DNA of 64,000 nucleotides, from positions 62,001 through 126,000 of the forward strand of contig CALWHT010000025.1 in the NCBI GenBank assembly GCA_944380515.1. Direction: 5' to 3'. This document shows positions 1 to 64,000 of this stretch, piece by piece; positions within the stretch are counted from its first letter, which is position 1; each line of letters begins with the position of its first letter. The DNA is from an uncultured Roseburia sp. Lineage in GTDB: Bacteria > Bacillota > Clostridia > Lachnospirales > Lachnospiraceae. The notes under the pieces are model-generated. The model ran no database searches and was not told where the DNA came from. It saw nothing but the letters and a program-made list of their open reading frames with translations. The position numbers and the translations under genes are program-made.

Positions 1-660
1 CCGCGGGATGAGAACGGCGAACTGGATTTGGAATGTCTGGAGGCCCTTGACGTGGAGCTGTTTAACCATGATATGTGCGAGCTTTTGGCAGGAAAGCGGG
101 TGGAGCTTCCGATTTTTAATTTTAAGACCGGAAAGCGGGAATACAGAAACAGGTTTATGCAGCTGGGGGATGACGATGTGCTTGTCATTGAGGGAATCCA
201 CGGGCTGAACGATAAACTGTCGTATTCTCTGCCAATCGAAAGCAAGTTTAAAATTTATATCAGTGCGCTCACGCAGCTCAATATCGATGAGCACAATTAT
301 CTGCCGACAACGGACGGCAGGATGATCCGGCGTATCGTGAGGGATGCAAGGACAAGAGGCACATCGGCGAGAGAGACGATAGCGATGTGGGACTCGGTAC
401 GGCGGGGCGAGGAAAAATATATTTTCCCGTTCCAGGAAGGCGCGGATGTGATGTTTAATTCCGCACTGATTTACGAGCTCGCGGTGCTGAAAATATATGC
501 CGAGCCGCTGCTGTTTGCCATTGACAAGGATTGCCCGGAATATATGGAGGCGAAACGCCTTTTGAAATTTCTGGATTATTTTCTCCCGATGCCGGGCGAC
601 GGAATCAATCAGAATTCCATTATCCGTGAGTTTATCGGCGGTTCCTGTTTCCATGTGTAG
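1..660 (+). CDS. Uridine kinase-like nucleoside kinase, C-terminal part (5' truncated by window edge)
   Basis: The reading frame is open from base 1 and ends at a TAG at 658-660, so only the last 219 codons are seen. The sequence fits the P-loop uridine kinase/phosphoribulokinase family. Visible are a stretch around EGIHGLND that follows the Walker B region, an RRIVRDARTRG segment typical of clostridial nucleoside kinases, and WDSVRRGEEKYIFPFQE near the phosphate-binding lid. In this family the N-terminus usually carries a TGS/threonyl-tRNA-synthetase-like domain and the P-loop; both would lie upstream. The expected activity is phosphorylation of uridine/cytidine or a related nucleoside in pyrimidine salvage. 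The substrate cannot be told from this fragment. The next element is the rnpB promoter. Confidence 0.8.
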   Translation, partial: PRDENGELDLECLEALDVELFNHDMCELLAGKRVELPIFNFKTGKREYRNRFMQLGDDDVLVIEGIHGLNDKLSYSLPIESKFKIYISALTQLNIDEHNYLPTTDGRMIRRIVRDARTRGTSARETIAMWDSVRRGEEKYIFPFQEGADVMFNSALIYELAVLKIYAEPLLFAIDKDCPEYMEAKRLLKFLDYFLPMPGDGINQNSIIREFIGGSCFHV

Positions 661-704
661 ATGTCTTTGGGTGTATCGAAATGGAAACTCAGGGAAAAAC
701 CCGC

Positions 705-733
705 TTGCTTAATTTCAAAAAACAGTGTATAGT
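705..733 (+). promoter_or_regulatory. Sigma-A promoter of rnpB
   Basis: TTGCTT (705-710), a 17-bp spacer and TATAGT (728-733) lie just upstream of the RNase P RNA. The predicted start near 740 is close to the first paired base of the RNA at 751. Confidence 0.65.
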
Positions 734-750
734 AACCAAGTGTGAATTTT

Positions 751-1108
751 AAGTAGGACAAATAATCGCGGCCCGAATTTCGGGGTGAGGAAAGTCCGGG
801 CTTCACAGGGCAGGATGCCGGATAACGTCCGGCGGAGGCGACTCCAGGGACAGTGCAACAGAAATATACCGCCCCGCGTTTCGGCGCGGGGTAAGGGTGG
901 AAGGGCAGTGTAAGAGACTACCGCCTCTCTGGCAACAGAGGGGGCACATGTAAACCCCATCCGAAGCAAGACCGAACGAAAGCGTTGACGCGGCCCGCCA
1001 GCTTTGGGTAGGTTGCTTGAGGCGGCTGGCGACAGTCGTCCTAGATAGATGATTATTCCGGCTGCGGATTTCCGCAGCCAAGACATAACCCGGCTTATCG
1101 TCCTGCTT
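751..1108 (+). ncRNA. rnpB: RNase P RNA, bacterial type A
   Basis: This is the catalytic RNA of RNase P, which removes the 5' leader of pre-tRNAs. Conserved blocks are visible in the right order: GAGGAAAGTCCGGGC near 787, ACAGTGCAACAGAAATATACC at 850-870, GGGCAGTGTAAGAGACTACCG near 903, AGATAGATGATTA near 1043 and ACATAACCCGGCTTA near 1083. The ends AAGTAGGAC (751-759) and GTCCTGCTT (1100-1108) pair to form helix P1, which sets the boundaries. The length of about 358 nt is normal for the A-type RNA. Overlapping open frames on the minus strand are accidental. Confidence 0.95.
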
Positions 1109-1142
1109 AAAATTTCCACATAAATAATTTCATTTTTGTCAT

Positions 1143-1694
1143 TTATTGAATGGATTTTCCGAGTTCAAAGGCCTTTTGAATTTCAGGTTTCCCTTCAATG
1201 TCACCGATATCTTCGTTACCTCCGGCAAGAACATGTCCGAGGTTTTTCCAACGTAAATGCTCCATCAGATGATCGTAATAGAGAAGAACATCATCAAAGC
1301 CATGACCTTCCGCAGCCATCAAAAGAGCGGAGGTTCTGTCGTGTCCTCTGAGGAGATTTCCATCACCTTCTTCCAATGCAAACAGGCGGTCAATAGCGGT
1401 TCTGATTTGTCCGCTCATGTTCCAGTAATACAGGGGCGTGGCGAGCACGATCACATCGCATTCTTTCACTGCGGGATAGATTTTGTCCATGTCGTCTTTC
1501 TGAACACAGGGATATTCTTTGCTGCTGTGTCCTCCAAAGCATCCCTTACAGCCATGGATGTTCATGCTGTCAAGAAAAAACTCAATCACAGAATTGCCTG
1601 CGCTTTTGGCACCTTTGGTAAATGCCTTGACAAGTGCTGAGGTATTCCCGGTTTTCCGGGGACTTCCGTTCAGTATCACAATTTTCTTACTCAT
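1143..1694 (-). CDS. Flavodoxin-fold NAD(P)H-dependent FMN reductase
   Basis: The 183-residue protein starts MSKKIVILNGSPRKTGNTS, the FMN phosphate-binding loop of the NADPH-dependent FMN reductase/iron-sulfur flavoprotein-like family. The middle holds the cysteine pair CKGCFGG, a CDVIVLATPLYYWNMSGQ strand-loop typical of the family and the segment AIDRLFALE. Such proteins reduce flavin, quinones or other electrophiles in the cytoplasm using NAD(P)H. The gene is divergent from an HxlR regulator across a 144-bp region rich in palindromes. That arrangement is common for HxlR-controlled oxidoreductases of the quinone/aldehyde stress type. The physiological substrate is not known. Confidence 0.85.
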   Translation of the reverse strand: MSKKIVILNGSPRKTGNTSALVKAFTKGAKSAGNSVIEFFLDSMNIHGCKGCFGGHSSKEYPCVQKDDMDKIYPAVKECDVIVLATPLYYWNMSGQIRTAIDRLFALEEGDGNLLRGHDRTSALLMAAEGHGFDDVLLYYDHLMEHLRWKNLGHVLAGGNEDIGDIEGKPEIQKAFELGKSIQ

Positions 1695-1775
1695 AAGATA
1701 TTCCTCCGTTTTCTGAGGGATTGCCTTTTCCCTCTGCTGATATTATAATCATAGCGAGAATGAAACAAAAAACAA

Positions 1776-1825
1776 GTACGTACCTTAAAGTACAATACTT
1801 ACAGGTAAGTTAAATACTTACGTAA
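1776..1825. promoter_or_regulatory. Cluster of palindromes, candidate HxlR operators
   Basis: Three symmetric elements lie in the divergent intergenic region: GTACGTAC (1776-1783), ACTTACAGGTAAGT (1797-1810, perfect 6-bp arms) and TTACGTAA (1818-1825). The TACTT/AAGTA flavour resembles sites described for YodB/HxlR-type repressors. The right-hand element is next to the RBS of the HxlR gene, which would suit autorepression. Operator function is inferred. Confidence 0.5.
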
Positions 1826-1838
1826 AGGAGAGTGTAAT

Positions 1839-2171
1839 ATGAGCAATCGATGTATAACCAACGAATGCCTGAGCAATACCGGTTTTAGCTACACGCTGTC
1901 GTTGATTAACGGAAAATACAAAATGACCATTCTTTATACTTTGATGGAGTTCGGGGTAGTGCGTTTCAATGAGATGAAAAAATACATCGGAGGAATTTCC
2001 TATAAAACGCTCAGCTCCACATTAAAGGAATTGGAAGCGGACCGCCTCGTTCATCGGGAAGAATACCCTCAGATTCCGCCCAAAGTGGAATACAGTCTGA
2101 CAGAGAGGGGAAAATCCCTGATTCCGATTCTCGACGGTATGTGTGAGTGGGGTGATAAAAACAGGTTATAG
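1839..2171 (+). CDS. HxlR-family winged-helix transcriptional regulator
   Basis: This 110-residue protein is of normal HxlR length. It has the N-terminal cysteines C5 and C10 and then the winged-helix core: GKYKMTILYTLMEFGVVRFNEM followed by ISYKTLSSTLKELEADRLVHRE and a wing ending VEYSLTERGKSL (each a family hallmark). Members are dimeric DNA-binding proteins that often sense electrophiles or disulfide stress through an N-terminal cysteine. The divergent flavodoxin-fold reductase is the likely target, with the palindromes between them as operators. The RBS AAAGGAG (1824-1830) is well placed. Effector and regulon are unknown. Confidence 0.9.
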   Translation: MSNRCITNECLSNTGFSYTLSLINGKYKMTILYTLMEFGVVRFNEMKKYIGGISYKTLSSTLKELEADRLVHREEYPQIPPKVEYSLTERGKSLIPILDGMCEWGDKNRL

Positions 2172-2240
2172 AGGATTGCCAAAAGGGAAAATAACGGGTA
2201 TAGTTAAGAGTAGAATATTTGCTGTGTAATGGAGGAAAAA

Positions 2241-3317
2241 ATGGAACAGACATGCTTTGACCGGCTTGCGGAGCTGCTTGGGACGGCACAGAGTCGGAGG
2301 GCGTCCGATGTACGCCTTGTCGGAGGGCAGCAGACCACGATTTGGGTGGACGGCAGAGTAAGAATGTTAGACGGAAGGTCTTTTACCGCGGCGGAATTAT
2401 CAGAGCTGCTGGAGGTTATGCTTGACGAAGAAAGACGGAGCAGGCTTGAAACAGAGGGCGAGGTCGAATTCTCCTGCGACGTGGAGGGTGTCTGCAGAGT
2501 GCGCGGACATGCGTTTCATCAGCAGGGGGGTTATGCGCTCGCGCTGCGTCTGATTCCTTTTGCGGTTCCGGAGGCGGGAAGCCTTTTCCTGCCGCAGAGC
2601 GTGCAGAAGCTTGCGTCATGCGGTCATGGGCTTGTCATTGCGGGAGGAATGGCGGGCAGCGGAGTTACTACCACAATGGCATCCCTGGCCGCTTCCGTGC
2701 TGCGGGAGGGGACAAGGACGGTTCTGACGCTGGAGCGTCCTGTCGAATACCGTTTTCCCGAGAGCGGTGCTCTGGTCATTCAAAGAGAAATCGGGACGGA
2801 CTGCGTATCCTATGCGGCCGCGCTCTCGGCAGCCGTGCGCCAGAAAGCGGATGTAATCATGGTCGGTGAAATTGAGGACGCGGAAACGCTTTTAGCTGCC
2901 ATTGCGGCGGCGGAGAGCGGCTGCCTCGTGTTCGGTGCGGCGCGCGGAGAGAATGCGGTTTCGGTATTGGAGCGTCTTATGGCATTTGTTCCGCCCGCGT
3001 CCGCGCGGCAGATTGGCGGGCGGCTTGCGGCGGTATTGCGCGCGACGGTTGCGCAGCGGCTCCTTCCGGGTGCGGACGGAGACGGGCGTATCGCGGCGTT
3101 TGAGGTGCTGCCGGCGACAGATGCGGTCTGCCGTCTTATACGGGAAGAAAAATTCCAGCAGCTTGCTTCCGTGCTCGAAGCGGGGAAGGAGCCGGGGCTT
3201 TTGTCGATGGACGACGCTGTTTTTGAACTGTACATGAAAAGCAGAATTACCGCGGAGACTGCGGTTGCCTTTGCGTGCAGTCCGGATGAGATGAAGGAAA
3301 AAATCCGGTTATTTTAA
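2241..3317 (+). CDS. PilT/GspE-family ATPase homologue with degenerate Walker A (probably not an ATPase)
   Basis: The 358-residue protein aligns along its length with twitching-motility ATPase PilT: an N-terminal PAS-like domain, SLFLPQSVQKLA, the P-loop region, TLERPVEYRF, an LVIQREIG Asp-box region, DVIMVGEIEDAET, and a C-terminal RIAAFEVLPATDAV. The P-loop reads GMAGSGVTTT, with Val142 where the family has the invariant Lys. The usual GEMRD motif is GEIED, and the TLHT histidine box is replaced by GAARGENA. It is therefore unlikely to hydrolyse ATP in the usual way. No other pilus gene is adjacent. The start at 2241 was chosen because GGAGG (2231-2235) lies 5 nt upstream; an ATG at 2229 overlaps that RBS. 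A regulatory or structural role is possible, as is decay. Confidence 0.75.
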   Translation: MEQTCFDRLAELLGTAQSRRASDVRLVGGQQTTIWVDGRVRMLDGRSFTAAELSELLEVMLDEERRSRLETEGEVEFSCDVEGVCRVRGHAFHQQGGYALALRLIPFAVPEAGSLFLPQSVQKLASCGHGLVIAGGMAGSGVTTTMASLAASVLREGTRTVLTLERPVEYRFPESGALVIQREIGTDCVSYAAALSAAVRQKADVIMVGEIEDAETLLAAIAAAESGCLVFGAARGENAVSVLERLMAFVPPASARQIGGRLAAVLRATVAQRLLPGADGDGRIAAFEVLPATDAVCRLIREEKFQQLASVLEAGKEPGLLSMDDAVFELYMKSRITAETAVAFACSPDEMKEKIRLF

Positions 3318-3362
3318 AATCTTACCAAAATATAAAATGTTTCTTAAAAGACAATAGAAGTG

Positions 3363-3391
3363 TTGACGTTCCGGTTTTTGGGGCTTACCAT
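3363..3391 (+). promoter_or_regulatory. Sigma-A promoter for the zinc-ribbon/DUF5685/DnaJ operon
   Basis: TTGACG (3363-3368), a 17-bp spacer and TACCAT (3386-3391). Transcription would start near 3398, just ahead of a terminator-like hairpin. Confidence 0.5.
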
Positions 3392-3405
3392 AGTTGCATG
3401 GACGG

Positions 3406-3437
3406 AAAAACGGTGCTTGTTTTGGGTGCCGTTTTTT
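3406..3437 (+). terminator. Terminator-like hairpin in the 5' UTR
   Basis: AAAAACGG (3406-3413) pairs with CCGTTTTT (3429-3436) and is followed by a T run. It sits between the predicted start site (about 3398) and the ATG at 3474, so it could attenuate the operon. It could also be leftover termination for the upstream PilT-like gene. Confidence 0.4.
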
Positions 3438-3473
3438 GTATCACAGGACAGAAAGCGAAAGGAAACGGCGGTT

Positions 3474-3869
3474 ATGAGGGAAAAGTTTCAGCATTTTATG
3501 ACGGGAAGATACGGAGCGGATGATCTGTCAAGGGTCTATATCATTGCGACACTGGTGATATTTGTCATCTCGCTGATTTCGGGCTGGGGTATTTTGTATT
3601 GGATTGGACTGGCTCTGATGATTTATGCCTATTGGAGGATGCTTTCACGCAACGTCTCAAAGAGGTATGAGGAAAATCAGAAATATTTGAATGCCAGATA
3701 TCAGGTTGCCGTGAAATGGAACGGCATGAAAAAACGCTGGGCGCAGCGGGGAACATACCGCTTTTACAAATGTCCGCAGTGCAGGCAGATGGTCCGGGTG
3801 CCGCGGGGCAAGGGTAAAATCTGTATTACCTGCCCGAAATGCAGGACAGAATTTATAAAGAAAAGCTGA
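3474..3869 (+). CDS. Small membrane protein with C-terminal zinc ribbon
   Basis: The 131-residue protein starts MREKFQHFMTGRYGADDLSR. It has two close hydrophobic segments (about residues 21-55, YIIATLVIFVISLI and ILYWIGLALMIYAYW) that form a membrane hairpin. A basic stretch follows, then a C-terminal zinc ribbon with CPQC and CPKC knuckles 17 residues apart. The frame is open back to 3360, but the ATG at 3474 is preceded by GAAAGGAAA and begins the conserved part, so the upstream 38 codons were left out. It is the first gene of a tight three-gene set with a DUF5685 protein (16 nt downstream) and a DnaJ-domain protein. Its function is unknown; a membrane-anchored scaffold for the set is only a guess. 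Confidence 0.75.
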   Translation: MREKFQHFMTGRYGADDLSRVYIIATLVIFVISLISGWGILYWIGLALMIYAYWRMLSRNVSKRYEENQKYLNARYQVAVKWNGMKKRWAQRGTYRFYKCPQCRQMVRVPRGKGKICITCPKCRTEFIKKS

Positions 3870-3885
3870 TAAAGGAGACTTTTTT

Positions 3886-4749
3886 GTGTTTGGTTATATC
3901 AATATCAATCAAAAAGAGCTTTCGGAAGAAAACAGAAAGGCATATCAGGCATATTACTGCGGCCTTTGCCGCCGTTTAAAGAAAAATTGCGGGGCAAAGG
4001 GACAGATGCTTTTGAATTACGATATGACATTTCTCGTGGTGCTTTTGACCGGACTGTATGAGCTTTCCAATGAGGAATCGGAGTTTACCTGTGCGATTCA
4101 CCCGACAAAAAAGCAGCGGGCCTGGATAAACGAGGCGACCGATTATGCGGCGGACATGAATCTGGTGCTCGCCTATCATAATCTGATTGATGATTGGAAG
4201 GATGAGAAAGCATATTCCAAAAAGGCATTTGCAAAAATGCTCGATAAAGATTATACTCGTATCATGTCAAAATATCCCAGACAGGTAAAAGCCGTCGAAG
4301 AGTTTATGCAAAAAACGGCGGAGGCGGAGCAGCGGCTTGAGACGAACCTGGATTTAGTTGCCGGTCTTTCCGGGGAGATGCTCGGGGAAGTGTTCTGCTG
4401 GAAGGAGGACGAGTGGTCCAGAGAGCTCAAGACTCTCGGCTTTTACATGGGAAAGTTCATTTTTTTGATGGATGCCTATGAAGACTATGAGGAAGATCTT
4501 CGAAAGAATGCATATAATCCGCTCATTTTTATCAGGGAGGAGCAGGCGCAGGATTTAGACACCTGGTGCAGGCTGCTTTTGACCAGTATGATGTCTGAAT
4601 GTGCAAAGTCCTTTGAGCGGCTGCCGATTCTTCTGCATGCGGATATTCTCAGAAATATCCTGTATTCCGGCGTATGGTCCAAATATGAATACCTGCAGTT
4701 GAAGAAGCGCAGGGCGGAAGAAAAGGCAAAGAGAAAATTACGTAAGTAA
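3886..4749 (+). CDS. DUF5685 family protein
   Basis: The 287-residue protein starts at a GTG with AAAGGAG 9 nt upstream. It matches the DUF5685 family by its opening MFGYININQKELS, the cysteine pair YYCGLCRRLK, the downstream CAIHP and the helical core with AYHNLIDDWKDE and MDAYEDYEEDL. The Asp-rich DDWKDE and DAYEDYEED helices recall the metal-binding helices of all-alpha prenyl-transferase-like folds, although that is only a resemblance. It lies between the zinc-ribbon membrane protein and the DnaJ protein, 16 bp from each, so the three are almost certainly co-transcribed. No biochemical role is known to me. A basic C-terminus (KKRRAEEKAKRK) ends the protein. Confidence 0.8.
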   Translation: MFGYININQKELSEENRKAYQAYYCGLCRRLKKNCGAKGQMLLNYDMTFLVVLLTGLYELSNEESEFTCAIHPTKKQRAWINEATDYAADMNLVLAYHNLIDDWKDEKAYSKKAFAKMLDKDYTRIMSKYPRQVKAVEEFMQKTAEAEQRLETNLDLVAGLSGEMLGEVFCWKEDEWSRELKTLGFYMGKFIFLMDAYEDYEEDLRKNAYNPLIFIREEQAQDLDTWCRLLLTSMMSECAKSFERLPILLHADILRNILYSGVWSKYEYLQLKKRRAEEKAKRKLRK

Positions 4750-4765
4750 TGAGGTTTGATTTATT

Positions 4766-5410
4766 ATGATGGATCCCTATCAGGTGCTCGGCGTGTCGCC
4801 GAACGCCTCCGATGAAGAAATAAAAAAAGCATATCGTACGCTGAGCAGAAAATATCATCCGGATGCCAATGTGAATAATCCGAACAAGGCGCAGGCGGAA
4901 GAAAAATTTAAAGAAGTGCAGCAGGCGTACGACCAGATTATGAAAGAAAAGCAGCAGGGAGGAAGCTACAGCGGAGGCTACGGCTACAACCACACCTCCG
5001 GAGGCGGTTATGGTTATGGCGGCAGCCGCGGCTACAGCCAGAGTGCGGATTCCCCGCAGCTTCAGGCGGCGGCAAATTATATTGCGAACCGCTGCTATGC
5101 GGAGGCCTTGAATGTATTAAACAGTATTCCTTTCGGGGAACGACGCGCGAGATGGTATTATTACAGCGCCCTTGCCAATCAGGGAGCAGGAAATAATATT
5201 ATTGCAAGAGAGCATGCGGCCCGGGCGGTGGAGATGGAGCCCAGCAATATGGAATATCGCCAGTTCCTTCAGCATCTGGAATATGGCGGCACCTGGTATA
5301 CCAATATGGGAAGCAGCTATGACCGTCCGTATTCCAGCGCCGGGAGCTGGTGCTTGAGCATGCTGTTTTTGAATATGCTTTGTAATTGCTGCTGCTTAAG
5401 GCCCTTCTAA
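4766..5410 (+). CDS. DnaJ (J-domain) co-chaperone-like protein with TPR-like segment
   Basis: This is a 214-residue protein. Residues 2-65 form a J domain ([20 protein letters not shown]) with the HPD triad in RKYHPDAN, which stimulates DnaK ATPase. A Gly/Tyr/Ser-rich linker follows, then two TPR-like helical pairs (about 90-170, [19 protein letters not shown] and [15 protein letters not shown]). The tail is hydrophobic and cysteine-rich and ends CNCCCLRPF. There is no Zn-finger or canonical substrate domain, so it is a type III J-protein. Together with the preceding zinc-ribbon and DUF5685 genes it suggests a DnaK-recruiting membrane-linked complex of unknown purpose. Confidence 0.85.
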
Positions 5411-5448
5411 ATGCATGTCCGCCGTGCGGGCGGGACAATGCGAGGGGC

Positions 5449-5886
5449 TTACCGCCGGTTGGGGTTGGTGTATTTCTCCTCACAGTATTTGCAGCGGTAC
5501 ACCTCTTTCCGGGGGTCGGTCAGAATGAAAATCTGGTCGAGCTCCTGCTCAATGGAGGTGATACAGCGGGGATTTTTGCATTTGATGACATTCTTCACCT
5601 GCTTCGGAAGCTGCAGTTCTTTTTTTGCCACAATCTTATCGTTTTTGATTACGTTGACGGTGATATTGTGGTCGATAAAGCCAAGGATATCAAGGTCGAG
5701 CGCCTCAATCGGGCATTCGACCTTTAAAATATCCTTTTTTCCCATCTTATTGCTTTTGGCATTTTTAATGATGGCAACCGTGCAGTCGAGACGGTCCAAT
5801 TTTAAGTCATGGTAAATCTGCAGGCTCATTCCGGCCTGAATATGATCCAATACGAATCCTTCGTGAATTCCACTGATATTTAACAT
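5449..5886 (-). CDS. pyrI: Aspartate carbamoyltransferase regulatory subunit
   Basis: The 145-residue chain binds nucleotide effectors and holds catalytic trimers together in ATCase. The N-terminal allosteric half runs to about residue 95. The C-terminal zinc domain carries four cysteines as CKNPRC...CKYC (CxxxxC and CxxC), as in E. coli PyrI. The start at 5886 (MLNISGIHEGFVLDHIQAG) fits the family and has AGAAAGGA upstream. The open frame extends 19 codons further, into the pyrB-pyrI gap. It lies 37 bp downstream of pyrB and ends convergently to dnaJ. Confidence 0.95.
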   Translation of the reverse strand: MLNISGIHEGFVLDHIQAGMSLQIYHDLKLDRLDCTVAIIKNAKSNKMGKKDILKVECPIEALDLDILGFIDHNITVNVIKNDKIVAKKELQLPKQVKNVIKCKNPRCITSIEQELDQIFILTDPRKEVYRCKYCEEKYTNPNRR

Positions 5887-5923
5887 AACGGCATCCTTTC
5901 TGTAAACATGTTTCAATCCGGTA

Positions 5924-6844
5924 TTATTCCACGGAAATTCCAAGCAGAGTCAGAATCAGCGCCATCCTGACATATACGCCGTACTGTGCCTGCTTGAAGT
6001 AGACAGCCCTGGGGTCATCGTCTACCTCGACGGAAATTTCGTTGACGCGCGGAAGCGGATGGAGCACCAGCATGTCCTCTTTGGCGAGTGAAAGCTTTTC
6101 CCGGGTCAGGATATAAAAATCCTTCAAACGGACATAATCCTCCTCGTTGAAAAAGCGCTCTTTCTGCACACGGGTCATGTAGAGTACGTCAAGCTCCGGA
6201 ATTGCGTCCTCAAGCCGCTCCACCTCAGTGAAGGGAATTTGTTTTGCCTTTAATACATCCTCGCGGATATAGCTTGGAATCTTAAGCTCCTCCGGTGAAA
6301 TCAGTACGAATCGGATGCCGGGGTAGCGGATTAAGGCGTTGATCAGCGAATGGACGGTACGTCCGAATTTTAAATCGCCGCAGAGCCCGATCGTCATATT
6401 GTCAAGGCGCCCTTTTAAAGAGCGGATCGTCAGCAAATCCGTTAACGTCTGTGTCGGATGCTGATGGCCGCCGTCGCCTGCATTGATGACTGGAATACGT
6501 GATTTTTGGGAAGCTACAAGAGGCGCGCCCTCTTTTGGATGGCGCATAGCACAGATATCTGCGTAGCAGGAAATAATTCGAATCGTATCGGAAACACTTT
6601 CACCTTTTGCTGCGGAACTGGAATCCGCGCTGGCAAATCCCAAAACAGAACCGCCGAGATTTAACATGGCGGCTTCAAAGCTGAGTCTGGTTCGTGTACT
6701 TGGTTCGTAGAAACAGGTGGCAAGTTTTTTGCCGTCACACGCATGTGCGTATTTCTCCGGGTGTTTTTCAATGTCGTTGGCGAGATTTAAAAGCTCGTCC
6801 AACTCGTCGACGGAGAGGTCCAACGGGCTCATTAGATGACGCAT
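5924..6844 (-). CDS. pyrB: Aspartate carbamoyltransferase catalytic subunit
   Basis: The 306-residue enzyme makes carbamoyl-aspartate from carbamoyl phosphate and aspartate, the committed step of pyrimidine synthesis. The carbamoyl-phosphate loop [13 protein letters not shown], the HPTQTLTDL motif and the C-terminal [10 protein letters not shown] are all intact. The length is normal. AAGGAGGA lies 5 nt upstream of the ATG. It forms pyrBI with the regulatory subunit. The promoter and a GC-rich hairpin lie within the 100 bp upstream; no PyrR-type antiterminator sequence was recognised. Confidence 0.97.
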
Positions 6845-6872
6845 ATGATTCCTCCTTCATGTATCGCCGCGC

Positions 6873-6888
6873 GGCCGCCGTCGCGGCC
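6873..6888 (-). promoter_or_regulatory. GC hairpin in pyrBI leader
   Basis: GGCCGC-4 nt-GCGGCC is a perfect 6-bp GC stem in the roughly 55-nt leader, close to the predicted start and about 28 nt before the ATG. There is no U-tract, so it is not an obvious terminator; it may affect mRNA stability or initiation. Confidence 0.35.
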
Positions 6889-6906
6889 TGACCCGGCATT
6901 TTTTCT

Positions 6907-6935
6907 ATCATATAATAATCGCCGGGCAATTTCAA
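6907..6935 (-). promoter_or_regulatory. Sigma-A promoter of pyrBI
   Basis: On the minus strand: TTGAAA (6935-6930), a 17-bp spacer, TATGAT (6912-6907). The start would be near 6900. Confidence 0.65.
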
Positions 6936-6947
6936 GACGAAAATACG

Positions 6948-7343
6948 CTAGAGGGAATCTCTGCGGACGAGGATGCGCTCGAACAAAAGACCGGCGGCCA
7001 TCCAGAAAGGCGCATAATCCAGGCGGATGACGCCGTCAATATTGGTTTTCGCATCGCTGTAGTCCCAGGGACATAAGCCGCGCTTTTTTAAAAAAGAACC
7101 GCTTAAATATTCAAAGGAGAAGATACCGAGCGTGTATATTCCGCCGCGCACCAGGGTGGGCAATTCCTTGATTTTTTTATATACGGGGGCGATGACGGCC
7201 GCCATTCCGTAAATCGGGAACATCCATATGGAGGTACGGCCAATCATCCGTTTGTCGTGTTTTAAAAGGGAGCCGGTGGAGGTGAACAGTATTTCCATAC
7301 ACCAGCCGGTCAGGCCGCAAATGAAAAAATCCTTTCCGTACAT
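6948..7343 (-). CDS. Putative membrane protein, CmpB-type (PF06541-like)
   Basis: The 131-residue protein is hydrophobic, with about three to four membrane segments. Its motifs GRTSIWMFPIYGMAAVIAP, an SGSFLKKRG turn and the WDYSDAKTNIDGVIRLDYAP block match the small clostridial family labelled putative ABC-transporter permease CmpB. That family name is weakly founded. No ATPase or partner is next to it; it is flanked by pyrB upstream and a divergent murE. The transported or sensed molecule is unknown. Confidence 0.75.
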   Translation of the reverse strand: MYGKDFFICGLTGWCMEILFTSTGSLLKHDKRMIGRTSIWMFPIYGMAAVIAPVYKKIKELPTLVRGGIYTLGIFSFEYLSGSFLKKRGLCPWDYSDAKTNIDGVIRLDYAPFWMAAGLLFERILVRRDSL

Positions 7344-7460
7344 TCCTTTTTTCCTTTCTCAAACGCGGGTAAAAAGCTTTCGCGCGTGTTTTTTCTTATC
7401 CTAAGATTCCCCAAAAACACCGAAAAATATGTATTTTTTCTAAAATAAAAGGGGGATAAC

Positions 7461-7489
7461 TTGTAAAAAACAAGCATCTGTCATATAAT
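7461..7489 (+). promoter_or_regulatory. Strong sigma-A promoter upstream of murE (first copy)
   Basis: TTGTAA (7461-7466), a 17-bp spacer and a perfect TATAAT (7484-7489). An inverted repeat CTTGT-5-ACAAG (7460-7474) overlaps the -35 and could be an operator. The promoter likely drives the murE-priA-def-fmt run. Confidence 0.7.
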
Positions 7490-7517
7490 AAAAACAAGTG
7501 TATTCTAAGGGAGCAGA

Positions 7518-9113
7518 ATGCAGTTAAGCAGATTACTTGGGCAAATTTCATACGAAAGCGTGCAGGGGAGCCACGACCTTATCATAACGGATATCTGTTA
7601 CCATTCCGGAAAAGTAAAGCGGGGTTCCCTGTTTGTCTGTATAAGGGGTCAGGAGTCCGATGGACATGATTATATCTGGGATGCGGTAAAGACCGGAGCG
7701 TTCGCGGTGGTGGTGGAAGCGTCCGCCGTGGTGGAGACGAGAAATGAAAAGCTCATTTACACCGATGCCGGTCGCATCAGAATCAATGAGCTTGTACATA
7801 ATTACGGGGTGTCCGTGATTGTGGTAAAGGATACCAGGACGGCACTGTATGAGCTTTCATCGGCGTTTTTTGACTATCCGGCGGAAAAGCTTACCATGAT
7901 AGGAATTACCGGGACAAAGGGAAAGACTACGACGGCCTTTCTGACAGCCGGAATATTGCGGGAGGCGGGCTACCGCGCCGGGGTCATCGGCACGATTTGG
8001 ATTGATACCGGGAGGGATATCATCACTGCCTCCCATACAACGCCGGAATCCTATGATATTCAGAAATACCTGGCGAAGATGGTGGAGAGCGGTTGTGACT
8101 GCTGTGTGATGGAGGTTTCCTCGCAGGGCCTTAAGATGCAGCGTACGGCCGGTATTTTATTTGACATTGGAGTATTTTTAAATATCGAACCGGATCACAT
8201 CGGAAAAGGAGAGCACGCGTCTTTTTCGGAATACCTGTACTGTAAAAGCCGGCTGATGCGCCAGTGCCGCATCGGCATTGTCAACAGGGATGACTCCAAT
8301 GTGGATAAAATATTAAAGGGACATACCTGCAGGGTGGAAACCTTTTCCGCAAAAGAAGGGGAGGTATTGACGTATCCGGCGGATGTCACGGCGGAAAAGC
8401 TGTCGTATTATATGATAAAGGGAAAGCTGTACAGCTGTTTTGAAGTCCGCTGGAACAACTGCCTTCCGGGGGAGGCCGGAACCTGGAACGGAAGAACCCT
8501 TTCTCTTCAGATGCAGCTTCCCGGGGCCTTTAACGTATCGAATGCGCTGGCTGCCGTTTCCATCGCGAGTCATTTCCATGTGACGGAGGGACAGATCAAG
8601 CGGGCGCTGCGGAGGCAGGCGGTGCCCGGGCGCTGTGAAAACGTGGGGATATCCGATGATTATGTATTTTTGATTGATTACGCGCACAATGAGATGAGTC
8701 TTCGGAACCTTCTTATGACGCTGAGGGAATTTCATCCCGCCCGGCTTGTCGTAATTTTCGGATGCGGCGGAAACCGTTCGCCCTTAAGGCGTCAGAGGAT
8801 GGGAGAGACGGCGGGACGCATGGCGGATTTTACCATACTGACCTCCGATAATCCAAGATGGGAGAACCCTGAGCGGATTCTTGACGACATCGAGGCGGGC
8901 ATCCGTGGCACTTCGGGGCGCTATGTGCGGATTGCAGACCGCAGGGAGGCGGTGGCCTATGCCGTTTCCAACGCAAAGCCGGGAGATATCATCGTACTGG
9001 CGGGCAAGGGGCATGAGGGTTATCAGGAAATACGCGGCGTGAAATATCCCATGAGCGAGCAGGAACTGGTGGAGGACGCGTTAAAAAAGAAGAGGAATCA
9101 CACATACGGATGA
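7518..9113 (+). CDS. murE: MurE-type Mur ligase (UDP-MurNAc-tripeptide synthetase), copy 1
   Basis: This 531-residue cytoplasmic ligase would add the third amino acid to UDP-MurNAc-L-Ala-D-Glu using ATP. It has the N-terminal UDP-binding domain, the ATP loop GITGTKGKTTT (about residues 128-138), HTTPESYDI, MEVSSQGLKM, IDYAHNEMSL, the meso-DAP-type DNPR motif (near 444; DNPRWENP) and GKGHEGYQEI (near 496). This is one of two murE-like genes in the window; the other, 46 kb away, lies next to dapF. Compared with that one it has a longer central domain (about 20 residues more). It heads a run leading into priA, 9 bp downstream. Which copy carries the main activity cannot be told from sequence. 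Confidence 0.9.
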   Translation: MQLSRLLGQISYESVQGSHDLIITDICYHSGKVKRGSLFVCIRGQESDGHDYIWDAVKTGAFAVVVEASAVVETRNEKLIYTDAGRIRINELVHNYGVSVIVVKDTRTALYELSSAFFDYPAEKLTMIGITGTKGKTTTAFLTAGILREAGYRAGVIGTIWIDTGRDIITASHTTPESYDIQKYLAKMVESGCDCCVMEVSSQGLKMQRTAGILFDIGVFLNIEPDHIGKGEHASFSEYLYCKSRLMRQCRIGIVNRDDSNVDKILKGHTCRVETFSAKEGEVLTYPADVTAEKLSYYMIKGKLYSCFEVRWNNCLPGEAGTWNGRTLSLQMQLPGAFNVSNALAAVSIASHFHVTEGQIKRALRRQAVPGRCENVGISDDYVFLIDYAHNEMSLRNLLMTLREFHPARLVVIFGCGGNRSPLRRQRMGETAGRMADFTILTSDNPRWENPERILDDIEAGIRGTSGRYVRIADRREAVAYAVSNAKPGDIIVLAGKGHEGYQEIRGVKYPMSEQELVEDALKKKRNHTYG

Positions 9114-9122
9114 GGTGGCAAC

Positions 9123-11342
9123 GTGGCGGAATATGCAAATGTTATTGTAGACATATCACTGGAAAAACTGGATAAGACCTTTCAATACCGCATACCGGAA
9201 CGCCTGTCGGGCGTGATTGGGGTTGGGATGCCGGTGACGGTACCCTTCGGTGCCCGCCGTATGCGGGGATATGTCGTGGAGCTGACCGACACTGCCGAAT
9301 ATGATCCTGAGAAAATGAAGGAAATCCTCTCGGTGGAAGAACGGGGGATTGCCATAGAATCCCAGCTGATTGCGCTCGCTGCGTGGATGAAAAAAAATTA
9401 CGGCGGTACGATGAACCACGCGTTAAAGACGGTGATGCCGATTAAGCAAAAGAAAAAAAGCGTGGAGCGCCGCACGGTCTGCCTTGCCTTACAGCCCTCC
9501 GAGGCAGAAAAAAAGCTTGCGGAATATGAGCGGAAACACAGTACCGCGCGGGCGCGCCTGCTTTCGGAGCTTTTAAAGGAAGGGGAGCTGGAATGGAGCC
9601 TGGTTACACAGAAATTAAATGTGGCGGGCACTGCCGTTAAGGCAATGGAGGCTGACGGCGTGGTACGCATTGTGAGCGAGACGAAGTACCGCAATCCGGT
9701 GGAACGCTTCATGCCGAGGGAGGGAATAAAGGAGCTGAATGAGGAGCAGCAGAAGGCCGTGTGTTCTGTCACGGAGGATTATGATGCCGGAATACGGGGA
9801 ACGTATCTGCTGAAGGGAGTGACGGGAAGCGGCAAGACGGAGGTATATATGGCGCTGATTGCGCATGTGTTAGAGCAGGGGCGTCAGGCAATTGTGCTGA
9901 TTCCGGAGATTGCACTGACCTATCAGACGGTCCTGCGGTTTTACAGCCGTTTTGGGAGCCGTGTTTCCATCATGAATTCCAGGCTTTCCCCCGGAGAAAA
10001 ATACGACCAGTTCGAGCGGGCAAAAAAAGGCGATATTGATATTATGATTGGGCCGAGGTCGGCGCTGTTTACGCCCTTCCCGGATTTGGGCATCATTATT
10101 ATCGACGAGGAGCATGAGCCCTCCTATAAAAGCGAGACGCTTCCGCGTTACCATGCGAGGGAGACGGCAATCCGGAGGGCCAAAATGGCGGGGGCAAGCG
10201 TTGTGCTCGGCTCTGCGACACCCTCTGTGGAGAGCTATTACCGGGCAATGCGGGGAGAATACCGTCTTTTGGAATTAAGGCGGCGCGTGCTGGAAAAGCC
10301 GCTGCCCGTCTGCGAGATTATTGATTTGCGCGAGGAGCTTTTCCGGGGCAACCGTTCCATTTTAAGCGACCGCCTGTCGGAGCTGATGGAGGACCGCCTG
10401 CGAAAGGGAGAACAGACGATGCTTTTCCTCAACCGGCGGGGGATGTCCGGCTTTGTCTCTTGCAGAGCCTGCGGTCATGTGATAAAATGTCCGCATTGCG
10501 ATGTGTCTTTAAGCCAGCACGGCGGCGCGCAGGAGGGCAGGCTCGTCTGCCATTATTGCGGCTATGAAGAGCCGGTTCCGAAGACCTGCCCGGCCTGCGG
10601 ATCAAGATACATCAGCGGCTTTAAGGCGGGAACGCAGAAAATCGAGCTGATTGTAAAGCAGCGTTTTCCCGGAGCCCGGGTGCTGCGCATGGATATGGAC
10701 ACGACGCGGAGCAAGGAGGGGCACGAGCAGATTTTATCGGCCTTTGCCAATCGGGAAGCGGATATTTTAATCGGGACGCAGATGATTGTAAAGGGACATG
10801 ATTTTCCCGATGTGACGCTGGTTGGCGTGCTTGCGGCGGACTTGTCGCTGAATGTCGGGGACTATCGCGCGCCGGAGCGGACCTTTCAGCTTCTGACGCA
10901 GGCGGCGGGACGCGCCGGGAGAGGAGAGCGGCCCGGAAATGTCGTGATACAGACCTACACGCCGGAGCATTACAGCATCGTAACCGCAAAAGAACAGGAT
11001 TACGAGGCGTTTTACAGACAGGAAATCGAATACCGCAGGCTGCTTCGATATCCGCCGGTGTGGAATCTGCTTTTAATACTTGTCACATCCGCAGAGGAGG
11101 CGGCGGCTGCACGGGCGGCAGAGGCGCTGGCGGATAAAATAAAGAGCGGCGGGAATTTGCTTCCAATCGGCCCTGCGGACGCGCCTGTTGCAAAGATTTC
11201 GGATATATACCGCAAGGTAATCTATATAAAAACAGAAGACTACCGGACACTGGTGGAAGTGAAGGATGTGCTTGAGGATGACATCAGAGAGAACGGCCTT
11301 TTTAAGGAGGTGTCGGTTCAGTTTGATTTCAATCCCCTGTGA
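9123..11342 (+). CDS. priA: Primosomal replication restart helicase PriA
   Basis: The 739-residue DEAH-type 3'-5' helicase reloads the replisome at stalled forks. Visible in order are the N-terminal DNA-binding domain, Walker A GVTGSGKTEVYM, Walker B IIDEEHEPSYK, LGSATPSVESY, the eight zinc-ligand cysteines (CRACGHVIKCPHC and CHYCGY...CPACGS) inserted between helicase lobes, and QAAGRAGRGERPG (motif VI). It starts at a GTG with GAGGTG just upstream. The order priA-def-fmt is common in Firmicutes. Confidence 0.97.
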   Translation: MAEYANVIVDISLEKLDKTFQYRIPERLSGVIGVGMPVTVPFGARRMRGYVVELTDTAEYDPEKMKEILSVEERGIAIESQLIALAAWMKKNYGGTMNHALKTVMPIKQKKKSVERRTVCLALQPSEAEKKLAEYERKHSTARARLLSELLKEGELEWSLVTQKLNVAGTAVKAMEADGVVRIVSETKYRNPVERFMPREGIKELNEEQQKAVCSVTEDYDAGIRGTYLLKGVTGSGKTEVYMALIAHVLEQGRQAIVLIPEIALTYQTVLRFYSRFGSRVSIMNSRLSPGEKYDQFERAKKGDIDIMIGPRSALFTPFPDLGIIIIDEEHEPSYKSETLPRYHARETAIRRAKMAGASVVLGSATPSVESYYRAMRGEYRLLELRRRVLEKPLPVCEIIDLREELFRGNRSILSDRLSELMEDRLRKGEQTMLFLNRRGMSGFVSCRACGHVIKCPHCDVSLSQHGGAQEGRLVCHYCGYEEPVPKTCPACGSRYISGFKAGTQKIELIVKQRFPGARVLRMDMDTTRSKEGHEQILSAFANREADILIGTQMIVKGHDFPDVTLVGVLAADLSLNVGDYRAPERTFQLLTQAAGRAGRGERPGNVVIQTYTPEHYSIVTAKEQDYEAFYRQEIEYRRLLRYPPVWNLLLILVTSAEEAAAARAAEALADKIKSGGNLLPIGPADAPVAKISDIYRKVIYIKTEDYRTLVEVKDVLEDDIRENGLFKEVSVQFDFNPL

Positions 11343-11369
11343 GGCTTTTTAAGAATGGAGGAAAATAAA

Positions 11370-11843
11370 ATGGCACTTAGGACAATCAGATTGCAGGGAG
11401 ACCCCGTGCTGACAAAAACATGCAGGGAAATTAAAGAGATGACGCCGAAAATCAAAGAATTGATAGAAGATATGCTCGATACGATGTACGAAGCGAACGG
11501 CGTCGGCCTTGCAGGACCGCAGGTGGGGGTTTTAAAAAGAATCGTGGTGATCGACATCGGCGAAGGGCCGGTTGTCATGATTAATCCGATGATTCTCGAA
11601 AGCTCCGGGGAGCAGACCGGAGACGAGGGCTGCTTAAGCCTTCCGGGGAAAGCCGGTGTTGTCACGAGACCGGATTATGTAAAGGCAAAGGCGCTCAATG
11701 AAGATATGGAGGAATATATCATCGAGGGTACCGGGCTGATGGCGCGTGCCATCTGCCATGAGCTGGATCATCTGGACGGTCATATGTATACCGAAAAGGT
11801 GGAAGGTTCGCTGCACGACGTCACCTATGAGGAAGCGGAGTAA
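11370..11843 (+). CDS. def: Peptide deformylase
   Basis: The 157-residue metalloenzyme removes the formyl group from nascent N-termini. All three motifs are intact: GVGLAGPQVG, EGCLSLPG and HELDHLDG (HExxH). The frame is open from ATG 11355, but that codon overlaps the GGAGG at 11357-11361. The ATG at 11370 has proper spacing and begins the typical MALRTIRLQGDPVL, so it was taken as the start. It forms the usual pair with fmt, separated by an unusual hairpin-rich 116-bp spacer. Confidence 0.95.
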   Translation: MALRTIRLQGDPVLTKTCREIKEMTPKIKELIEDMLDTMYEANGVGLAGPQVGVLKRIVVIDIGEGPVVMINPMILESSGEQTGDEGCLSLPGKAGVVTRPDYVKAKALNEDMEEYIIEGTGLMARAICHELDHLDGHMYTEKVEGSLHDVTYEEAE

Positions 11844-11847
11844 CGTG

Positions 11848-11941
11848 AAAAATAAGTCGGACGACTTATTTTTGACACAGCATATTTGTGCCGGAGCGTC
11901 ACAAATATGCGCCAAAGGCATTCCGTTGCGCTGAACGCTCC
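11848..11941. repeat. Hairpin-rich palindromic element between def and fmt
   Basis: There are two perfect 11-bp stems: AAAAATAAGTC/GACTTATTTTT (11848-11873, 4-nt loop) and GCATATTTGTG/CACAAATATGC (11880-11910, 9-nt loop). The loop of the second contains GGAGCGT (11893-11899), which is complementary to ACGCTCC (11935-11941), 18 nt before the fmt start. The first stem ends in a T run and could terminate transcription. The combination looks like either an mRNA control element or a copy of a dispersed palindromic repeat. Confidence 0.6.
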
Positions 11942-11959
11942 AGAATGGAGAATCGTATC

Positions 11960-12895
11960 ATGAGAGTCATTTTTATGGGAACACCGGATTTTGCGGTGGA
12001 GACGTTGGAGGAAATCATAAAAGCGGGACATGAGGTGGTGCTTGTGGTATCGCAGCCTGATAAGGCGGTGGGCAGAAGCAGGGCCTTAAAATATACGCCG
12101 GTGAAGGCGTGCGCTGTTTCCCATGGAATCGAAGTGTTTCAGCCGGAAAAAATAAGGGATGCCTCCAGTGTTGCGTATCTGCAAAAATATCCCGCGGACA
12201 TTATGATTGTGGTGGCATTTGGGCAGATTATTTCCAGGGAAATTCTTCAGATGACAAAATACGGCTGCGTCAATGTACATGCATCTCTGCTGCCGAAATA
12301 CCGCGGCGCGGCCCCGATCCAGTGGGCGGTCATCAACGGTGATGCGGTGACGGGCGTCACGACGCAGCGCATGGATGAGGGCATTGATACCGGGGATATC
12401 ATTTTAAAGGAAGAGGTTGAAATCCGTCCAGACGAGACGGGAGGAAGCCTTTTCGAACGTCTTTCCACGGTTGGGGCAAAGCTGTGCGTACGCACGATGA
12501 AAGCCATCGAGGAAGGTACGGCGGTCTATACGCCGCAGAATCCCGCGGAGGCGACGCATACAGGAAAAATTCACAAGGAGCTGGGAAACATTGACTGGTC
12601 GGATGACGCCGGCCGGATTGAATGTCTGATTCGGGGCTTAAATCCCTGGCCCAGCGCCTATACGAGGCTGGATAACAAGACGCTGAAAATCTGGAGGGCA
12701 CAGGTGGTTTCCGACGAGAAGACAGCGGAGCCGGGGTGCATCGTAAAGGTCACAAAGGATGCCATCTGGGTACAGGCGGGCAGCGGGGTGCTCTCGCTCC
12801 TTGAAGTGCAGCTGGAAGGAAAGAAACGAATGACGGCGGAGGCGTTTTTGAACGGCTATGCCGTGGAAGAAGGAACTTATTTGAAACGTGGATAG
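11960..12895 (+). CDS. fmt: Methionyl-tRNA formyltransferase
   Basis: The 311-residue enzyme formylates initiator Met-tRNA with 10-formyl-THF. Its start MRVIFMGTPDFAVETLEEI is canonical and has GGAG 9 nt upstream. Upstream in-frame codons to 11888 fall in the palindromic spacer and were excluded. The catalytic motif region HASLLPKYRGAAPIQWA, GVTTQRMDEGIDTGDI and the C-terminal anticodon-stem domain beginning IRGLNPWPSAYT are present. It works with def upstream. Confidence 0.96.
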   Translation: MRVIFMGTPDFAVETLEEIIKAGHEVVLVVSQPDKAVGRSRALKYTPVKACAVSHGIEVFQPEKIRDASSVAYLQKYPADIMIVVAFGQIISREILQMTKYGCVNVHASLLPKYRGAAPIQWAVINGDAVTGVTTQRMDEGIDTGDIILKEEVEIRPDETGGSLFERLSTVGAKLCVRTMKAIEEGTAVYTPQNPAEATHTGKIHKELGNIDWSDDAGRIECLIRGLNPWPSAYTRLDNKTLKIWRAQVVSDEKTAEPGCIVKVTKDAIWVQAGSGVLSLLEVQLEGKKRMTAEAFLNGYAVEEGTYLKRG

Positions 12896-12906
12896 GAGGA
12901 ATGGCG

Positions 12907-13617
12907 ATGCCTTATTTTTATTATTATTGGGACCCGACTTACATTCTAGTGGTAATTGGCGCGGTGATCTGTCTGCTTGCTTCCGCGAGAGTGAAGTCCA
13001 CCTATAACAAATACGCACAGTACCGGAGCATGAGCGGCATGACCGGAGCGCAGGCCGCGGAGCGCATCCTGCATTCGGCGGGGATTTATGATGTGACCGT
13101 GCGCCATATATCGGGAAACCTGACGGACAATTACAATCCGTCACAGAAAACGCTGAATTTATCGGATGCGGTATATGCGGACACTTCGGTGGCGGCAATC
13201 GGCGTGGCGGCGCATGAGTGCGGACATGCCATCCAGCATCAGCAGGGCTATGTGCCGCTGACGCTGCGCACGGCGATCGTTCCGGTGGCAAATATCGGCT
13301 CCATGCTGGCGTGGCCGCTGATTATCATCGGCCTGCTTTTTACCCGTTCCACCGGGGACGTTCTCATCCATATCGGGATTATCTGTTTTTCACTGGCGGT
13401 GCTGTTTCAGCTCGTGACGCTTCCGGTAGAGTATAACGCTTCCAGCCGGGCGCTTAAGATTCTGGGACAGCAGGGAATATTGGGTGAGAGTGAGCTGCCT
13501 TATACGAAAAAGGTATTGAGCGCGGCGGCGCTGACCTATGTGGCAAGCGCGGCGGCGGCGATTTTACAGCTGCTGCGTCTGGTGCTTCTGTTTGGAGGAC
13601 GAAGACGTGATGACTGA
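12907..13617 (+). CDS. YugP-type zinc metallopeptidase, membrane
   Basis: The 236-residue membrane protein starts with a membrane segment (TYILVVIGAVICLLAS). It carries the zinc protease motif HECGH (near residue 103, AAHECGHAIQHQ), two further membrane segments (MLAWPLIIIGLLF and HIGIICFSLAVLFQ), then LPVEYNASSRAL with the third ligand. This fits the neutral zinc metallopeptidase YugP/DUF2227-like group found in the def-fmt-rsmB operon of many Clostridia. The start at 12907 leaves 7 nt after AGGAGG; ATG 12901 is too close. Its substrate is unknown. Confidence 0.85.
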   Translation: MPYFYYYWDPTYILVVIGAVICLLASARVKSTYNKYAQYRSMSGMTGAQAAERILHSAGIYDVTVRHISGNLTDNYNPSQKTLNLSDAVYADTSVAAIGVAAHECGHAIQHQQGYVPLTLRTAIVPVANIGSMLAWPLIIIGLLFTRSTGDVLIHIGIICFSLAVLFQLVTLPVEYNASSRALKILGQQGILGESELPYTKKVLSAAALTYVASAAAAILQLLRLVLLFGGRRRDD

Positions 13618-14929
13618 TACGGCCAATACCAGAGAACTGGTGCTTGGGATTCTGCTCGCGGTGGAGCGGGAGGAGGCTTACAGTCATCTCGTTATCCGCT
13701 CCGTGCTGGAGAAATACCAGTATTTAGAAAAGCAGGAGCGGGCGTTTATTACCAGGCTTGCCGAGGGTACCATACAGCGGAGGATTGAGCTGGACTATAT
13801 CATAAACCGGTTTTCCAGGGTGCAAACAGCAAAGATGAAGCCGGTCATCCGAAATCTGTTGCGGATGAGTGTCTTTCAAATGAAGTATATGGATTCCGTA
13901 CCGGATTCCGCTGCCTGCAACGAGGCGGTTGCGCTTGCCAAAAAGAAAGGCTTCGGCTCTCTTGCCGGTTTTGTCAACGGCGTGCTCAGAAATATCGCAA
14001 GAAATCTTTCGGACATCTCCTATCCGGACGAAAAGAAAAGTCCCGTGGAGGCGCTTTCCGTCCGGTATTCCATGCCGGAGTGGATTGTGCGCCAGTGGCA
14101 GGAGGCTTACGGAACAGACCGGACGAAGGAAATGCTGCATGCTTTTTTGCAGGAGGCCCCGCTGACGGTGCGTACAAACCTTGCCAAAACAACGCCGAAG
14201 GAGCTTAAGGAGCGCTTTCAGAAGGAAGGCGTGACGGCGGAGCCGTTGGACGAAACAAAATATCCCGGTTTATCCTATGCGTTTGCGCTCTCTTCGTACG
14301 ATTATCTGGGGGCGCTGCCGTCCTTTCGGGAAGGACTGTTTTATGTGCAGGATATAAGCTCCATGATGGTGGCCGAGCTTGCCGCTCCGAAGGAAGGAGA
14401 CAGCATAATAGATGTCTGTGCGGCACCGGGCGGTAAAAGTCTTCATCTGGCGGAGAAAATGAGGGGAACCGGGTGTATCGAGGCGCGGGACCTTACGCCG
14501 GATAAAACGGCGTTAATCGAAGAAAACATACAAAGGTGCGGGGCAGGGAATGTCGTGGTACGGCAATGGGATGCGACGGTGCGAAAGGATGATTCCGTGG
14601 AAACTGCGGACCTTGTGATTGCGGATTTGCCCTGCTCGGGACTCGGCGTTTTGCGTAAAAAGTCGGACATCAAGTACCGCATGAGCGAGGAACAGCAGGC
14701 AGAGCTGGCGGCGCTTCAGCGTAAAATTCTCGATACGGTGTACTGTTATGTAAAGCACGGCGGAGCGCTGATTTATTCCACCTGTACCATCAATCCGCAG
14801 GAGAACGAGGAAAATGTGCGCTGGTTTCTGGAACGTCACCGGGACTTTCTGCTGGAGGATATGAAGCAGATCTTTCCGGGAGAGCATCTGGGCGACGGAT
14901 TTTTCCTGGCAAGGTTAAACCGGCGTTAA
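13610..14929 (+). CDS. rsmB: 16S rRNA m5C967 methyltransferase RsmB
   Basis: The 439-residue protein has an N-terminal NusB-like RNA-binding domain (about 1-130) and a C-terminal SAM-dependent Rossmann domain with VCAAPGGKSLHLAEKM. Two catalytic cysteines are visible, in DLPCSGLGVLRKKSDI and YSTCTINPQENE. It methylates C967 of 16S rRNA. The start at 13610 overlaps the end of the YugP gene by 8 nt, showing translational coupling. The open frame upstream to 13538 is shadow sequence in the YugP gene. Confidence 0.95.
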   Translation: MTDTANTRELVLGILLAVEREEAYSHLVIRSVLEKYQYLEKQERAFITRLAEGTIQRRIELDYIINRFSRVQTAKMKPVIRNLLRMSVFQMKYMDSVPDSAACNEAVALAKKKGFGSLAGFVNGVLRNIARNLSDISYPDEKKSPVEALSVRYSMPEWIVRQWQEAYGTDRTKEMLHAFLQEAPLTVRTNLAKTTPKELKERFQKEGVTAEPLDETKYPGLSYAFALSSYDYLGALPSFREGLFYVQDISSMMVAELAAPKEGDSIIDVCAAPGGKSLHLAEKMRGTGCIEARDLTPDKTALIEENIQRCGAGNVVVRQWDATVRKDDSVETADLVIADLPCSGLGVLRKKSDIKYRMSEEQQAELAALQRKILDTVYCYVKHGGALIYSTCTINPQENEENVRWFLERHRDFLLEDMKQIFPGEHLGDGFFLARLNRR

Positions 14930-14976
14930 AGAAGCAGGCAGCGGTGTAAAGCAGTGTGAAAGAAACGGAGAGACAT

Positions 14977-16023
14977 ATGCAGCAGAACAAAGTTGACATC
15001 AAATCCATGAGCCTGCCGGAACTTACGGCTTACATGGAAGCGATCGGGGAGAAACGCTTTCGGGCAAAGCAGCTATATGAGTGGATGCATAAGAAACAGG
15101 CAGCTTCCTTTGATGATATGACGAATATTCCAAAGGTGCTGATCCAGAAGCTGAAAGAAGACTGCGAGCTGGTGTGCTTAAAGCAGGAGGCGGCACAGGT
15201 GTCGGCAATCGACGGCACTCGGAAATATTTATTTGCGCTTCCGGACGGCAATGTGATAGAAAGCGTGCTGATGCGCTATAAGCACGGCTGCTCCGTCTGC
15301 ATTTCCTCACAGGTGGGGTGCCGGATGGGCTGCCGCTTCTGCGCCTCCACGCTCGACGGTCTGGTGCGGGGACTTGCTCCTTCCGAAATGCTCGATCAGA
15401 TTTACCGCATCGGGCAGGATATCGGGGAGCGGATTTCCAATGTGGTTGTCATGGGAACCGGGGAGCCGCTGGATAATTTTGACAATCTGCTGCGGTTTCT
15501 CACCATTTTGACGGACGAGAACGGGCTTCATATCAGCCAGCGGGGCGTCACGGTTTCCACCTGCGGAATCGTTCCGAAAATGCGGGAGCTCGCGGACAAA
15601 AAGCTTCAGATTACACTGGCGCTTTCCCTGCATGCATCCTCACAGGAGCGGCGGCGTGAGCTGATGCCTGTGGCGAACCGCTACGAAATCCATGAGGTTG
15701 TGGAAGCGTGCAGATATTATTTTGCGCAGACAGGCAGGAGAGTCACGTTTGAATACAGTCTGGTGGGCGGTGTCAACGACACGGATGAGGATGCCGTGCG
15801 TCTGGCGGAGCTGATTGCAGGGCTGAACTGCCATGTCAATCTCATTCCGGTCAATCCGATTCGGGAAAGAGACTACGTGCAGCCCGAGCGGCGCGCCATC
15901 CTCAATTTTAAAAATAAACTTGAAAAAAACGGAATTAATGTTACCACCAGACGTACCCTTGGCTCAGATATAGATGCGTCTTGCGGACAGTTGAGAAAGA
16001 AATTTATGGATAATCAAAAATAG
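14977..16023 (+). CDS. rlmN: Dual-specificity 23S rRNA/tRNA adenine-C2 methyltransferase RlmN
   Basis: The 348-residue radical SAM enzyme methylates A2503 of 23S rRNA and A37 of tRNAs. It has the cluster motif CRMGCRFCAST (CxxxCxxC), MGTGEPLDNFDN, the second methyl-accepting cysteine in DIDASCGQL near the C-terminus and HVNLIPVNPI. The start ATG 14977 has CGGAGAG upstream; a GTG at 14956 is possible but less typical. A2503 modification affects the peptidyl-transferase antibiotic site, also protected by the Lsa-type gene at 60.7 kb. Confidence 0.96.
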   Translation: MQQNKVDIKSMSLPELTAYMEAIGEKRFRAKQLYEWMHKKQAASFDDMTNIPKVLIQKLKEDCELVCLKQEAAQVSAIDGTRKYLFALPDGNVIESVLMRYKHGCSVCISSQVGCRMGCRFCASTLDGLVRGLAPSEMLDQIYRIGQDIGERISNVVVMGTGEPLDNFDNLLRFLTILTDENGLHISQRGVTVSTCGIVPKMRELADKKLQITLALSLHASSQERRRELMPVANRYEIHEVVEACRYYFAQTGRRVTFEYSLVGGVNDTDEDAVRLAELIAGLNCHVNLIPVNPIRERDYVQPERRAILNFKNKLEKNGINVTTRRTLGSDIDASCGQLRKKFMDNQK

Positions 16024-16049
16024 ACTTTGTACCTGTTTCATGTTATAAT
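16021..16049 (+). promoter_or_regulatory. Promoter of the AT-rich mini-cassette
   Basis: TAGACT (16021-16026) overlaps the rlmN stop; a 17-bp spacer and a perfect TATAAT (16044-16049) follow. The -35 is weak and the -10 strong. Confidence 0.5.
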
Positions 16050-16078
16050 TTTTATGTAATCAAAAGGAGTGTGACGGT

Positions 16079-16348
16079 ATGACAGATAATGAATTGTTAC
16101 AAGCTATTTATCATGATACACAAGAGCTGAATAAACGTGTTAGTAATATCGAAAATAATATTGCTGATTTGAAACTTACCCTTGAAAATGAAATCCGTGT
16201 CAATATCCAGCGAGTAGCCGAAGGGCATCTTGACTTATCAAGAAATCTGCATGAAGCCATGAAGCCAAGCAACGAAGTTGAGATGCTGGCAATTAAAGTC
16301 AGGGCATTAGAATCTGAAATAAGGGAACTAAAGCGTAAAATATCATAA
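16079..16348 (+). CDS. Small helical/coiled-coil protein of unknown function in AT-rich cassette
   Basis: This is an 89-residue, wholly helical and charged protein. Heptad-like patterning runs through residues 10-45 (ELNKRVSNIENNIADLKLTL) and again at the C-terminus (VRALESEIRELKRKI). There is no signal peptide, membrane segment or cysteine. The RBS AAAAGGAG is good. Base composition is clearly more AT-rich than rlmN and the phosphatase gene on either side. The gene has its own promoter (16021-16049) and terminator (16393-16431). Similar short coiled-coil proteins are common near phage or mobile genes, but nothing identifies it firmly. It looks like a recent insertion into a conserved operon. 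Confidence 0.7.
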   Translation: MTDNELLQAIYHDTQELNKRVSNIENNIADLKLTLENEIRVNIQRVAEGHLDLSRNLHEAMKPSNEVEMLAIKVRALESEIRELKRKIS

Positions 16349-16392
16349 TAAAGAATGTAAAGTCCATTGTACCATCACAATAAATAAACTGT

Positions 16393-16431
16393 AAAAGGAT
16401 AAGTAGTAGTGATAGGCTTGTCCTTTTTTTT
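16393..16431 (+). terminator. Intrinsic terminator of the AT-rich cassette
   Basis: AAAAGGATAAG (16393-16403) pairs with CTTGTCCTTTT (16417-16427, one G-U), followed by more T (to 16431). Confidence 0.75.
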
Positions 16432-16453
16432 ATGTTGTGCTAAAATAGGCAAG

Positions 16454-16466
16454 GTGTATTATACAC
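16454..16466. promoter_or_regulatory. Palindrome GTGTATTATACAC upstream of the prpC-prkC genes
   Basis: A perfect 13-bp odd palindrome (GTGTA-TTA-TACAC) lies in the 239-bp gap after the cassette. It may be an operator or part of a promoter; on the minus strand it contains TATAAT. Confidence 0.35.
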
Positions 16467-16587
16467 TCCTCCATTTATTATAGCGTGTTGTATTTTTAGG
16501 GGAGAGAAGAGGTACAGAAGGAACGGACGCTTCCCCGATGAGGGAGACGGGCCTAAGAAACATACAGAAAGGCAGGAAGTGGATGAG

Positions 16588-17334
16588 ATGAAGACGTTTT
16601 CCATGACGCATGTCGGACAGCGGCGGGAAATGAATCAGGATTATATGTATACGTCGGAAACTGCGGTCGGAAATCTGCCGAATCTTTTCCTGGTGGCTGA
16701 CGGCATGGGCGGTCATGCCGCCGGAGATTATGCTTCCAGATTTACCGTTGAAAAGCTCGTAGAATTGATTTCCCGTTCTGCCCAAAAGGAACCCGTGGCA
16801 GTGATGAAGGAAGCGGTGGCGGAAGTGAACCGCCTGCTGCTGGCGGAGGCGGACGCGGACGCGTCAAAGGCCGGGATGGGGACTACGATTGTTGCGGCTA
16901 CGGTGCAGGGACACAGCCTGATTGCGGCGAATGTCGGGGACAGCCGTTTATATGTGATTAATAGTGAGGGCATTACTCAGATTACGAGGGATCATTCCCT
17001 CGTGGAGGAGATGGTGCGTCTGGGGGAGATGAATAAGGAGGACGCCAAAGACCATCCGGATAAGAATATTATTACCCGGGCGATCGGCGTGTTTCCGGAG
17101 GTCTCCGCCGATTTCTTTGAAATCGGTTTAAATCCGGGAGACATCATACTGATGTGCTCCGACGGTCTCACCAACATGATTGAGGACGAGGAGATTCGGC
17201 GCATTGTGCTCGGTCAGAGGGATATTGTGGAGAAAGCAGAAAAATTAGTGGAAGCTGCCAATCGAAATGGTGGTAAGGATAATATTACAGTGGTATTGAT
17301 AGAACCATTTTCTGATGAGGTGAAAGAATGTTGA
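16588..17334 (+). CDS. prpC: PP2C-type Ser/Thr protein phosphatase (PrpC/Stp)
   Basis: The 248-residue metal-dependent phosphatase reverses PrkC phosphorylation. Motifs: GQRREMNQD (metal Asp), FLVADGMGGHAAGDYAS, GMGTTIVAA, NVGDSRLYVI, TRDHSLVEEMV, LMCSDGLTNMI and KDNITVVLI, all intact. A GTG at 16579 in the same frame is an alternative start; ATG 16588 was preferred. It overlaps prkC by 7 nt, so the phosphatase and kinase are translationally coupled. Confidence 0.93.
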   Translation: MKTFSMTHVGQRREMNQDYMYTSETAVGNLPNLFLVADGMGGHAAGDYASRFTVEKLVELISRSAQKEPVAVMKEAVAEVNRLLLAEADADASKAGMGTTIVAATVQGHSLIAANVGDSRLYVINSEGITQITRDHSLVEEMVRLGEMNKEDAKDHPDKNIITRAIGVFPEVSADFFEIGLNPGDIILMCSDGLTNMIEDEEIRRIVLGQRDIVEKAEKLVEAANRNGGKDNITVVLIEPFSDEVKEC

Positions 17335-19409
17335 CAGAAGGAATGTGCATAGCGGACCGCTATGAAATCATAGGAAAAGTAGGCGCCGGCGGAATGTCAG
17401 ACGTGTATAAGGCAAAGGACCTGATACTCGGCAGATTCGTCGCGGTCAAGGTGTTAAAGCCGGAGTTTTCCGAGGACATCAATTTTGTTACAAAGTTCCG
17501 TACGGAGGCGCAGTCGGCCGCGGGACTGGAACATTCAAACATCGTGAACATCTATGACGTAGGCAGCGAAAACGGCATACATTACATTGTCATGGAGTAT
17601 GTAGAGGGAATTACGTTAAAGACCTATATTGAGAAAAAGGGGCAGCTCTCCTACAAGGAGGCGGTCAGCATTGCGATTCAGGTCGGAAGGGGCATTGAGG
17701 CAGCCCACAACAAGAATATTGTACATCGTGACATTAAACCGCAGAACATTATGATTTCCACGGAGGGAAAGGTGAAGGTCACGGATTTCGGCATTGCCAG
17801 AGCCGCTACCTCCAATACGATTAGCTCCGACGTTATGGGCTCGGTGCACTATTCCTCACCGGAACAGGCGAGAAACGGATTTGTGGACGGAAAGAGCGAC
17901 ATCTATTCGCTGGGTATTGTAATGTATGAGATGGTGACGGGGCGTGTGCCGTTTGACGGAGATACCACGGTGGCTGTTGCCATTCAGCATCTGCAGGAGG
18001 AGATGGTGCCGCCCAGCGCCTATGCGCCGAATCTTCCGATCAGCATGGAAAAAATCATCTTAAAGTGTACGCAGAAAAACCCGGACCGCAGATATGAGTC
18101 TATGACGGCGCTTTTGGCAGATTTAAGAAAAGCCCTGATCAGCCCCAACGAGGATTTTGTGGTGATGGTTCCGCTGACGAATCAGGATAAGACCAGAGTC
18201 ATCGGTCAGGATGACTTAAATCAGATTAAAAAAGAGGCGGAGCATGTTTACTTCAAAAAGGAAACGTTAAAGGAGCCGGATCTCGAGGATGATGAGGATG
18301 ACGAGATGGATGACGAGGATGACGACGGAGACATTAATCCGAGGATGGAGAAGGCAATTACCATCATGGGAATTGCAGCGGCAGTCGTTATTGTCATCAT
18401 TATCATTTATCTTTTAGTGAGCTTGTTCGGCGGTGTCGGTTTTGGCGGGAACAGCTCCACCGAAACTGAGAGTACGCAGACGGAGTCACAGTCGGATGAG
18501 GATTCCGATGTGACGGACGGCGTACCGGTTCCCAGCGTTGTGGGGAAGACCTACGACGAGGCGATGGAGGAGCTTTCCAATGTATCGCTCGGTATTAAGC
18601 AGGTGGGAACGGCATCCTCGGATACTGTGGAGGAAGGACAGATTGTGAGCCAGAATCCGGAAGCGGATGAGACGGTGGAGAAGAATACGACCATTGAGGT
18701 GATCATCAGCAGCGGAAAGGGCAGTGTGGATATTCCGAATGTGGTAGGTCAGAGTGAGGCGGATGCGGTTTCCGCGCTTACGGCGGAGGGGTTTGTCAGC
18801 AATAAGACCTATTCCTACAGCTCTACCGTGGCGAGCGGTTACGTTATTTCCCAGTCGCCGGAGGGTGATTCACAGGGCAAGAAGGGGGATACCATTACGA
18901 TTGAAATCAGTCAGGGACCCGAGACTGTGACGGTGCCGGACGTTACGACGACCTATAAGTCGGAGGAGCAGGCGAGGGAGCTGTTGACGGATTTTAATGT
19001 TTCTACGAATTCTCAGTACAGTGATATGCCGGCGGGAATTGTAATCGGACAGTCACTTGATGCGGGAACACAGGCGGAGAAGGGCGCATCGATTACGATT
19101 ACGGTAAGCCTGGGACCGGAGCCTGCCGATGTTGTGACTCCGACAACCTACAGACTGAATATCAGCTTGCAGCTTCCGTCCGATACCTCAAATATTTCGG
19201 GGGCCGACATCGTGCTCTATGACGACGAGGGAAATGTGCTTGAGACGTGGGAAGGCAGGACAATCGAGGACTTCGGGACGGACGGACTGGTGCTCACCAA
19301 ATCAGGAATTCTTGCGGAAAGAGGTAAAATAGTCGTAACCTGGCTGGATTTGAACGGGGAAGACTTAAATGATCAGACCTTTGATGTGGAATTCAGAAAA
19401 GAATCATAG
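17328..19409 (+). CDS. prkC: Membrane Ser/Thr kinase with three PASTA domains
   Basis: This 693-residue protein is a penicillin-binding-and-Ser/Thr-kinase-associated sensor. The cytoplasmic kinase domain (about 1-270) has GKVGAGGMSDVYKA, VAVKVLK, IVHRDIKPQNIM and VTDFGIARA. A juxtamembrane stretch contains a very acidic run (near 322-338, mostly Asp/Glu). One membrane helix follows at about 347-367, then three extracellular PASTA repeats beginning VPSVVGKTY, IPNVVGQSEA and VPDVTTTYK. About 95 further residues after the last PASTA (starting TPTTYRLNISLQLP) form an extra Ig-like or unknown module. PASTA domains bind muropeptide/lipid II; in Bacillus the homologue triggers spore germination. It is followed by rsgA, as usual. 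Confidence 0.95.
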   Translation: MLTEGMCIADRYEIIGKVGAGGMSDVYKAKDLILGRFVAVKVLKPEFSEDINFVTKFRTEAQSAAGLEHSNIVNIYDVGSENGIHYIVMEYVEGITLKTYIEKKGQLSYKEAVSIAIQVGRGIEAAHNKNIVHRDIKPQNIMISTEGKVKVTDFGIARAATSNTISSDVMGSVHYSSPEQARNGFVDGKSDIYSLGIVMYEMVTGRVPFDGDTTVAVAIQHLQEEMVPPSAYAPNLPISMEKIILKCTQKNPDRRYESMTALLADLRKALISPNEDFVVMVPLTNQDKTRVIGQDDLNQIKKEAEHVYFKKETLKEPDLEDDEDDEMDDEDDDGDINPRMEKAITIMGIAAAVVIVIIIIYLLVSLFGGVGFGGNSSTETESTQTESQSDEDSDVTDGVPVPSVVGKTYDEAMEELSNVSLGIKQVGTASSDTVEEGQIVSQNPEADETVEKNTTIEVIISSGKGSVDIPNVVGQSEADAVSALTAEGFVSNKTYSYSSTVASGYVISQSPEGDSQGKKGDTITIEISQGPETVTVPDVTTTYKSEEQARELLTDFNVSTNSQYSDMPAGIVIGQSLDAGTQAEKGASITITVSLGPEPADVVTPTTYRLNISLQLPSDTSNISGADIVLYDDEGNVLETWEGRTIEDFGTDGLVLTKSGILAERGKIVVTWLDLNGEDLNDQTFDVEFRKES

Positions 19410-19427
19410 CGGGATACGGTTTGCAAT

Positions 19428-20306
19428 ATGCAGGGGAAGATTATCAAGGGAATTTCCGGATTTTACTACGTTCATGTGGTGGAATCCGGAATTTATGAGT
19501 GTAAGGCCAAGGGGGTGTTCCGCAGCCGGAACATCAAGCCCTTAGTGGGTGACAACGTAGAGATAGCGGTGCTGGACGAAGAGCATAAAAAAGGCAATAT
19601 CGAAGCGATTCTGCCAAGGAGCAATGAACTGGTACGCCCGGCGGTGGCGAATATCGATTTGGCGCTCATTATTTTTGCGGCGGCAAAGCCAAAACCGAAT
19701 TTCAATCTGCTGGACCGGTTTTTAATCCTGATGGAGTATCAGGAGGTTCCGGTGGCAATCTGTTTTAACAAGACGGATTTGGTTTCGGAGGAGCAGCTTC
19801 ATTCCTTTGCCGATATTTACGCGGCCTGCGGCTATCGTGTACTGCTTGCCAGCGCTGCCAGGGAAGACGGTATTGAGGAGGTGCTTGCGCTTCTTCGGGG
19901 AAAGACCACGGCGGTAGCGGGACCCTCCGGCGTGGGAAAATCCACGCTTGCAAATTGCTTACAGCCGAACGTGCGCATGGAGACGGGGGCAATCAGCAGA
20001 AAGATTGAGCGCGGCCGGCACACTACACGCCATTCGGAAATTATACCGATTTGCGGCAATACCTATATTATGGATACACCCGGTTTTTCCACGCTGGATA
20101 TTCCCGGCTTTGAAAAAGAGGATTTGCAGCGGTTTTATCCCGAATTTGCGGCGTACGAGCCGTATTGCAGGTTCCAGGGCTGCAGCCACATCAGCGAGCC
20201 GGACTGCGGGGTAAAGCAGGCACTTGCCGACGGCAAGATCAGCGGGCTGCGTTACGGGAATTATAAATTGCTGTACGAGGAATTAAAATCAGTAAAAAAA
20301 TATTAA
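19428..20306 (+). CDS. rsgA: Ribosome small-subunit GTPase RsgA
   Basis: The 292-residue circularly permuted GTPase works in late 30S maturation. It has an OB fold at the N-terminus, NKTD (G4), then GPSGVGKSTL (G1), DTPGF (G3) and a C-terminal zinc finger with CRFQGCSHISEPDC. Its length is usual. It lies 18 bp after prkC and 24 bp before rpe. Confidence 0.96.
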   Translation: MQGKIIKGISGFYYVHVVESGIYECKAKGVFRSRNIKPLVGDNVEIAVLDEEHKKGNIEAILPRSNELVRPAVANIDLALIIFAAAKPKPNFNLLDRFLILMEYQEVPVAICFNKTDLVSEEQLHSFADIYAACGYRVLLASAAREDGIEEVLALLRGKTTAVAGPSGVGKSTLANCLQPNVRMETGAISRKIERGRHTTRHSEIIPICGNTYIMDTPGFSTLDIPGFEKEDLQRFYPEFAAYEPYCRFQGCSHISEPDCGVKQALADGKISGLRYGNYKLLYEELKSVKKY

Positions 20307-20330
20307 GACACGACATGCAGGAGGAGCAGG

Positions 20331-20984
20331 ATGAATTGTTTATCGCCGTCAATCCTGTCTGCGGATTTTTGCAGACTCGGGGAACAGGTACGGGAACTGG
20401 ACGAAGCGGGAGCGCAGTATGTACACATTGACGTGATGGATGGGAGCTTCGTGCCGAGCATTTCCTTTGGGATGCCGGTTATCAGGTCGATCCGTGAATG
20501 TACGGAACGCATTTTTGACGTGCACCTGATGATAGAGGAGCCGGGGCGCTATATTTCCGAGTTTGCGGACGCCGGGGCGGATTTGATCACGGTGCATGCC
20601 GAGGCATGCCGTCATCTGGACCGGACCGTCGGACAGATTAAGGAAAAAGGGCTTCTTGCGGGCGTGGCGCTGAATCCGGCGACACCGCTTTCGGCCATTG
20701 ACTATATTTTGCCGGCAGTGGATATGGTGCTGATCATGACGGTCAATCCCGGCTTTGGCGGACAGAAGCTGATTCCGTATACCATACAGAAAGTCCGTGA
20801 TTTAAAGAAAAAAATTGACGGGCAGGGTCTTAAGACAGATATCGAAGTGGACGGCGGCATTACGCTTGAGAATGTAGCCGGGGTCATGGATGCCGGAGCC
20901 AATATCATCGTGGCGGGAAGCGCGGTGTTTTCCGGGGACGTGACAGAGAATACGGTCCGTTTCCTGAACATTATCAATTCTTAG
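20331..20984 (+). CDS. rpe: Ribulose-phosphate 3-epimerase
   Basis: The 217-residue TIM barrel interconverts ribulose-5-P and xylulose-5-P in the pentose phosphate pathway. LSPSILSADF at the start, HIDVMDGSFVP (metal His/Asp), DVHLMIEEP, MTVNPGFGGQ and EVDGGITLENV are intact. GGAGGAGCAGG precedes the ATG. It is part of the prkC-rsgA-rpe-thiN run. Confidence 0.97.
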   Translation: MNCLSPSILSADFCRLGEQVRELDEAGAQYVHIDVMDGSFVPSISFGMPVIRSIRECTERIFDVHLMIEEPGRYISEFADAGADLITVHAEACRHLDRTVGQIKEKGLLAGVALNPATPLSAIDYILPAVDMVLIMTVNPGFGGQKLIPYTIQKVRDLKKKIDGQGLKTDIEVDGGITLENVAGVMDAGANIIVAGSAVFSGDVTENTVRFLNIINS

Positions 20985-21003
20985 GGAAGGCGGCAGAGGT
21001 GAG

Positions 21004-21666
21004 ATGAATCATTTTTTTGTCATAGCCGGAGGCAGCATTGACGACAAATTTGCGCTGGGCTGTATAAAGCGGGCCTCGGGTGCAAAAATCATAGCTGCGG
21101 ATGCCGGTATGGAATTTCTTTACCGGAACAGGATTGTGCCCGATGTGATTGTGGGCGACTTTGATTCGGTGGACGGCGAGGCGTTTTCCTGGTTTGACGG
21201 TCAGGAGGGCATCGACTGGCGCCGGTTAAATCCCCAAAAGGATGACACGGACACCGAGGCCGCCGTGCACGCGGCAATGGAGCTGGGAGCAGAGCGGGTT
21301 ACGATTTTAGGCGGAACGGGCAGCCGGCTGGATCATGTGCTCGGAAATATCGAGCTGCTGGGCATCGGCCTGAAACAGGGCGTGCCGATGGAGCTTGTAG
21401 ACGCAAATAACCGCATCCGCATGGCAGATAAAAGCCTGACAATCCGCAGGGAAGAACAGTTCGGGCATTACATCTCGCTGATTCCCTATACCGTGCAGGT
21501 GGAGCATGTGACGCTGCGCGGTATGAAATATCCGCTTTCCGATTACTGTCTGAAGGGCTTTTGCACGATTGGCATCAGCAATGAGATTACGGGACCGGAG
21601 GCCGAGATTCTCTTTGACGGCGGCATCCTGCTTGTGGTGGAGTCGCGGGATGCAGAGCCGGCGTGA
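21004..21666 (+). CDS. thiN: Thiamine diphosphokinase
   Basis: The 220-residue enzyme converts thiamine to thiamine diphosphate with ATP. The segments VIAGGSIDDKF, AADAGMEFLYR, VIVGDFDSVDGE, PQKDDTDTEAAV and LGGTGSRLDHVLGN are typical of the family. The RBS AGAGGTGAG is close to the start, 19 bp after rpe. PFOR at 43.7 kb and other TPP enzymes would depend on its product. Confidence 0.93.
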   Translation: MNHFFVIAGGSIDDKFALGCIKRASGAKIIAADAGMEFLYRNRIVPDVIVGDFDSVDGEAFSWFDGQEGIDWRRLNPQKDDTDTEAAVHAAMELGAERVTILGGTGSRLDHVLGNIELLGIGLKQGVPMELVDANNRIRMADKSLTIRREEQFGHYISLIPYTVQVEHVTLRGMKYPLSDYCLKGFCTIGISNEITGPEAEILFDGGILLVVESRDAEPA

Positions 21667-21703
21667 GGGAAGCGGTGCGCGGCGCGGAAATAAGGAATCG
21701 TAA

Positions 21704-21718
21704 GGGCCGGGACGGCCC
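21704..21718. other. Small GC hairpin before ychF
   Basis: GGGCCG-3 nt-CGGCCC is a perfect 6-bp stem in the 86-bp thiN-ychF gap, without a T run. It may mark the end of the thiN transcript or protect the ychF 5' end. Confidence 0.3.
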
Positions 21719-21752
21719 ATAGAGAAAGGAATTCTTAGGAGGAAAAACGGAA

Positions 21753-22853
21753 ATGAAATTAGGAATCGTTGGACTCCCCAACGTGGGAAAGAGTACATTG
21801 TTTAATTCGCTGACAAAGGCCGGAGCGGAGTCGGCAAACTATCCGTTCTGTACGATTGACCCGAATGTGGGGATTGTGGCGGTGCCGGACGAGCGGCTCA
21901 AAAAGCTTGGGGATATGTACCACTCTAAAAAGGTGACGCCGGCAGTGATTGAGTTTGTCGATATTGCGGGACTTGTAAAGGGAGCCAGCAAGGGCGAGGG
22001 ACTCGGCAACCAGTTTCTTGCGAATATCCGGGAGGTGGATGCCATCGTTCATGTGGTACGGTGCTTTGAGGATACCAATGTGGTTCATGTGGACGGGAGT
22101 GTTGACCCTGCAAGGGATATCGAGACCATCAATCTGGAGCTGATTTTTTCCGACATCGAAATTTTGGAGCGCAGGATTGCAAAGGTGGCAAAGCAGGCGC
22201 GCATGGATAAGACCTTCGCAAAGGAGCTGGAACTTCTGGAGGCCGTAAGAGCGCACCTCGAAGGAGGAAACCTTGCCAAAACATTTGAGGTGCCCGACGA
22301 TGAGGACGACGAGGAGTGGTTTAAATCCTACAACCTTTTGACGGCAAAGCCTGTCATCTACGCGGCGAATGTGGCCGAGTCCGACCTTGCGGACGACGGT
22401 GCGTCCAATCCGCACGTGGCGGCGGTACGGGAGCGCGCGGCAGCGGAAAACAGCGAGGTCTTTGTGATTTGCGCGCAGATAGAGCAGGAAATCGCGGAGC
22501 TTGACGATGACGAGAAGGCCATGTTTCTGGAGGAACTCGGGTTAAAGGAATCCGGACTGGAAAAGCTGATAAAGGCAAGCTACAGCCTTTTGGGATTAAT
22601 CAGCTATCTGACCGCCGGGGAAGATGAGACCCGTGCATGGACGATAAAAAAAGGCACAAAGGCACCGCAGGCGGCGGGAAAAATCCATTCCGATTTCGAG
22701 CGGGGCTTTATCCGCGCCGAGGTTGTCAATTATCAGGACCTTCTGGACTGCGGAAGCCTTTCTGCCGCAAAGGAGAAGGGAATTGTCGGCCTGGAAGGAA
22801 AAGAATATGTCGTTAAGGACGGAGATGTGATTTTGTTCCGATTTAATGTATAA
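21753..22853 (+). CDS. ychF: Redox-regulated ATPase/GTPase YchF (Obg family)
   Basis: The 366-residue protein of universal family OLA1/YchF binds ribosomes and prefers ATP. G1 LPNVGKSTLFNSLT, G3 DIAGLVKGASKGEG, a coiled-coil insertion (about 125-200), a specificity loop reading AANVAESDLADD (the family's NxxE in place of NKxD) and a C-terminal TGS domain (AWTIKKGTKAPQAAGKIHSDF) are present. AGGAGG precedes the start by a good distance. Confidence 0.97.
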   Translation: MKLGIVGLPNVGKSTLFNSLTKAGAESANYPFCTIDPNVGIVAVPDERLKKLGDMYHSKKVTPAVIEFVDIAGLVKGASKGEGLGNQFLANIREVDAIVHVVRCFEDTNVVHVDGSVDPARDIETINLELIFSDIEILERRIAKVAKQARMDKTFAKELELLEAVRAHLEGGNLAKTFEVPDDEDDEEWFKSYNLLTAKPVIYAANVAESDLADDGASNPHVAAVRERAAAENSEVFVICAQIEQEIAELDDDEKAMFLEELGLKESGLEKLIKASYSLLGLISYLTAGEDETRAWTIKKGTKAPQAAGKIHSDFERGFIRAEVVNYQDLLDCGSLSAAKEKGIVGLEGKEYVVKDGDVILFRFNV

Positions 22854-22904
22854 AACGGGGAGGTGACGCATATAGTTTCCCAAGCGAAAGTTTTGGGAAG
22901 CTGT

Positions 22905-23162
22905 ATGCGTTTTTGTGATTTTCAGAGAAAAGAAGTCATCAATGTTACGGACTGCAAATGCCTCGGTAATGTGAGGGATTTGGAATTTGACGAAAAAAAC
23001 GGCTGTATTCTTGCAATCATAGTGCCAGGTCCCGCAAAGTTTTTCGGCTGTGTGGGGCGGGAATTTGAAATATTTATTCCCTGGTGCAAGATTGTGAGAA
23101 TCGGACCTGATATAATACTTGTCGATATCGACGAGAAGGAATGTAAACACAAAGTGCAGTAA
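22905..23162 (+). CDS. YlmC/YmxH-family PRC-barrel protein (sporulation-associated)
   Basis: The 85-residue protein starts MRFCDFQRKEVINVTDCKCLG and has the compact PRC-barrel layout of the Firmicute YlmC/YmxH family: strand-turn GNVRDLEFDEKNG, then IPWCKIVRIGPDIILVDI. The family is conserved in spore-formers; its action is unknown. The frame opens at a GTG at 22863, but the extra 14 codons are not family-like and cover a hairpin (CCCAA...TTGGG, 22880-22898). ATG 22905 has GGGAAG upstream. nrdR follows after its own promoter. Confidence 0.85.
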   Translation: MRFCDFQRKEVINVTDCKCLGNVRDLEFDEKNGCILAIIVPGPAKFFGCVGREFEIFIPWCKIVRIGPDIILVDIDEKECKHKVQ

Positions 23163-23231
23163 ATTTATGATGAATCGGCACGATTTTGTGAATTTAAGGC
23201 GGAAACAGCTCAAATAGTGGAAAATCTGCGG

Positions 23232-23260
23232 TTGACATTTCGGAGAATGACAGATATACT
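23232..23260 (+). promoter_or_regulatory. Sigma-A promoter of nrdR
   Basis: A perfect TTGACA (23232-23237), 17-bp spacer and TATACT (23255-23260), 28 bp upstream of the RBS region. Confidence 0.8.
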
Positions 23261-23294
23261 GGTTAATAAGAATGTTTAAGCGGGGAGGCAATGT

Positions 23295-23747
23295 ATGAAA
23301 TGTCCATTTTGCAGCAGTGATAGCACAAGAGTCATTGATTCAAGACCGGCAGACGACAATAATTCGATTCGCCGCCGTCGGCTTTGCGATGACTGTGGGA
23401 AGCGTTTTACGACCTATGAAAAGGTAGAGACGATCCCGCTCATTGTCATCAAAAAGGACAATAACAGAGAGCAGTACGACCGCTCCAAGATTGAAGCGGG
23501 CGTTTTGCGTGCCTGCCACAAACGTCCGATTTCCATTAACCAGATTAATCAGTTGGTGGACGAGGTAGAGACGGAAATTTTTAACCTTGAGGAAAAAGAG
23601 ATTCCAAGCTCCCTCATTGGAGAGCTTGTTATGGATAAGCTGAAGGATTTGGAGGCAGTGGCATATGTGAGATTTGCCTCTGTTTACCGTGAATTTAAAG
23701 ATGTCAACACCTTTATGAGTGAATTAAAAAAAATGTTGGATAAGTAA
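23295..23747 (+). CDS. nrdR: Transcriptional repressor NrdR
   Basis: The 150-residue repressor of ribonucleotide reductase genes has an N-terminal zinc ribbon (MKCPFCSSDSTRVIDSRPAD and RRRLCDDCGKRFTTYE) that binds NrdR boxes. An ATP-cone follows (VIKKDNNREQYDRSKIEAGV) and senses ATP/dATP. Length and motifs are canonical. Confidence 0.97.
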   Translation: MKCPFCSSDSTRVIDSRPADDNNSIRRRRLCDDCGKRFTTYEKVETIPLIVIKKDNNREQYDRSKIEAGVLRACHKRPISINQINQLVDEVETEIFNLEEKEIPSSLIGELVMDKLKDLEAVAYVRFASVYREFKDVNTFMSELKKMLDK

Positions 23748-23815
23748 TCGCAGATTCTCCTGTCATGCCGCTTGTGCCGTGGACGGGCGGATTTGCGGTG
23801 AACGGGAGTTGTTGT

Positions 23816-24181
23816 ATGAATATATCAGGAATCCGCACGTTGGCGGGATTTTATGATTACAATATCAAAGAAAGAGAAGATGCGCAGCAGATAGAGGAGG
23901 CGCAGAAAAGTCTGTCGGTTCGGGAGGCTTTGGAGGAATCGGAGCAGGAAGCGGAGCCGGAGAAAATCGTACCCGGTGAGGCCGCTTGGATTTGGCCGGA
24001 GGCGAAGCGGGGGCTTGCGGGAGCCGGAAGCAACATTATCGGTCTGGATGTCAAGCGCGCGCTTTCCGATGTCAAAAAGGATGAGATACTTCAGCAGTAT
24101 CAGTATTTTATCGGTGAGGACGGAGCCGGATATGATTCGGCACGGACAAACGGCAATGAGGATTTTCCGCTGGAGGAATAA
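23816..24181 (+). CDS. Hypothetical protein of unknown function
   Basis: The 121-residue acidic, soluble protein has no signal or membrane segment. The start at 23816 (MNISGIRTLAGFYDYNIKE) has GGGAG upstream; 17 more in-frame codons to 23765 lack an RBS. The middle is a Glu-rich low-complexity stretch (about 25-50). The C-terminal part has LDVKRALSDVKKDEILQQYQ and FIGEDGA. The opening and closing segments look conserved-type while the middle looks like linker. A terminator directly follows, so it may be co-transcribed with nrdR. No function can be assigned. Confidence 0.65.
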   Translation: MNISGIRTLAGFYDYNIKEREDAQQIEEAQKSLSVREALEESEQEAEPEKIVPGEAAWIWPEAKRGLAGAGSNIIGLDVKRALSDVKKDEILQQYQYFIGEDGAGYDSARTNGNEDFPLEE

Positions 24182-24192
24182 GAATGTATGGG

Positions 24193-24218
24193 GAACCGCC
24201 TGAGAGCGGTTCTTTTTT
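24193..24218 (+). terminator. Intrinsic terminator after the hypothetical gene
   Basis: GAACCGC (24193-24199), 6-nt loop, GCGGTTC (24206-24212), then six T. Confidence 0.85.
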
Positions 24219-24322
24219 GACGGTTATCTGAAAGTATGCCTCAGGTGATTTATTGACAGGAAAAGCATAGGATGCGAAAATAGGAGAGAATAAAAATTTA
24301 CGCGACGGGAGGACAGTATGAA

Positions 24323-25369
24323 ATGAAGGAAAAAACAAAAATGATTACATTTCTAATCATTGCGTATGGAATCACTTATGTGATGGGAATTTTTATGTGG
24401 TACGGAAACAGGAAAGGATATGATTTGTCTGTATTTCCATCCGCACAAATGCTTTATCCGGCGGCAGGTGTGGCGCTTGGAGTTTTATTGACAAACAAAG
24501 GGGAGAAGAAAATTCCCAAGGGATTTTTCATAACGCTGCTTGTCACAACCTTAATTTTAATATTATTGTCACTTGCTTCTGTAGCTGCCCCGATGGAAAA
24601 TCTTGTGGTACAGGGAACCTCTGTTTCTGTATACAATCTTGTATCTCAGTATGTCCTCATTATTGGAAGCATAGTATTCTGGATTTTTCTGATTGCCGCG
24701 GGAAAAGAGAAAAGAAAGGAAGCGGGGCTGTTTTGGAAAAACGGCAAGGCATCGGCAGTTGTTGTAATTTTATTTGTTTTTCTGTATTTTCTCAGAACGC
24801 TCTTTTCCGGCTTGCTGTCGGGACTGTTAAGCGGCACAGGGGTACAGTATGTAACAGAGTGGCTTCAAATTTTTAACGAGCCGATCCTATGGATAAGTGT
24901 TGTTGTGCTGCCAATAAACTTTTTCTTTGTCGTGATCGCATTTTTCGGAGAAGAATACGGGTGGAGATATTACTTACAGCCCCTTCTTCAGAAAAAATTC
25001 GGTCTCAGATGGGGCGTCATTATCCTTGGCGTTGTATGGGGATTATGGCATGTGCCGATAGATTTATTTTATTATACGCAGACATCGGGAATACAGATGA
25101 TTTTTGCACAGCAGATCACGTGTATTACACTTGGCATTTTCTTTGCCTATGCCTATATGAAGACAGAAAATATATGGGTCCCGGTCTGCCTTCATTATTT
25201 GAATAATAATCTGATTCCGATTTTTACCGCTACATTTTCCGGGGATGTACTGGAGAATCAGGTTGTAAGCTGGGGTGATCTGCCGCTCTCACTTTTGATA
25301 AACGGAATATGCTTCGGATTTTTCCTGCTTTCGGATGTATTTAAAAGAAGGGTGGATATTTTGGAGTAA
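24323..25369 (+). CDS. CPBP-family intramembrane metalloprotease
   Basis: The 348-residue polytopic membrane protein has about eight hydrophobic segments and the CPBP/Abi signature: FFGEEYGWRYYLQP (EExxxR glutamates and arginine, about residue 213) and GVVWGLWHVPID (FxxxH-type histidine, about 242), followed by a third conserved region ending VCLHYLNNNL. Homologues cleave prenylated CAAX proteins in eukaryotes; in bacteria they are linked to bacteriocin maturation or immunity. No peptide gene was seen next to it. Composition is more AT-rich than neighbours and it stands alone after a terminator, so it could be an acquired gene. Confidence 0.88.
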   Translation: MKEKTKMITFLIIAYGITYVMGIFMWYGNRKGYDLSVFPSAQMLYPAAGVALGVLLTNKGEKKIPKGFFITLLVTTLILILLSLASVAAPMENLVVQGTSVSVYNLVSQYVLIIGSIVFWIFLIAAGKEKRKEAGLFWKNGKASAVVVILFVFLYFLRTLFSGLLSGLLSGTGVQYVTEWLQIFNEPILWISVVVLPINFFFVVIAFFGEEYGWRYYLQPLLQKKFGLRWGVIILGVVWGLWHVPIDLFYYTQTSGIQMIFAQQITCITLGIFFAYAYMKTENIWVPVCLHYLNNNLIPIFTATFSGDVLENQVVSWGDLPLSLLINGICFGFFLLSDVFKRRVDILE

Positions 25370-25407
25370 ATGTAGTAATCTATTCAGGTATGGACAGGAG
25401 GAAGTCA

Positions 25408-25992
25408 ATGAGAATTTTACCGGAAGATTCCTGCGGTATTGTAATTGATTATCAGGAAAAACTGCTGCCCGCAATCGCGGAGAATAAAGAACTGCTGTTT
25501 CGCACAACGGAGCTTTTGGAAGGACTTTCGGTTCTCGGGGTTCCGCTGCTTGTGACGACGCAGTATGAAAAAGGACTTGGAGCGACCGTGCCCGAAATTG
25601 AAAAAGCGGCGGGGAGAGCGGAGCACTTTGATAAAATCAGCTTCAGCGCATACGGGGATGAGGCGGTCAGGACAGCGCTTTCGGGCCTTGGGACGGAGCC
25701 GGGCAGACCGAGAAAAAATGTTATTATCTGCGGTATCGAAGCCGATATCTGTGTGCTTCAGACTGTGCTGGATTTGCGTGAGGCGGGCTGCTGTCCGGTT
25801 CTGGTTGAGGACTGTGTAAGCTCCAGACAGCTTCACGATAAAAAAATCGCGGTGATGCGGGCATATCAGGAGGGGGCCGTTGTGACCACCTGTGAATCGC
25901 TTTTGTTCGAGCTTGCGGGCAGGGCGGGGACGCCGCAGTTTAAGCAAATTTCCGCATTGATAAAAGCAAAGGAAAAAAGTAGGCTATGCTAG
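25408..25992 (+). CDS. Isochorismatase-family cysteine hydrolase
   Basis: The 194-residue protein is of the YcaC-like branch. The catalytic triad is visible: Asp in CGIVIDYQEKLLP, Lys in FDKISFSAYGDE and Cys in GIEADICVLQTVLDL. The substrate is not known. The start at 25408 has AGGAGGAAG upstream; the six codons before it (ATG 25390) contain that RBS. It overlaps yqeG by 7 nt. Confidence 0.85.
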   Translation: MRILPEDSCGIVIDYQEKLLPAIAENKELLFRTTELLEGLSVLGVPLLVTTQYEKGLGATVPEIEKAAGRAEHFDKISFSAYGDEAVRTALSGLGTEPGRPRKNVIICGIEADICVLQTVLDLREAGCCPVLVEDCVSSRQLHDKKIAVMRAYQEGAVVTTCESLLFELAGRAGTPQFKQISALIKAKEKSRLC

Positions 25993-26516
25993 AAAAGTTT
26001 TATCCGAATGAATATATGGATTCAACCTATGACATCAATTTTGACAGGCTTTATAAAGAGGGTTACCGCGGAGTGATCTTTGACATTGACAATACGCTGG
26101 TTCCCCACGGGGCACCCGCGGACGCGCGTGCCCGTGCGCTGTTTTTGCATTTAAAGGAGCTGGGCTTTTCCTGTATCCTCCTTTCCAATAATAAAGAACC
26201 GAGAGTGAAAATGTTCAACGATGCGGTTTCGGTTTCCTACATCCACCGTGCGGGCAAACCGAATCCGGCGAATTACCGCAGGGCAATGGAGACAATGGGG
26301 ACGGATGAAAAGAATACCATCTTTGTCGGGGATCAGATTTTTACGGATATCTACGGGGCGAACCGCACCGGAATCCGCACAATTCTCGTAAAACCGATTC
26401 ATCCGAAGGAGGAAATCCAGATTGTTTTAAAACGGTATCTGGAAAAGATTGTCCTGTTTTTTTACCGGCGGTACCGCAAAAAGCAGGAAACAGATACACA
26501 TGGAGACAAAGAGTAA
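25986..26516 (+). CDS. YqeG-family HAD-IIIA phosphatase
   Basis: The 176-residue protein starts MLEKFYPNEYMDSTYDINF, typical of YqeG. HAD motifs: IFDIDNTLVPHG (motif I), LLSNNKE (II), AGKPNPANYRRAM (III Lys) and FVGDQIFTDIYGANR (IV). The family is conserved in Firmicutes, often beside the shikimate or ribosome-assembly (yqeH) genes. Its natural substrate is uncertain. Here it overlaps the cysteine hydrolase and precedes rpiB by 40 bp. Confidence 0.92.
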   Translation: MLEKFYPNEYMDSTYDINFDRLYKEGYRGVIFDIDNTLVPHGAPADARARALFLHLKELGFSCILLSNNKEPRVKMFNDAVSVSYIHRAGKPNPANYRRAMETMGTDEKNTIFVGDQIFTDIYGANRTGIRTILVKPIHPKEEIQIVLKRYLEKIVLFFYRRYRKKQETDTHGDKE

Positions 26517-26556
26517 TTATGGCTTTGCGCAAAGCAGCGCAGAAATGAGGTAGAAG

Positions 26557-27006
26557 ATGAAAATTGCAGTTGGAAATGACCATGCAGCCACTGAGCTGAA
26601 ATTTGTGATCGTGGATTATTTAAAGGAACTGGGACACGAGGTTGTGAATTTTGGAACGAACGGAAGCGAGAGCTGCCATTATCCCGAATTTGGGGAAAAG
26701 GTAGGACTGGCGGTCGCCGCAGGTGAGGTCGACTGCGGAATCTTAATCTGCGGAACGGGAGTCGGCATCTCGATTGCGGCAAACAAGGTGCCGGGCGTGC
26801 GCGCGGCGGTCTGCTCCGACTGTGCGACCGCAAGGCTTGTAAAGCAGCACAACAATGCAAATATTATCGCGTTCGGCGCAAGAATTGTCGGGAGCGAGCT
26901 GGCTAAGGACATTGTGAAGGCTTATCTGGACGCGGAGTTTTTGGGCGGCAGACACCAGACAAGAATCGACATGATTCACGAAATTGAAATGAGAAATCAA
27001 AAGTAG
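26557..27006 (+). CDS. rpiB: Ribose-5-phosphate isomerase B
   Basis: The 149-residue protein of the RpiB/LacA/LacB family interconverts ribose-5-P and ribulose-5-P. GNDHAATELK at the N-terminus, the catalytic Cys region LICGTGVGISIAANK and the terminal ARIVGSELAKDIV-type helix are intact. It completes, with rpe at 20.3 kb, the non-oxidative pentose interconversions. Confidence 0.94.
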   Translation: MKIAVGNDHAATELKFVIVDYLKELGHEVVNFGTNGSESCHYPEFGEKVGLAVAAGEVDCGILICGTGVGISIAANKVPGVRAAVCSDCATARLVKQHNNANIIAFGARIVGSELAKDIVKAYLDAEFLGGRHQTRIDMIHEIEMRNQK

Positions 27007-27042
27007 GATTGGGCGATATATGGCGGCTTACGGAAAAAAAGC

Positions 27043-27071
27043 TTGAAATGTACAGGCATTTATTATAAAAT
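27043..27071 (+). promoter_or_regulatory. Sigma-A promoter of efp
   Basis: TTGAAA (27043-27048), 17-bp spacer, TAAAAT (27066-27071). Confidence 0.65.
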
Positions 27072-27122
27072 ATAGAAATCAGAGAGTCCAAAATTCGGGC
27101 ACAATTTAAGGAGGAAGTTTAC

Positions 27123-27680
27123 ATGATTTCAGCAGGAGATTTCAAAAATGGGATTACCATCGAATTAGAGGGTAATATTTACCAGATTATTGAATTCCAG
27201 CACGTGAAACCCGGTAAGGGCGCAGCGTTTGTAAGAACGAAGTTAAAAAATATCAAGAGCGGCGGCGTAGTGGAGAAAACATTCCGTCCCACGGAGAAAT
27301 GTCCGCAGGCCCGCATCGACAGAAAAGACTATCAGTACCTGTATGCGGATGGCGATTTATACTATTTTATGGACGTTGAGACATACGACCAGATTGCATT
27401 GTCTCAGGAAGCAATCGGAGACGCATTAAAGTTTGTAAAAGAAAATGAAATGGTAAAGATGTGCTCCCATAACGGAAGCGTGTTTGCTGTGGAGCCGCCG
27501 TTGTTCGTTGAGTTAAAGATCACCGAGACGGAGCCGGGCTTTAAGGGAGATACGGCTACAGGCGCTACCAAGCCGGCAGTTGTGGAGACTGGCGCTACGG
27601 TAAGTGTGCCGCTGTTTGTTGAGCAGGACGACGTAATTAAAATTGATACGAGAACAGGCGAGTATTTATCACGCGTATAA
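27123..27680 (+). CDS. efp: Translation elongation factor P
   Basis: The 185-residue protein rescues ribosomes stalled at polyproline. It has the three-barrel layout: KOW-like N-domain with [17 protein letters not shown] (the tip Lys is in KPGKG), an OB domain with [14 protein letters not shown], and a C-terminal domain ending [22 protein letters not shown] precedes the ATG. A strong terminator follows. Confidence 0.98.
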
Positions 27681-27698
27681 AGAACGCCGCAGAATGGG

Positions 27699-27730
27699 AC
27701 AGGTATTGCAGGCTGCAGTACCTGTTTTTT
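27699..27730 (+). terminator. Intrinsic terminator after efp
   Basis: ACAGGTA (27699-27705) pairs with TACCTGT (27719-27725), with an inner GCAG/CTGC stem and a T6 tail. Confidence 0.85.
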
Positions 27731-27791
27731 GCTTTATGGGAAATTGCACGGGCCGGTCGGCGCTTTTTATAGGATTCGGGGGTGGGAAGGT

Positions 27792-28607
27792 ATGAAGCTG
27801 GAAAATCCTGTCGTAAGGCAGATACTTGAGGTGTATGACAGTCTTACGGCTGTGGAAAAGAGTATTGCGGACTTTTTTACCGCAAATCATGAGCAGGAGG
27901 ATTTCTCGTCGAAGGCCATCGCAAACAGGCTGTTTGTTTCCGAGGCTTCCCTTTCGAGGTTTGCCAAAAAATGCGGGTATAAGGGGTTTCGGGAATTTAT
28001 TTATGAATACGAGCGGGTATTGGGGGAGAACCAGAATGAAATCGGGTTTTATGCGGGGCGTGTCATAGAGACCTACGAGGAGCTGCTGAAAAAGAGCCGT
28101 GAACTGATAGATGACGGCAGAATGCAGCGTGTGGAGAAGATGCTCACCGAATGTAAACGGGTGCGGGTGTACGGAAAGGGCAGCAGCGGTTATGCCGCAC
28201 AGGAGTTTTCCATCCGTTTTATGAGAATGGGGATGGACATCGAAGCGATTACGGATAACCACATTATGAAGATGAGTTCAGCCCTTGCGGACAGCGACAC
28301 CCTGATTATGGCGATTTCTCTGAGCGGGACTACCGGGGAGGTGCTTTCTGCGGTCAGGCGTGCCAGAAAGAACGGAGCCAAAATTGTGATGATTACGTCA
28401 AACCGTTCTGCGGAGCTGCTGACGCTCTGCGATGAGGTGATTCCGATTGCGGGCATCAAAAATATGGCTGCCGGAACAATGATTTCTCCGCAGTTCCCCA
28501 TACAGATTATGATAGATATTCTTTTCACTTATTTTTTCCAGACAGATTTCGGAAACAGACTGAATCTGTACAATGAGACGCTTGCCGCCCTTTATGACAA
28601 TCAATAG
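27792..28607 (+). CDS. MurR/RpiR-family transcriptional regulator of the sialic-acid cluster
   Basis: The 271-residue regulator has an N-terminal RpiR HTH (about 1-80; SKAIANRLFVSEASLSRFAK) and a C-terminal SIS sugar-phosphate-binding domain (VRVYGKGSSGYAAQEFSIRF, AISLSGTTGEVLSAV). Clostridial RpiR proteins beside nan genes respond to sialic-acid breakdown intermediates, probably ManNAc-6-P or GlcNAc-6-P. Start ATG 27792 has GGGAAGG upstream; the frame opens earlier at 27729 inside the efp terminator. A terminator lies after the gene and before the transporter promoter, so it can act as a separate unit controlling the genes downstream. Confidence 0.9.
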   Translation: MKLENPVVRQILEVYDSLTAVEKSIADFFTANHEQEDFSSKAIANRLFVSEASLSRFAKKCGYKGFREFIYEYERVLGENQNEIGFYAGRVIETYEELLKKSRELIDDGRMQRVEKMLTECKRVRVYGKGSSGYAAQEFSIRFMRMGMDIEAITDNHIMKMSSALADSDTLIMAISLSGTTGEVLSAVRRARKNGAKIVMITSNRSAELLTLCDEVIPIAGIKNMAAGTMISPQFPIQIMIDILFTYFFQTDFGNRLNLYNETLAALYDNQ

Positions 28608-28626
28608 GGCAAAAGTACTAATTTGA

Positions 28627-28642
28627 CTGAAAGTAGTTTCAG
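28627..28642. promoter_or_regulatory. Inverted repeat, candidate operator for the RpiR regulator
   Basis: CTGAAA-4 nt-TTTCAG is a perfect inverted repeat in the region between the regulator and the transporter gene. GAAA/TTTC half-sites are common in RpiR operators. A related TTGAAAG lies at 28668-28674. Confidence 0.4.
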
Positions 28643-28681
28643 AAAAATATATAGACAATTAAATTATTTGAAAGAAGAATC

Positions 28682-28716
28682 AAAAGCGCTGAATTGATTG
28701 AAATTTAGCGCTTTTT
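28682..28716 (+). terminator. Terminator of the RpiR gene
   Basis: AAAAGCGCT (28682-28690) pairs with AGCGCTTTT (28707-28715), ending in T5. The loop is AT-rich. Confidence 0.75.
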
Positions 28717-28728
28717 GCTTGAATTTTT

Positions 28729-28757
28729 TTGACGAACAAGGTAGACTATGCACATAG
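28729..28757 (+). promoter_or_regulatory. Promoter/operator of the sialic-acid transporter operon
   Basis: TTGACG (28729-28734) with a poor -10 (ACATAG at 17-bp spacing, 28752-28757). The palindrome CTATG-CA-CATAG (28746-28757) covers the -10, a suitable place for a repressor. Confidence 0.4.
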
Positions 28758-28827
28758 ACAGGTCATGACAGTCTGAAAGGAAATTTTGAGAAAGCCAATC
28801 TTATGGGGTATCCAAGGAGGAAAAAGA

Positions 28828-30207
28828 ATGAAAAACATGAAAAAGTTTTTGGCACTCGCTATGGCAGCGTGTATGACGGTGGGGATGGCAGCCTGCGGCG
28901 GAAATAATACCGCTGATACGACGGGCAATACAACGGGTACGAATACAAACGCAAATACAGATACGGCAGACGAGGCCGGAGATGCACAGGAGCAGGAGAG
29001 CGGCGGAGCAACGGAAATTACGCTCTGGACTTTCCCGGTCGGCGATTGGGGCGGCGCTTATGTGGATGAGGTAATTGCCGCATTTAATGAAAGCTATCCG
29101 GATGTGAGCGTAAACGTGGAATATCTGGATTATACCTCCGGCGATGATCAGCTTACGGCAGCAATCGAGGCGGGTACTGCTCCCGATATTCTTCTGGCGG
29201 AGCCGCAGAGACTCGTAAAATTCGGAAAGAACGGCCGTATGGTAGCGCTTGATGATATGTTTACGGATGAACTGAAAACGGATGTCGGAAATGAGTCTAT
29301 TATTGCGGCATGCTCCGATGGTACGAATTACTGGATGTATCCGCTTTCGATCACGGCTCACTTTATGGCGATCAACTATGAGGCATGGGAGTCAAGCGGA
29401 GCGCTTGAATATGTAAATCAGGAGGGCGACCGTACCTGGACGACCGAGGATTTCCAGAATGCGCTTGCAAAATTAAAAGAGGCGGGGCTTACCTCCGGCG
29501 TTGTATACTGCGGCGGTCAGGGAGGCGACCAGGGAACCAGAGCGCTGGTGACCAATCTCTACAGTGCGGACTTTACCAATGCTGAGCATACAGAGTGGAC
29601 GATTAACAGCGAGAACGGTATCCAGGGACTGACCCTGTTAAAAGACCTCTGTGACCAGGGACTTTTAAGCTATGACGCAGGTATTCAGGCTTCCGATGAA
29701 CTGCAGCTGTTTTCCAACGGCACGGTACAGATGTCCTTCTGCTGGAACGCGGCAAACGCAAAGAACTATGCAAGCTCCGTAACCTTTACGCCGTATGCGC
29801 TTCCGTTCCCGTCCGATGACGGCGTTCCGGTATTGGAGTCCGGTTTGTACGGCTTCGGTATTTTTGATAACGGTGATGCAGCAAAACAGCAGGCAGCGAG
29901 AGACTTTATCACCTTTGTGTGCGACGATGCAGAGTGGGGTCCCAAGAGTGTAGAGGCGACCGGCTTCTTCCCGGTAAGAGGTTCCTTCGAAGTTTATGCG
30001 GACAGTGATGATCCGAATATGGAATTCTACAATGCAATGCTTGCTTATGTAGGCGACAACTTTACGGCAATGGACGGCTTCACCGAACAGCGTGCAGAGT
30101 GGTGGACAATGCTTCAGTATGTATTTACCGGTGAAAAATCCGTGCAGGAGGCAGCCGATACATATGTATCCAACAGCAATGCCTACACGGCATCCTATTC
30201 CGAATAA
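28828..30207 (+). CDS. Sugar ABC transporter substrate-binding lipoprotein (probable sialic acid)
   Basis: The 459-residue extracellular solute-binding protein (family 1) has a lipoprotein signal: MKNMKKFLALAMAACMTV then GMAACGGN with the lipobox Cys near residue 23. A Thr/Asn/Asp-rich linker follows, then the mature domain beginning ITLWTFPVGDWGG. The ATG at 28828 has AAGGAGGAAA upstream; earlier in-frame codons lack an RBS. Context with nanA/nanE/ROK genes points to N-acetylneuraminate as ligand, by inference only. A long hairpin follows the gene, which would let it be expressed above the permeases. Confidence 0.88.
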   Translation: MKNMKKFLALAMAACMTVGMAACGGNNTADTTGNTTGTNTNANTDTADEAGDAQEQESGGATEITLWTFPVGDWGGAYVDEVIAAFNESYPDVSVNVEYLDYTSGDDQLTAAIEAGTAPDILLAEPQRLVKFGKNGRMVALDDMFTDELKTDVGNESIIAACSDGTNYWMYPLSITAHFMAINYEAWESSGALEYVNQEGDRTWTTEDFQNALAKLKEAGLTSGVVYCGGQGGDQGTRALVTNLYSADFTNAEHTEWTINSENGIQGLTLLKDLCDQGLLSYDAGIQASDELQLFSNGTVQMSFCWNAANAKNYASSVTFTPYALPFPSDDGVPVLESGLYGFGIFDNGDAAKQQAARDFITFVCDDAEWGPKSVEATGFFPVRGSFEVYADSDDPNMEFYNAMLAYVGDNFTAMDGFTEQRAEWWTMLQYVFTGEKSVQEAADTYVSNSNAYTASYSE

Positions 30208-30217
30208 CAAATAGCGG

Positions 30218-30274
30218 ATGGCGTTTTCCCAGGCCGGGGTTTTCTTGCAAAAACGGCGGGAAAACGCCATTTTT
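30218..30274 (+). terminator. Strong hairpin/partial terminator between binding protein and permeases
   Basis: ATGGCGTTTTCCC (30218-30230) pairs perfectly with GGGAAAACGCCAT (30258-30270), with a further inner stem (CCG.GGTTTT / AAAA.CGG), and a T4 tail. It probably causes partial termination or 3' end protection of the upstream mRNA. Confidence 0.75.
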
Positions 30275-30301
30275 AAAAATAACAGGTAGGAGGATATACG
30301 A

Positions 30302-31210
30302 ATGGCAAAGAACGCTGCTCCTGCAAGAAGCCATGTTCTGGCAAGAAGGGAAACTTTCGTTTCCTATATGTTTTTACTGCCGTGCCTGGTTTTCTTTGTA
30401 GGTTTTGTGATCGTTCCGATGTTCATGTGTCTGTTCACAAGTTTTTTTGACTATACGATGACAGACTTTAACTTTATCGGATTTCAGAATTATGTTGAAA
30501 TTTTTCAGGATGAAACCTTCCTGATCGCGTTAAGAAATACCGTATTAATTGTAGTAGTTTCCGTTCCGACTGTCTGCATCTTTTCTCTTTGGGTTGCGTC
30601 TGCAATTTACAACAGAAAAGGAGCGGTTACCTCTTTTTTCCGCTGTGTATTTTATCTTCCGGTAGTAACGGGTACCGTGGCGGTAACGGTAGTTTGGAAA
30701 TGGATGTTCAACCAATACTACGGATTGTTTAACTATGTGCTGTCGTCAACGAATGTCATTGACCAGAATATCAGCTGGCTTGGCGATAAGCGGTTTGCAA
30801 TCTGGTGTATCATTATGATTCTGTTTACGACTTCTATCGGGCAGCCGATCGTGCTTTATGTTTCAGCGCTCGGAAATGTAGACACCTCTTTGGTTGAGGC
30901 GGCTGAGGTGGACGGCGCGACAAGCTTCCAGTGTTTCTGGAAAATCAAATGGCCCAATATCATGCCTACGACGCTTTACATTCTGGTAATTACTACGATC
31001 AACAGCTTCCAGTGCTTTGCGCTGATTCAGTTATTGACCTCGGGCGGACCGATGAATTCTACGAATACGATTATGTACTACATTTATGACACGGCGTTTA
31101 AGACAAATCAGTATGGTTATGCGAACGCTATGGGAATCATCCTGGCAATCATTATTGCGGTATTTTCGGCGCTGCAGTTTAAGGTGACCGGGTCAAGCAA
31201 GAAAGACTAA
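30302..31210 (+). CDS. Sugar ABC transporter permease (UgpA/MalF-like)
   Basis: The 302-residue protein has six predicted membrane segments after a short basic N-terminus (RSHVLARRETFVSYMFLLPC). The EAA loop reads VEAAEVDGATSFQCFWKIKWP, coupling to the ATPase. Family: CUT1-type permease. It is followed 12 bp later by the second permease. No ATPase gene is present; CUT1 importers often share an MsmK-type ATPase encoded elsewhere. Confidence 0.92.
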   Translation: MAKNAAPARSHVLARRETFVSYMFLLPCLVFFVGFVIVPMFMCLFTSFFDYTMTDFNFIGFQNYVEIFQDETFLIALRNTVLIVVVSVPTVCIFSLWVASAIYNRKGAVTSFFRCVFYLPVVTGTVAVTVVWKWMFNQYYGLFNYVLSSTNVIDQNISWLGDKRFAIWCIIMILFTTSIGQPIVLYVSALGNVDTSLVEAAEVDGATSFQCFWKIKWPNIMPTTLYILVITTINSFQCFALIQLLTSGGPMNSTNTIMYYIYDTAFKTNQYGYANAMGIILAIIIAVFSALQFKVTGSSKKD

Positions 31211-31222
31211 GGGGAGGGTATT

Positions 31223-32056
31223 ATGGAAACACAGGTTAAAAAAACAACAGCTTATGACGTTGTTGCACTGATTGTTCTGATCGTGCTCGCATTCCTGTTT
31301 ATTTTCCCGCTTTATTGGATTGTCACGGGTTCCTTTAAGGATGCGATCGCGATTAACTCCGCCACGCCGCAGTGGTTTCCGCTTGAGCCGACGATGGATA
31401 ATTTTGTCCGTTTGTTTGACAGACCGGCATTGCGTTGGCTTTTGAATACGGTGATCATGGCGGTCGCTGCCATGGTCCTGACCTGTATCACGGCATCGAT
31501 GGCAGGATATGTGCTTGCAAAAAAGCGCTTTTTCGGGCAGAAGATATTATTTTCTTTGTTTGTCTGTGCAATGGCGCTTCCAAAACAGGTTATTTTAATT
31601 CCGCTTCTGAAGGAAATGTCTTTTTTGGGACTGCATGATACACTGTGGGCGGTGATCCTGCCGACCGTAGGCTGGCCGTTTGGCGTATTTTTGATGAAGC
31701 AGTTTTCCGAGGGGATTCCGACAGAGCTTTTGGAGGCGGTCAGGATTGACGGCGCAGGAGAGATCAAGACCTTTACCCAGATTGTACTGCCAATTATTAA
31801 GCCGGGTATCGGCGCGCTGGCAATTTTTACTTTCATCAATTCCTGGAATGATTATTTCCTGCAGTTGATTATGTTAAATTCTCAGGAAGTGCTGACGATT
31901 TCTCTTGGTATCGCCAAGCTGCAGACAGAAATGTCGAATGACTTCGGTCTTATTATGGCTGGTGCGGCGCTTGGTTCTATTCCGATTATCGTTATTTTCC
32001 TGATGTTCCAGAAGTATTTCACGCAGGGGATTACGATGGGTGCAGTGAAGGGCTGA
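31223..32056 (+). CDS. Sugar ABC transporter permease (UgpE/MalG-like)
   Basis: The 277-residue second subunit of the channel has six membrane segments and the EAA loop LLEAVRIDGAGEIKTFTQIVLP. Typical CUT1 opening: LIVLAFLFIFPLYWIVTGSFK. A GC hairpin GCCGCC-TCAG-GGCGGC (32076-32091) lies just after the stop and before the nanA RBS; it may tune expression of the catabolic genes. Confidence 0.92.
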   Translation: METQVKKTTAYDVVALIVLIVLAFLFIFPLYWIVTGSFKDAIAINSATPQWFPLEPTMDNFVRLFDRPALRWLLNTVIMAVAAMVLTCITASMAGYVLAKKRFFGQKILFSLFVCAMALPKQVILIPLLKEMSFLGLHDTLWAVILPTVGWPFGVFLMKQFSEGIPTELLEAVRIDGAGEIKTFTQIVLPIIKPGIGALAIFTFINSWNDYFLQLIMLNSQEVLTISLGIAKLQTEMSNDFGLIMAGAALGSIPIIVIFLMFQKYFTQGITMGAVKG

Positions 32057-32106
32057 AAAAGGAAATACAGTCAAAGCCGCCTCAGGGCGGCAGAATGGAG
32101 AGAACA

Positions 32107-33018
32107 ATGTCAAAATATGATATCAGCAAGTTTCGAAATGTAACTGTGGCGCTCAACACGCCATTTGATAAAAACGGAGATTTGGATACCGCAGCTGCTA
32201 AGCGGGTAGTGCGCTATTTCTGCAATAAAGGAGTGAAAAGCCTGTATGTCTGCGGAAGCACGGGAGAGGGCTTTCTTTTAACGGACGACGAGCGGAAACG
32301 TCTGGTAGAGGCAGTCACCGATGAGGTGGGCGGTGAAATGAACATTATCGTGCATGTCGGCTGCGCTTCCACCAGACAGTCGGTAGAACTGGCAAGGCAT
32401 GCCGAGCAGGCAGGAGCGGATGCGACCTCGGCGGTTCCCTGTGTTTATTATCGGCCGAGTGAGGAAGGTGTGTACCGTCACTGGACGGCGATTACCGAAG
32501 CGGCGGATTTACCGTTTTTTATCTATAACATTCCGCAGCTCACCGGTTTTAACCTTTCGATGGAGCTGTTCTATCGGATGCTTGAAAATGAGCGGGTGGC
32601 GGGCGTAAAATGTTCCTCGGACCCTGCACATGATATCCTTCGCTTTAAACAGGCCGGGGGAGAGGATTTTATCGTATTTAACGGGCCGGATGAGCAGTAC
32701 CTTGCGGGGCGTATCATGGGAGCGGATGCGGGAATCGGCGGAACGTACGGTGCGATGCCCGAATTATACCTGCATCTGGAGGATGCCATTCGGGCAAAGG
32801 ATTATGATAAGGCACAGAAAATTCAAAATATTATTACACCGCTGATTTATAAACTTTGTTCCTTCGCGTCGTTATATGGCGCCGCGAAAGCAATCATCGC
32901 TCTGGACGGCTGTCCGATTGGGGAGCCGAGGCTGCCGTTTTTGCCGGTGAGCACCGAAGACCCGAAACTGGTGGAGCTGTATCATGAGATTAGAGCGGCT
33001 GTCAGAGAAACCGAGTAG
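32107..33018 (+). CDS. nanA: N-acetylneuraminate lyase
   Basis: The 303-residue class I aldolase of the DHDPS/NAL family cleaves Neu5Ac to ManNAc and pyruvate. The phosphate/carboxylate loop region [15 protein letters not shown], the tyrosine in [13 protein letters not shown] and the Schiff-base lysine in [13 protein letters not shown] are present. The start ATG 32107 has GGAG 6 nt upstream; ATG 32095 precedes that RBS. The neighbours nanE and a ROK kinase confirm the sialic acid rather than the lysine pathway. Confidence 0.93.
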
Positions 33019-33047
33019 ACGGCAGGCAAACGGAAAAGGAGATAACT

Positions 33048-33749
33048 ATGAGGAATAATGAGCAGACAATCAGTCAAATCAGGGGCGGATTAATTGTGTC
33101 CTGTCAGGCGTTGGAAAATGAGCCGCTTCATAGTTCTTATATCATGTCAAGAATGGCGTATGCGGCGGCGCTTGGCGGCGCCGTCGGAATCCGGGCAAAC
33201 ACGGTGGAGGATATTACGGAAATCAGAAAAACCGTAGACCTCCCCATTATCGGAATTATCAAAATGAACTATGATGCGTGCGACGTCTATATCACGCCGA
33301 CCATGAAGGAGGTAGACGCCCTGTGTGACTGCGGAGTGGAGATTATCGCCATTGACGCGACGAAGCGTCCGCGGCCGGACGGAAGCAGTATTCAGGAATT
33401 TTTTGCGAAAGTCCGTGAAAAATATCCGAACCAGCTTTTTATGGCAGACTGCTCCTGTTATGAGGAGGGAATGGCGGCGGCACAAGCGGGCTTTGATTTT
33501 ATCGGGACGACCATGAGCGGCTACACCTCTTATACCCAGGGTACCGTACTGCCGAATTTTGATATGATGCGGCGGCTTTCGGCGGAGTGTGGGAAGCTGG
33601 TGATTGCCGAGGGCGGAATTTGGAGCCCGGGACAGCTGAAGGAAGCGCTGGCGACCGGTGCACATGCCGCGGTGGTCGGTTCGGCTATCACAAGGCCTTA
33701 TGAGATTACAAAGCGTTATGTGAACGCAATCAGCGAAGCAAAAGGATGA
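33048..33749 (+). CDS. nanE: N-acetylmannosamine-6-phosphate 2-epimerase
   Basis: The 233-residue TIM barrel converts ManNAc-6-P to GlcNAc-6-P. Typical pieces are [29 protein letters not shown], the catalytic Lys in [25 protein letters not shown] and [15 protein letters not shown]. It lies between nanA (29 bp) and the YhcH gene (4 bp). Confidence 0.96.
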
Positions 33750-33753
33750 GGTT

Positions 33754-34203
33754 ATGATTTTCGATACAATACGAAATGCGGGACGGTACCTTGGCATCAG
33801 TCCGTATTTGGATACGGCGCTGACGTGGCTGATGAATACCGATCTCTCTGCACTGGAGAACGGAAGCTTTCCGATTGACGGAGAGCGGGTGTTCATCAAC
33901 GTTATGGATGCGCAGACGAATCCCGAGAGGGAACGTGATTACGAGTTCCATAAATATCACTACGATATTCAGCTGGACCTCTGCGGCAGCGAGGACGTGC
34001 TGTTTGGGACGGAGTATGAGGAAATGACAAAGGAGTGGCAGGAGGATGTCGGCTTCGGACGCTGCAGCTGTGCGGCGGAGGTACATCTTGGAGCGGGGCG
34101 GTTTGTTATTTGTGAGCCGATGGAGCCTCACCTTCCGGGAGTTGCTGCGGGCGGGAAGCAGGAGAACATCCGCAAGGCGGTTATAAAGGTGCTGCACAGG
34201 TAG
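33754..34203 (+). CDS. YhcH/YjgK/YiaL-family protein (NanQ-like, sialic acid anomerase candidate)
   Basis: This 149-residue beta-sandwich protein is of the DUF386 family. Conserved metal-site type residues are visible in RDYEFHKYHYDIQLDLCG, EEMTKEWQEDVGF and FVICEPMEPHLPG. The family member in E. coli (YhcH/NanQ) has been reported to act on the ring form of N-acetylneuraminate, speeding access to the open-chain form used by the lyase. Its place here between nanE and the ROK kinase fits that role. Confidence 0.88.
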   Translation: MIFDTIRNAGRYLGISPYLDTALTWLMNTDLSALENGSFPIDGERVFINVMDAQTNPERERDYEFHKYHYDIQLDLCGSEDVLFGTEYEEMTKEWQEDVGFGRCSCAAEVHLGAGRFVICEPMEPHLPGVAAGGKQENIRKAVIKVLHR

Positions 34204-34252
34204 CGCAGAGTACGGCGGCAGACAGAGAAAACAGACAGGCATGGAGGGAAGC

Positions 34253-35155
34253 ATGAGGATAGCGGTAGCAGACATCGGAGGAACGAATATCAAAGCGGGC
34301 ATCTGGGAAAATGATGTCATTACGGAGGTGGCGGAGCTGCCGACGGAAGCGAAGCGGGGCGGAACGCATGTAGTGAATCAGGTAAAAAAACTGCTGCATG
34401 GTTTCGGAAGCTTTGACGCCATCGGGATCAGTACGGCAGGGCAGGTGGATTCCAAAAGAGGCGTTATCATCTATGCAAATGAAAATATTCCGGGCTATAC
34501 CGGTACACCGCTCAAGGAAATTCTGGAGGCGGAGTTTGCCGTACCGGTTGCCGTATTAAATGACGTCAATGCGGCGGCAATCGGGGAGGCATATTACGGT
34601 GCGGGAAAGGACAGCAATGATTTCCTGTGTCTGACGTACGGAACCGGCGTGGGTGGAGCGATTGTGATGAACGGCAGGGTTTACACGGGGGCAGGCTTTT
34701 CCGCCGGGGAATTTGGAGCAATGGTCATTCACCCCGAGGACCGGAACGCCGCGGAAGACATGTTCAGCGGCTGCTATGAAAGATATGCCTCTACAACGGC
34801 GCTTGTTCAAAGGGCACAGTGGAAATATCCCGGACTTCGAAACGGCAGGGAAATTTTTGCGCATTTTGATGAGCCGGGGGTGCGCAGGCTTGTTTCCTGC
34901 TGGGCCGATGAGGTGGTCTGCGGTCTTGTCACGCTGATTCACATTTTCAATCCCTCCACGGTCATTTTGGGCGGCGGGATTATGGAGCGCCCGGAGGTTT
35001 TGGCCCTGATTCGGGAAAAGCTATATCCCAATATTATGGAATCCTTCCGGGGTGTGAAGCTTGTTGCTGCGGAGCTTGGAAACCGCGCCGGAATGCTCGG
35101 CGCCTCACAGGAGGCGTTGGAGGAATATCACGAGAGCTGTAAGGGAAAAACATGA
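34253..35155 (+). CDS. nanK: ROK-family kinase, probable N-acetylmannosamine kinase
   Basis: The 300-residue sugar kinase has VADIGGTNIKAGIWE (ATP phosphate 1), GISTAGQVD, the catalytic Asp in VLNDVNAAAIGE and YGTGVGGAIVMNG. The zinc-binding cysteine cluster CxCxxxxC common in ROK proteins is absent; the region reads DMFSGCYERYAS. The start at 34253 has GGAGGG upstream. In this operon it would phosphorylate ManNAc to feed NanE; glucokinase activity is an alternative. Confidence 0.88.
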   Translation: MRIAVADIGGTNIKAGIWENDVITEVAELPTEAKRGGTHVVNQVKKLLHGFGSFDAIGISTAGQVDSKRGVIIYANENIPGYTGTPLKEILEAEFAVPVAVLNDVNAAAIGEAYYGAGKDSNDFLCLTYGTGVGGAIVMNGRVYTGAGFSAGEFGAMVIHPEDRNAAEDMFSGCYERYASTTALVQRAQWKYPGLRNGREIFAHFDEPGVRRLVSCWADEVVCGLVTLIHIFNPSTVILGGGIMERPEVLALIREKLYPNIMESFRGVKLVAAELGNRAGMLGASQEALEEYHESCKGKT

Positions 35156-35156
35156 A

Positions 35157-35188
35157 AAACAGAGGGTGTCCGCGGACACCCTCTGTTT
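35157..35188. terminator. Bidirectional terminator between nan operon and spoVB-like gene
   Basis: A perfect palindrome: AAACAGAGGGTGTCC (35157-35171) with GGACACCCTCTGTTT (35174-35188), 2-nt centre. It has A/T ends on both sides and overlaps the stop codon of the minus-strand gene. Confidence 0.85.
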
Positions 35189-36509
35189 AAGTCAGCTTGC
35201 GGTAAAGGATGAGGATTGCCAGCACTGCGACCACAATCTGGCTTGCCAGAATCCCCCACAGATAGCTTTTGATTCCAAAAACCGGAACAGCCAGCAGGAC
35301 AAACAAAATCCGTACCGTACAGGCGATGAGATTTAACTCGAAGGTAATGCCGGGGTAGCCCAGCCCGTGCAGGATGCTGCTTAAGGTGGAGCTTAAATAA
35401 AGAAACGGACAGATCCAGCCGAGGGTGGTGATAAAGGCTCCCGCAAGTGCATTGCCAAACAGGAAATTTCCCATAAAATTGCCGCTTATCAAAAATGCGG
35501 CGGTGCATAAAAAGCCGAGCAGCAGGCAGGATTGGATGGTTTTTCGTACCGTTTTATGGATCAGCGTGCGGTTTCCGGATGCCTGCGCCTCCGAAATAGT
35601 GGGCAGCAGCAGGACGGAAATAGAATTTGTCACAACCGAAGGGAACATAATAACCGACATTGCCATTCCGGTCAGAATACCGTATACGCCAAGGGCTTCC
35701 GAGTTTGTATAGCCAAAGGCGCGCAGGCGGTTCGGAATCATAATATTTTCAAAGCTGGAGAACAGATTTAAAACCACACGGTTTGCCGTCAGGGGGAGCG
35801 CCATAGAGGTCAGGTTGCGGGCGCAGGAAAGAAACTGCATTTTATGAGGACTTCGGGAGGTTTTTGCCGTTTGGCGGAAAACGCTGACGGAAACAAGCGT
35901 GCTGGCGACCTCACCCAATACAAGCCCCCAGATTGTCATGGGGAGTGTCAGGGTTTTTCCGTGGCTTAAGCTCACCTGATACATCAGGTAAACGCTTCCG
36001 ACCCGTGCGAGCTGTTCCGCGAGCTGGCAGAGAGAGGGAACCGCTGTTTTTTTTAAGCCGTAATAATAACCGTTAATGCAGGCGTGGATGCAGCTTGGCA
36101 CAAAGGAAAAAGAAAGCACCGTAAGCAGAGGCGCGCAGCGTGAATCACCAAGCCAGGCGGACGCGATAAAATCGGCATTGCGGTAGATGATGACGCCGGT
36201 GAGCACGGAGAGCGCCAGTGAGAGAACAAGCCCGACGGACAGGTAAGTACCTGCACCGGCGGGATTTTTTCTGCCCATTTCCATGGAGACAAATTTTGAG
36301 ATGGATGTCTGGATTCCGGCGGCGGTGATGGCAAAACCGAGCGCCATGACTGGGGAAATCAGCTGGTAAATTCCCAGCCCCTCTGCACCAATCGTGCGCG
36401 ACAGGAATATTCTATAGAAGAAACCTATAATGCGGGTGAGAACTCCGGCTAAGGTGAGCAGCAAGGTTCCGGTAATAAAGGTACTTTTCGTCATGGAAAA
36501 ATGTTTCAA
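35187..36509 (-). CDS. SpoVB-like polysaccharide/lipid II flippase (MVF family)
   Basis: The 440-residue protein has about twelve membrane segments. The opening TFITGTLLLTLAGVLTRIIGFFYRIFLSR and IGAEGLGIYQLISPVMALG are characteristic of the SpoVB/PST group of the MOP superfamily. SpoVB is needed for spore cortex synthesis and probably flips a peptidoglycan precursor. The protein is shorter than Bacillus SpoVB (about 518 residues), so a paralogue with a different cargo is possible. It is convergent to the nan operon. Confidence 0.85.
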   Translation of the reverse strand: MKHFSMTKSTFITGTLLLTLAGVLTRIIGFFYRIFLSRTIGAEGLGIYQLISPVMALGFAITAAGIQTSISKFVSMEMGRKNPAGAGTYLSVGLVLSLALSVLTGVIIYRNADFIASAWLGDSRCAPLLTVLSFSFVPSCIHACINGYYYGLKKTAVPSLCQLAEQLARVGSVYLMYQVSLSHGKTLTLPMTIWGLVLGEVASTLVSVSVFRQTAKTSRSPHKMQFLSCARNLTSMALPLTANRVVLNLFSSFENIMIPNRLRAFGYTNSEALGVYGILTGMAMSVIMFPSVVTNSISVLLLPTISEAQASGNRTLIHKTVRKTIQSCLLLGFLCTAAFLISGNFMGNFLFGNALAGAFITTLGWICPFLYLSSTLSSILHGLGYPGITFELNLIACTVRILFVLLAVPVFGIKSYLWGILASQIVVAVLAILILYRKLT

Positions 36510-36584
36510 TACTGACCTCCGAAGTCTGCCGGAGAATCCGGTCTTATTTCTATGATTTTAATATATGAAAGAAGTGGAGAGAAA

Positions 36585-37763
36585 ATGAACAATTCAAAAT
36601 ATAAAGAACGTGCAGTCTATCTGGACAATGCGGCCACAACGAGGATGTCAGATGAGGTAAAGGCGGCGATGGAACCGTATTTGAAGGAAAATTTCGGAAA
36701 TGCATCTACCATTTACGGCTATGGGGAAACTGCAAAGGAGGCGCTTCGGAACGCGCGGGAGACGATCGCGGAGACGCTGGAGGCTAAGCCCTCGGAAATT
36801 TTTTTTACTTCGGGCGGCTCCGAATCCGACAACTGGGCGGTCAAGTGTATTGCGGGAGAGTATAAGCACAAAGGGACTCATATCATCACCAGTAAAATCG
36901 AGCACCATGCGATTTTAAATTCCTGCGCCTATCTCGAACAGCTCGGCTATGAGGTAACTTATCTGGATGTGGATGAGTACGGCCTTGTTTCTCCCGAAGC
37001 GGTTTTTAATGCCATCCGGGACGATACAACGCTGATTACGATTATGTTTGGGAACAATGAAATCGGAACGATTGAGCCGATTCTGCCAATCGGGAGGATT
37101 GCACGGGAGAAGGGCGTGCTGTTCCACACGGATGCGGTACAGGCGTACGCGCAGATTCCGATTTCGGTACACTGCTATCCGGTGGACCTTTTAAGCGCCA
37201 GCGCGCATAAATTCCATGGCCCGAAGGGAACGGGCTTTCTGTATATCCGAGAGGGCGTAAAAATTCCGTCTTTTATTCACGGAGGAGCCCAGGAAAGCGG
37301 AAAACGCGCGGGGACGGAAAACATTCCGGGCATTGTCGGGATGGCAAAGGCGGCTGAGATTGCTGCGCGCGGAATGCGCAGACGGATTCAGCGGGAGACG
37401 ATGCTCAGGAATTATCTGCTGGAGAAAGTGACGCACGAAATTTCCGGTGTACGTATCAACGGACACCGCACAAGGCGTCTGCCCGGAAATGCGAACTTCA
37501 GCATCCGCGGCGTGGACGGCGCCTCACTTTTAATTTTGCTTGACGAGGACGGCATCTGTGTCTCCGGGGGGTCCGCCTGCAATACGGGGGAGAGCAGGAT
37601 TTCCTATGTAATCCGGGAGCTTAAGGTTCCGGAGGAATATGCGGCGGGAACCATCCGCATGACGCTTTCCGGGGATACCACGAGAGCCGATATCGACGCG
37701 GCGGTAGCGTCGCTGAAACAGAATGTGGCGAGACTCCGGGATGAGCCGTGCACTCCGGGATGA
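36585..37763 (+). CDS. Cysteine desulfurase (NifS/IscS family)
   Basis: The 392-residue PLP enzyme starts its conserved part at VYLDNAATTRMSDEV. It has GGSESDNWAVK, the His in KIEHHAILNSC, FHTDAVQAYAQIP, the PLP lysine in SASAHKFHGPKGTG and the active-site Cys in GGSACNTGES. It moves sulfur from cysteine to Fe-S or tRNA-thiolation acceptors. ATG 36585 has TGGAGAG upstream; earlier in-frame codons lack an RBS. No iscU, iscR or mnmA partner is adjacent, so the acceptor is not shown by context. Confidence 0.92.
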   Translation: MNNSKYKERAVYLDNAATTRMSDEVKAAMEPYLKENFGNASTIYGYGETAKEALRNARETIAETLEAKPSEIFFTSGGSESDNWAVKCIAGEYKHKGTHIITSKIEHHAILNSCAYLEQLGYEVTYLDVDEYGLVSPEAVFNAIRDDTTLITIMFGNNEIGTIEPILPIGRIAREKGVLFHTDAVQAYAQIPISVHCYPVDLLSASAHKFHGPKGTGFLYIREGVKIPSFIHGGAQESGKRAGTENIPGIVGMAKAAEIAARGMRRRIQRETMLRNYLLEKVTHEISGVRINGHRTRRLPGNANFSIRGVDGASLLILLDEDGICVSGGSACNTGESRISYVIRELKVPEEYAAGTIRMTLSGDTTRADIDAAVASLKQNVARLRDEPCTPG

Positions 37764-37838
37764 GTGCTCCTGCTGCCAGAAAGTTTTTTCTGCCGGAAAG
37801 GTATGCTATAATGGAAGAAAAAGAAAAGAGGACATAAG

Positions 37839-38486
37839 ATGTATTATTTCATGGACCTTGACGGGACCGTTACGGACTCGAAGGAAGGAATTACAAAATC
37901 GGTAGCGTATGCGCTCCGGCGGTTCGGAATCAGTGTTGACAATTTAGATACGCTGGAGGTATTTATCGGGCCGCCGCTTGCCGATTCTTTTCGGGAGTAT
38001 TACGGCTTTGACGAGGAGCAGGCTGCGGCTGCGGTCGAGGCATACAGGGAGTATTTCAGGGCGCAGGGGATTTTTGAAAACGTCCTGTATGACGGGATGC
38101 GGGAGCTTTTGGAACATGTAACGGAGCGCGGAGTGAAGGTGGTGCTGGCAACTTCAAAGCCGGAGCCGTTTGCAAAACAGATTCTGGAATATTTTGACTT
38201 GCTGAAATATTTTTCTTTTGTGGCGGGCAGCACGCTGGATGGAAAACGCAGCAGAAAAGGGGATGTGATACGCTATGCGCTGGAGTCGATTGGCATCGCG
38301 CCGCAGGAGGCGGTGATGATCGGGGACAGGAAACATGATGTGATTGGCGCCAAAGAAAACAAAATGAAATCTGTCGGGGTGCTCTATGGCTACGGAGACC
38401 GGGCGGAGTTAGAAGCCGCGGGTGCGGACTGGCTGGCAGAGGACGTGCGCGGACTGGAGGTACTGCTGCAAAATCTGGCAAAGTAA
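37839..38486 (+). CDS. HAD-superfamily phosphatase (Gph/PpaX-like)
   Basis: The 215-residue protein has motif I FMDLDGTVTDSKEGI, motif II LATSKPEPFA, motif III with the Lys in LDGKRSRKGDVIRYAL and motif IV MIGDRKHDVIGAKENK, with a helical cap (about 15-80). Close relatives are annotated phosphoglycolate phosphatase or pyrophosphatase PpaX; the substrate is unproven. It is followed by a bidirectional terminator. Confidence 0.88.
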   Translation: MYYFMDLDGTVTDSKEGITKSVAYALRRFGISVDNLDTLEVFIGPPLADSFREYYGFDEEQAAAAVEAYREYFRAQGIFENVLYDGMRELLEHVTERGVKVVLATSKPEPFAKQILEYFDLLKYFSFVAGSTLDGKRSRKGDVIRYALESIGIAPQEAVMIGDRKHDVIGAKENKMKSVGVLYGYGDRAELEAAGADWLAEDVRGLEVLLQNLAK

Positions 38487-38518
38487 AAATAAGTTGAAGT
38501 GAAGTACATATTAAAAAA

Positions 38519-38557
38519 GATGTCCCCAACTATGAATGTTGAAATTCATAGTTTGGA
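38519..38557. terminator. Bidirectional terminator
   Basis: A long stem runs from GATGT at 38519 to ACATC at 38552, including CAACTATGAAT / ATTCATAGTTTG. It is flanked by A6 on the left and T5 on the right, between convergent genes. Confidence 0.85.
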
Positions 38558-38604
38558 ACATCCTTTTTGCTTTGCAGGAACATGGACAAGCCGGGCGGCG
38601 CTTT

Positions 38605-40245
38605 TCAGTTATCATTCTCATCGTCCGAGGACATATTGTAAACCTGGCGTTTTCTTGCCATCTCATCATTTTCAAGATATTCATCGTAGGTGGAAACCTT
38701 ATCGATAAACGTTCCGTCCGGCAGAAACTCGATAATTCTGTTCGCCGTCGTCTGTACGACCTGATGGTCGCGGGATGCAAACAGGATAACGCCCGGGAAT
38801 TTAATCAGTCCGTTGTTTAACGCCGTGATGGATTCCATATCCAGATGGTCGGTAGGCTCATCTAAAATCAGGACATTGCTCGCCATAATCATCATGCGGG
38901 AGAGCAGTACGCGTACCTTTTCGCCTCCGGAGAGCACGCGCATTTTCTTTGTTCCGTCCTCTCCGGCAAAGAGCATGCGCCCCAGAAAGCCGCGGACATA
39001 GGTGGCGTCTTTGATTTCCGAGAACTGGGTCAGCCAGTCTACGATAACCATATCCGTGTCAAAAATTTCGGTGTTATCCTTCGGGAAATAGGACTGGCTG
39101 GTGGTAACGCCCCACTTGTAGGAGCCGGAATCCGGTTCCATCTCCCCGGTAAGAATCTTAAAGAGCGTTGTCTTTGCCAGTTCGTTTCCGCCCACAAATG
39201 CAATCTTATCATCATGGCCTACGATAAAAGATACATTGTCGAGCACCTTTACGCCGTCAATCGTCTTTGTAATTCCCTCGACGGTGAGCACCTCATTTCC
39301 GATTTCACGGCTGGGGCGGAAATCGATATAGGGATATTTTCGGCTGGAAGGACGGATTTCATCGAGCTGAATTTTTTCCAGCGCACGCTTCCTCGAGGTC
39401 GCCTGCTTGGATTTGGAGGCGTTTGCCGAGAAGCGGGAAATGAACTCCTGCAGCTCTTTGATTTTTTCTTCCTTTTTCTTGTTTGCTTCCTTCATCTGTT
39501 TTACAAGAAGCTGACTGGATTCATACCAGAAATCATAGTTTCCGGCGTAGAGCTGAATTTTTCCGTAATCAATGTCCGCGATATTGGTGCAGACCTTATT
39601 GAGAAAATAACGGTCATGGGAAACCACGATGACGGTGTTCTCGAAATTAATTAAAAATTCCTCCAGCCAGTTGATCGCGTCGAGGTCCAGATGGTTGGTA
39701 GGCTCATCCAAAAGCAGAATGTCCGGATTGCCGAACAGCGCCTGGGCGAGCAGCACCTTGACCTTTAAGGCGCCCGGCAAATCCGCCATGAGGGTGTAAT
39801 GCTCCTCGGTAGGGATTCCGAGACCGTTTAAAAGCGTGGCGGCATCGGATTCCGCGTTCCAGCCGTCCATGTCGGCAAACTCAGCCTCCAGCTCGCTGGC
39901 GCGGATCCCGTCCTCGTCCGTGAAGTCTTCCTTCATATAAATGGCGTCTTTTTCCTTCATAATATCATAAAGACGCTTATTTCCCATAATGACGGTATCA
40001 AGAACCGTGTATTGGTCATATTTAAAATGATCCTGCTGTAAGAAAGAGAGACGCTGTCCCGGCGTAATTACGACGTCGCCGTTCGTCGGCTCAAGCTGAC
40101 CGGATAAAATCTTTAAAAAGGTAGACTTTCCGGCGCCGTTTGCACCAATCAGACCGTAGCAGTTCCCCTCCGTAAATTTGATATTTACATCCTCAAACAG
40201 GGCTTTTTTTCCGATACGCAGTGTAACGTTATTTGCACTAATCAT
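38605..40245 (-). CDS. ABC-F ATPase, YkpA/YbiT type
   Basis: The 546-residue protein has two ABC domains and no membrane part. Domain 1: GANGAGKSTF, signature region LPGALKVKVLLAQ, LLLDEPTNHLDL. A linker with KKKEEKIKELQEFISRFSAN follows. Domain 2: Walker A region GGNELAKTTLF, signature LSGGEKVRVLL, LILDEPTDHLDM. One composite ATP site (NBD1 Walker A with NBD2 signature) is canonical. The other (NBD2 Walker A with NBD1 signature) deviates in both halves. ABC-F proteins act on ribosomes as translation factors; this subfamily is not clearly tied to antibiotic resistance. Its acidic end (SSDDENDN) is noted. Confidence 0.92.
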   Translation of the reverse strand: MISANNVTLRIGKKALFEDVNIKFTEGNCYGLIGANGAGKSTFLKILSGQLEPTNGDVVITPGQRLSFLQQDHFKYDQYTVLDTVIMGNKRLYDIMKEKDAIYMKEDFTDEDGIRASELEAEFADMDGWNAESDAATLLNGLGIPTEEHYTLMADLPGALKVKVLLAQALFGNPDILLLDEPTNHLDLDAINWLEEFLINFENTVIVVSHDRYFLNKVCTNIADIDYGKIQLYAGNYDFWYESSQLLVKQMKEANKKKEEKIKELQEFISRFSANASKSKQATSRKRALEKIQLDEIRPSSRKYPYIDFRPSREIGNEVLTVEGITKTIDGVKVLDNVSFIVGHDDKIAFVGGNELAKTTLFKILTGEMEPDSGSYKWGVTTSQSYFPKDNTEIFDTDMVIVDWLTQFSEIKDATYVRGFLGRMLFAGEDGTKKMRVLSGGEKVRVLLSRMMIMASNVLILDEPTDHLDMESITALNNGLIKFPGVILFASRDHQVVQTTANRIIEFLPDGTFIDKVSTYDEYLENDEMARKRQVYNMSSDDENDN

Positions 40246-40408
40246 AACTGTCGTTCTCCTGATTCCTTTTTATTTCAGTGTTTTCTGTGATTACATCAAC
40301 TCGTATCATACTAGAAAAGTGAAAAGATTGCAACTGAAACTTCCTATTAAGAGTGTGATTTGCTATAATAAAGATTACAGGGGTAAACGGCACAAGGAGA
40401 TAATTGCT

Positions 40409-43400
40409 ATGGAGAGAGAAGAATTTGAGCAGTTTGCGGCAGAACTGCCGGTGGGGATTGTAGTTCTGAAGGGCGGAAGGAGTCTGAGGGCGGATACCGC
40501 AAATGAAGAATTTCTGCGGATGACTGGATATCCGCGGGAGCTTTTAGGCTCCGGAAAAGATTTTATAGAATGTGTCTGGCCGGCGGATGCGGGAGCTTTT
40601 GAAGATGCCATTGAGAAGTGCAGGGAGCAAAAGGGTACGCAGGAATTTGAGGCGCGGATTCTTTCGGCAGACGGGCAGCTGCGATGGCTGATGTTTCAGT
40701 GCCGTCTGTATTATTATAAGGACGCGGTGCCCTACTATATGCTGGTAAGCTGGGATATCAGCGCGCGCAAGGAGCTGGAGGATGAGCTGCGGCTGTTAAA
40801 CGAGCAGTATGAAATGCTGGAGGAAGTGGCAGACGATTTTCCGTTTGTGTTTGATGTACAGCAGCAGAGATTCCGTGTTCCCTATAAATATCACAGAAGC
40901 GGCAAGGTTTTGGACCCGGAGCAGAAATATATGAGCCTGGAGCAGGGGCTTGGCGATATCCATGAGGAGGAGCGGGAGGCTTACCGGAACATGATTTGCA
41001 TAGCATCGGAGCGGGAAGTCTCGGGTTCTATCGACTATCGCATGAATGTGGCGCCGGAGGGAAGGACGCCTGTCTATACCTGGTATCGGACGGTATACCG
41101 GAGTATTCAGGGCGCAAACGGCAAAATTCTGCGCATCATCGGAAGGAGTTACGACATCAGCTCCGACAGAAGGATTCAGGAGCGCCTTACGGAGGAGGTA
41201 AGGCTTGACCCGTTGACACGGCTGCTGAATAAGGTGGAAACGGGAGAGGAGGTACGCCGGTACATTTCCGCGGCTCCGGCCGGAACGCACGTCCTGTTCC
41301 TGATTGATATTGATAATTTTAAACGGATTAATGATACCTTCGGTCATACGGTCGGCGATATGGTGATTGCCGATATCGCGCAGATGATAAAGGAGCGGTT
41401 CCGCAGCAGCGATATTGTAGGCAGGGTTGGCGGAGACGAATTTCTTGTTTTTATGAAAAATACGACGCTTGAAGACGCGGTGGAAAAAGCCCATCAGCTT
41501 TGCAGCAGCGGTGATAAGCAGCTTGTGGGGGACGATACGGTCATCAGTGTTACCATGAGCGTAGGCCTCGCGGTTTACGGGGTGGACGGGGATGATTACG
41601 CAGAGCTGTTTGAAATGGCGGACCGTGCCATGTACCAGATTAAAAAAAGCGGCAAGAGCAATTATTCGTTTGCCGGTGACGGGGAGCACGGCGGATTTGA
41701 CGGAGACCGAAAGGAACGGTTGATAGAGGCGGATTTTGAGCGCCGGCAGGAGGCAGACAAAGAGTTTTTGAACGTAGCGTTTTCCCTGCTGTCCCATGCC
41801 AGGGACATCAACGGCTCGCTGAATGTACTGCTGGAGCAGATTGGGAAAAAATATCATATGGATATGGTGGCGGTGTTCGAGCACGGGCAGGACGGAAAGC
41901 AGCCGACACTCACAAATTATTGGAACAGCAGCGGGCTGCTTGCGGATAAAAAGGCATTAAAACGGGCTGTTATGGAGCTTGAGGATGCTGCTGTCGGCGA
42001 ACTGGAGATTTTGGGAGCGGCCGGGACAGAGAGCGGCCGGGTTGTTCTGGAAGACCGCGGGAGCGGGGAAAATAATATCCGCCGGCTTGCGGGGATCAAA
42101 TTTGAGTATGCCGGAAGCGGAGTGGGAGGGCTTTACCTTGGAACCGGAAAGACCGGGGAGTTTCTGCGCAAATCGGACCGGATGACGCTCTGCGAGCTCG
42201 GCAGGGTTGTGGCGGTTTTTGTGTCTCTGCGGAATAAGCTGCGGGACGACCAGAAGGAAATACGTCATTTACAGGATCGTGATAAGCTGACGGGACTCTA
42301 TAATCTGGAGGCCTTTCGGCTTCGGGTGGAGCGGATTTTAAGCAAAGAGAGGAAAAACGGCAGCGGAGAGACAAAATACGCTCTGGTGCATGTAGACATC
42401 AACAAATTTTCCTACGTCAACGAGAATTTCGGTCAGCAGGTGGGCGACAACATTTTAAAGGAATTTGCGCACGTGCTTGGGGAAGCGGCAAATATAGCGG
42501 CTGCCTGCCGGATGTATTCCGATTACTTTGTTGTGCTTGCCTCGGGCAAAAGCAGGGAGGAGCTTGCGGCAAAGGTCGCGGAGGGAAACAATCTGTTTGA
42601 AAAGAGGCTGAAAATCAAATATCCTGCCGGAAGCCTAAGGCTGTCAACCGGCATCTATTTTATCGAGGATTACGCGGAAAACTTTGACGCTATCTTAGAG
42701 AGCGCCAATCTGGCGCGCAAGCATATGAAGGAGCAGGGAAACGGCGGTATTGCCATATATAAAGACGAGATGCGCAAAAAGCGCGACAACGAGATTCAGA
42801 TTACCGGAAGATTCTACGGGGCGCTTCAGAAGGGAGAGCTTGAGCTTTTCCTTCAGCCGAAATTCCTGTTGCATGAGAGAAAAATGTACGGCGCCGAGGC
42901 GCTTGCAAGGTGGCGCCTGAAATCGGGAGAGCTGATGCTGCCGGCCCAGTTTATACCGGCGCTGGAAAACATGGGCTACATCGTTGATCTGGATTTTTAC
43001 ATCTTTGAGCAGCTTCTGCGCGTGATGCGCAAATGGAAAAAGGCCGGCAGAGAATTATTTACCATTTCGACCAATTTTTCCAGACGGAATTTTGAGGACG
43101 GCGGGCAGGGCTTTCTGGAACGGCTGCTCGAGCTGACGGAGCGTTATCAGGCGTCGCCGGGGCAGATTGAAATTGAAGTGACGGAGAGCGTGGTCGCGGA
43201 AAATCTCCGCAGCTTAAAGGAGGTTCTAACCCGACTTGGGGAGCTGGGCTATCGGATTGCCATTGATGATTTCGGAACGGGCTATTCTTCCTTAAGCGTT
43301 CTGTTGGAAATCCCGGCGGATGTGGTTAAAATAGATAAAAGCTTTACGGAGCGGATTAATGTCGAAGAACAGCGCGCTTTCGTTTCACAGATGGGGCAGT

Positions 43401-43552
43401 TTATCCATTCCGCAAAGGAAGCTGTCATTTTTGAGGGGATTGAGACGGAGGAGCAGCTTAAATTCCTCCGGGACTGCGGTTTCCTGTACGGCCAGGGCTA
43501 TCTGTTCGACAAACCGCTTCCGGTGGAAGAGTTTGAAAGAAAATATATCTGA
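40409..43552 (+). CDS. PAS-GGDEF-(GAF-like)-GGDEF-EAL cyclic-di-GMP signalling protein
   Basis: The 1047-residue soluble protein is multidomain. There is a PAS at about 1-125 and a second PAS-like region at about 140-255. GGDEF-1 at about 265-420 has an intact GGDEF (near 341). A GAF-like region at about 450-610 follows, then GGDEF-2 at about 620-770 with YSDYF in place of GGDEF. The EAL domain, about 790-1047, has AEALARW, EVTESV, IDDFGTGYSS, KIDKSF and GQGYLFDKP. It may both make and break c-di-GMP, with GGDEF-2 perhaps a GTP-sensing regulatory domain. No membrane segment is present. Start 40409 has AAGGAG upstream; the frame extends to 40178 over intergenic DNA. Confidence 0.9.
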   Translation: MEREEFEQFAAELPVGIVVLKGGRSLRADTANEEFLRMTGYPRELLGSGKDFIECVWPADAGAFEDAIEKCREQKGTQEFEARILSADGQLRWLMFQCRLYYYKDAVPYYMLVSWDISARKELEDELRLLNEQYEMLEEVADDFPFVFDVQQQRFRVPYKYHRSGKVLDPEQKYMSLEQGLGDIHEEEREAYRNMICIASEREVSGSIDYRMNVAPEGRTPVYTWYRTVYRSIQGANGKILRIIGRSYDISSDRRIQERLTEEVRLDPLTRLLNKVETGEEVRRYISAAPAGTHVLFLIDIDNFKRINDTFGHTVGDMVIADIAQMIKERFRSSDIVGRVGGDEFLVFMKNTTLEDAVEKAHQLCSSGDKQLVGDDTVISVTMSVGLAVYGVDGDDYAELFEMADRAMYQIKKSGKSNYSFAGDGEHGGFDGDRKERLIEADFERRQEADKEFLNVAFSLLSHARDINGSLNVLLEQIGKKYHMDMVAVFEHGQDGKQPTLTNYWNSSGLLADKKALKRAVMELEDAAVGELEILGAAGTESGRVVLEDRGSGENNIRRLAGIKFEYAGSGVGGLYLGTGKTGEFLRKSDRMTLCELGRVVAVFVSLRNKLRDDQKEIRHLQDRDKLTGLYNLEAFRLRVERILSKERKNGSGETKYALVHVDINKFSYVNENFGQQVGDNILKEFAHVLGEAANIAAACRMYSDYFVVLASGKSREELAAKVAEGNNLFEKRLKIKYPAGSLRLSTGIYFIEDYAENFDAILESANLARKHMKEQGNGGIAIYKDEMRKKRDNEIQITGRFYGALQKGELELFLQPKFLLHERKMYGAEALARWRLKSGELMLPAQFIPALENMGYIVDLDFYIFEQLLRVMRKWKKAGRELFTISTNFSRRNFEDGGQGFLERLLELTERYQASPGQIEIEVTESVVAENLRSLKEVLTRLGELGYRIAIDDFGTGYSSLSVLLEIPADVVKIDKSFTERINVEEQRAFVSQMGQFIHSAKEAVIFEGIETEEQLKFLRDCGFLYGQGYLFDKPLPVEEFERKYI

Positions 43553-43716
43553 GGATTGCACTTGTTTTTGTACAGACGAAAGCCTTTTCATTTCCAAAAT
43601 TATATGCTAAAATGTGACTTAGGTCGATAAATTGTACCCTTTTGCGTTTTTCACACAGGAGTGCGGCGGGGTGCGGTATGACATTCTATTTTTTTAAGAA
43701 TAAGGAGGAATAAGTA

Positions 43717-46700
43717 ATGTCCAGAGCAAAACAGTCAATGGACGGTAATACAGCAGCAGCGCATGTGGCCTATGCGTTTACTGATGTTGCGGCTATTTAC
43801 CCAATTACACCATCCAGTCCGATGGCAGATACGGTAGACCAGTGGTCTGCAGCAGGACAGGAAAATATTTTCGGCAATCAGGTGAAAGTAGTAGAGATGG
43901 AGTCTGAGGCCGGCGCAGCGGGTGCTGTTCACGGTTCCCTTGCGGCAGGTGCACTGACCACTACCTTTACGGCTTCCCAGGGACTTCTGTTGATGATCCC
44001 CAATATGTATAAGATTGCAGGCGAGCAGCTTCCGTGCGTATTTGATGTATCCGCACGTACCGTAGCGACTCAGTCCTTAAATATTTTCGGTGACCACAGT
44101 GACGTGTATGCCTGCCGTCAGACAGGTTTCGCAATGTTATGTGAGACCAACCCACAGGAAGTTATGGACTTAAGCCCGGTTGCGCATCTTGCATCCATCG
44201 AGGGCAAGGTTCCGTTCATCAACTTCTTTGACGGATTCCGTACCTCCCATGAGATTCAGAAGATTGAGAAGTGGGATTACGCAGACTTAAAGGAAATGTG
44301 CAACATGGATGCGGTGAAAGCATTCCGCGCGCATGCGTTGAATCCGGAGCATCCGGCTATGCGCGGTTCTCACGAGAACGGAGACGTTTTCTTCCAGCAT
44401 CGTGAGGCATGCAACACTGTATACAATGAGCTTCCGGCTATCGTAGAGAAGTACATGGCAAAGATTAACGAGAAGCTCGGAACCAACTACGATCTGTTCA
44501 ACTACTACGGAGCAGAGGATGCGGACCGCGTTATCGTAGCGATGGGTTCCGTAAATGACGTTGCGGAAGAAGTGATCGATTACCTGACCGCAAGAGGTGA
44601 GAAGGTCGGCTTGATCAAGGTTCGTCTGTACCGTCCGTGGGTATCTGAGGCATTCTTAAAGGTGCTTCCGAAGACGGTAAAGAAGGTTGCTGTTCTTGAC
44701 AGAACAAAAGAGCCGGGCGCACTTGGCGATCCGTTATACCTGGACGTTGCCGCTACGCTCCGCGAGGCTGGTCTTGACGCAATCGTACTGACCGGCGGAC
44801 GTTACGGACTCGGTTCCAAGGATACGCCGCCTTCCAGCTTGTTCGCAGTATATAAGGAGCTGGAGAAAGACGCTCCGAAAGCACGTTTCACCATCGGTAT
44901 CGTGGATGACGTGACAAACTTAAGCCTTCCGGAGGTAAAACCTGCACCGATTACGGCTGCTGAGGGAACCGTAGAGTGTAAGTTCTGGGGTCTCGGCGGA
45001 GACGGTACCGTAGGTGCAAACAAGAACTCCACGAAGATTATCGGTGACCATACCGACAAATATATCCAGGCATACTTCCAGTATGACTCCAAGAAGACCG
45101 GCGGTATCACGATTTCTCACTTAAGATTCGGTGATAAGCCGATCAGAAGCCCGTATTACATCAACCAGGCTGACTTTGTTGCCTGCCATAACCCGTCCTA
45201 TGTGACCAAGGGCTTTAAGATGGTTCAGGATGTAAAGCCGGGCGGAGTATTTATGATCAACTGCCAGTGGTCGGATGAGGAATTAGAGCATCATCTGAAT
45301 GCCGCTGCGAAGAAATACATTGCAGACAACAACATTCAGTTATATACCATCAATGCGATCGACAAGGCAATCGAGATCGGTATGGGCAAACGTACCAACA
45401 CCATCTTACAGTCCGCATTCTTCAAATTGGCGAACGTAATGCCGATCGATGAGGCGGTTGATTACATGAAGCAGGCTGCAAAGAAGTCCTACGGCAAGAA
45501 GGGCGATGCAGTCGTAGAGATGAACTACAAGGCAATCGACGCAGGTGTGGATGCTGTACATAAGGTAGAGGTTCCGGCTTCCTGGTCCAACCCGGCAGCA
45601 GATCCGGCTCCGGCAAAATTAACCGGTCGTCCTGAGACGGTTAAGATGGTAGAGGAGTTAATGAACCCGATTTCCCTGATGGACGGCGATTCCCTTCCGG
45701 TTTCCGCATTCATGGGCAATCCGGACGGACAGTTCGAGCACGGTGCGGCTGCATACGAGAAACGCGGTACTGCGGTAACCGTTCCTACCTGGGACGCTTC
45801 CAAGTGTATTCAGTGTAACCAGTGTGCGTTCGTATGTTCCCATGCGACCATTCGTCCGTTTATGTTAAGCGAGGACGAGGTAAAGGCAGCTCCGGAGAAC
45901 ATCAAGCTTGCTGATACAAAACCGAAGGCGAGCGAGTACAAATATACCATGAGCGTATCTCCGTTAGACTGTATGGGATGCGGCGAGTGTATCACCGTAT
46001 GTCCGGTGGGCGCAATCGAGATGGTTCCGCAGGAATCCCAGGCAGCAGAGCAGCCGGTATTCGATTATCTGGTGGCAAATGTTGGCAAGAAGCCTGGCAT
46101 GCCGGCAGACAATACCGTAAAGGGCTCTCAGTTCAACCAGCCGCTGCTTGAGTTCTCCGGATCCTGTGCAGGATGTGCAGAGACCTCTTACGCACGCCTG
46201 ATCACACAGCTGTTTGGTGAGCATATGTACATCAGCAACGCAACGGGATGTTCCTCTATCTGGGGCGGACCGGCTGCTACTTCACCGTATACGGTAAACA
46301 AGGACAGCAAGAAAGGACCGGCATGGGCGAACTCCTTATTCGAGGATAACGCGCAGCATGGTCTTGGTATGCAGATTGGTCAGGAGGTACTGCGTGAGCA
46401 GGCAATCGCAAGCGCTGAGAAGTGTGCTTCCTCCGACAAGGCAAGCGCTGAGTTAAAGGCAGCGTTTGACAAGTTCATTGAGACAAAGAATGATACAAAG
46501 GCAAATACGCCTGCAACCGAGGCTCTTGTGGCAGAGCTGGAGAAAGCTGCGGCGGCAGGATGCCCGGATGCGGCAGCTGCACTTGATAAGAAAGATTATC
46601 TTGCAAAGAAATCCATCTGGATCTTCGGCGGTGACGGCTGGGCATACGATATTGGTTTCGGTGGTCTGGATCATGTCCTTGCTTCCGGCAATAACGTAAA

Positions 46701-47262
46701 TGTCATGGTATTCGATACGGAGATGTACTCCAATACGGGCGGTCAGGCTTCCAAGGCTTCCAACCTCGGTGAGGTTTGCCAGTTTGCGGCATCCGGTAAA
46801 GAGGTAGGAAAGAAGAGCCTTGCGGAAATCGCGATGAGCTACGGTTATGTGTATGTAGCACAGATTGCACTTGGAGCAAACATGGCTCATGCAGTGAAGG
46901 TAATTGCGGAAGCAGAAGCTTACAACGGACCTTCTCTGATTATCGGCTACGCTCCGTGTGAGCTGCACGGTGTGAAGGGCGGAATGAACCACTGCCAGGA
47001 TGAGATGAAGAAAGCAGTAGCTTCCGGTTACTGGAACCTGTTCTCCTTCAATCCGGCACTGAAGGCAGAGGGCAAGAATCCGTTTACCCTGACCTCCAAA
47101 CCGGGCGACGGAACCTATCAGGACTTCTTAAACAACGAGACACGTTACAGCCGTCTGACCAGAGCATTCCCGGAGAGAGCAGAGAGACTGTTCAAGGCAT
47201 CCGAGGAGGCTGCAAAGGAGCGCTACGAGCACTTACAGAGACTGGTAGAGCTGTACAAATAA
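43717..47262 (+). CDS. nifJ: Pyruvate:ferredoxin (flavodoxin) oxidoreductase
   Basis: The 1181-residue homodimeric single-chain enzyme oxidises pyruvate to acetyl-CoA and CO2, reducing ferredoxin. The N-terminal TPP domain has AAIYPITPSSPMAD. Ferredoxin motifs are CIQCNQCAFVCSHA (about 697-710) and CMGCGECITVCPVGA (about 752-766). A proximal cluster region CAGCAETSYARL (about 816) and the TPP pyrophosphate motif GDGWAYDIGFGG with DTEMYSNTGGQ follow. Codon choice is visibly more biased than in neighbours, as expected for a very abundant enzyme. The ferredoxin it reduces would feed the [FeFe]-hydrogenase whose maturases lie at 62.6-64 kb. AAGGAGGAA precedes the start. Confidence 0.98.
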   Translation: MSRAKQSMDGNTAAAHVAYAFTDVAAIYPITPSSPMADTVDQWSAAGQENIFGNQVKVVEMESEAGAAGAVHGSLAAGALTTTFTASQGLLLMIPNMYKIAGEQLPCVFDVSARTVATQSLNIFGDHSDVYACRQTGFAMLCETNPQEVMDLSPVAHLASIEGKVPFINFFDGFRTSHEIQKIEKWDYADLKEMCNMDAVKAFRAHALNPEHPAMRGSHENGDVFFQHREACNTVYNELPAIVEKYMAKINEKLGTNYDLFNYYGAEDADRVIVAMGSVNDVAEEVIDYLTARGEKVGLIKVRLYRPWVSEAFLKVLPKTVKKVAVLDRTKEPGALGDPLYLDVAATLREAGLDAIVLTGGRYGLGSKDTPPSSLFAVYKELEKDAPKARFTIGIVDDVTNLSLPEVKPAPITAAEGTVECKFWGLGGDGTVGANKNSTKIIGDHTDKYIQAYFQYDSKKTGGITISHLRFGDKPIRSPYYINQADFVACHNPSYVTKGFKMVQDVKPGGVFMINCQWSDEELEHHLNAAAKKYIADNNIQLYTINAIDKAIEIGMGKRTNTILQSAFFKLANVMPIDEAVDYMKQAAKKSYGKKGDAVVEMNYKAIDAGVDAVHKVEVPASWSNPAADPAPAKLTGRPETVKMVEELMNPISLMDGDSLPVSAFMGNPDGQFEHGAAAYEKRGTAVTVPTWDASKCIQCNQCAFVCSHATIRPFMLSEDEVKAAPENIKLADTKPKASEYKYTMSVSPLDCMGCGECITVCPVGAIEMVPQESQAAEQPVFDYLVANVGKKPGMPADNTVKGSQFNQPLLEFSGSCAGCAETSYARLITQLFGEHMYISNATGCSSIWGGPAATSPYTVNKDSKKGPAWANSLFEDNAQHGLGMQIGQEVLREQAIASAEKCASSDKASAELKAAFDKFIETKNDTKANTPATEALVAELEKAAAAGCPDAAAALDKKDYLAKKSIWIFGGDGWAYDIGFGGLDHVLASGNNVNVMVFDTEMYSNTGGQASKASNLGEVCQFAASGKEVGKKSLAEIAMSYGYVYVAQIALGANMAHAVKVIAEAEAYNGPSLIIGYAPCELHGVKGGMNHCQDEMKKAVASGYWNLFSFNPALKAEGKNPFTLTSKPGDGTYQDFLNNETRYSRLTRAFPERAERLFKASEEAAKERYEHLQRLVELYK

Positions 47263-47294
47263 GTAAATATCGGACCCTTGTATCTGATGACGAA

Positions 47295-47334
47295 AAGAGT
47301 CGGTTTTCGGCGAAGCTGCCGGAAACCGGCTCTT
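47295..47334 (+). terminator. Intrinsic terminator after PFOR
   Basis: A 17-bp stem (47295-47311 with 47318-47334, two G-U pairs; core CGGTTTTCGGC / GCCGGAAACCG), 6-nt loop. Confidence 0.8.
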
Positions 47335-47430
47335 GTCGTTTTAAAGGATATTTTTACTGCTTTACAAAAAAAAACGATAATGATAGAATATTCCTAGACA
47401 TTTTGCTTTGGGAGGAGGAAGCGCATTGTC

Positions 47431-48351
47431 ATGGCAAATTTATTTCAGGCTTTGTTAGCGGATTTTTCCTCCGGCAGGGGAAGAACGGTACAGACACGGA
47501 GAAGAACGAGGATGCATGAGGTAACGGAGACGCAGGGGAAGGCGCAGGCTGTTTTGCAGGAGGAGGGACAGACCGGGGCAGAACAGGAAAGGGTACAGGA
47601 GAACGTGGAAAAAGAAGATTTATTATTAAGCCAGATTGACGAATTCCGGGAGAAGGCAAAGCAGCTTCAGATGCTGCTGGCCTCCAAGGAGAGCAAGGTA
47701 CAGGAATTGCAGTCGCTTGTCAACGAGAGACAGGATAAGGCGCAGGAATTGGAGCAGATTTTAACGGAGCGTCAGGAAGAGGCGACAAGGATTGAGACCG
47801 ACTTTAATATAAAGGTGGATCAGCTGGTGCGCAAGGTTACGGACAAGCTGACAGAAATAGAAAGAGGCATTTCCGGCCAGGTGGCGGAGGTCCGCCAGAT
47901 GAGTGAACAGCAGTTTGCGTCAAACCGACAGTTCGGTGAGGAGCAGGCGGCGGCAGGCAGAAAGCTTCATCAGGAACAGATCGCCGAGGTGAAAAAGCTG
48001 AGCGAGGAACAGCTTGCAACGAATAAGCAGTTTCTTGAGGAGCAGGCAATCGCGAATAAAAAGCTGAGCGAGGGGCAGATCGCCGAGGTGAAGGAGCTGC
48101 TCGAAAGCGCAACGGCACAGCTGGAATCCATCAAGACAGACCTTTCCGAGAAGGTACATACCGAAAATGTCAAGTGTTACCGGAATATTCAGGATTTGTT
48201 TAACGAGTTTGATTCGAAAATCGAAAAGATGGATGAAATGGAATCGGGCGTCGGCTCGGTCAAGGGCTATGTGAAATGCCTGACATGGTTTTCCATTCTG
48301 AATTTTGTCGTGTTGATTGGATTTATTTTATATTCCGTAGTTTTTGCATAA
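47431..48351 (+). CDS. Long coiled-coil protein with C-terminal membrane anchor, unknown function
   Basis: This 306-residue protein has a basic N-terminus (about 13-28), then Gln/Glu-rich heptads from about 45 to 285 (e.g. LLASKESKVQELQSL). One membrane helix lies close to the C-terminus (about 285-303, WFSILNFVVLIGFILYSVVF), so it is tail-anchored with the bulk in the cytoplasm. Within it is a tandem repeat of about 33 residues, SEQQFASNRQFGEEQ... then SEEQLATNKQFLEEQ..., each ending QIAEVK. The DNA repeat is also visible at about 47900-48100. No catalytic motif is seen. A scaffold or polarity/division-linked role is conceivable, but nothing proves it. Confidence 0.75.
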   Translation: MANLFQALLADFSSGRGRTVQTRRRTRMHEVTETQGKAQAVLQEEGQTGAEQERVQENVEKEDLLLSQIDEFREKAKQLQMLLASKESKVQELQSLVNERQDKAQELEQILTERQEEATRIETDFNIKVDQLVRKVTDKLTEIERGISGQVAEVRQMSEQQFASNRQFGEEQAAAGRKLHQEQIAEVKKLSEEQLATNKQFLEEQAIANKKLSEGQIAEVKELLESATAQLESIKTDLSEKVHTENVKCYRNIQDLFNEFDSKIEKMDEMESGVGSVKGYVKCLTWFSILNFVVLIGFILYSVVFA

Positions 48352-48425
48352 ATGTTTTATGTTGTAAAAGGAGGACGCGGGCAGTTGCCGGCGTCTGTTT
48401 TTTCCGGGAGAGTGAGAGGGAGCAT

Positions 48426-50087
48426 ATGAGCACAGGGACAAAGAAAGTTTGGGTCGTCGGCCATAAGAATCCGGATACGGATTCGATTTGCGCGGCGATT
48501 TCCTACGCGTATCTGAAAAATCAGGCAAAGGACGGAAAAACCTATGTGGCGAAGCGTGCCGGCGCCATCAATGCCGAGACGCAGTATGTGTTAAAGTGCT
48601 TCGGAGAGAAAGAACCGGAACTCGTAACATACGCGGGGGCACAGCTTAAGGACATCAGCATCCGAAAGACAGCCGGTGTCAGCAGCCAGATTTCTTTAAA
48701 GCGCGCATGGGAGTTGATGAAAAAGCTGGAGGTCGTGACGCTTCCGGTGACGAACCGCTCCGGGAAGCTGGAGGGAGTGATCGTGACGAAGGATATCGCA
48801 ACCTCCTACATGGATGTGTTTGATAATCACGTGCTTTCCAAAGCTCGCACGCAGTATAAAAATATTGCCGAGACGCTTGAAGGGACGATTCTCGTCGGAA
48901 ATGAGCATGCCTATTTTGTGCGCGGCAAGGTTGTGGTCGCAACCTCGAATCCCGAGTATATGGCGGATTATATCGAGCCGGATGACCTGGTCATCCTGGG
49001 GGATCGCGAGGAGGCGCAGCTTCAGGCAATCCGCTCCGACGCGAGCTGCATCATCATCGGAGGCGGGCTTGAGGTCGCGGAGGAGGTAAGACAGCTTGCC
49101 GCAAAGCGCGACTGTGTTGTGATAACGACACCCTTTGATACGTTTTCGGTGGCAAGGCTGATTAACCAGAGTATGCCGATCAAGCAGTTTATGACGAAAA
49201 AAAATCTGATTACCTTTGATATCGAGGATTACGTGGATGAGGTCAGGGAGACGATGTCGAAAATCAGGCACCGCGATTTTCCGATTTTGAATCAAAACGG
49301 TAATTATGTCGGCATGATTTCACGCCGGAATCTTATGAACATGCAGAAAAAACAGGTGATCCTGGTGGATCACAACGAGAAGGCGCAGGCGGTGGACGGC
49401 ATAGAGGAAGCCGATATTCTCGAAATCATCGACCATCACCGCCTCGGGAGCCTGGAGACGGTCTCGCCGGTTTATTTCCGCAATCAGCCGCTGGGCTGCA
49501 CATCGACGATTATCTATCAGATGTACCGGGAACAGGGGATAGAGGTGCCGGCACAGATTGCGGGACTGCTGCTTTCCGCGATTCTTTCGGATACGCTTAT
49601 GTTCCGTTCGCCGACCTGCACGCAGCTTGACAAGGCGGCGGCACAGGAGCTTTCAGGCATTGCCGGGGTCGAGATGGAGGCTCATGCCAAAAACATGTTC
49701 CAGGCGGGAAGTGATTTTTCCGGGAAAACGACGGAAGAAATTTTTTATCAGGATTTTAAGGTCTTTCATACCGATAACTGTGAGTTCGGCGTGGCGCAGA
49801 TCAGTGCGATGAGCCGGGAAGAGCTGGATAAGCTGGGAGAGCGTCTCCGCCCCTTCATGGGTCAGGCGCTCGGAGAGAAAAAGCTGGATATGGTATATGT
49901 CATGCTGACCGATATTTTGGAGGAATCCTCGAGAATTATTTACGAGGGAGACGGTGCGGGAAGAATTCTGGCGGATGCCTTTCATCGGAAGGAGGACGGC
50001 TCGGCAGGGATTCTGCTGGAGGGAATCGTATCCCGGAAAAAGCAGCTCATACCGACGCTGATGAATGAGATGGCGGAGCGCCTGTAG
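48426..50087 (+). CDS. Putative Mn-dependent inorganic pyrophosphatase with CBS/DRTGG insert
   Basis: This 553-residue family II pyrophosphatase type hydrolyses PPi. The DHH N-terminal half begins VWVVGHKNPDTDSICAA. It is interrupted by a regulatory insert: CBS (VTLPVTNRSGKLEGVIVTKDI), a DRTGG-like segment (about 140-240), and a second CBS (HRDFPILNQNGNYVGMISR). DHH continues with ILEIIDHHRLGS, then the DHHA2 domain with LLLSAILSDTLMFRSP and a terminal substrate-binding SRKKQLIP. In Clostridium homologues, AMP/ADP inhibit and diadenosine polyphosphates activate through the CBS/DRTGG part. ATG 48426 has GAGGGAG upstream. Confidence 0.92.
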   Translation: MSTGTKKVWVVGHKNPDTDSICAAISYAYLKNQAKDGKTYVAKRAGAINAETQYVLKCFGEKEPELVTYAGAQLKDISIRKTAGVSSQISLKRAWELMKKLEVVTLPVTNRSGKLEGVIVTKDIATSYMDVFDNHVLSKARTQYKNIAETLEGTILVGNEHAYFVRGKVVVATSNPEYMADYIEPDDLVILGDREEAQLQAIRSDASCIIIGGGLEVAEEVRQLAAKRDCVVITTPFDTFSVARLINQSMPIKQFMTKKNLITFDIEDYVDEVRETMSKIRHRDFPILNQNGNYVGMISRRNLMNMQKKQVILVDHNEKAQAVDGIEEADILEIIDHHRLGSLETVSPVYFRNQPLGCTSTIIYQMYREQGIEVPAQIAGLLLSAILSDTLMFRSPTCTQLDKAAAQELSGIAGVEMEAHAKNMFQAGSDFSGKTTEEIFYQDFKVFHTDNCEFGVAQISAMSREELDKLGERLRPFMGQALGEKKLDMVYVMLTDILEESSRIIYEGDGAGRILADAFHRKEDGSAGILLEGIVSRKKQLIPTLMNEMAERL

Positions 50088-50117
50088 CGCCCCGCGCCGC
50101 GGCGGATTTTGCCGCAT

Positions 50118-50152
50118 ACGTCCGGCGCAGAAGCAGCGGACGTCAGTTTTTT
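50118..50152 (+). terminator. Terminator after the pyrophosphatase gene
   Basis: ACGTCCG (50118-50124) pairs with CGGACGT (50137-50143), then T6. It overlaps the stop of the convergent AraC-type gene. Confidence 0.75.
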
Positions 50153-50991
50153 AAGCTTTGGAGAAAGTCCCGCGGGGATTCTCCGAAGCTTTTTTTGTAG
50201 GCGCGGGAAAAGGTCGAATAATTTTTAAAGCCGCAGGCATAACAGACCTCCGTAATCGGTGTGCCCTCCGCAATCAGCTCTTTTGCCAGAAGCAGCCGTT
50301 TCGTGGAGAGATAGCCGCCGATGGTATAGCCGGTCTGTTCTTTAAAGGTGTGCATCAGATAGTAGCGGCTCAAAAAGAAGCGGGCGGACAAATCGTCGAT
50401 GGAAATATCCTCGGTGAGATGCTCGCTCAGATAATTTAAGACGGCTATGATTTTTTCATCGGAGGGAGAATTTTCAATGAAGGCCAGCCCATTGTGCAGC
50501 GCCGCTCGGTTGAGCTGTATCATAAATTCCAGAAACAGGAGCCTGTGGTGCAGCGCACCGGCATAGTCCTCATCCGTGAGGGAACCGTCCAGAAGCTTGA
50601 TGGCTGAGGCAAGCTTTGCCGCCTTGGAGCCGTGCAGCCGCAGCACATGGGACTGTTCCTTTGCCGCTTGCTTTAAACAGAAGCCGAGGTCGCCGTCCGT
50701 GTCCGAAAACGATTCGAGATACTCCGGGGAGACATAAATGATAATGCGCTCGTAGGTGGCGTCGGAACGGATAATGGGGCGGTGCACCTCACCCGCATGG
50801 ATCAGTACGATATCATTTGGCAAAAGCTCATAGGAGCGCCCCTCGACGCAGTAGGTAATATCGCCGCTTAAAAGAATCAGAATTTTGTGAAAGTCGTGGT
50901 AATGATAGGAAAAATCCGTCCGGCTCTGCTCTTTTAAATGAAACATTTTAAAGCTGGCGGTCAGATAACCGATTTTTTTGTATTCTGGCAT
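50143..50991 (-). CDS. AraC-family transcriptional regulator
   Basis: The 282-residue protein has an N-terminal cupin-like sensing domain (about 20-130; YHYHDFHKILILLSGD, LLPNDIVLIHAGEVHRP) and a C-terminal double HTH (about 180-280; SIDDLSARFFLSRYYLMHTF and ITEVCYACGFKNYSTFSRAYKK). The ligand is unknown. No obvious target is next to it; the following gene on the same strand is a bacteriohemerythrin upstream of it (51082-51507), 90 bp away. Confidence 0.92.
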   Translation of the reverse strand: MPEYKKIGYLTASFKMFHLKEQSRTDFSYHYHDFHKILILLSGDITYCVEGRSYELLPNDIVLIHAGEVHRPIIRSDATYERIIIYVSPEYLESFSDTDGDLGFCLKQAAKEQSHVLRLHGSKAAKLASAIKLLDGSLTDEDYAGALHHRLLFLEFMIQLNRAALHNGLAFIENSPSDEKIIAVLNYLSEHLTEDISIDDLSARFFLSRYYLMHTFKEQTGYTIGGYLSTKRLLLAKELIAEGTPITEVCYACGFKNYSTFSRAYKKSFGESPRDFLQSLKN

Positions 50992-51081
50992 ATAATTTCT
51001 CCATTCATGTTCGGTACCGGCAAAAAAATGCCGCCGCCCCGCCGGGAAGGAAGAGCAGCGGCAGCATGCCGGGAAAACCGA

Positions 51082-51507
51082 TTACAGGCGGTCCGGGTTA
51101 TCGACGATGAAACGGTATTCCGCCACGGAGCGGTCAAAGCCCTTGATGTGGGTATAGAGCCATTCGATGACATTTTTCTGTACCTGTGCGACAAAGGCGT
51201 CCGACGGTCCTTCCTCCTCCTCAAGCATTCTGGTAAGGTCCGCAACCACCTTGCGCAGCTCGTCATGCTTCTGCCGGTGCTCCTTAATGCCGGGGTAATT
51301 GATTTCCTCCTGCAATTTTTCCTCCGCGGAAAAATGAAATTCCGTATAATCCGCGAGATAGTCCATCATTTTAATAGCGGCAAGCTTATCGTTGCCGTTT
51401 TCGCAGCTCTCCAGAAGCTGATTGATGCGGTCGATCAGCTCACGGTGCTGGGTGTCGATCATTTCATTTCCCGTAATCAGGGTATCGTCAAATTCTGCTC
51501 TCATCAT
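51082..51507 (-). CDS. Bacteriohemerythrin
   Basis: The 141-residue di-iron O2-binding four-helix bundle has its ligands visible: H in DTQHRELIDRINQL, H and E in FHFSAEEKLQEE, H pair in KEHRQKHDELRKV and H/D in LYTHIKGFDRSV. In anaerobes it is thought to bind or scavenge oxygen in the cytoplasm. Its length is a stand-alone hemerythrin, not a chemoreceptor domain. A 14-bp perfect palindrome lies in its upstream promoter region. GGAGAAGA is the RBS. Confidence 0.92.
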   Translation of the reverse strand: MMRAEFDDTLITGNEMIDTQHRELIDRINQLLESCENGNDKLAAIKMMDYLADYTEFHFSAEEKLQEEINYPGIKEHRQKHDELRKVVADLTRMLEEEEGPSDAFVAQVQKNVIEWLYTHIKGFDRSVAEYRFIVDNPDRL

Positions 51508-51575
51508 GCTATCTTCTCCTGTTCTTTTAAAATATACCTGTCGGTACTGATTCTACTATAATACATTTGAAACGG

Positions 51576-51589
51576 AAATACTAGTATTT
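51576..51589. promoter_or_regulatory. 14-bp palindrome upstream of bacteriohemerythrin
   Basis: AAATACTAGTATTT is a perfect palindrome lying where the -35 of the minus-strand hemerythrin promoter (-10 near 51558-51563) should be. It is a good candidate for an operator, for example of a redox-responsive repressor. Confidence 0.45.
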
Positions 51590-51755
51590 TTCCGCAAACA
51601 AGAGAGCACAATATGCAATGTTTTGAGCACCGGACGAGTATATATTTTAAAAAGTGTTCTATATAATAGAAGCATATGAGACAGGTGTCCGCGGAGGAAA
51701 AGCCGCGGGCATACGGCGATTAAGAGGCGGGGCGTCCGCAGAATGTGAGGGTATG

Positions 51756-52940
51756 ATGAAGAACTTCAGCAATTACAATGATTACAGTACAAAAGAGGAA
51801 TTACATTTTGAATCCAAGGCCGTGCACGGTGCGCTTGGAACGGAGCCTTTGACCGGGGCGGTCAGCATGCCGATTTTTCAGGCTGCAACCTTCCGGCATC
51901 CGGAGCTGGGACAGTCCACCGGCTTTGCGTACAGCCGTCTGGAGAATCCGACCAGACAGGAGCTGGAGCGCACGATGGCGATTTTGGAGGGCGGCATCAA
52001 GGGCTTTGCCTTTTCGAGCGGACAGGCGGCGAATATGGCGGTATTTTCCCTGTTAAATCCGGGGGAGCATGTCATTTTATCAGATGACATTTACGGAGGG
52101 ACATTCCGTATTATCGGCGATGTATTCGGAAGATACGGAATTGAGCATACGTATGTGGACATGTCGGATCTTGCGGAGGTAAAGGCGGCTGTCCGGCCGA
52201 ATACAAAGATGCTGTTTGTGGAGACGCCGACGAATCCGATGATGAAGGTGGCGGATATCCATGCCGTTTCCGAGATCGCGAAGGGTATCGGCGCGCTGAC
52301 GGTTGTGGATAATACGTTTCTGACACCGTATTTCCAGAAACCCCTGCAGCTCGGCGCGGATATTGTAACCCACAGCTCCACAAAATATCTGGGAGGACAT
52401 AACGATACGATTTCCGGCATTGTGGTCGTAAAAGATAATCAGGAAATCGCGGACAAAATCCATATCCATATCAAATCCCACGGAAGTCAGCTCGCACCGC
52501 TTGACAGCTGGCTGGTGCTGCGCGGGATCAAGACGCTTGCCGTGCGTATGGACCGCCACAATGAAAATGCGGCACGCGTCGCCGGGTGGCTTCGTACACA
52601 GCCGAAGGTAAAGCAGGTCTATTATGTCGGCTTTCCGGATCACAAGGATTATGAGATTACGAAAAAGCAGACGACGGGCTTCGGCGGGATGATCTCCTTT
52701 ACCGTTGACAGCTTTGAGACGGTGAAGAAGATTTTAAAGGGCGTGGATATGATTATGTTTGCGGAGAGCCTCGGCGGCACCGAGACCTTGATCACTTATC
52801 CGACGACGCAGACACACGAGGACACGCCGCTTGACATCAAAGAGAAGCTCGGCATTACGGACTGTTTCCTGCGCATGTCGGTCGGCATTGAAAACGCGGA
52901 GGATATTATTGCGGATTTGGACCGCGCAATGAACGCTTAG
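51756..52940 (+). CDS. Cys/Met metabolism PLP enzyme (methionine gamma-lyase or cystathionine gamma-synthase/lyase)
   Basis: The 394-residue fold-type I PLP enzyme has FAYSRLENPTRQELE, FSSGQAANMAVFSLL, DDIYGGTFRI, VDNTFLTPYFQKPL and the PLP lysine in HSSTKYLGGHND. SLGGTETLITYP and the final segment are also typical. Members either split methionine to methanethiol, or make or split cystathionine; sequence reading alone does not decide. Start candidates are ATG 51753 and 51756; GTGAGGG is nearest a good distance from 51756. A -10 TATAAT lies at 51662-51667, and a CCGCGG-8 nt-CCGCGG hairpin (about 51689-51708) lies in the leader. No SAM riboswitch or T-box was seen. Confidence 0.9.
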   Translation: MKNFSNYNDYSTKEELHFESKAVHGALGTEPLTGAVSMPIFQAATFRHPELGQSTGFAYSRLENPTRQELERTMAILEGGIKGFAFSSGQAANMAVFSLLNPGEHVILSDDIYGGTFRIIGDVFGRYGIEHTYVDMSDLAEVKAAVRPNTKMLFVETPTNPMMKVADIHAVSEIAKGIGALTVVDNTFLTPYFQKPLQLGADIVTHSSTKYLGGHNDTISGIVVVKDNQEIADKIHIHIKSHGSQLAPLDSWLVLRGIKTLAVRMDRHNENAARVAGWLRTQPKVKQVYYVGFPDHKDYEITKKQTTGFGGMISFTVDSFETVKKILKGVDMIMFAESLGGTETLITYPTTQTHEDTPLDIKEKLGITDCFLRMSVGIENAEDIIADLDRAMNA

Positions 52941-52960
52941 GAGAAAGGCGCACAGAGAAG

Positions 52961-53815
52961 ATGAAATTTACAAAAATGCAGGCCTATGGCAATGATTATG
53001 TTTATATTGACGCAATTCACCAGAAGCTTTCCCATCTGCCGGAGCTGGCAAGGTTTGTCAGCGACCGGCATTTTGCCGTGGGTTCCGACGGCATGGTATT
53101 AATCTGTCCTTCCGAGCGCGGGGATTTTCGGATGCGGATGTTTAACCCGGACGGGACGGAGGGGGAAATGTGCGGAAACGCGCTGCGTTCCGTGGGAAAA
53201 TATGTCTACGACCACAGGCTGACGGATAAGACGGAGCTTGTCATTGAGACGCTCGGCGGTATGCAGCATCTGACGCTCACGGTGACGGACGGGCTGGTTT
53301 CCAATATCCGGGCGGATATCGGCAGGCCGCGGCTGTCTGCGGGGGTGATTCCCGTAGTCACAGAGCTTCCTGAGTTTGTGGAGCAGCCGGTACAGGTGCT
53401 TGACCGCACGTTTCGGATTACCGCCGTTTCCTGGGGAAATCCGCACTGCGTGATGTATGTGGATTCGGTGGCGGAGCTTGACGTGGAGCGTTACGGGAAA
53501 GAAATTGAGCATATGACCTCGCTGTTTCCCAATAAAACCAATGTGACCTTTGCAGAGTTTGTCAGCAGGGATTACATCAAAATCCGTGAATGGGAGCGGG
53601 GAACCGGGGAGACGATCGGTTGCGGCACCGGCTGCGCGACGGCTGTTGTCGCCGGTGTTTTGACCGGGAGGACAGATCGCAGAGTGACGGTGGAGCAGAT
53701 CGGCGGTCCGCTTTTGATTGAGTGGGACGAAAACACGGATCATCTGTATATGACAGGACCCTCTCACACGGTGTTTGAGGCGGAGCTTGACGCCTCACAT
53801 ATTCTGGAAAAATAA
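52961..53815 (+). CDS. dapF: Diaminopimelate epimerase
   Basis: The 284-residue PLP-independent racemase converts LL-DAP to meso-DAP for cell wall and lysine. Both catalytic cysteines are in place: MCGNALRSVGKYV and GCGTGCATAVVAG. The opening MKFTKMQAYGNDYVYID is canonical. It is followed 30 bp later by murE copy 2, which would use its product. Confidence 0.96.
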   Translation: MKFTKMQAYGNDYVYIDAIHQKLSHLPELARFVSDRHFAVGSDGMVLICPSERGDFRMRMFNPDGTEGEMCGNALRSVGKYVYDHRLTDKTELVIETLGGMQHLTLTVTDGLVSNIRADIGRPRLSAGVIPVVTELPEFVEQPVQVLDRTFRITAVSWGNPHCVMYVDSVAELDVERYGKEIEHMTSLFPNKTNVTFAEFVSRDYIKIREWERGTGETIGCGTGCATAVVAGVLTGRTDRRVTVEQIGGPLLIEWDENTDHLYMTGPSHTVFEAELDASHILEK

Positions 53816-53845
53816 ATACAAAAGCAGTGCAAAAGTGAGGAAAAC

Positions 53846-55381
53846 ATGAAATTAAATCAAATTTGTAACGGATTGGAATATACCTGCCTGCAGGGCAGCA
53901 TGGAGGCCGAGGTGCGGGACATTGTCTACGATTCCAGGAAGCTTGCGAAGGAAACGATGTTTGTCTGTATGGCGGGAGCCGTGACGGACGGACATCGCTA
54001 CATTCCCGATGCCGTGGAAAAGGGCGCGTCCGTCATTGTGGTGGAGCGCCGCAAAGAGGCGGAAGGGATCCCCGGGGAAATCACGGTGCTGCTTGTGGCG
54101 TCCACGCGCCGCGCGCTCGCACTCATGTCGGCGGCGCTCTTCGGCTACCCGGCAAAAAAGCTTGTGACGATCGGCGTGACCGGAACGAAGGGAAAGACGA
54201 CGACAACCTATATGATGAAAAATGTGCTGGAGCTCGCCGGCAAAAAGGTCGGCCTCATCGGAACCATCGGCGTGATGATTGGGGATGAGGAGCTTCCCTC
54301 GAAAAATACGACGCCGGAATCCTATGAGCTGCACCGCATGTTTGCCGCAATGGTCGAGGCCGGCTGTGAGTACGTGGTGATGGAGGTTTCCTCGCAGGGG
54401 CTGAAAATGGACCGCACGGCGGGGATTTTATTCGATTACGGCGTATTTACCAATCTTTCCCCCGACCATATCGGGCCGACGGAGCACGCTTCATTTGAGG
54501 AATATCTGGAGTGTAAAAGCCTGCTGTTCCGTCAGTGCCGGGTGGGGATCATCAATGCGGACGACGCCCACAGCGAAGCGATTGCGGCGGGGCATACCTG
54601 TGAAATCCACAGCTTCGGAGTTTTGGACGCATCGGAGGGAGCGGAGAAGCAGTTCCTCGGGAAACCGGTGGATTTACTCGCCTCAGATAGCGGCTTTTTG
54701 AAAGAGGACGGAAAGCTCGGCATGCATTTTACAGTGAAGGGCTGTATGGACTGCGCCGTTAAGCTTCACATCCCAGGCAGGTTTTCGGTGTACAATGCAC
54801 TTGTCACGATGCTGGTCTGCCATATGGCGGGCATTCCGCAGCAGGCGATTTTAGAGGGACTTTCGCGGGTTCAGGTCAAGGGGCGCGTTGAAATGCTGCC
54901 GGTATCGAAGAATTACTATCTGATTATTGATTATGCCCACAATGAGGTCAGCACAAGGAGTGTTCTGACGACGCTGCTCGAATATCATCCGAAGCGGCTG
55001 ATTTGTGTTTACGGGGGCGGCGGCAACCGTTCGAAGCTGCGCCGGTACGACATGGGAGAGGTCACGGGTGAGATGGCGGATTTATGCGTCCTGACCTGCG
55101 ATAATCCAAGGGATGAGGAAATCCGCGATATTAACGCCGATATTAAAGTGGGACTTGCAAAGAGCGGCGGAAAGTATATTGAGATTGACGACAGAAAGGA
55201 AGCGATTGCCTACTGCATGACCCATGCAAAGCCCGGGGATATGATTGTCCTGCTGGGAAAGGGGCATGAAAATTACCAGGAAATCAAGGGCGTCAAATAC
55301 CATTTTGACGAGCGGGAGGCCGTTGCCGAAATATTGGAGGAGCTTAAGGAGGGAAAACGCCGGCGCGTACAGGCCGAGTGA
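53846..55381 (+). CDS. murE: MurE-type Mur ligase (UDP-MurNAc-tripeptide synthetase), copy 2
   Basis: The 511-residue protein carries GVTGTKGKTTTTYMMK (near 112), NTTPESYEL, MEVSSQGLKMDRTAGI, IDYAHNEVSTRS, DNPRDEEI (near 419) and GKGHENYQEIKG (near 471). DNPR is the meso-DAP recognition motif, but the usual following E-(D/N)-P is DEEI here. The central domains are clearly paralogous to copy 1 at 7.5 kb. Its pairing with dapF argues that this copy charges meso-DAP. The gene ends at a strong terminator. Confidence 0.9.
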   Translation: MKLNQICNGLEYTCLQGSMEAEVRDIVYDSRKLAKETMFVCMAGAVTDGHRYIPDAVEKGASVIVVERRKEAEGIPGEITVLLVASTRRALALMSAALFGYPAKKLVTIGVTGTKGKTTTTYMMKNVLELAGKKVGLIGTIGVMIGDEELPSKNTTPESYELHRMFAAMVEAGCEYVVMEVSSQGLKMDRTAGILFDYGVFTNLSPDHIGPTEHASFEEYLECKSLLFRQCRVGIINADDAHSEAIAAGHTCEIHSFGVLDASEGAEKQFLGKPVDLLASDSGFLKEDGKLGMHFTVKGCMDCAVKLHIPGRFSVYNALVTMLVCHMAGIPQQAILEGLSRVQVKGRVEMLPVSKNYYLIIDYAHNEVSTRSVLTTLLEYHPKRLICVYGGGGNRSKLRRYDMGEVTGEMADLCVLTCDNPRDEEIRDINADIKVGLAKSGGKYIEIDDRKEAIAYCMTHAKPGDMIVLLGKGHENYQEIKGVKYHFDEREAVAEILEELKEGKRRRVQAE

Positions 55382-55418
55382 AAAGCCTTTATATCAGAAA
55401 AAGAAACAGAAGCAAAAT

Positions 55419-55462
55419 AAAATTCCCTGCCCGGCGTTTGCAGCCGTCGGGCAGGGAATTTT
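55419..55462 (+). terminator. Intrinsic terminator after murE copy 2
   Basis: A perfect 15-bp stem AAAATTCCCTGCCCG (55419-55433) / CGGGCAGGGAATTTT (55448-55462). Confidence 0.9.
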
Positions 55463-55500
55463 GTATTAAGAAGGGGGTTTTGGTCAACTGACGGAAACCC

Positions 55501-55524
55501 ATGCTGTTAAAGATTTAACAGCAT
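55501..55524. repeat. Perfect 11-bp inverted repeat in the murE-lepA gap
   Basis: ATGCTGTTAAA-GA-TTTAACAGCAT, followed by an alternating TATATATA tract. It lies between a terminator and the lepA promoter, in a 336-bp region without a gene. It may be an operator or a DNA-binding site; no T run follows. Confidence 0.5.
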
Positions 55525-55617
55525 ATATATATTATGAACCAAAAAACGCCAAAAATCCAGTGAACATATTGTGAATTTTCAGGGAGGGCTGTCAGTTGCC
55601 ACGGCCGGGCGTTGTAC

Positions 55618-55647
55618 TTGACGTTTGCTTTTGTTTTCACGTATAAT
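55618..55647 (+). promoter_or_regulatory. Sigma-A promoter of lepA
   Basis: TTGACG (55618-55623), 18-bp spacer, perfect TATAAT (55642-55647). Confidence 0.75.
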
Positions 55648-55662
55648 ATATGGGCATGATTC

Positions 55663-55686
55663 GCCAGGCGGTATCAGCCGCCTGGC
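55663..55686 (+). promoter_or_regulatory. Hairpin in the lepA 5' UTR
   Basis: GCCAGGCGG-6 nt-CCGCCTGGC, a perfect 9-bp GC-rich stem about 10 nt after the predicted start site. There is no T tail. Confidence 0.5.
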
Positions 55687-55717
55687 ATTGCGGCGCAGAA
55701 ATCAGGAGGAAACGCAG

Positions 55718-57529
55718 ATGTCAGTTGACCAGAGCAAAATCAGGAATTTTTGTATTATTGCACATATCGACCACGGCAAGTCAACGCTTGCCGACCGTAT
55801 TATAGAGAGTACCGGAACGCTTACCAGCCGTGAGATGCAGGCGCAGGTGCTTGACAACATGGATTTGGAGCGGGAGCGGGGGATTACGATTAAGTCCCAG
55901 GCGGTCCGCATTATTTACCGGGCGAAGGACGGGGAGGAGTATATTTTCAATCTTATCGACACGCCGGGACACGTGGATTTCAATTACGAGGTATCCAGAA
56001 GCCTTGCCGCCTGCGACGGCGCAATCCTTGTCGTAGATGCCGCACAGGGGGTGGAGGCGCAGACGCTCGCAAATGTCTATCTCGCGCTTGACCATGATCT
56101 GGACGTGATGCCGGTCATCAATAAGGTGGATCTGCCCAGCGCCCAGCCGGACGAGGTGGTAAAGGAGATTGAGGACGTCATCGGAATCGAGGCGGAGGAT
56201 GCCCCGCGGATTTCGGCAAAGACAGGCTTAAATATCGATCAGGTGTTAGAGCAGATTGTCGAGAAGATTCCGGCGCCGGGCGGCGATCCGGGGGCGCCGC
56301 TGCAGGCGCTTATTTTTGACGCACTCTACGATTCCTATAAGGGCGTGATTGTATTCTGCCGGATTAAGGAGGGAACCGTCAGGGTCGGTGACCCGGTAAA
56401 GATGATGGCGACGGGGGCACAGTCCGAGGTGACGGAGGTCGGTTATTTCGGCGCCGGACAGTTTATCCCCTGCGACGAGCTTTCGGCGGGCATGGTCGGC
56501 TATCTTTGTGCGAGTATCAAAAATGTCCGTGACACCCGTGTCGGAGATACGGTGACGAACGCGAAACATCCCTGTGCCGAGCCGCTCCCGGGCTATAAGA
56601 AGGTCAATCCGATGGTATACTGCGGCATGTATCCGGCGGACAGCGCGAAGTACCCCGATTTGCGGGATGCGCTCGAAAAGCTTCAGATTAATGACGCGTC
56701 GCTGCAATATGAGCCGGAGACGTCCTTAGCGCTCGGCTTCGGTTTCCGCTGCGGTTTCCTGGGGCTGCTTCATCTGGAGATCATACAGGAGCGCTTAGAG
56801 CGCGAATTCAACCTGGATTTGGTGACGACGGCGCCGGGGGTTATCTACAAGGTACACAAGACAAACGGCGAGGTCATTGACCTGACGAACCCCTCGAATC
56901 TGCCCGACCCCTCGGAGATTGATTACATGGAGGAGCCGGTGGTGGCGGCGGAAATCATGGTGACGAGCGATTATGTCGGGGCGATCATGACGCTCTGCCA
57001 GGAGCGCCGGGGCGTGTATATCAGCATGGAATACCTCGAGGAGACACGTGCGCTCATTAAATATGATTTGCCGTTAAACGAAATTATCTATGACTTTTTT
57101 GACGCGTTAAAATCGCGTTCGCGGGGCTATGCGTCGTTCGATTACGAGCTGAAGGGCTATGTGCGCTCCGAGCTTGTGAAGCTTGACATCCTGATCAACA
57201 AGGAGCAGGTGGACGCGCTTTCGTTTATTGTCTTTAAGGACAGCGCCTACGAGCGGGGCAGAAAGATGTGCGAGAAGCTAAAGGGGGAGATTCCGAGGCA
57301 TCTGTTTGAAATTCCGATTCAGGCGGCGGTCGGCGGAAAGGTCATTGCGAGAGAGACGGTAAAGGCACTGCGCAAGGACGTGCTTGCAAAATGCTACGGC
57401 GGCGATATTTCCCGGAAGAAGAAGCTGCTTGAGAAGCAGAAGGAGGGAAAGAAGCGGATGCGCCAGATTGGAAATGTGGAGATTCCGCAGGAGGCCTTTA
57501 TGAGCGTGCTCAAGCTGGATGAGGATTAG
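55718..57529 (+). CDS. lepA: Translation factor LepA (EF4)
   Basis: The 603-residue ribosome-dependent GTPase has [14 protein letters not shown] (G1), DTPGHVDF (G3), NKVDLPSA (G4) and the LepA-specific C-terminal domain ([20 protein letters not shown]). It begins at ATG 55718 with AGGAGG upstream; the 31 earlier in-frame codons fall in the promoter/hairpin region. It overlaps nothing and is 2 bp from hemW, the usual pairing. Confidence 0.98.
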
Positions 57530-57531
57530 AT

Positions 57532-58758
57532 ATGGCAAAAAAAGAGTTGGAGCTTTATATCCACATTCCGTTTTGCATGAAAAAATGCAATTACTGTGAT
57601 TTTTTATCCTTCACTGCCGACGAGGATACACAGCGGCGGTACATTGAGGCGTTAAACAGGGAAATCGCCTTTTACGGAAAGCACTGCAAAGATTATGTGC
57701 TTTCCACCGTCTATATCGGGGGCGGAACGCCCTCCTGGCTTGGGGAGGAGGAAATCGCCGCGGTGATGGAGACGGTGTACGCCGCCTTTTCGGTGAAGGA
57801 GGACGCAGAGGTTTCGCTGGAATGCAATCCCGGGACGGTCACTGCCCGCAAGCTTTCGGTGTACCGGCAGAGCGGGATCAACCGCTTAAGCATCGGGCTG
57901 CAATCGACGGATAACCGGGAATTAAAGATGCTGGGGCGCGTTCATACCTTTGAGCAGTTTTTAAAAACCTACGAGCTGGCGCGGGAGGCGGGGTTTGCCA
58001 ATATCAATGTGGATTTGATGAACTCCCTGCCGGGACAGACGACGGATTCCTTTTTGGCAACACTGCAGAAGGTATGCAGGCTTCGGCCGGAGCATGTCTC
58101 CGCGTATTCTCTGATCATCGAAAAAGGCACGCCGTTTTACGATTTATATAAATTTGACGCGGTAAAGCAGGCGGCCGGCATGCAGACGGATGCCCTCCCG
58201 ACGGAGGAGGAGGTCTGCGCGATGACGAAAATGACGGAACGCGTACTGGCGGAGCACGGCTATGTGCATTATGAAGTGTCAAATTTTGCGCTCCCCGGTT
58301 ATGCGTGCCGCCATAATATCGGCTACTGGAAACGGGCGGAATATCTCGGTGTGGGGCTGGGAGCGGCTTCTCTGCTGTCAAATATCCGCTACACCAATAC
58401 GGGGGAGCTGTACGCTTATCTGGAGGGGTCAGCGTGCCTTCGTCCGGGATTGTGGGAGAATCCAAAGGAGGACGGACAGACGGAGGAGCTTCCGGCGGTC
58501 AATCTCCATGTATCTGTCGAGCGGATTGACCGCCGCGGACAGATGGAGGAATTTATGTTTCTGGGACTTCGGATGATGGATGGTATTTCCAGACAGGAGT
58601 TTGAGGAGTGCTTCGGCGTACCGATTGAGGCGGTCTATCAGGAGACGATGGCACATCTGCAGGAGGAGGGGCTGTTGATCAAGCGCGCGGGAAGAATTTA
58701 TCTGAGCGAGCGGGGACAGGAGGTAAGCAACTACGCACTTGCGCAGTTCCTTTCTTAA
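57532..58758 (+). CDS. hemW: HemW-type radical SAM protein (oxygen-independent coproporphyrinogen oxidase-like)
   Basis: The 408-residue protein has the radical SAM motif HIPFCMKKCNYCDF (CxxxCxxC), VYIGGGTPSWL, GINRLSIGLQS and VDLMNSLPGQTTDSF, with a C-terminal HemN-like domain. HemW is thought to insert heme into proteins rather than to make it. It follows lepA by 2 bp. Its stop is followed 45 bp later by the amidase-deacetylase fusion. Confidence 0.93.
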   Translation: MAKKELELYIHIPFCMKKCNYCDFLSFTADEDTQRRYIEALNREIAFYGKHCKDYVLSTVYIGGGTPSWLGEEEIAAVMETVYAAFSVKEDAEVSLECNPGTVTARKLSVYRQSGINRLSIGLQSTDNRELKMLGRVHTFEQFLKTYELAREAGFANINVDLMNSLPGQTTDSFLATLQKVCRLRPEHVSAYSLIIEKGTPFYDLYKFDAVKQAAGMQTDALPTEEEVCAMTKMTERVLAEHGYVHYEVSNFALPGYACRHNIGYWKRAEYLGVGLGAASLLSNIRYTNTGELYAYLEGSACLRPGLWENPKEDGQTEELPAVNLHVSVERIDRRGQMEEFMFLGLRMMDGISRQEFEECFGVPIEAVYQETMAHLQEEGLLIKRAGRIYLSERGQEVSNYALAQFLS

Positions 58759-58803
58759 TCTTAAGAAAATGTTTCGTGGCATTTTTCGGTGCGTTAGGGT
58801 ACA

Positions 58804-60402
58804 ATGAATACCAGAGTAATCATGGATGGTAAAACTATGGATTGGAATATGCAAAGGCGAAGGAAAAAGCGTTTAAGGAATCTGGTATGCATTGTCTATT
58901 GTATGATACAGCTTGCTGTGGTGCTGGGGGCATTTTGGGGCATGGATAAGCTGCTCGCGCGCATTGTTCCCGCGAGCATCGATTTGTCGGCGATTGAGGG
59001 CAGTATCGTGGTGCTGGACGGCGACGGGGATTCCCTGGATGAGGACAAGCTCACCGTATGTGTGGATGCGGGCCATGGCGGAAAGGATAACGGCTCTGAT
59101 TACCGGCTTCGCTATGAGAAAAACGACAATTTAAAAATAGCGCAGGCCGTCGCCTCGTATCTGACAGGACAGGGCGTGCAGGTGATTATGACGCGGACGG
59201 ACGACACCTTTTTATCGTTGGAGGAACGAACCGAATTTGCCAATCAGAACGGGGCGGATTATCTGATTTCTCTCCACCGCAATACGGGTGACGGGAACGG
59301 TGTGGAAACCTGGATATACAGCAATGCGGATGAGGAGACGAACGCGCTGGCGGCCAATATCATGGACAATCTGGATGCAGCGGGAATTCAGCGGAACCGG
59401 GGCGTAAAGCAGGGAACGCAGAACAGTGATTCCGGGGACTATTACATAAATCTCCATTCGGACATGCCGTCCTGTATTGTGGAGCTTGGCTTTATGAACA
59501 GTACGGCGGATAATCAGCTTTTTGACGCGAATCTGAGCGATTACGCAAAGGCAATCGGCGACGCGGTCCTGACGACTTATGAGGCATACGGGGAGAGCGG
59601 AGCGCAGGCGGACACAGAGGCTGCCACGGAAACCGGGGGCACGGAGCAGACGGGCGGAGCCGGGAATGCCAATATGGGACAGGTGCTGCAAAATACTGTC
59701 ATAGAGAATGTTGACGCGCTGGATGCTTCCGGTAAGGAATGGGGACAGGGAACAAATGTGGACGAGAAAAACCGTCCGACCGGAGCGCTGTTGTATCAGG
59801 AGCAGTACGGCAAATATAATGCGTATTTTATCGGTGAGGAGAGCCGGAATATTTACCTCACGTTTGATGAGGGGTACGAATACGGGCAGACGGAAAGTAT
59901 TTTAAATACGTTAAAGGAAAAAGGCGTTTCGGCGACTTTTTTTATTACGGAGCCTTACGCAAAGTCAAATCCTGAGCTGGTGCGCCGGATGATTGACGAG
60001 GGGCATGTGGTAGGAAATCACAGCGTGACGCATCCGGCGGCAGGACTGCCGTCCCTGTCGGCGGAGCAGCAGAAAAATGAAGTGACCGGGAATCACGCCT
60101 ATGTCAAGGAGAATTTCGGCTATGACATGTATCTGTTCCGCTATCCGACCGGACGCTTCAGTGAGCAGTCCCTGGCAATCGTGAATAACTGTAATTATAA
60201 GAGTATTTTCTGGAGCTTTGCGTATCTGGATTATGACGTGGAAAATCAGCCGGATGAGGCGGAGAGTCTTGGGAAGCTTAAGGACAGGCTGCATCCGGGG
60301 GCAATCTATCTGCTCCATGCGGAGTCTGAGACGAACGCTGCAATTTTGGGTGATTTTATCGATGCAGTCCGTGCGGCGGGGTACGGATTTTTGAATTTTT
60401 AA
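58804..60402 (+). CDS. N-acetylmuramoyl-L-alanine amidase fused to PdaA-type polysaccharide deacetylase
   Basis: This 532-residue protein has two enzymes. After a basic N-terminus and a membrane anchor (about 26-50) comes an Amidase_3 domain (about 83-260): VCVDAGHGGKDNG, YEKNDNLKIA, SLHRNTGDG and VELGFMNS give three zinc ligands and the catalytic Glu. A Thr/Glu/Gly linker (about 262-290) leads to a NodB deacetylase (about 325-532) with TFDEGYE (near 353), VVGNHSVTHP (HxxxH), FRYPTGRFSE and LHPGAIYLLHA, closest by eye to PdaA. In Bacillus, CwlD (amidase) then PdaA (deacetylase) form muramic-delta-lactam of spore cortex. The fusion suggests one protein does both, outside the membrane. ATG 58804 is not certain; 58822 and 58837 are alternatives, and TACAAT at 58800-58805 could be a -10. 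Confidence 0.88.
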   Translation: MNTRVIMDGKTMDWNMQRRRKKRLRNLVCIVYCMIQLAVVLGAFWGMDKLLARIVPASIDLSAIEGSIVVLDGDGDSLDEDKLTVCVDAGHGGKDNGSDYRLRYEKNDNLKIAQAVASYLTGQGVQVIMTRTDDTFLSLEERTEFANQNGADYLISLHRNTGDGNGVETWIYSNADEETNALAANIMDNLDAAGIQRNRGVKQGTQNSDSGDYYINLHSDMPSCIVELGFMNSTADNQLFDANLSDYAKAIGDAVLTTYEAYGESGAQADTEAATETGGTEQTGGAGNANMGQVLQNTVIENVDALDASGKEWGQGTNVDEKNRPTGALLYQEQYGKYNAYFIGEESRNIYLTFDEGYEYGQTESILNTLKEKGVSATFFITEPYAKSNPELVRRMIDEGHVVGNHSVTHPAAGLPSLSAEQQKNEVTGNHAYVKENFGYDMYLFRYPTGRFSEQSLAIVNNCNYKSIFWSFAYLDYDVENQPDEAESLGKLKDRLHPGAIYLLHAESETNAAILGDFIDAVRAAGYGFLNF

Positions 60403-60468
60403 AAACACCGATTGACAGAAGCACTGAAAAATTATAAGATAATGGCAGTCAGAAAGGCGGGTGAAAGG

Positions 60469-60489
60469 ATGATTATTATTTCCTGTTAA
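60469..60489 (+). CDS. Six-codon leader peptide (uORF) MIIISC
   Basis: ATG ATT ATT ATT TCC TGT TAA is preceded by AAAGGCGGG (about 60453-60461). It lies 239 bp before an Lsa-type resistance gene. Its last codons form one half of the inverted repeat 60478-60489/60557-60568. Ribosome stalling on it under antibiotic would change folding of the leader. Role inferred from position and structure. Confidence 0.6.
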   Translation: MIIISC

Positions 60490-60568
60490 TCAAACGAACT
60501 GAAAAGCATATCAAAAAAGAGTGTCCGATGCGGGCACAGGTTTGGTATGTCTCGTTTTAACAGGAAAT
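60478..60568 (+). promoter_or_regulatory. Leader RNA structure for antibiotic-responsive attenuation
   Basis: ATTTCCTGTTAA (60478-60489) is perfectly complementary to TTAACAGGAAAT (60557-60568). Between them is a smaller hairpin GTGTCCG-ATG-CGGGCAC (60521-60537). Together with the downstream terminator this makes an on/off leader whose first strand lies in the uORF. Confidence 0.65.
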
Positions 60569-60624
60569 CTGATATCTTTTCACGGCTGCCGTATTGCGGA
60601 AAGAACAGCAAAGTGTGCGATTGT

Positions 60625-60658
60625 AAAAAAGATGTGAGGAAGACCTTGCATCTTTTTT
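60625..60658 (+). terminator. Attenuator terminator before the Lsa-type gene
   Basis: AAAAAAGATG (60625-60634) pairs with CATCTTTTTT (60649-60658); the inner AGG/CCT extends the stem. The T run marks a Rho-independent terminator 70 nt before the start codon. Confidence 0.7.
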
Positions 60659-60727
60659 CGTGTTGTGTCGGAAATAAACCTGTTACATCACGGGGCATGC
60701 CGTCGATGCGTAAGGAGTGTGATGGAA

Positions 60728-62317
60728 ATGTCCAGAATAGATGTGAGCCATTTGACGTTTTATTATGACGGAAGTTATGAAAATGTGTTTGAGGATGTGT
60801 CGTTTCAGATTGACACCGATTGGAAGCTGGGATTTATCGGGAGAAACGGCAGGGGAAAAACGACGTTTTTAAAGCTTCTGCTCGGTGAGTATGAATATCG
60901 GGGGACGATTTCTTCCGATGTCGTGTTTGACTATTTTCCGTGCAGGGTGAGCGATAAGACGAAGCAGACCATCGAGGTTGTGGAGGAGCTTGCCCCGGAC
61001 TATGAGTTTTGGGAGCTGTGCCGGGAGTGGTCTTATTTAAAGGGGGCAGACGATGTGTGGTTCCGCCCGTTTGAGACGCTAAGCAACGGAGAGCAGACGA
61101 AACTGCTGCTTGCCGTGCTGTTTTTGCGGCAGGAGCATTTTCTTTTGATTGACGAGCCGACGAATCATCTGGATATGGAGACAAGGCAGGTGGTGTGTGA
61201 GTATCTGCGGCGGAAAAAGGGATTTATCCTGGTATCTCATGACCGGGCGTTTTTAGACGGCTGTATCGACCATGTACTCTCGATAAACAGGCAGGGAATT
61301 GAGGTCGTGCAGGGGAATTTTTCGAGCTGGTGGGAAAATAAAGAGCGGCAGGACGCCTATGAACTGGCGGAGCATGAAAAGCTGAAAAAGGACATTAAGC
61401 GTCTTTCGGCTGCGGCCAGACAGGCGAAAGGCTGGGCGGATGCCGTGGAAGCCACCAAAATCGGAAAAAAATCCTTTGAAAATGGTGAAAAGGTCGGACT
61501 GCGCGATTATATCGGGGAAAAATCAAGGCGGATGCAGAAGCGCCGCAAAAACCTGGAACGGCGGCGGGAAAAGGAGCTCGAAGAAAAGTCGAAGCTTTTA
61601 AAAAATGTGGAATCCCAGGAAGAACTCCGGCTTATAACTGCCTCCTATCACAAGGATTTGCTGGTGGAGGCCAAAGCGGTTTCTCTGTCTTACCTCATGG
61701 AAGATGGCGCGGGACAAAAGGAGGTATGCAGCGGTCTTTCATTTGAACTGCGGCAGGGGGACTGTCTGGTGTTAAAGGGGCCAAACGGCTGTGGAAAGTC
61801 AACCGTGCTGCAGGCGGTGCTTGCCGCCGCGGGGGCAGTGCCGGCGTATGCAAAGCAAACGGGGGCCTGCCGAAAGCCGCAGATCGAAAAAGGGAACCTT
61901 ACCGTTTCTTCGGGGCTTAAGATATCCTATGTCTCCCAGGACGCATCCTGGTTATGCGGGAGGCTTGCGGATTATATCGCAGAGGAAAAAATAGATGAAA
62001 CTCTGTTTAAGCAGTTTCTGCGGAAATTGGATTTTTCCCGTTCCCAGTTTGAAAAGCGCATGGAGGAATTTTCCGAGGGACAGAAAAAGAAGGTATTGCT
62101 CGCAAGGAGCCTCTGTGACGCGGCGCATGTGTATATCTGGGATGAACCGCTGAACTTTATCGATATTTTCTCGCGCATGCAGCTCGAGGAGCTCATTTTG
62201 GCGTATCGTCCGACGATGCTTATGGTAGAGCATGATAAGAGCTTTGTGGAGCGCGTGGGCACAAAGGTTGTGGAGCTTTCACAGGCTTGCAATTCAAAGA
62301 AAAGCATGTTACCATAG
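60728..62317 (+). CDS. Lsa-family ABC-F ribosomal protection protein
   Basis: The 529-residue soluble protein has two ABC domains. NBD1: GRNGRGKTTFL, LSNGEQTKLLL, LLIDEPTNHLDM. An inter-domain linker (about 185-300, with KLKKDIKRLSAAARQAKGWA and KKRRKNLERRREKELE-like helices) reaches the ribosomal peptidyl-transferase region. NBD2: GPNGCGKSTVL, FSEGQKKKVLLARSL, YIWDEPLNFIDIFSRMQ. The FSEGQKKK and DEPLNFIDIFSR wording is a hallmark of Lsa/Vga-like resistance proteins against lincosamides, streptogramin A and pleuromutilins. ATG 60728 was chosen because AAGGAG (60712-60717) is upstream. The uORF/terminator leader supports antibiotic-inducible expression. The exact drug spectrum is not deducible. 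Confidence 0.9.
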   Translation: MSRIDVSHLTFYYDGSYENVFEDVSFQIDTDWKLGFIGRNGRGKTTFLKLLLGEYEYRGTISSDVVFDYFPCRVSDKTKQTIEVVEELAPDYEFWELCREWSYLKGADDVWFRPFETLSNGEQTKLLLAVLFLRQEHFLLIDEPTNHLDMETRQVVCEYLRRKKGFILVSHDRAFLDGCIDHVLSINRQGIEVVQGNFSSWWENKERQDAYELAEHEKLKKDIKRLSAAARQAKGWADAVEATKIGKKSFENGEKVGLRDYIGEKSRRMQKRRKNLERRREKELEEKSKLLKNVESQEELRLITASYHKDLLVEAKAVSLSYLMEDGAGQKEVCSGLSFELRQGDCLVLKGPNGCGKSTVLQAVLAAAGAVPAYAKQTGACRKPQIEKGNLTVSSGLKISYVSQDASWLCGRLADYIAEEKIDETLFKQFLRKLDFSRSQFEKRMEEFSEGQKKKVLLARSLCDAAHVYIWDEPLNFIDIFSRMQLEELILAYRPTMLMVEHDKSFVERVGTKVVELSQACNSKKSMLP

Positions 62318-62345
62318 AAACAGCTTCACAGAGAGCAGGGGTTCC

Positions 62346-62494
62346 GTCAGTGGTATTCCTCCTTTCTGCGGAAGAAAACAGATACACGAGTACAAAAATA
62401 TGGCACTGACGCCAAAATCACCGATGACGGCGATTGAGGGGAAAGGTATGGCAAATCATAAGGATATTTCGGCGGCGCAGAGACTGCGGCGCCG
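62346..62494 (+). promoter_or_regulatory. Structured leader upstream of the hydrogenase-maturation operon
   Basis: Three helices stand in order: GTCAGTG/CACTGAC (62346-62352 with 62404-62410), AATC-A-CCG-4 nt-CGG-C-GATT (62416-62435), and a GC-rich stem (62470-62494, 11 bp with one mismatch, AGA loop). An intrinsic terminator follows. The layout is that of a riboswitch or attenuator. No known class was recognised. An in-frame ATG at 62448 with GGGGAAAGG upstream also lies here. Confidence 0.45.
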
Positions 62495-62498
62495 TCAG

Positions 62499-62533
62499 AA
62501 GGCTGTACCTGAAAACGGGTGCGGCCTTTTTTT
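62499..62533 (+). terminator. Intrinsic terminator in the leader of the TM1266-hydE operon
   Basis: AAGGCTGTACC (62499-62509) pairs with GGGTGCGGCCTT (62517-62528, G-U pairs included), then T to 62533. It stands 26 bp before the ATG of the next gene. Confidence 0.7.
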
Positions 62534-62558
62534 CTTTTTACAGGTTATGGAGGATTTT

Positions 62559-62834
62559 ATGGAGACAAGAGTAGCGTTAATCGGAATTATTGTGGAAAAT
62601 ACGGATTCCACGCCGCAGTTAAATCAGCTTTTGCATGAGTACGGCGATTTTATCATCGGCAGGATGGGGATTCCGTACCGGGAGCGCGGCGTGCATGTCA
62701 TCAGCGTGGTGATTGACGCGCCGCAGGATGCCATCAATGCGCTGTCGGGAAAAATCGGGCGGCTCTCCGGAATTACGGCAAAGACTGTTTATTCCAATGT
62801 GGCGGGAAAGGCGGAAAAAAATGCTGCAGAATAA
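62559..62834 (+). CDS. TM1266-family iron-only hydrogenase system putative regulator
   Basis: The 91-residue ACT/NikR-like small protein starts METRVALIGIIVENTDST with GGAGG 5 nt upstream. LHEYGDFIIGRMGIPYRERGVHVISVVIDA and GRLSGITAKTVYSN match the family usually coded beside hydE/hydG/hydF. Its role in hydrogenase maturation or regulation is assumed from this linkage. An in-frame upstream ATG (62448) would add 37 residues, but reading it requires passing the terminator. It overlaps hydE by 14 nt. Confidence 0.9.
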   Translation: METRVALIGIIVENTDSTPQLNQLLHEYGDFIIGRMGIPYRERGVHVISVVIDAPQDAINALSGKIGRLSGITAKTVYSNVAGKAEKNAAE

Positions 62835-63882
62835 AAGAAATACAGGCTCTGCGCTCATAGAAAAAATCGCCGAAACCAAAGACATCACAAGGGAGGAGCT
62901 TTCGTACCTGCTTTCTGGGGAGGATGAGGAAATCATTCAGGAGCTTAACCGAAAGGCAAGGGAAACGGCGGATGAGATTTACGGGAAAAAGGTATTTATC
63001 CGAGGGCTGATTGAATTTACCAATTATTGTAAAAATGACTGTCTTTACTGCGGCATCCGAAAGAGTAACCGCAGGGCGGAGCGTTACCGTCTGACGGAGG
63101 AGGAAATTTTATCCTGCTGTGAGAGCGGCTATGATCTGGGTTTTCGCACCTTCGTGCTGCAGGGCGGGGAGGATGCTTTTTTTACCGACGAAAAAATCTG
63201 CGGCATTGTAAAACAAATCAAGTCCCGCTATCCCGACTGTGCCGTGACGCTTTCCATAGGAGAAAAATCAAGGGAGAGCTATCAGGCGTATTTTGACGCG
63301 GGGGCAGACCGGTATCTGCTGCGCCATGAGACGGCGGACGCGGCGCACTACGGGAGCCTTCACCCGAAGGAAATGTCATGGGAAAACAGAATCCGCTGCC
63401 TTTGGGATTTAAAGGCCATCGGCTATCAGACCGGCTGCGGGTTTATGGTAGGTTCCCCGCATCAGACGGTGGATACGCTGTATGAGGATTTGCAGTTTAT
63501 CCGTAAATTGCAGCCGCAGATGGTCGGGATTGGGCCGTTTATCCCGCAGAAGGACACACCCTTTGGGGGCGAGGCTGCGGGGACGATGGAAATGACGCTG
63601 CGGCTTCTTTCCATTATCCGGCTGCTGCATCCTCCCGTGCTGCTTCCGGCGACGACGGCGCTTGGGACCATTCACCCGAAAGGGAGGGAACTCGGCATTT
63701 TGGCGGGCGCAAACGTGGTAATGCCGAACCTTTCCCCCGTGGGGGTGAGGGAGAAATATAAGCTGTACGACAATAAAATCTGTACCGGAGACGAGGCTGC
63801 GGAGTGCCGCTTTTGCATGGAAAACCGGATGAAGGGCATCGGGTACGAGGTAGCGGTGGACCGGGGAGATTTTCGTGGCTGA
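62821..63882 (+). CDS. hydE: [FeFe]-hydrogenase H-cluster radical SAM maturase HydE
   Basis: The 353-residue TIM-barrel enzyme helps build the dithiomethylamine-bridged di-iron subcluster. The SAM cluster motif is CKNDCLYCGIRKSN (CxxxCxxC), followed by FVLQGGEDAFFTDE, TLSIGEKSRESY, YLLRHETAD and FMVGSPHQTVDTLYEDL. The late CRFCMENR cysteines match the optional second cluster seen in some HydE. Start ATG 62821 has AAAGGCGG upstream and lies inside the end of the TM1266 gene. Confidence 0.95.
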   Translation: MLQNKRNTGSALIEKIAETKDITREELSYLLSGEDEEIIQELNRKARETADEIYGKKVFIRGLIEFTNYCKNDCLYCGIRKSNRRAERYRLTEEEILSCCESGYDLGFRTFVLQGGEDAFFTDEKICGIVKQIKSRYPDCAVTLSIGEKSRESYQAYFDAGADRYLLRHETADAAHYGSLHPKEMSWENRIRCLWDLKAIGYQTGCGFMVGSPHQTVDTLYEDLQFIRKLQPQMVGIGPFIPQKDTPFGGEAAGTMEMTLRLLSIIRLLHPPVLLPATTALGTIHPKGRELGILAGANVVMPNLSPVGVREKYKLYDNKICTGDEAAECRFCMENRMKGIGYEVAVDRGDFRG

Positions 63883-63937
63883 AAAGCTCTGGAAAAGACC
63901 GGAGCGGTTCATAAATCAGAAAGGAAGGAAGATGTGT

Positions 63938-64000
63938 ATGTACGATGTAAAATCAATGAGGGCGGAGGAATTTATCTCCGACGAGGAAATCAGAGAAACG
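63938..64000 (+). CDS. hydG: [FeFe]-hydrogenase maturase HydG, N-terminal start (truncated by window edge)
   Basis: Only 21 codons are seen, starting MYDVKSMRAEEFISDEEI, which is the typical HydG opening. HydG is a radical SAM tyrosine lyase that supplies CO and cyanide for the H-cluster. An ATG at 63932 is too close to AGGAAGGAAG; 63938 was chosen. The gene continues outside the window. Confidence 0.8.
   Translation, partial: MYDVKSMRAEEFISDEEIRET

Follow-up and report, generated by a model that had tools for sequence, protein, structure and literature searches.

An amidase–PdaA-like deacetylase fusion in Roseburia: architecture, distribution and relation to CwlD and PdaA

Muramic-delta-lactam marks the spore cortex for breakdown at germination. 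In B. subtilis and C. difficile its synthesis involves two proteins, the amidase CwlD and then the CE4 enzyme PdaA; according to excerpts of one study, these two suffice for lactam formation, and PdaA acts only after peptide removal (PMC10116595). Here we analyze a 64,000-nucleotide stretch of an uncultured Roseburia genome (contig CALWHT010000025.1; hereafter the window), in which a single reading frame joins an amidase to a PdaA-like deacetylase. Could one chain perform both steps, and does it take the place of the separate enzymes? The original prediction raised the possibility of a self-contained muramic-delta-lactam synthase, in which fusion would channel the newly peptide-free muramic acid to the deacetylase and make separate regulation unnecessary. 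A search of the openly licensed literature, judged by titles and the starts of abstracts, found no description of an amidase–PdaA fusion.

Architecture of the fused chain

The reading frame and its parts are as follows.
58804..60402, + strand: fusion reading frame, 532 aa; from ORF reading, with upstream and genus alignments favoring ATG 58837 (521 aa)
58885..58953, + strand: hydrophobic stretch of the N-terminal membrane helix, residues ~28-50, preceded by basic residues; assigned by eye
59056..59568, + strand: Amidase_3 domain, residues 85-255; from Pfam, alignment and Foldseek
59596..59667, + strand: disordered linker, residues 265-288, pLDDT under 50
59740..60390, + strand: PdaA-like CE4 deacetylase domain, residues 313-529; from Pfam, PdaA model, alignment and Foldseek

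The frame at 58804-60402 (+) contains no internal stops and encodes the membrane helix, amidase, linker and deacetylase without interruption. With both Pfam domains and the catalytic residues present, the anchored single chain that had been predicted is borne out. A frameshift between the domains, named in advance as evidence to the contrary, was not found, and the frame is likewise unbroken in a congener at 97% identity; intact frames in this relative and in other genera rule out a frameshift or assembly artefact as the origin of the fusion, which is a real, conserved bifunctional architecture. Translation more likely starts at ATG 58837, giving 521 residues, than at 58804, because a -10-like hexamer (58800-58805) overlaps the upstream ATG and the alignments of most genus relatives to the window protein begin only at about residue 8-18.

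Both halves score far above chance, with 138.5 bits for Amidase_3 (PF01520; Pfam cut-off 27) and 111.9 bits for Polysacc_deac_1 (residues 347-467; Pfam cut-off 23.1). H91, E105, H158 and E227 of the amidase half, which from knowledge of the Amidase_3 family we take to be the zinc ligands and catalytic glutamate, do not vary across 29 aligned fusions. The deacetylase half of the window protein has D355, H406, H410, R446 and H505, corresponding by a hand count along the alignment to D73, H124, H128, R163 and H222 of B. subtilis PdaA (TIGR02884; 1ny1, 1w17, 1w1a), with which it shares the fold, the catalytic aspartate, two metal-binding histidines, the motif arginine and the general-acid histidine. 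Excerpts of the published work report that D73 is required for deacetylation and not for cyclization (PMC10116595), and that H222 is required for cyclization (PMC12444981). SwsB, like the deacetylase half a CE4-type protein and in the excerpted account the cyclase of the muramic-delta-lactam pathway, has asparagine at the catalytic aspartate position (PMC12444981), whereas the fusion keeps the aspartate (D355). The fusion motifs TFDEGYE and FRYPxGxFS contrast with TFDCGYE and YRPPQGKYS in the stand-alone PdaA of the same genome; as the latter has glutamine in place of the second arginine of B. subtilis PdaA (RPPRG), that arginine was dropped as a PdaA marker.

An AlphaFold2 model built with 29 sequences (mean pLDDT 83.8, pTM 0.50) predicts a long N-terminal helix (residues 11-54) and two well-predicted domains, joined by the low-pLDDT linker at 265-288. 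Both modeled domains are sound, but their mutual orientation is not fixed by the model at this pTM. In Foldseek searches, the top match of the deacetylase half was B. subtilis PdaA 1ny1 (target TM-score 0.88), with 1w17 also at 0.88. The list for the amidase half is led by C. difficile CD2761 (4rn7, 0.88), Cwp6, AmiC2, LytH and CwlV, with C. difficile CwlD (7rag) only at rank 17. CD2761, Cwp6 (5j72) and CwlV (1jwq) have the amidase fold and residues seen in the fusion; unlike the fusion, none of these matches has a reported deacetylase domain. C. difficile CwlD, according to excerpts of PMC8496864, holds zinc only with GerS, a protein described there as Peptostreptococcaceae-specific, unlike CD2761, which holds zinc alone.

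Not every fusion keeps both sets of residues. Of 32 fused rows, 27, including that of the window, retain the five checked deacetylase positions (D, H, H, R, H), whereas those of G181, G158, G098, L105 and L127 have lost residues; the damaged fusions form one sub-lineage (L043, L044, L045, L105, L127). The amidase alignment covers all of these but L127, and in those four the amidase residues are intact. G181, G158 and G098 also hold a second, unfused deacetylase at 58-63% identity (residues were inspected only for G098, locus L019). Such losses, together with the extra deacetylases, would fit a protein whose activity lies in the amidase, the PdaA-like domain serving chiefly to bind peptide-free glycan for targeting or holding, with its own catalysis secondary. 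We regard this as quite improbable for the fusion in general, as a pure binder needs none of the five residues that most fusions, including the present one, have kept.

Lineages of the two halves and the upstream region

In a 118-row deacetylase tree (149 domain rows thinned by hand, 16 added; a quick tree with long branches flagged), the fused deacetylases belong to a lineage of TFDEGYE type, most of whose members are unfused; its sister group is the lineage that contains the genome's own stand-alone PdaA (L005). By eye, unfused members of this sister lineage carry other N-terminal parts or just an anchor. Two Peptostreptococcaceae-type genomes have one member near each of the two lineages, and all four proteins exceed the PdaA cut-off, which suggests no great distance between the sister lineage and proven PdaA chemistry. 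A relative of the deacetylase half, at 47% identity, is encoded in a faecal phage record of 15 kb (MT836426.1, 5413-6096). A phage or plasmid origin of the fusion as a whole was rejected: of the records that matched, 149 from phages and 507 from plasmids, none covered 80% of the query.

The amidase tree (56 rows; a quick tree with SH-aLRT only and long branches flagged) groups most fused amidases with genes from G235 and G247 that encode an amidase alone. CwlD lies far from these, and as the genome's own CwlD is a long-branch outgroup, only that distance is informative. On this sequence comparison, the amidase half falls outside the CwlD lineage. Counting fusion events gives four changes on the deacetylase tree, one of them forced by starred branches, and four on the amidase tree, two of them forced. 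The CwlD–PdaA pathway and the fusion thus share folds and the order of an amidase followed by a PdaA-type CE4 enzyme on MurNAc, but the pathway uses two proteins, whereas the fusion is one chain with a non-CwlD amidase and a deacetylase from the sister lineage of PdaA.

An alternative is a vegetative or division-stage wall remodeler with no cortex role, in which the amidase would trim or separate strands and the deacetylase would mark or protect the bared glycan as muramic acid. We consider it somewhat unlikely as the function of the fusion. Its case begins with an amidase half that is closer to CD2761, Cwp6 and CwlV than to CwlD, and with the amidase-only relatives, whose genomes (G235 and G247) are both spoIVA-negative and CwlD-negative. 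The region upstream of the fusion also bears on it.

57532..58758, + strand: hemW-like gene (radical SAM, HemN_C), directly upstream of the fusion; from Pfam
58760..58767, + strand: CTTAAGAA palindrome, a conserved upstream element; from alignment of upstream regions
58776..58781, + strand: weak -35-like hexamer GTGGCA, 18-nt spacer to the -10; assigned by eye
58800..58805, + strand: -10-like hexamer TACAAT, sigma-A-like; from the upstream alignment

In the genus, tblastn of the fusion loci places a hemW gene beside the fusion in 14 of 18; three of the remaining loci, L084, L091 and L095, offer little or no sequence upstream, and the fourth, L085, lacks the gene. Outside the genus we saw no shared neighbors of the fusion, except one gene common to G181 and G158, presumably pyruvate oxidoreductase-like by its similarity to the window's own copy. 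Across the 18 aligned upstream regions of fused loci (two are near duplicates, L176 of L089 and L078 of the window), CTTAAGAA precedes the -10-like hexamer by exactly 40 nt in nine and by 50-51 nt in three, and is absent in six; the hexamer itself takes the form TAnAAT or TATGAT. As a consensus reading, this conserved hexamer of a putative promoter looks like a sigma-A element and not like a forespore promoter, which favors the wall remodeler, although sigma-A promoters can serve early sporulation genes too. By-eye comparison with the upstream regions of the genome's own small acid-soluble spore protein, pdaA and cwlD genes, made in search of a sporulation promoter, gave nothing. A wide regulon for the upstream element was rejected: the exact pattern TCTTAAGAAANNATTCA has only six matches in 60 genus genomes, five upstream of the fusion and one elsewhere (G247), compared with one match for a reversed control pattern, and the window's own site differs from the exact pattern.

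Distribution beside CwlD, PdaA and sporulation genes

We searched a family sample of 200 genomes, drawn evenly and each with its own genus code, and a genus sample of 60; whole-genome protein searches scored the best candidates per genome (the best 7 of up to 23). The fusion occurs in 8 of the 200 family genomes (G000, the window's own, and G177, G082, G143, G147, G181, G158 and G098) and in 18 of the 60 genus genomes (partial in G246). One further genus genome, G249, has a split form (L219), with the amidase starting at GTG (5196-6002) and the deacetylase at ATG (5999-6970) in an ATGA overlap; each of the two separate proteins opens with basic residues plus a hydrophobic segment, read by eye as a helix. 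This coupled pair points to a shared task of the two halves. Among 70 unfused deacetylases (loci from L078 on), an adjacent amidase frame was found beside two, L093, which is the G249 pair, and L148, where the amidase belongs to another lineage. A different arrangement occurs in the spoIVA-negative genome G197 (L046, 4254-6275), where amidase and PdaA-like genes lie 81 nt apart and the deacetylase has TFT for TFD, placing threonine at the catalytic aspartate, the same position as the SwsB change.

The genome carrying the window (3.07 Mb, 99.85% complete) has four Amidase_3 and four Polysacc_deac_1 matches, with the fusion counted in both. One is a stand-alone PdaA (L005 1285-2118, - strand, 277 aa) that scores 300.7 bits against the TIGR02884 cut-off of 298. 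Another is a CwlD-type amidase (L002 1384-2079, + strand, 231 aa) at 207 bits, 14.5 under the TIGR02883 cut-off of 221.55; this is an ordinary CwlD score for the family, as only 13 of 200 genomes pass that cut-off while 130 match at E 1e-40 or better. The two halves of the fusion fall below the same cut-offs, with 88.7 bits for the amidase half against the CwlD model and 217.7 bits for the deacetylase half against the PdaA model. Stand-alone cwlD and pdaA, whose presence with sporulation promoters was to speak against the original prediction, are thus both in this genome, promoters aside, and the claim that the fusion removes the need for them finds no support here. What survives of the self-contained lactam synthase is the single chain, its two intact active sites and an order of domains that fits the pathway; replacement of CwlD and PdaA does not.

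The wider samples bear this out for CwlD, whose replacement is ruled out by its presence in all eight family fusion genomes; in the genus it accompanies 17 of 18 fusions as well as the split pair, the exception being G256 (61% complete). For PdaA, general replacement is ruled out by the window's own genome, but replacement is possible in G177, G082, G203 and split G249. In G177 and G082, for example, the fusion is the only PdaA-model match among the matches listed (down to about 148 bits), and CwlD and spoIVA are present. Elsewhere in the family, 45 of 134 spoIVA-positive genomes show neither PdaA lineage in our searches, and 43 of those 45 have CwlD, which draws attention to the many relatives that bear sporulation genes and CwlD without a recognized PdaA. 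A spoIVA-positive congener that lacks the fusion has a PdaA-like match interrupted by two TAA stops (G222:C2:10470-11045), perhaps a decayed pdaA.

Is the fusion tied to sporulation? The window's genome carries spoIVA and small acid-soluble spore protein genes. In the family, spoIVA is above cut-off in 134 of 200 genomes and in 78 of 83 with the PdaA lineage; fusion genomes have spoIVA in 8/8, CwlD in 8/8 and PdaA in 3/8, and genomes with only an unfused sister-lineage deacetylase have spoIVA in 9 of 16. (Family members were assigned to the PdaA or sister lineage by scores, and by tree only where sequences were fetched.) Among genus genomes at least 90% complete, spoIVA is found in 13 of 13 with the fused or split form (matched in two pieces in G251) versus 13 of 18 others (Fisher p 0.058, kinship ignored). 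With genomes of any completeness included, spoIVA is found in 16 of the 18 genus genomes that carry the fusion; the two without are G221 and G246 (68% and 81% complete). Stand-alone PdaA accompanies the fusion or split pair in 11 of 13 genus genomes versus 5 of 18 without (p 0.003, kinship ignored), and in 11 of 13 versus 5 of 13 when only spoIVA-positive genomes are taken (p 0.04, kinship ignored); these counts treat the decayed G222 match as absent and G242 by score alone. The trend is opposite in the whole family, with PdaA in 6 of 17 genomes with the sister deacetylase lineage versus 72 of 117 (p 0.063, kinship ignored). These co-occurrences are consistent with a sporulation-linked role but do not prove it.

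For the wall remodeler, these counts cut both ways. The absence of spoIVA from 7 of the 16 genomes with unfused deacetylase relatives favors it, as does the fact that a canonical CwlD and PdaA are already there for the cortex. Against it stand the presence of spoIVA in every fusion genome at least 90% complete and the co-occurrence of the fusion with stand-alone PdaA in the genus.

Proposed function

The reading we prefer, which we hold to be evenly balanced between right and wrong, is of an accessory, membrane-anchored, two-step peptidoglycan enzyme that acts in a sporulation-gene-bearing host; its activities, their order, its topology and its link to sporulation are all inferred. The helix would anchor the enzyme in the membrane, facing outwards. 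The Amidase_3 half would first cut the stem peptide off MurNAc, and the PdaA-like half, on its flexible linker, could then take the N-acetyl group from the bared MurNAc. The same half may also close the muramic-delta-lactam ring, so that the product could be the lactam or only muramic acid. The fusion would work alongside, not in place of, stand-alone CwlD and PdaA.

Several observations favor this two-step enzyme: complete catalytic residues in both domains, nearest folds in PdaA and an Amidase_3 enzyme, the coupled G249 pair, co-occurrence with spoIVA and, in the genus, with PdaA, and the pattern in G177 and G082. Others weigh against it, including scores of both halves under the CwlD and PdaA cut-offs, the spoIVA-negative genomes among those with unfused relatives, the G197 pair with its replaced aspartate and no spoIVA, the five damaged fusions, the family-wide PdaA trend, the sigma-A-like -10 and the lack of spoIVA in G221 and G246. 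A bolder version, which we think unlikely, is that one polypeptide, expressed from a promoter of its own and outside the forespore programme, converts intact peptidoglycan to muramic-delta-lactam unaided, providing a second, separately controlled source of the cortex mark or of lactam in the growing wall.

More broadly, the one-chain enzyme, the coupled two-gene form and the deacetylase-damaged sub-lineage offer material for testing whether the two steps require proximity. The same forms allow one to ask whether gut Lachnospiraceae make the cortex mark in a way unlike Bacillus.

Other features of the window deserve brief mention. The SpoVB-like gene noted in the original prediction is real (Polysacc_synt/MatE; 35187-36509, - strand) and lies about 22 kb from the fusion. 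A pair of Mur ligases with identical Pfam domain composition is encoded at 7518-9113 and 53846-55381, and a 306-aa reading frame at 47431-48351 has no Pfam match at 1e-5. At 62232-63882, a TM1266-like putative iron-only hydrogenase regulator is followed by a radical SAM gene. Finally, the interval between the fusion and an ABC-F-like gene (60402-60665 and 60665-62317, respectively) contains, by eye, a possible short leader reading frame near 60470 and, near 60640, a hairpin followed by T residues that resembles an attenuator.
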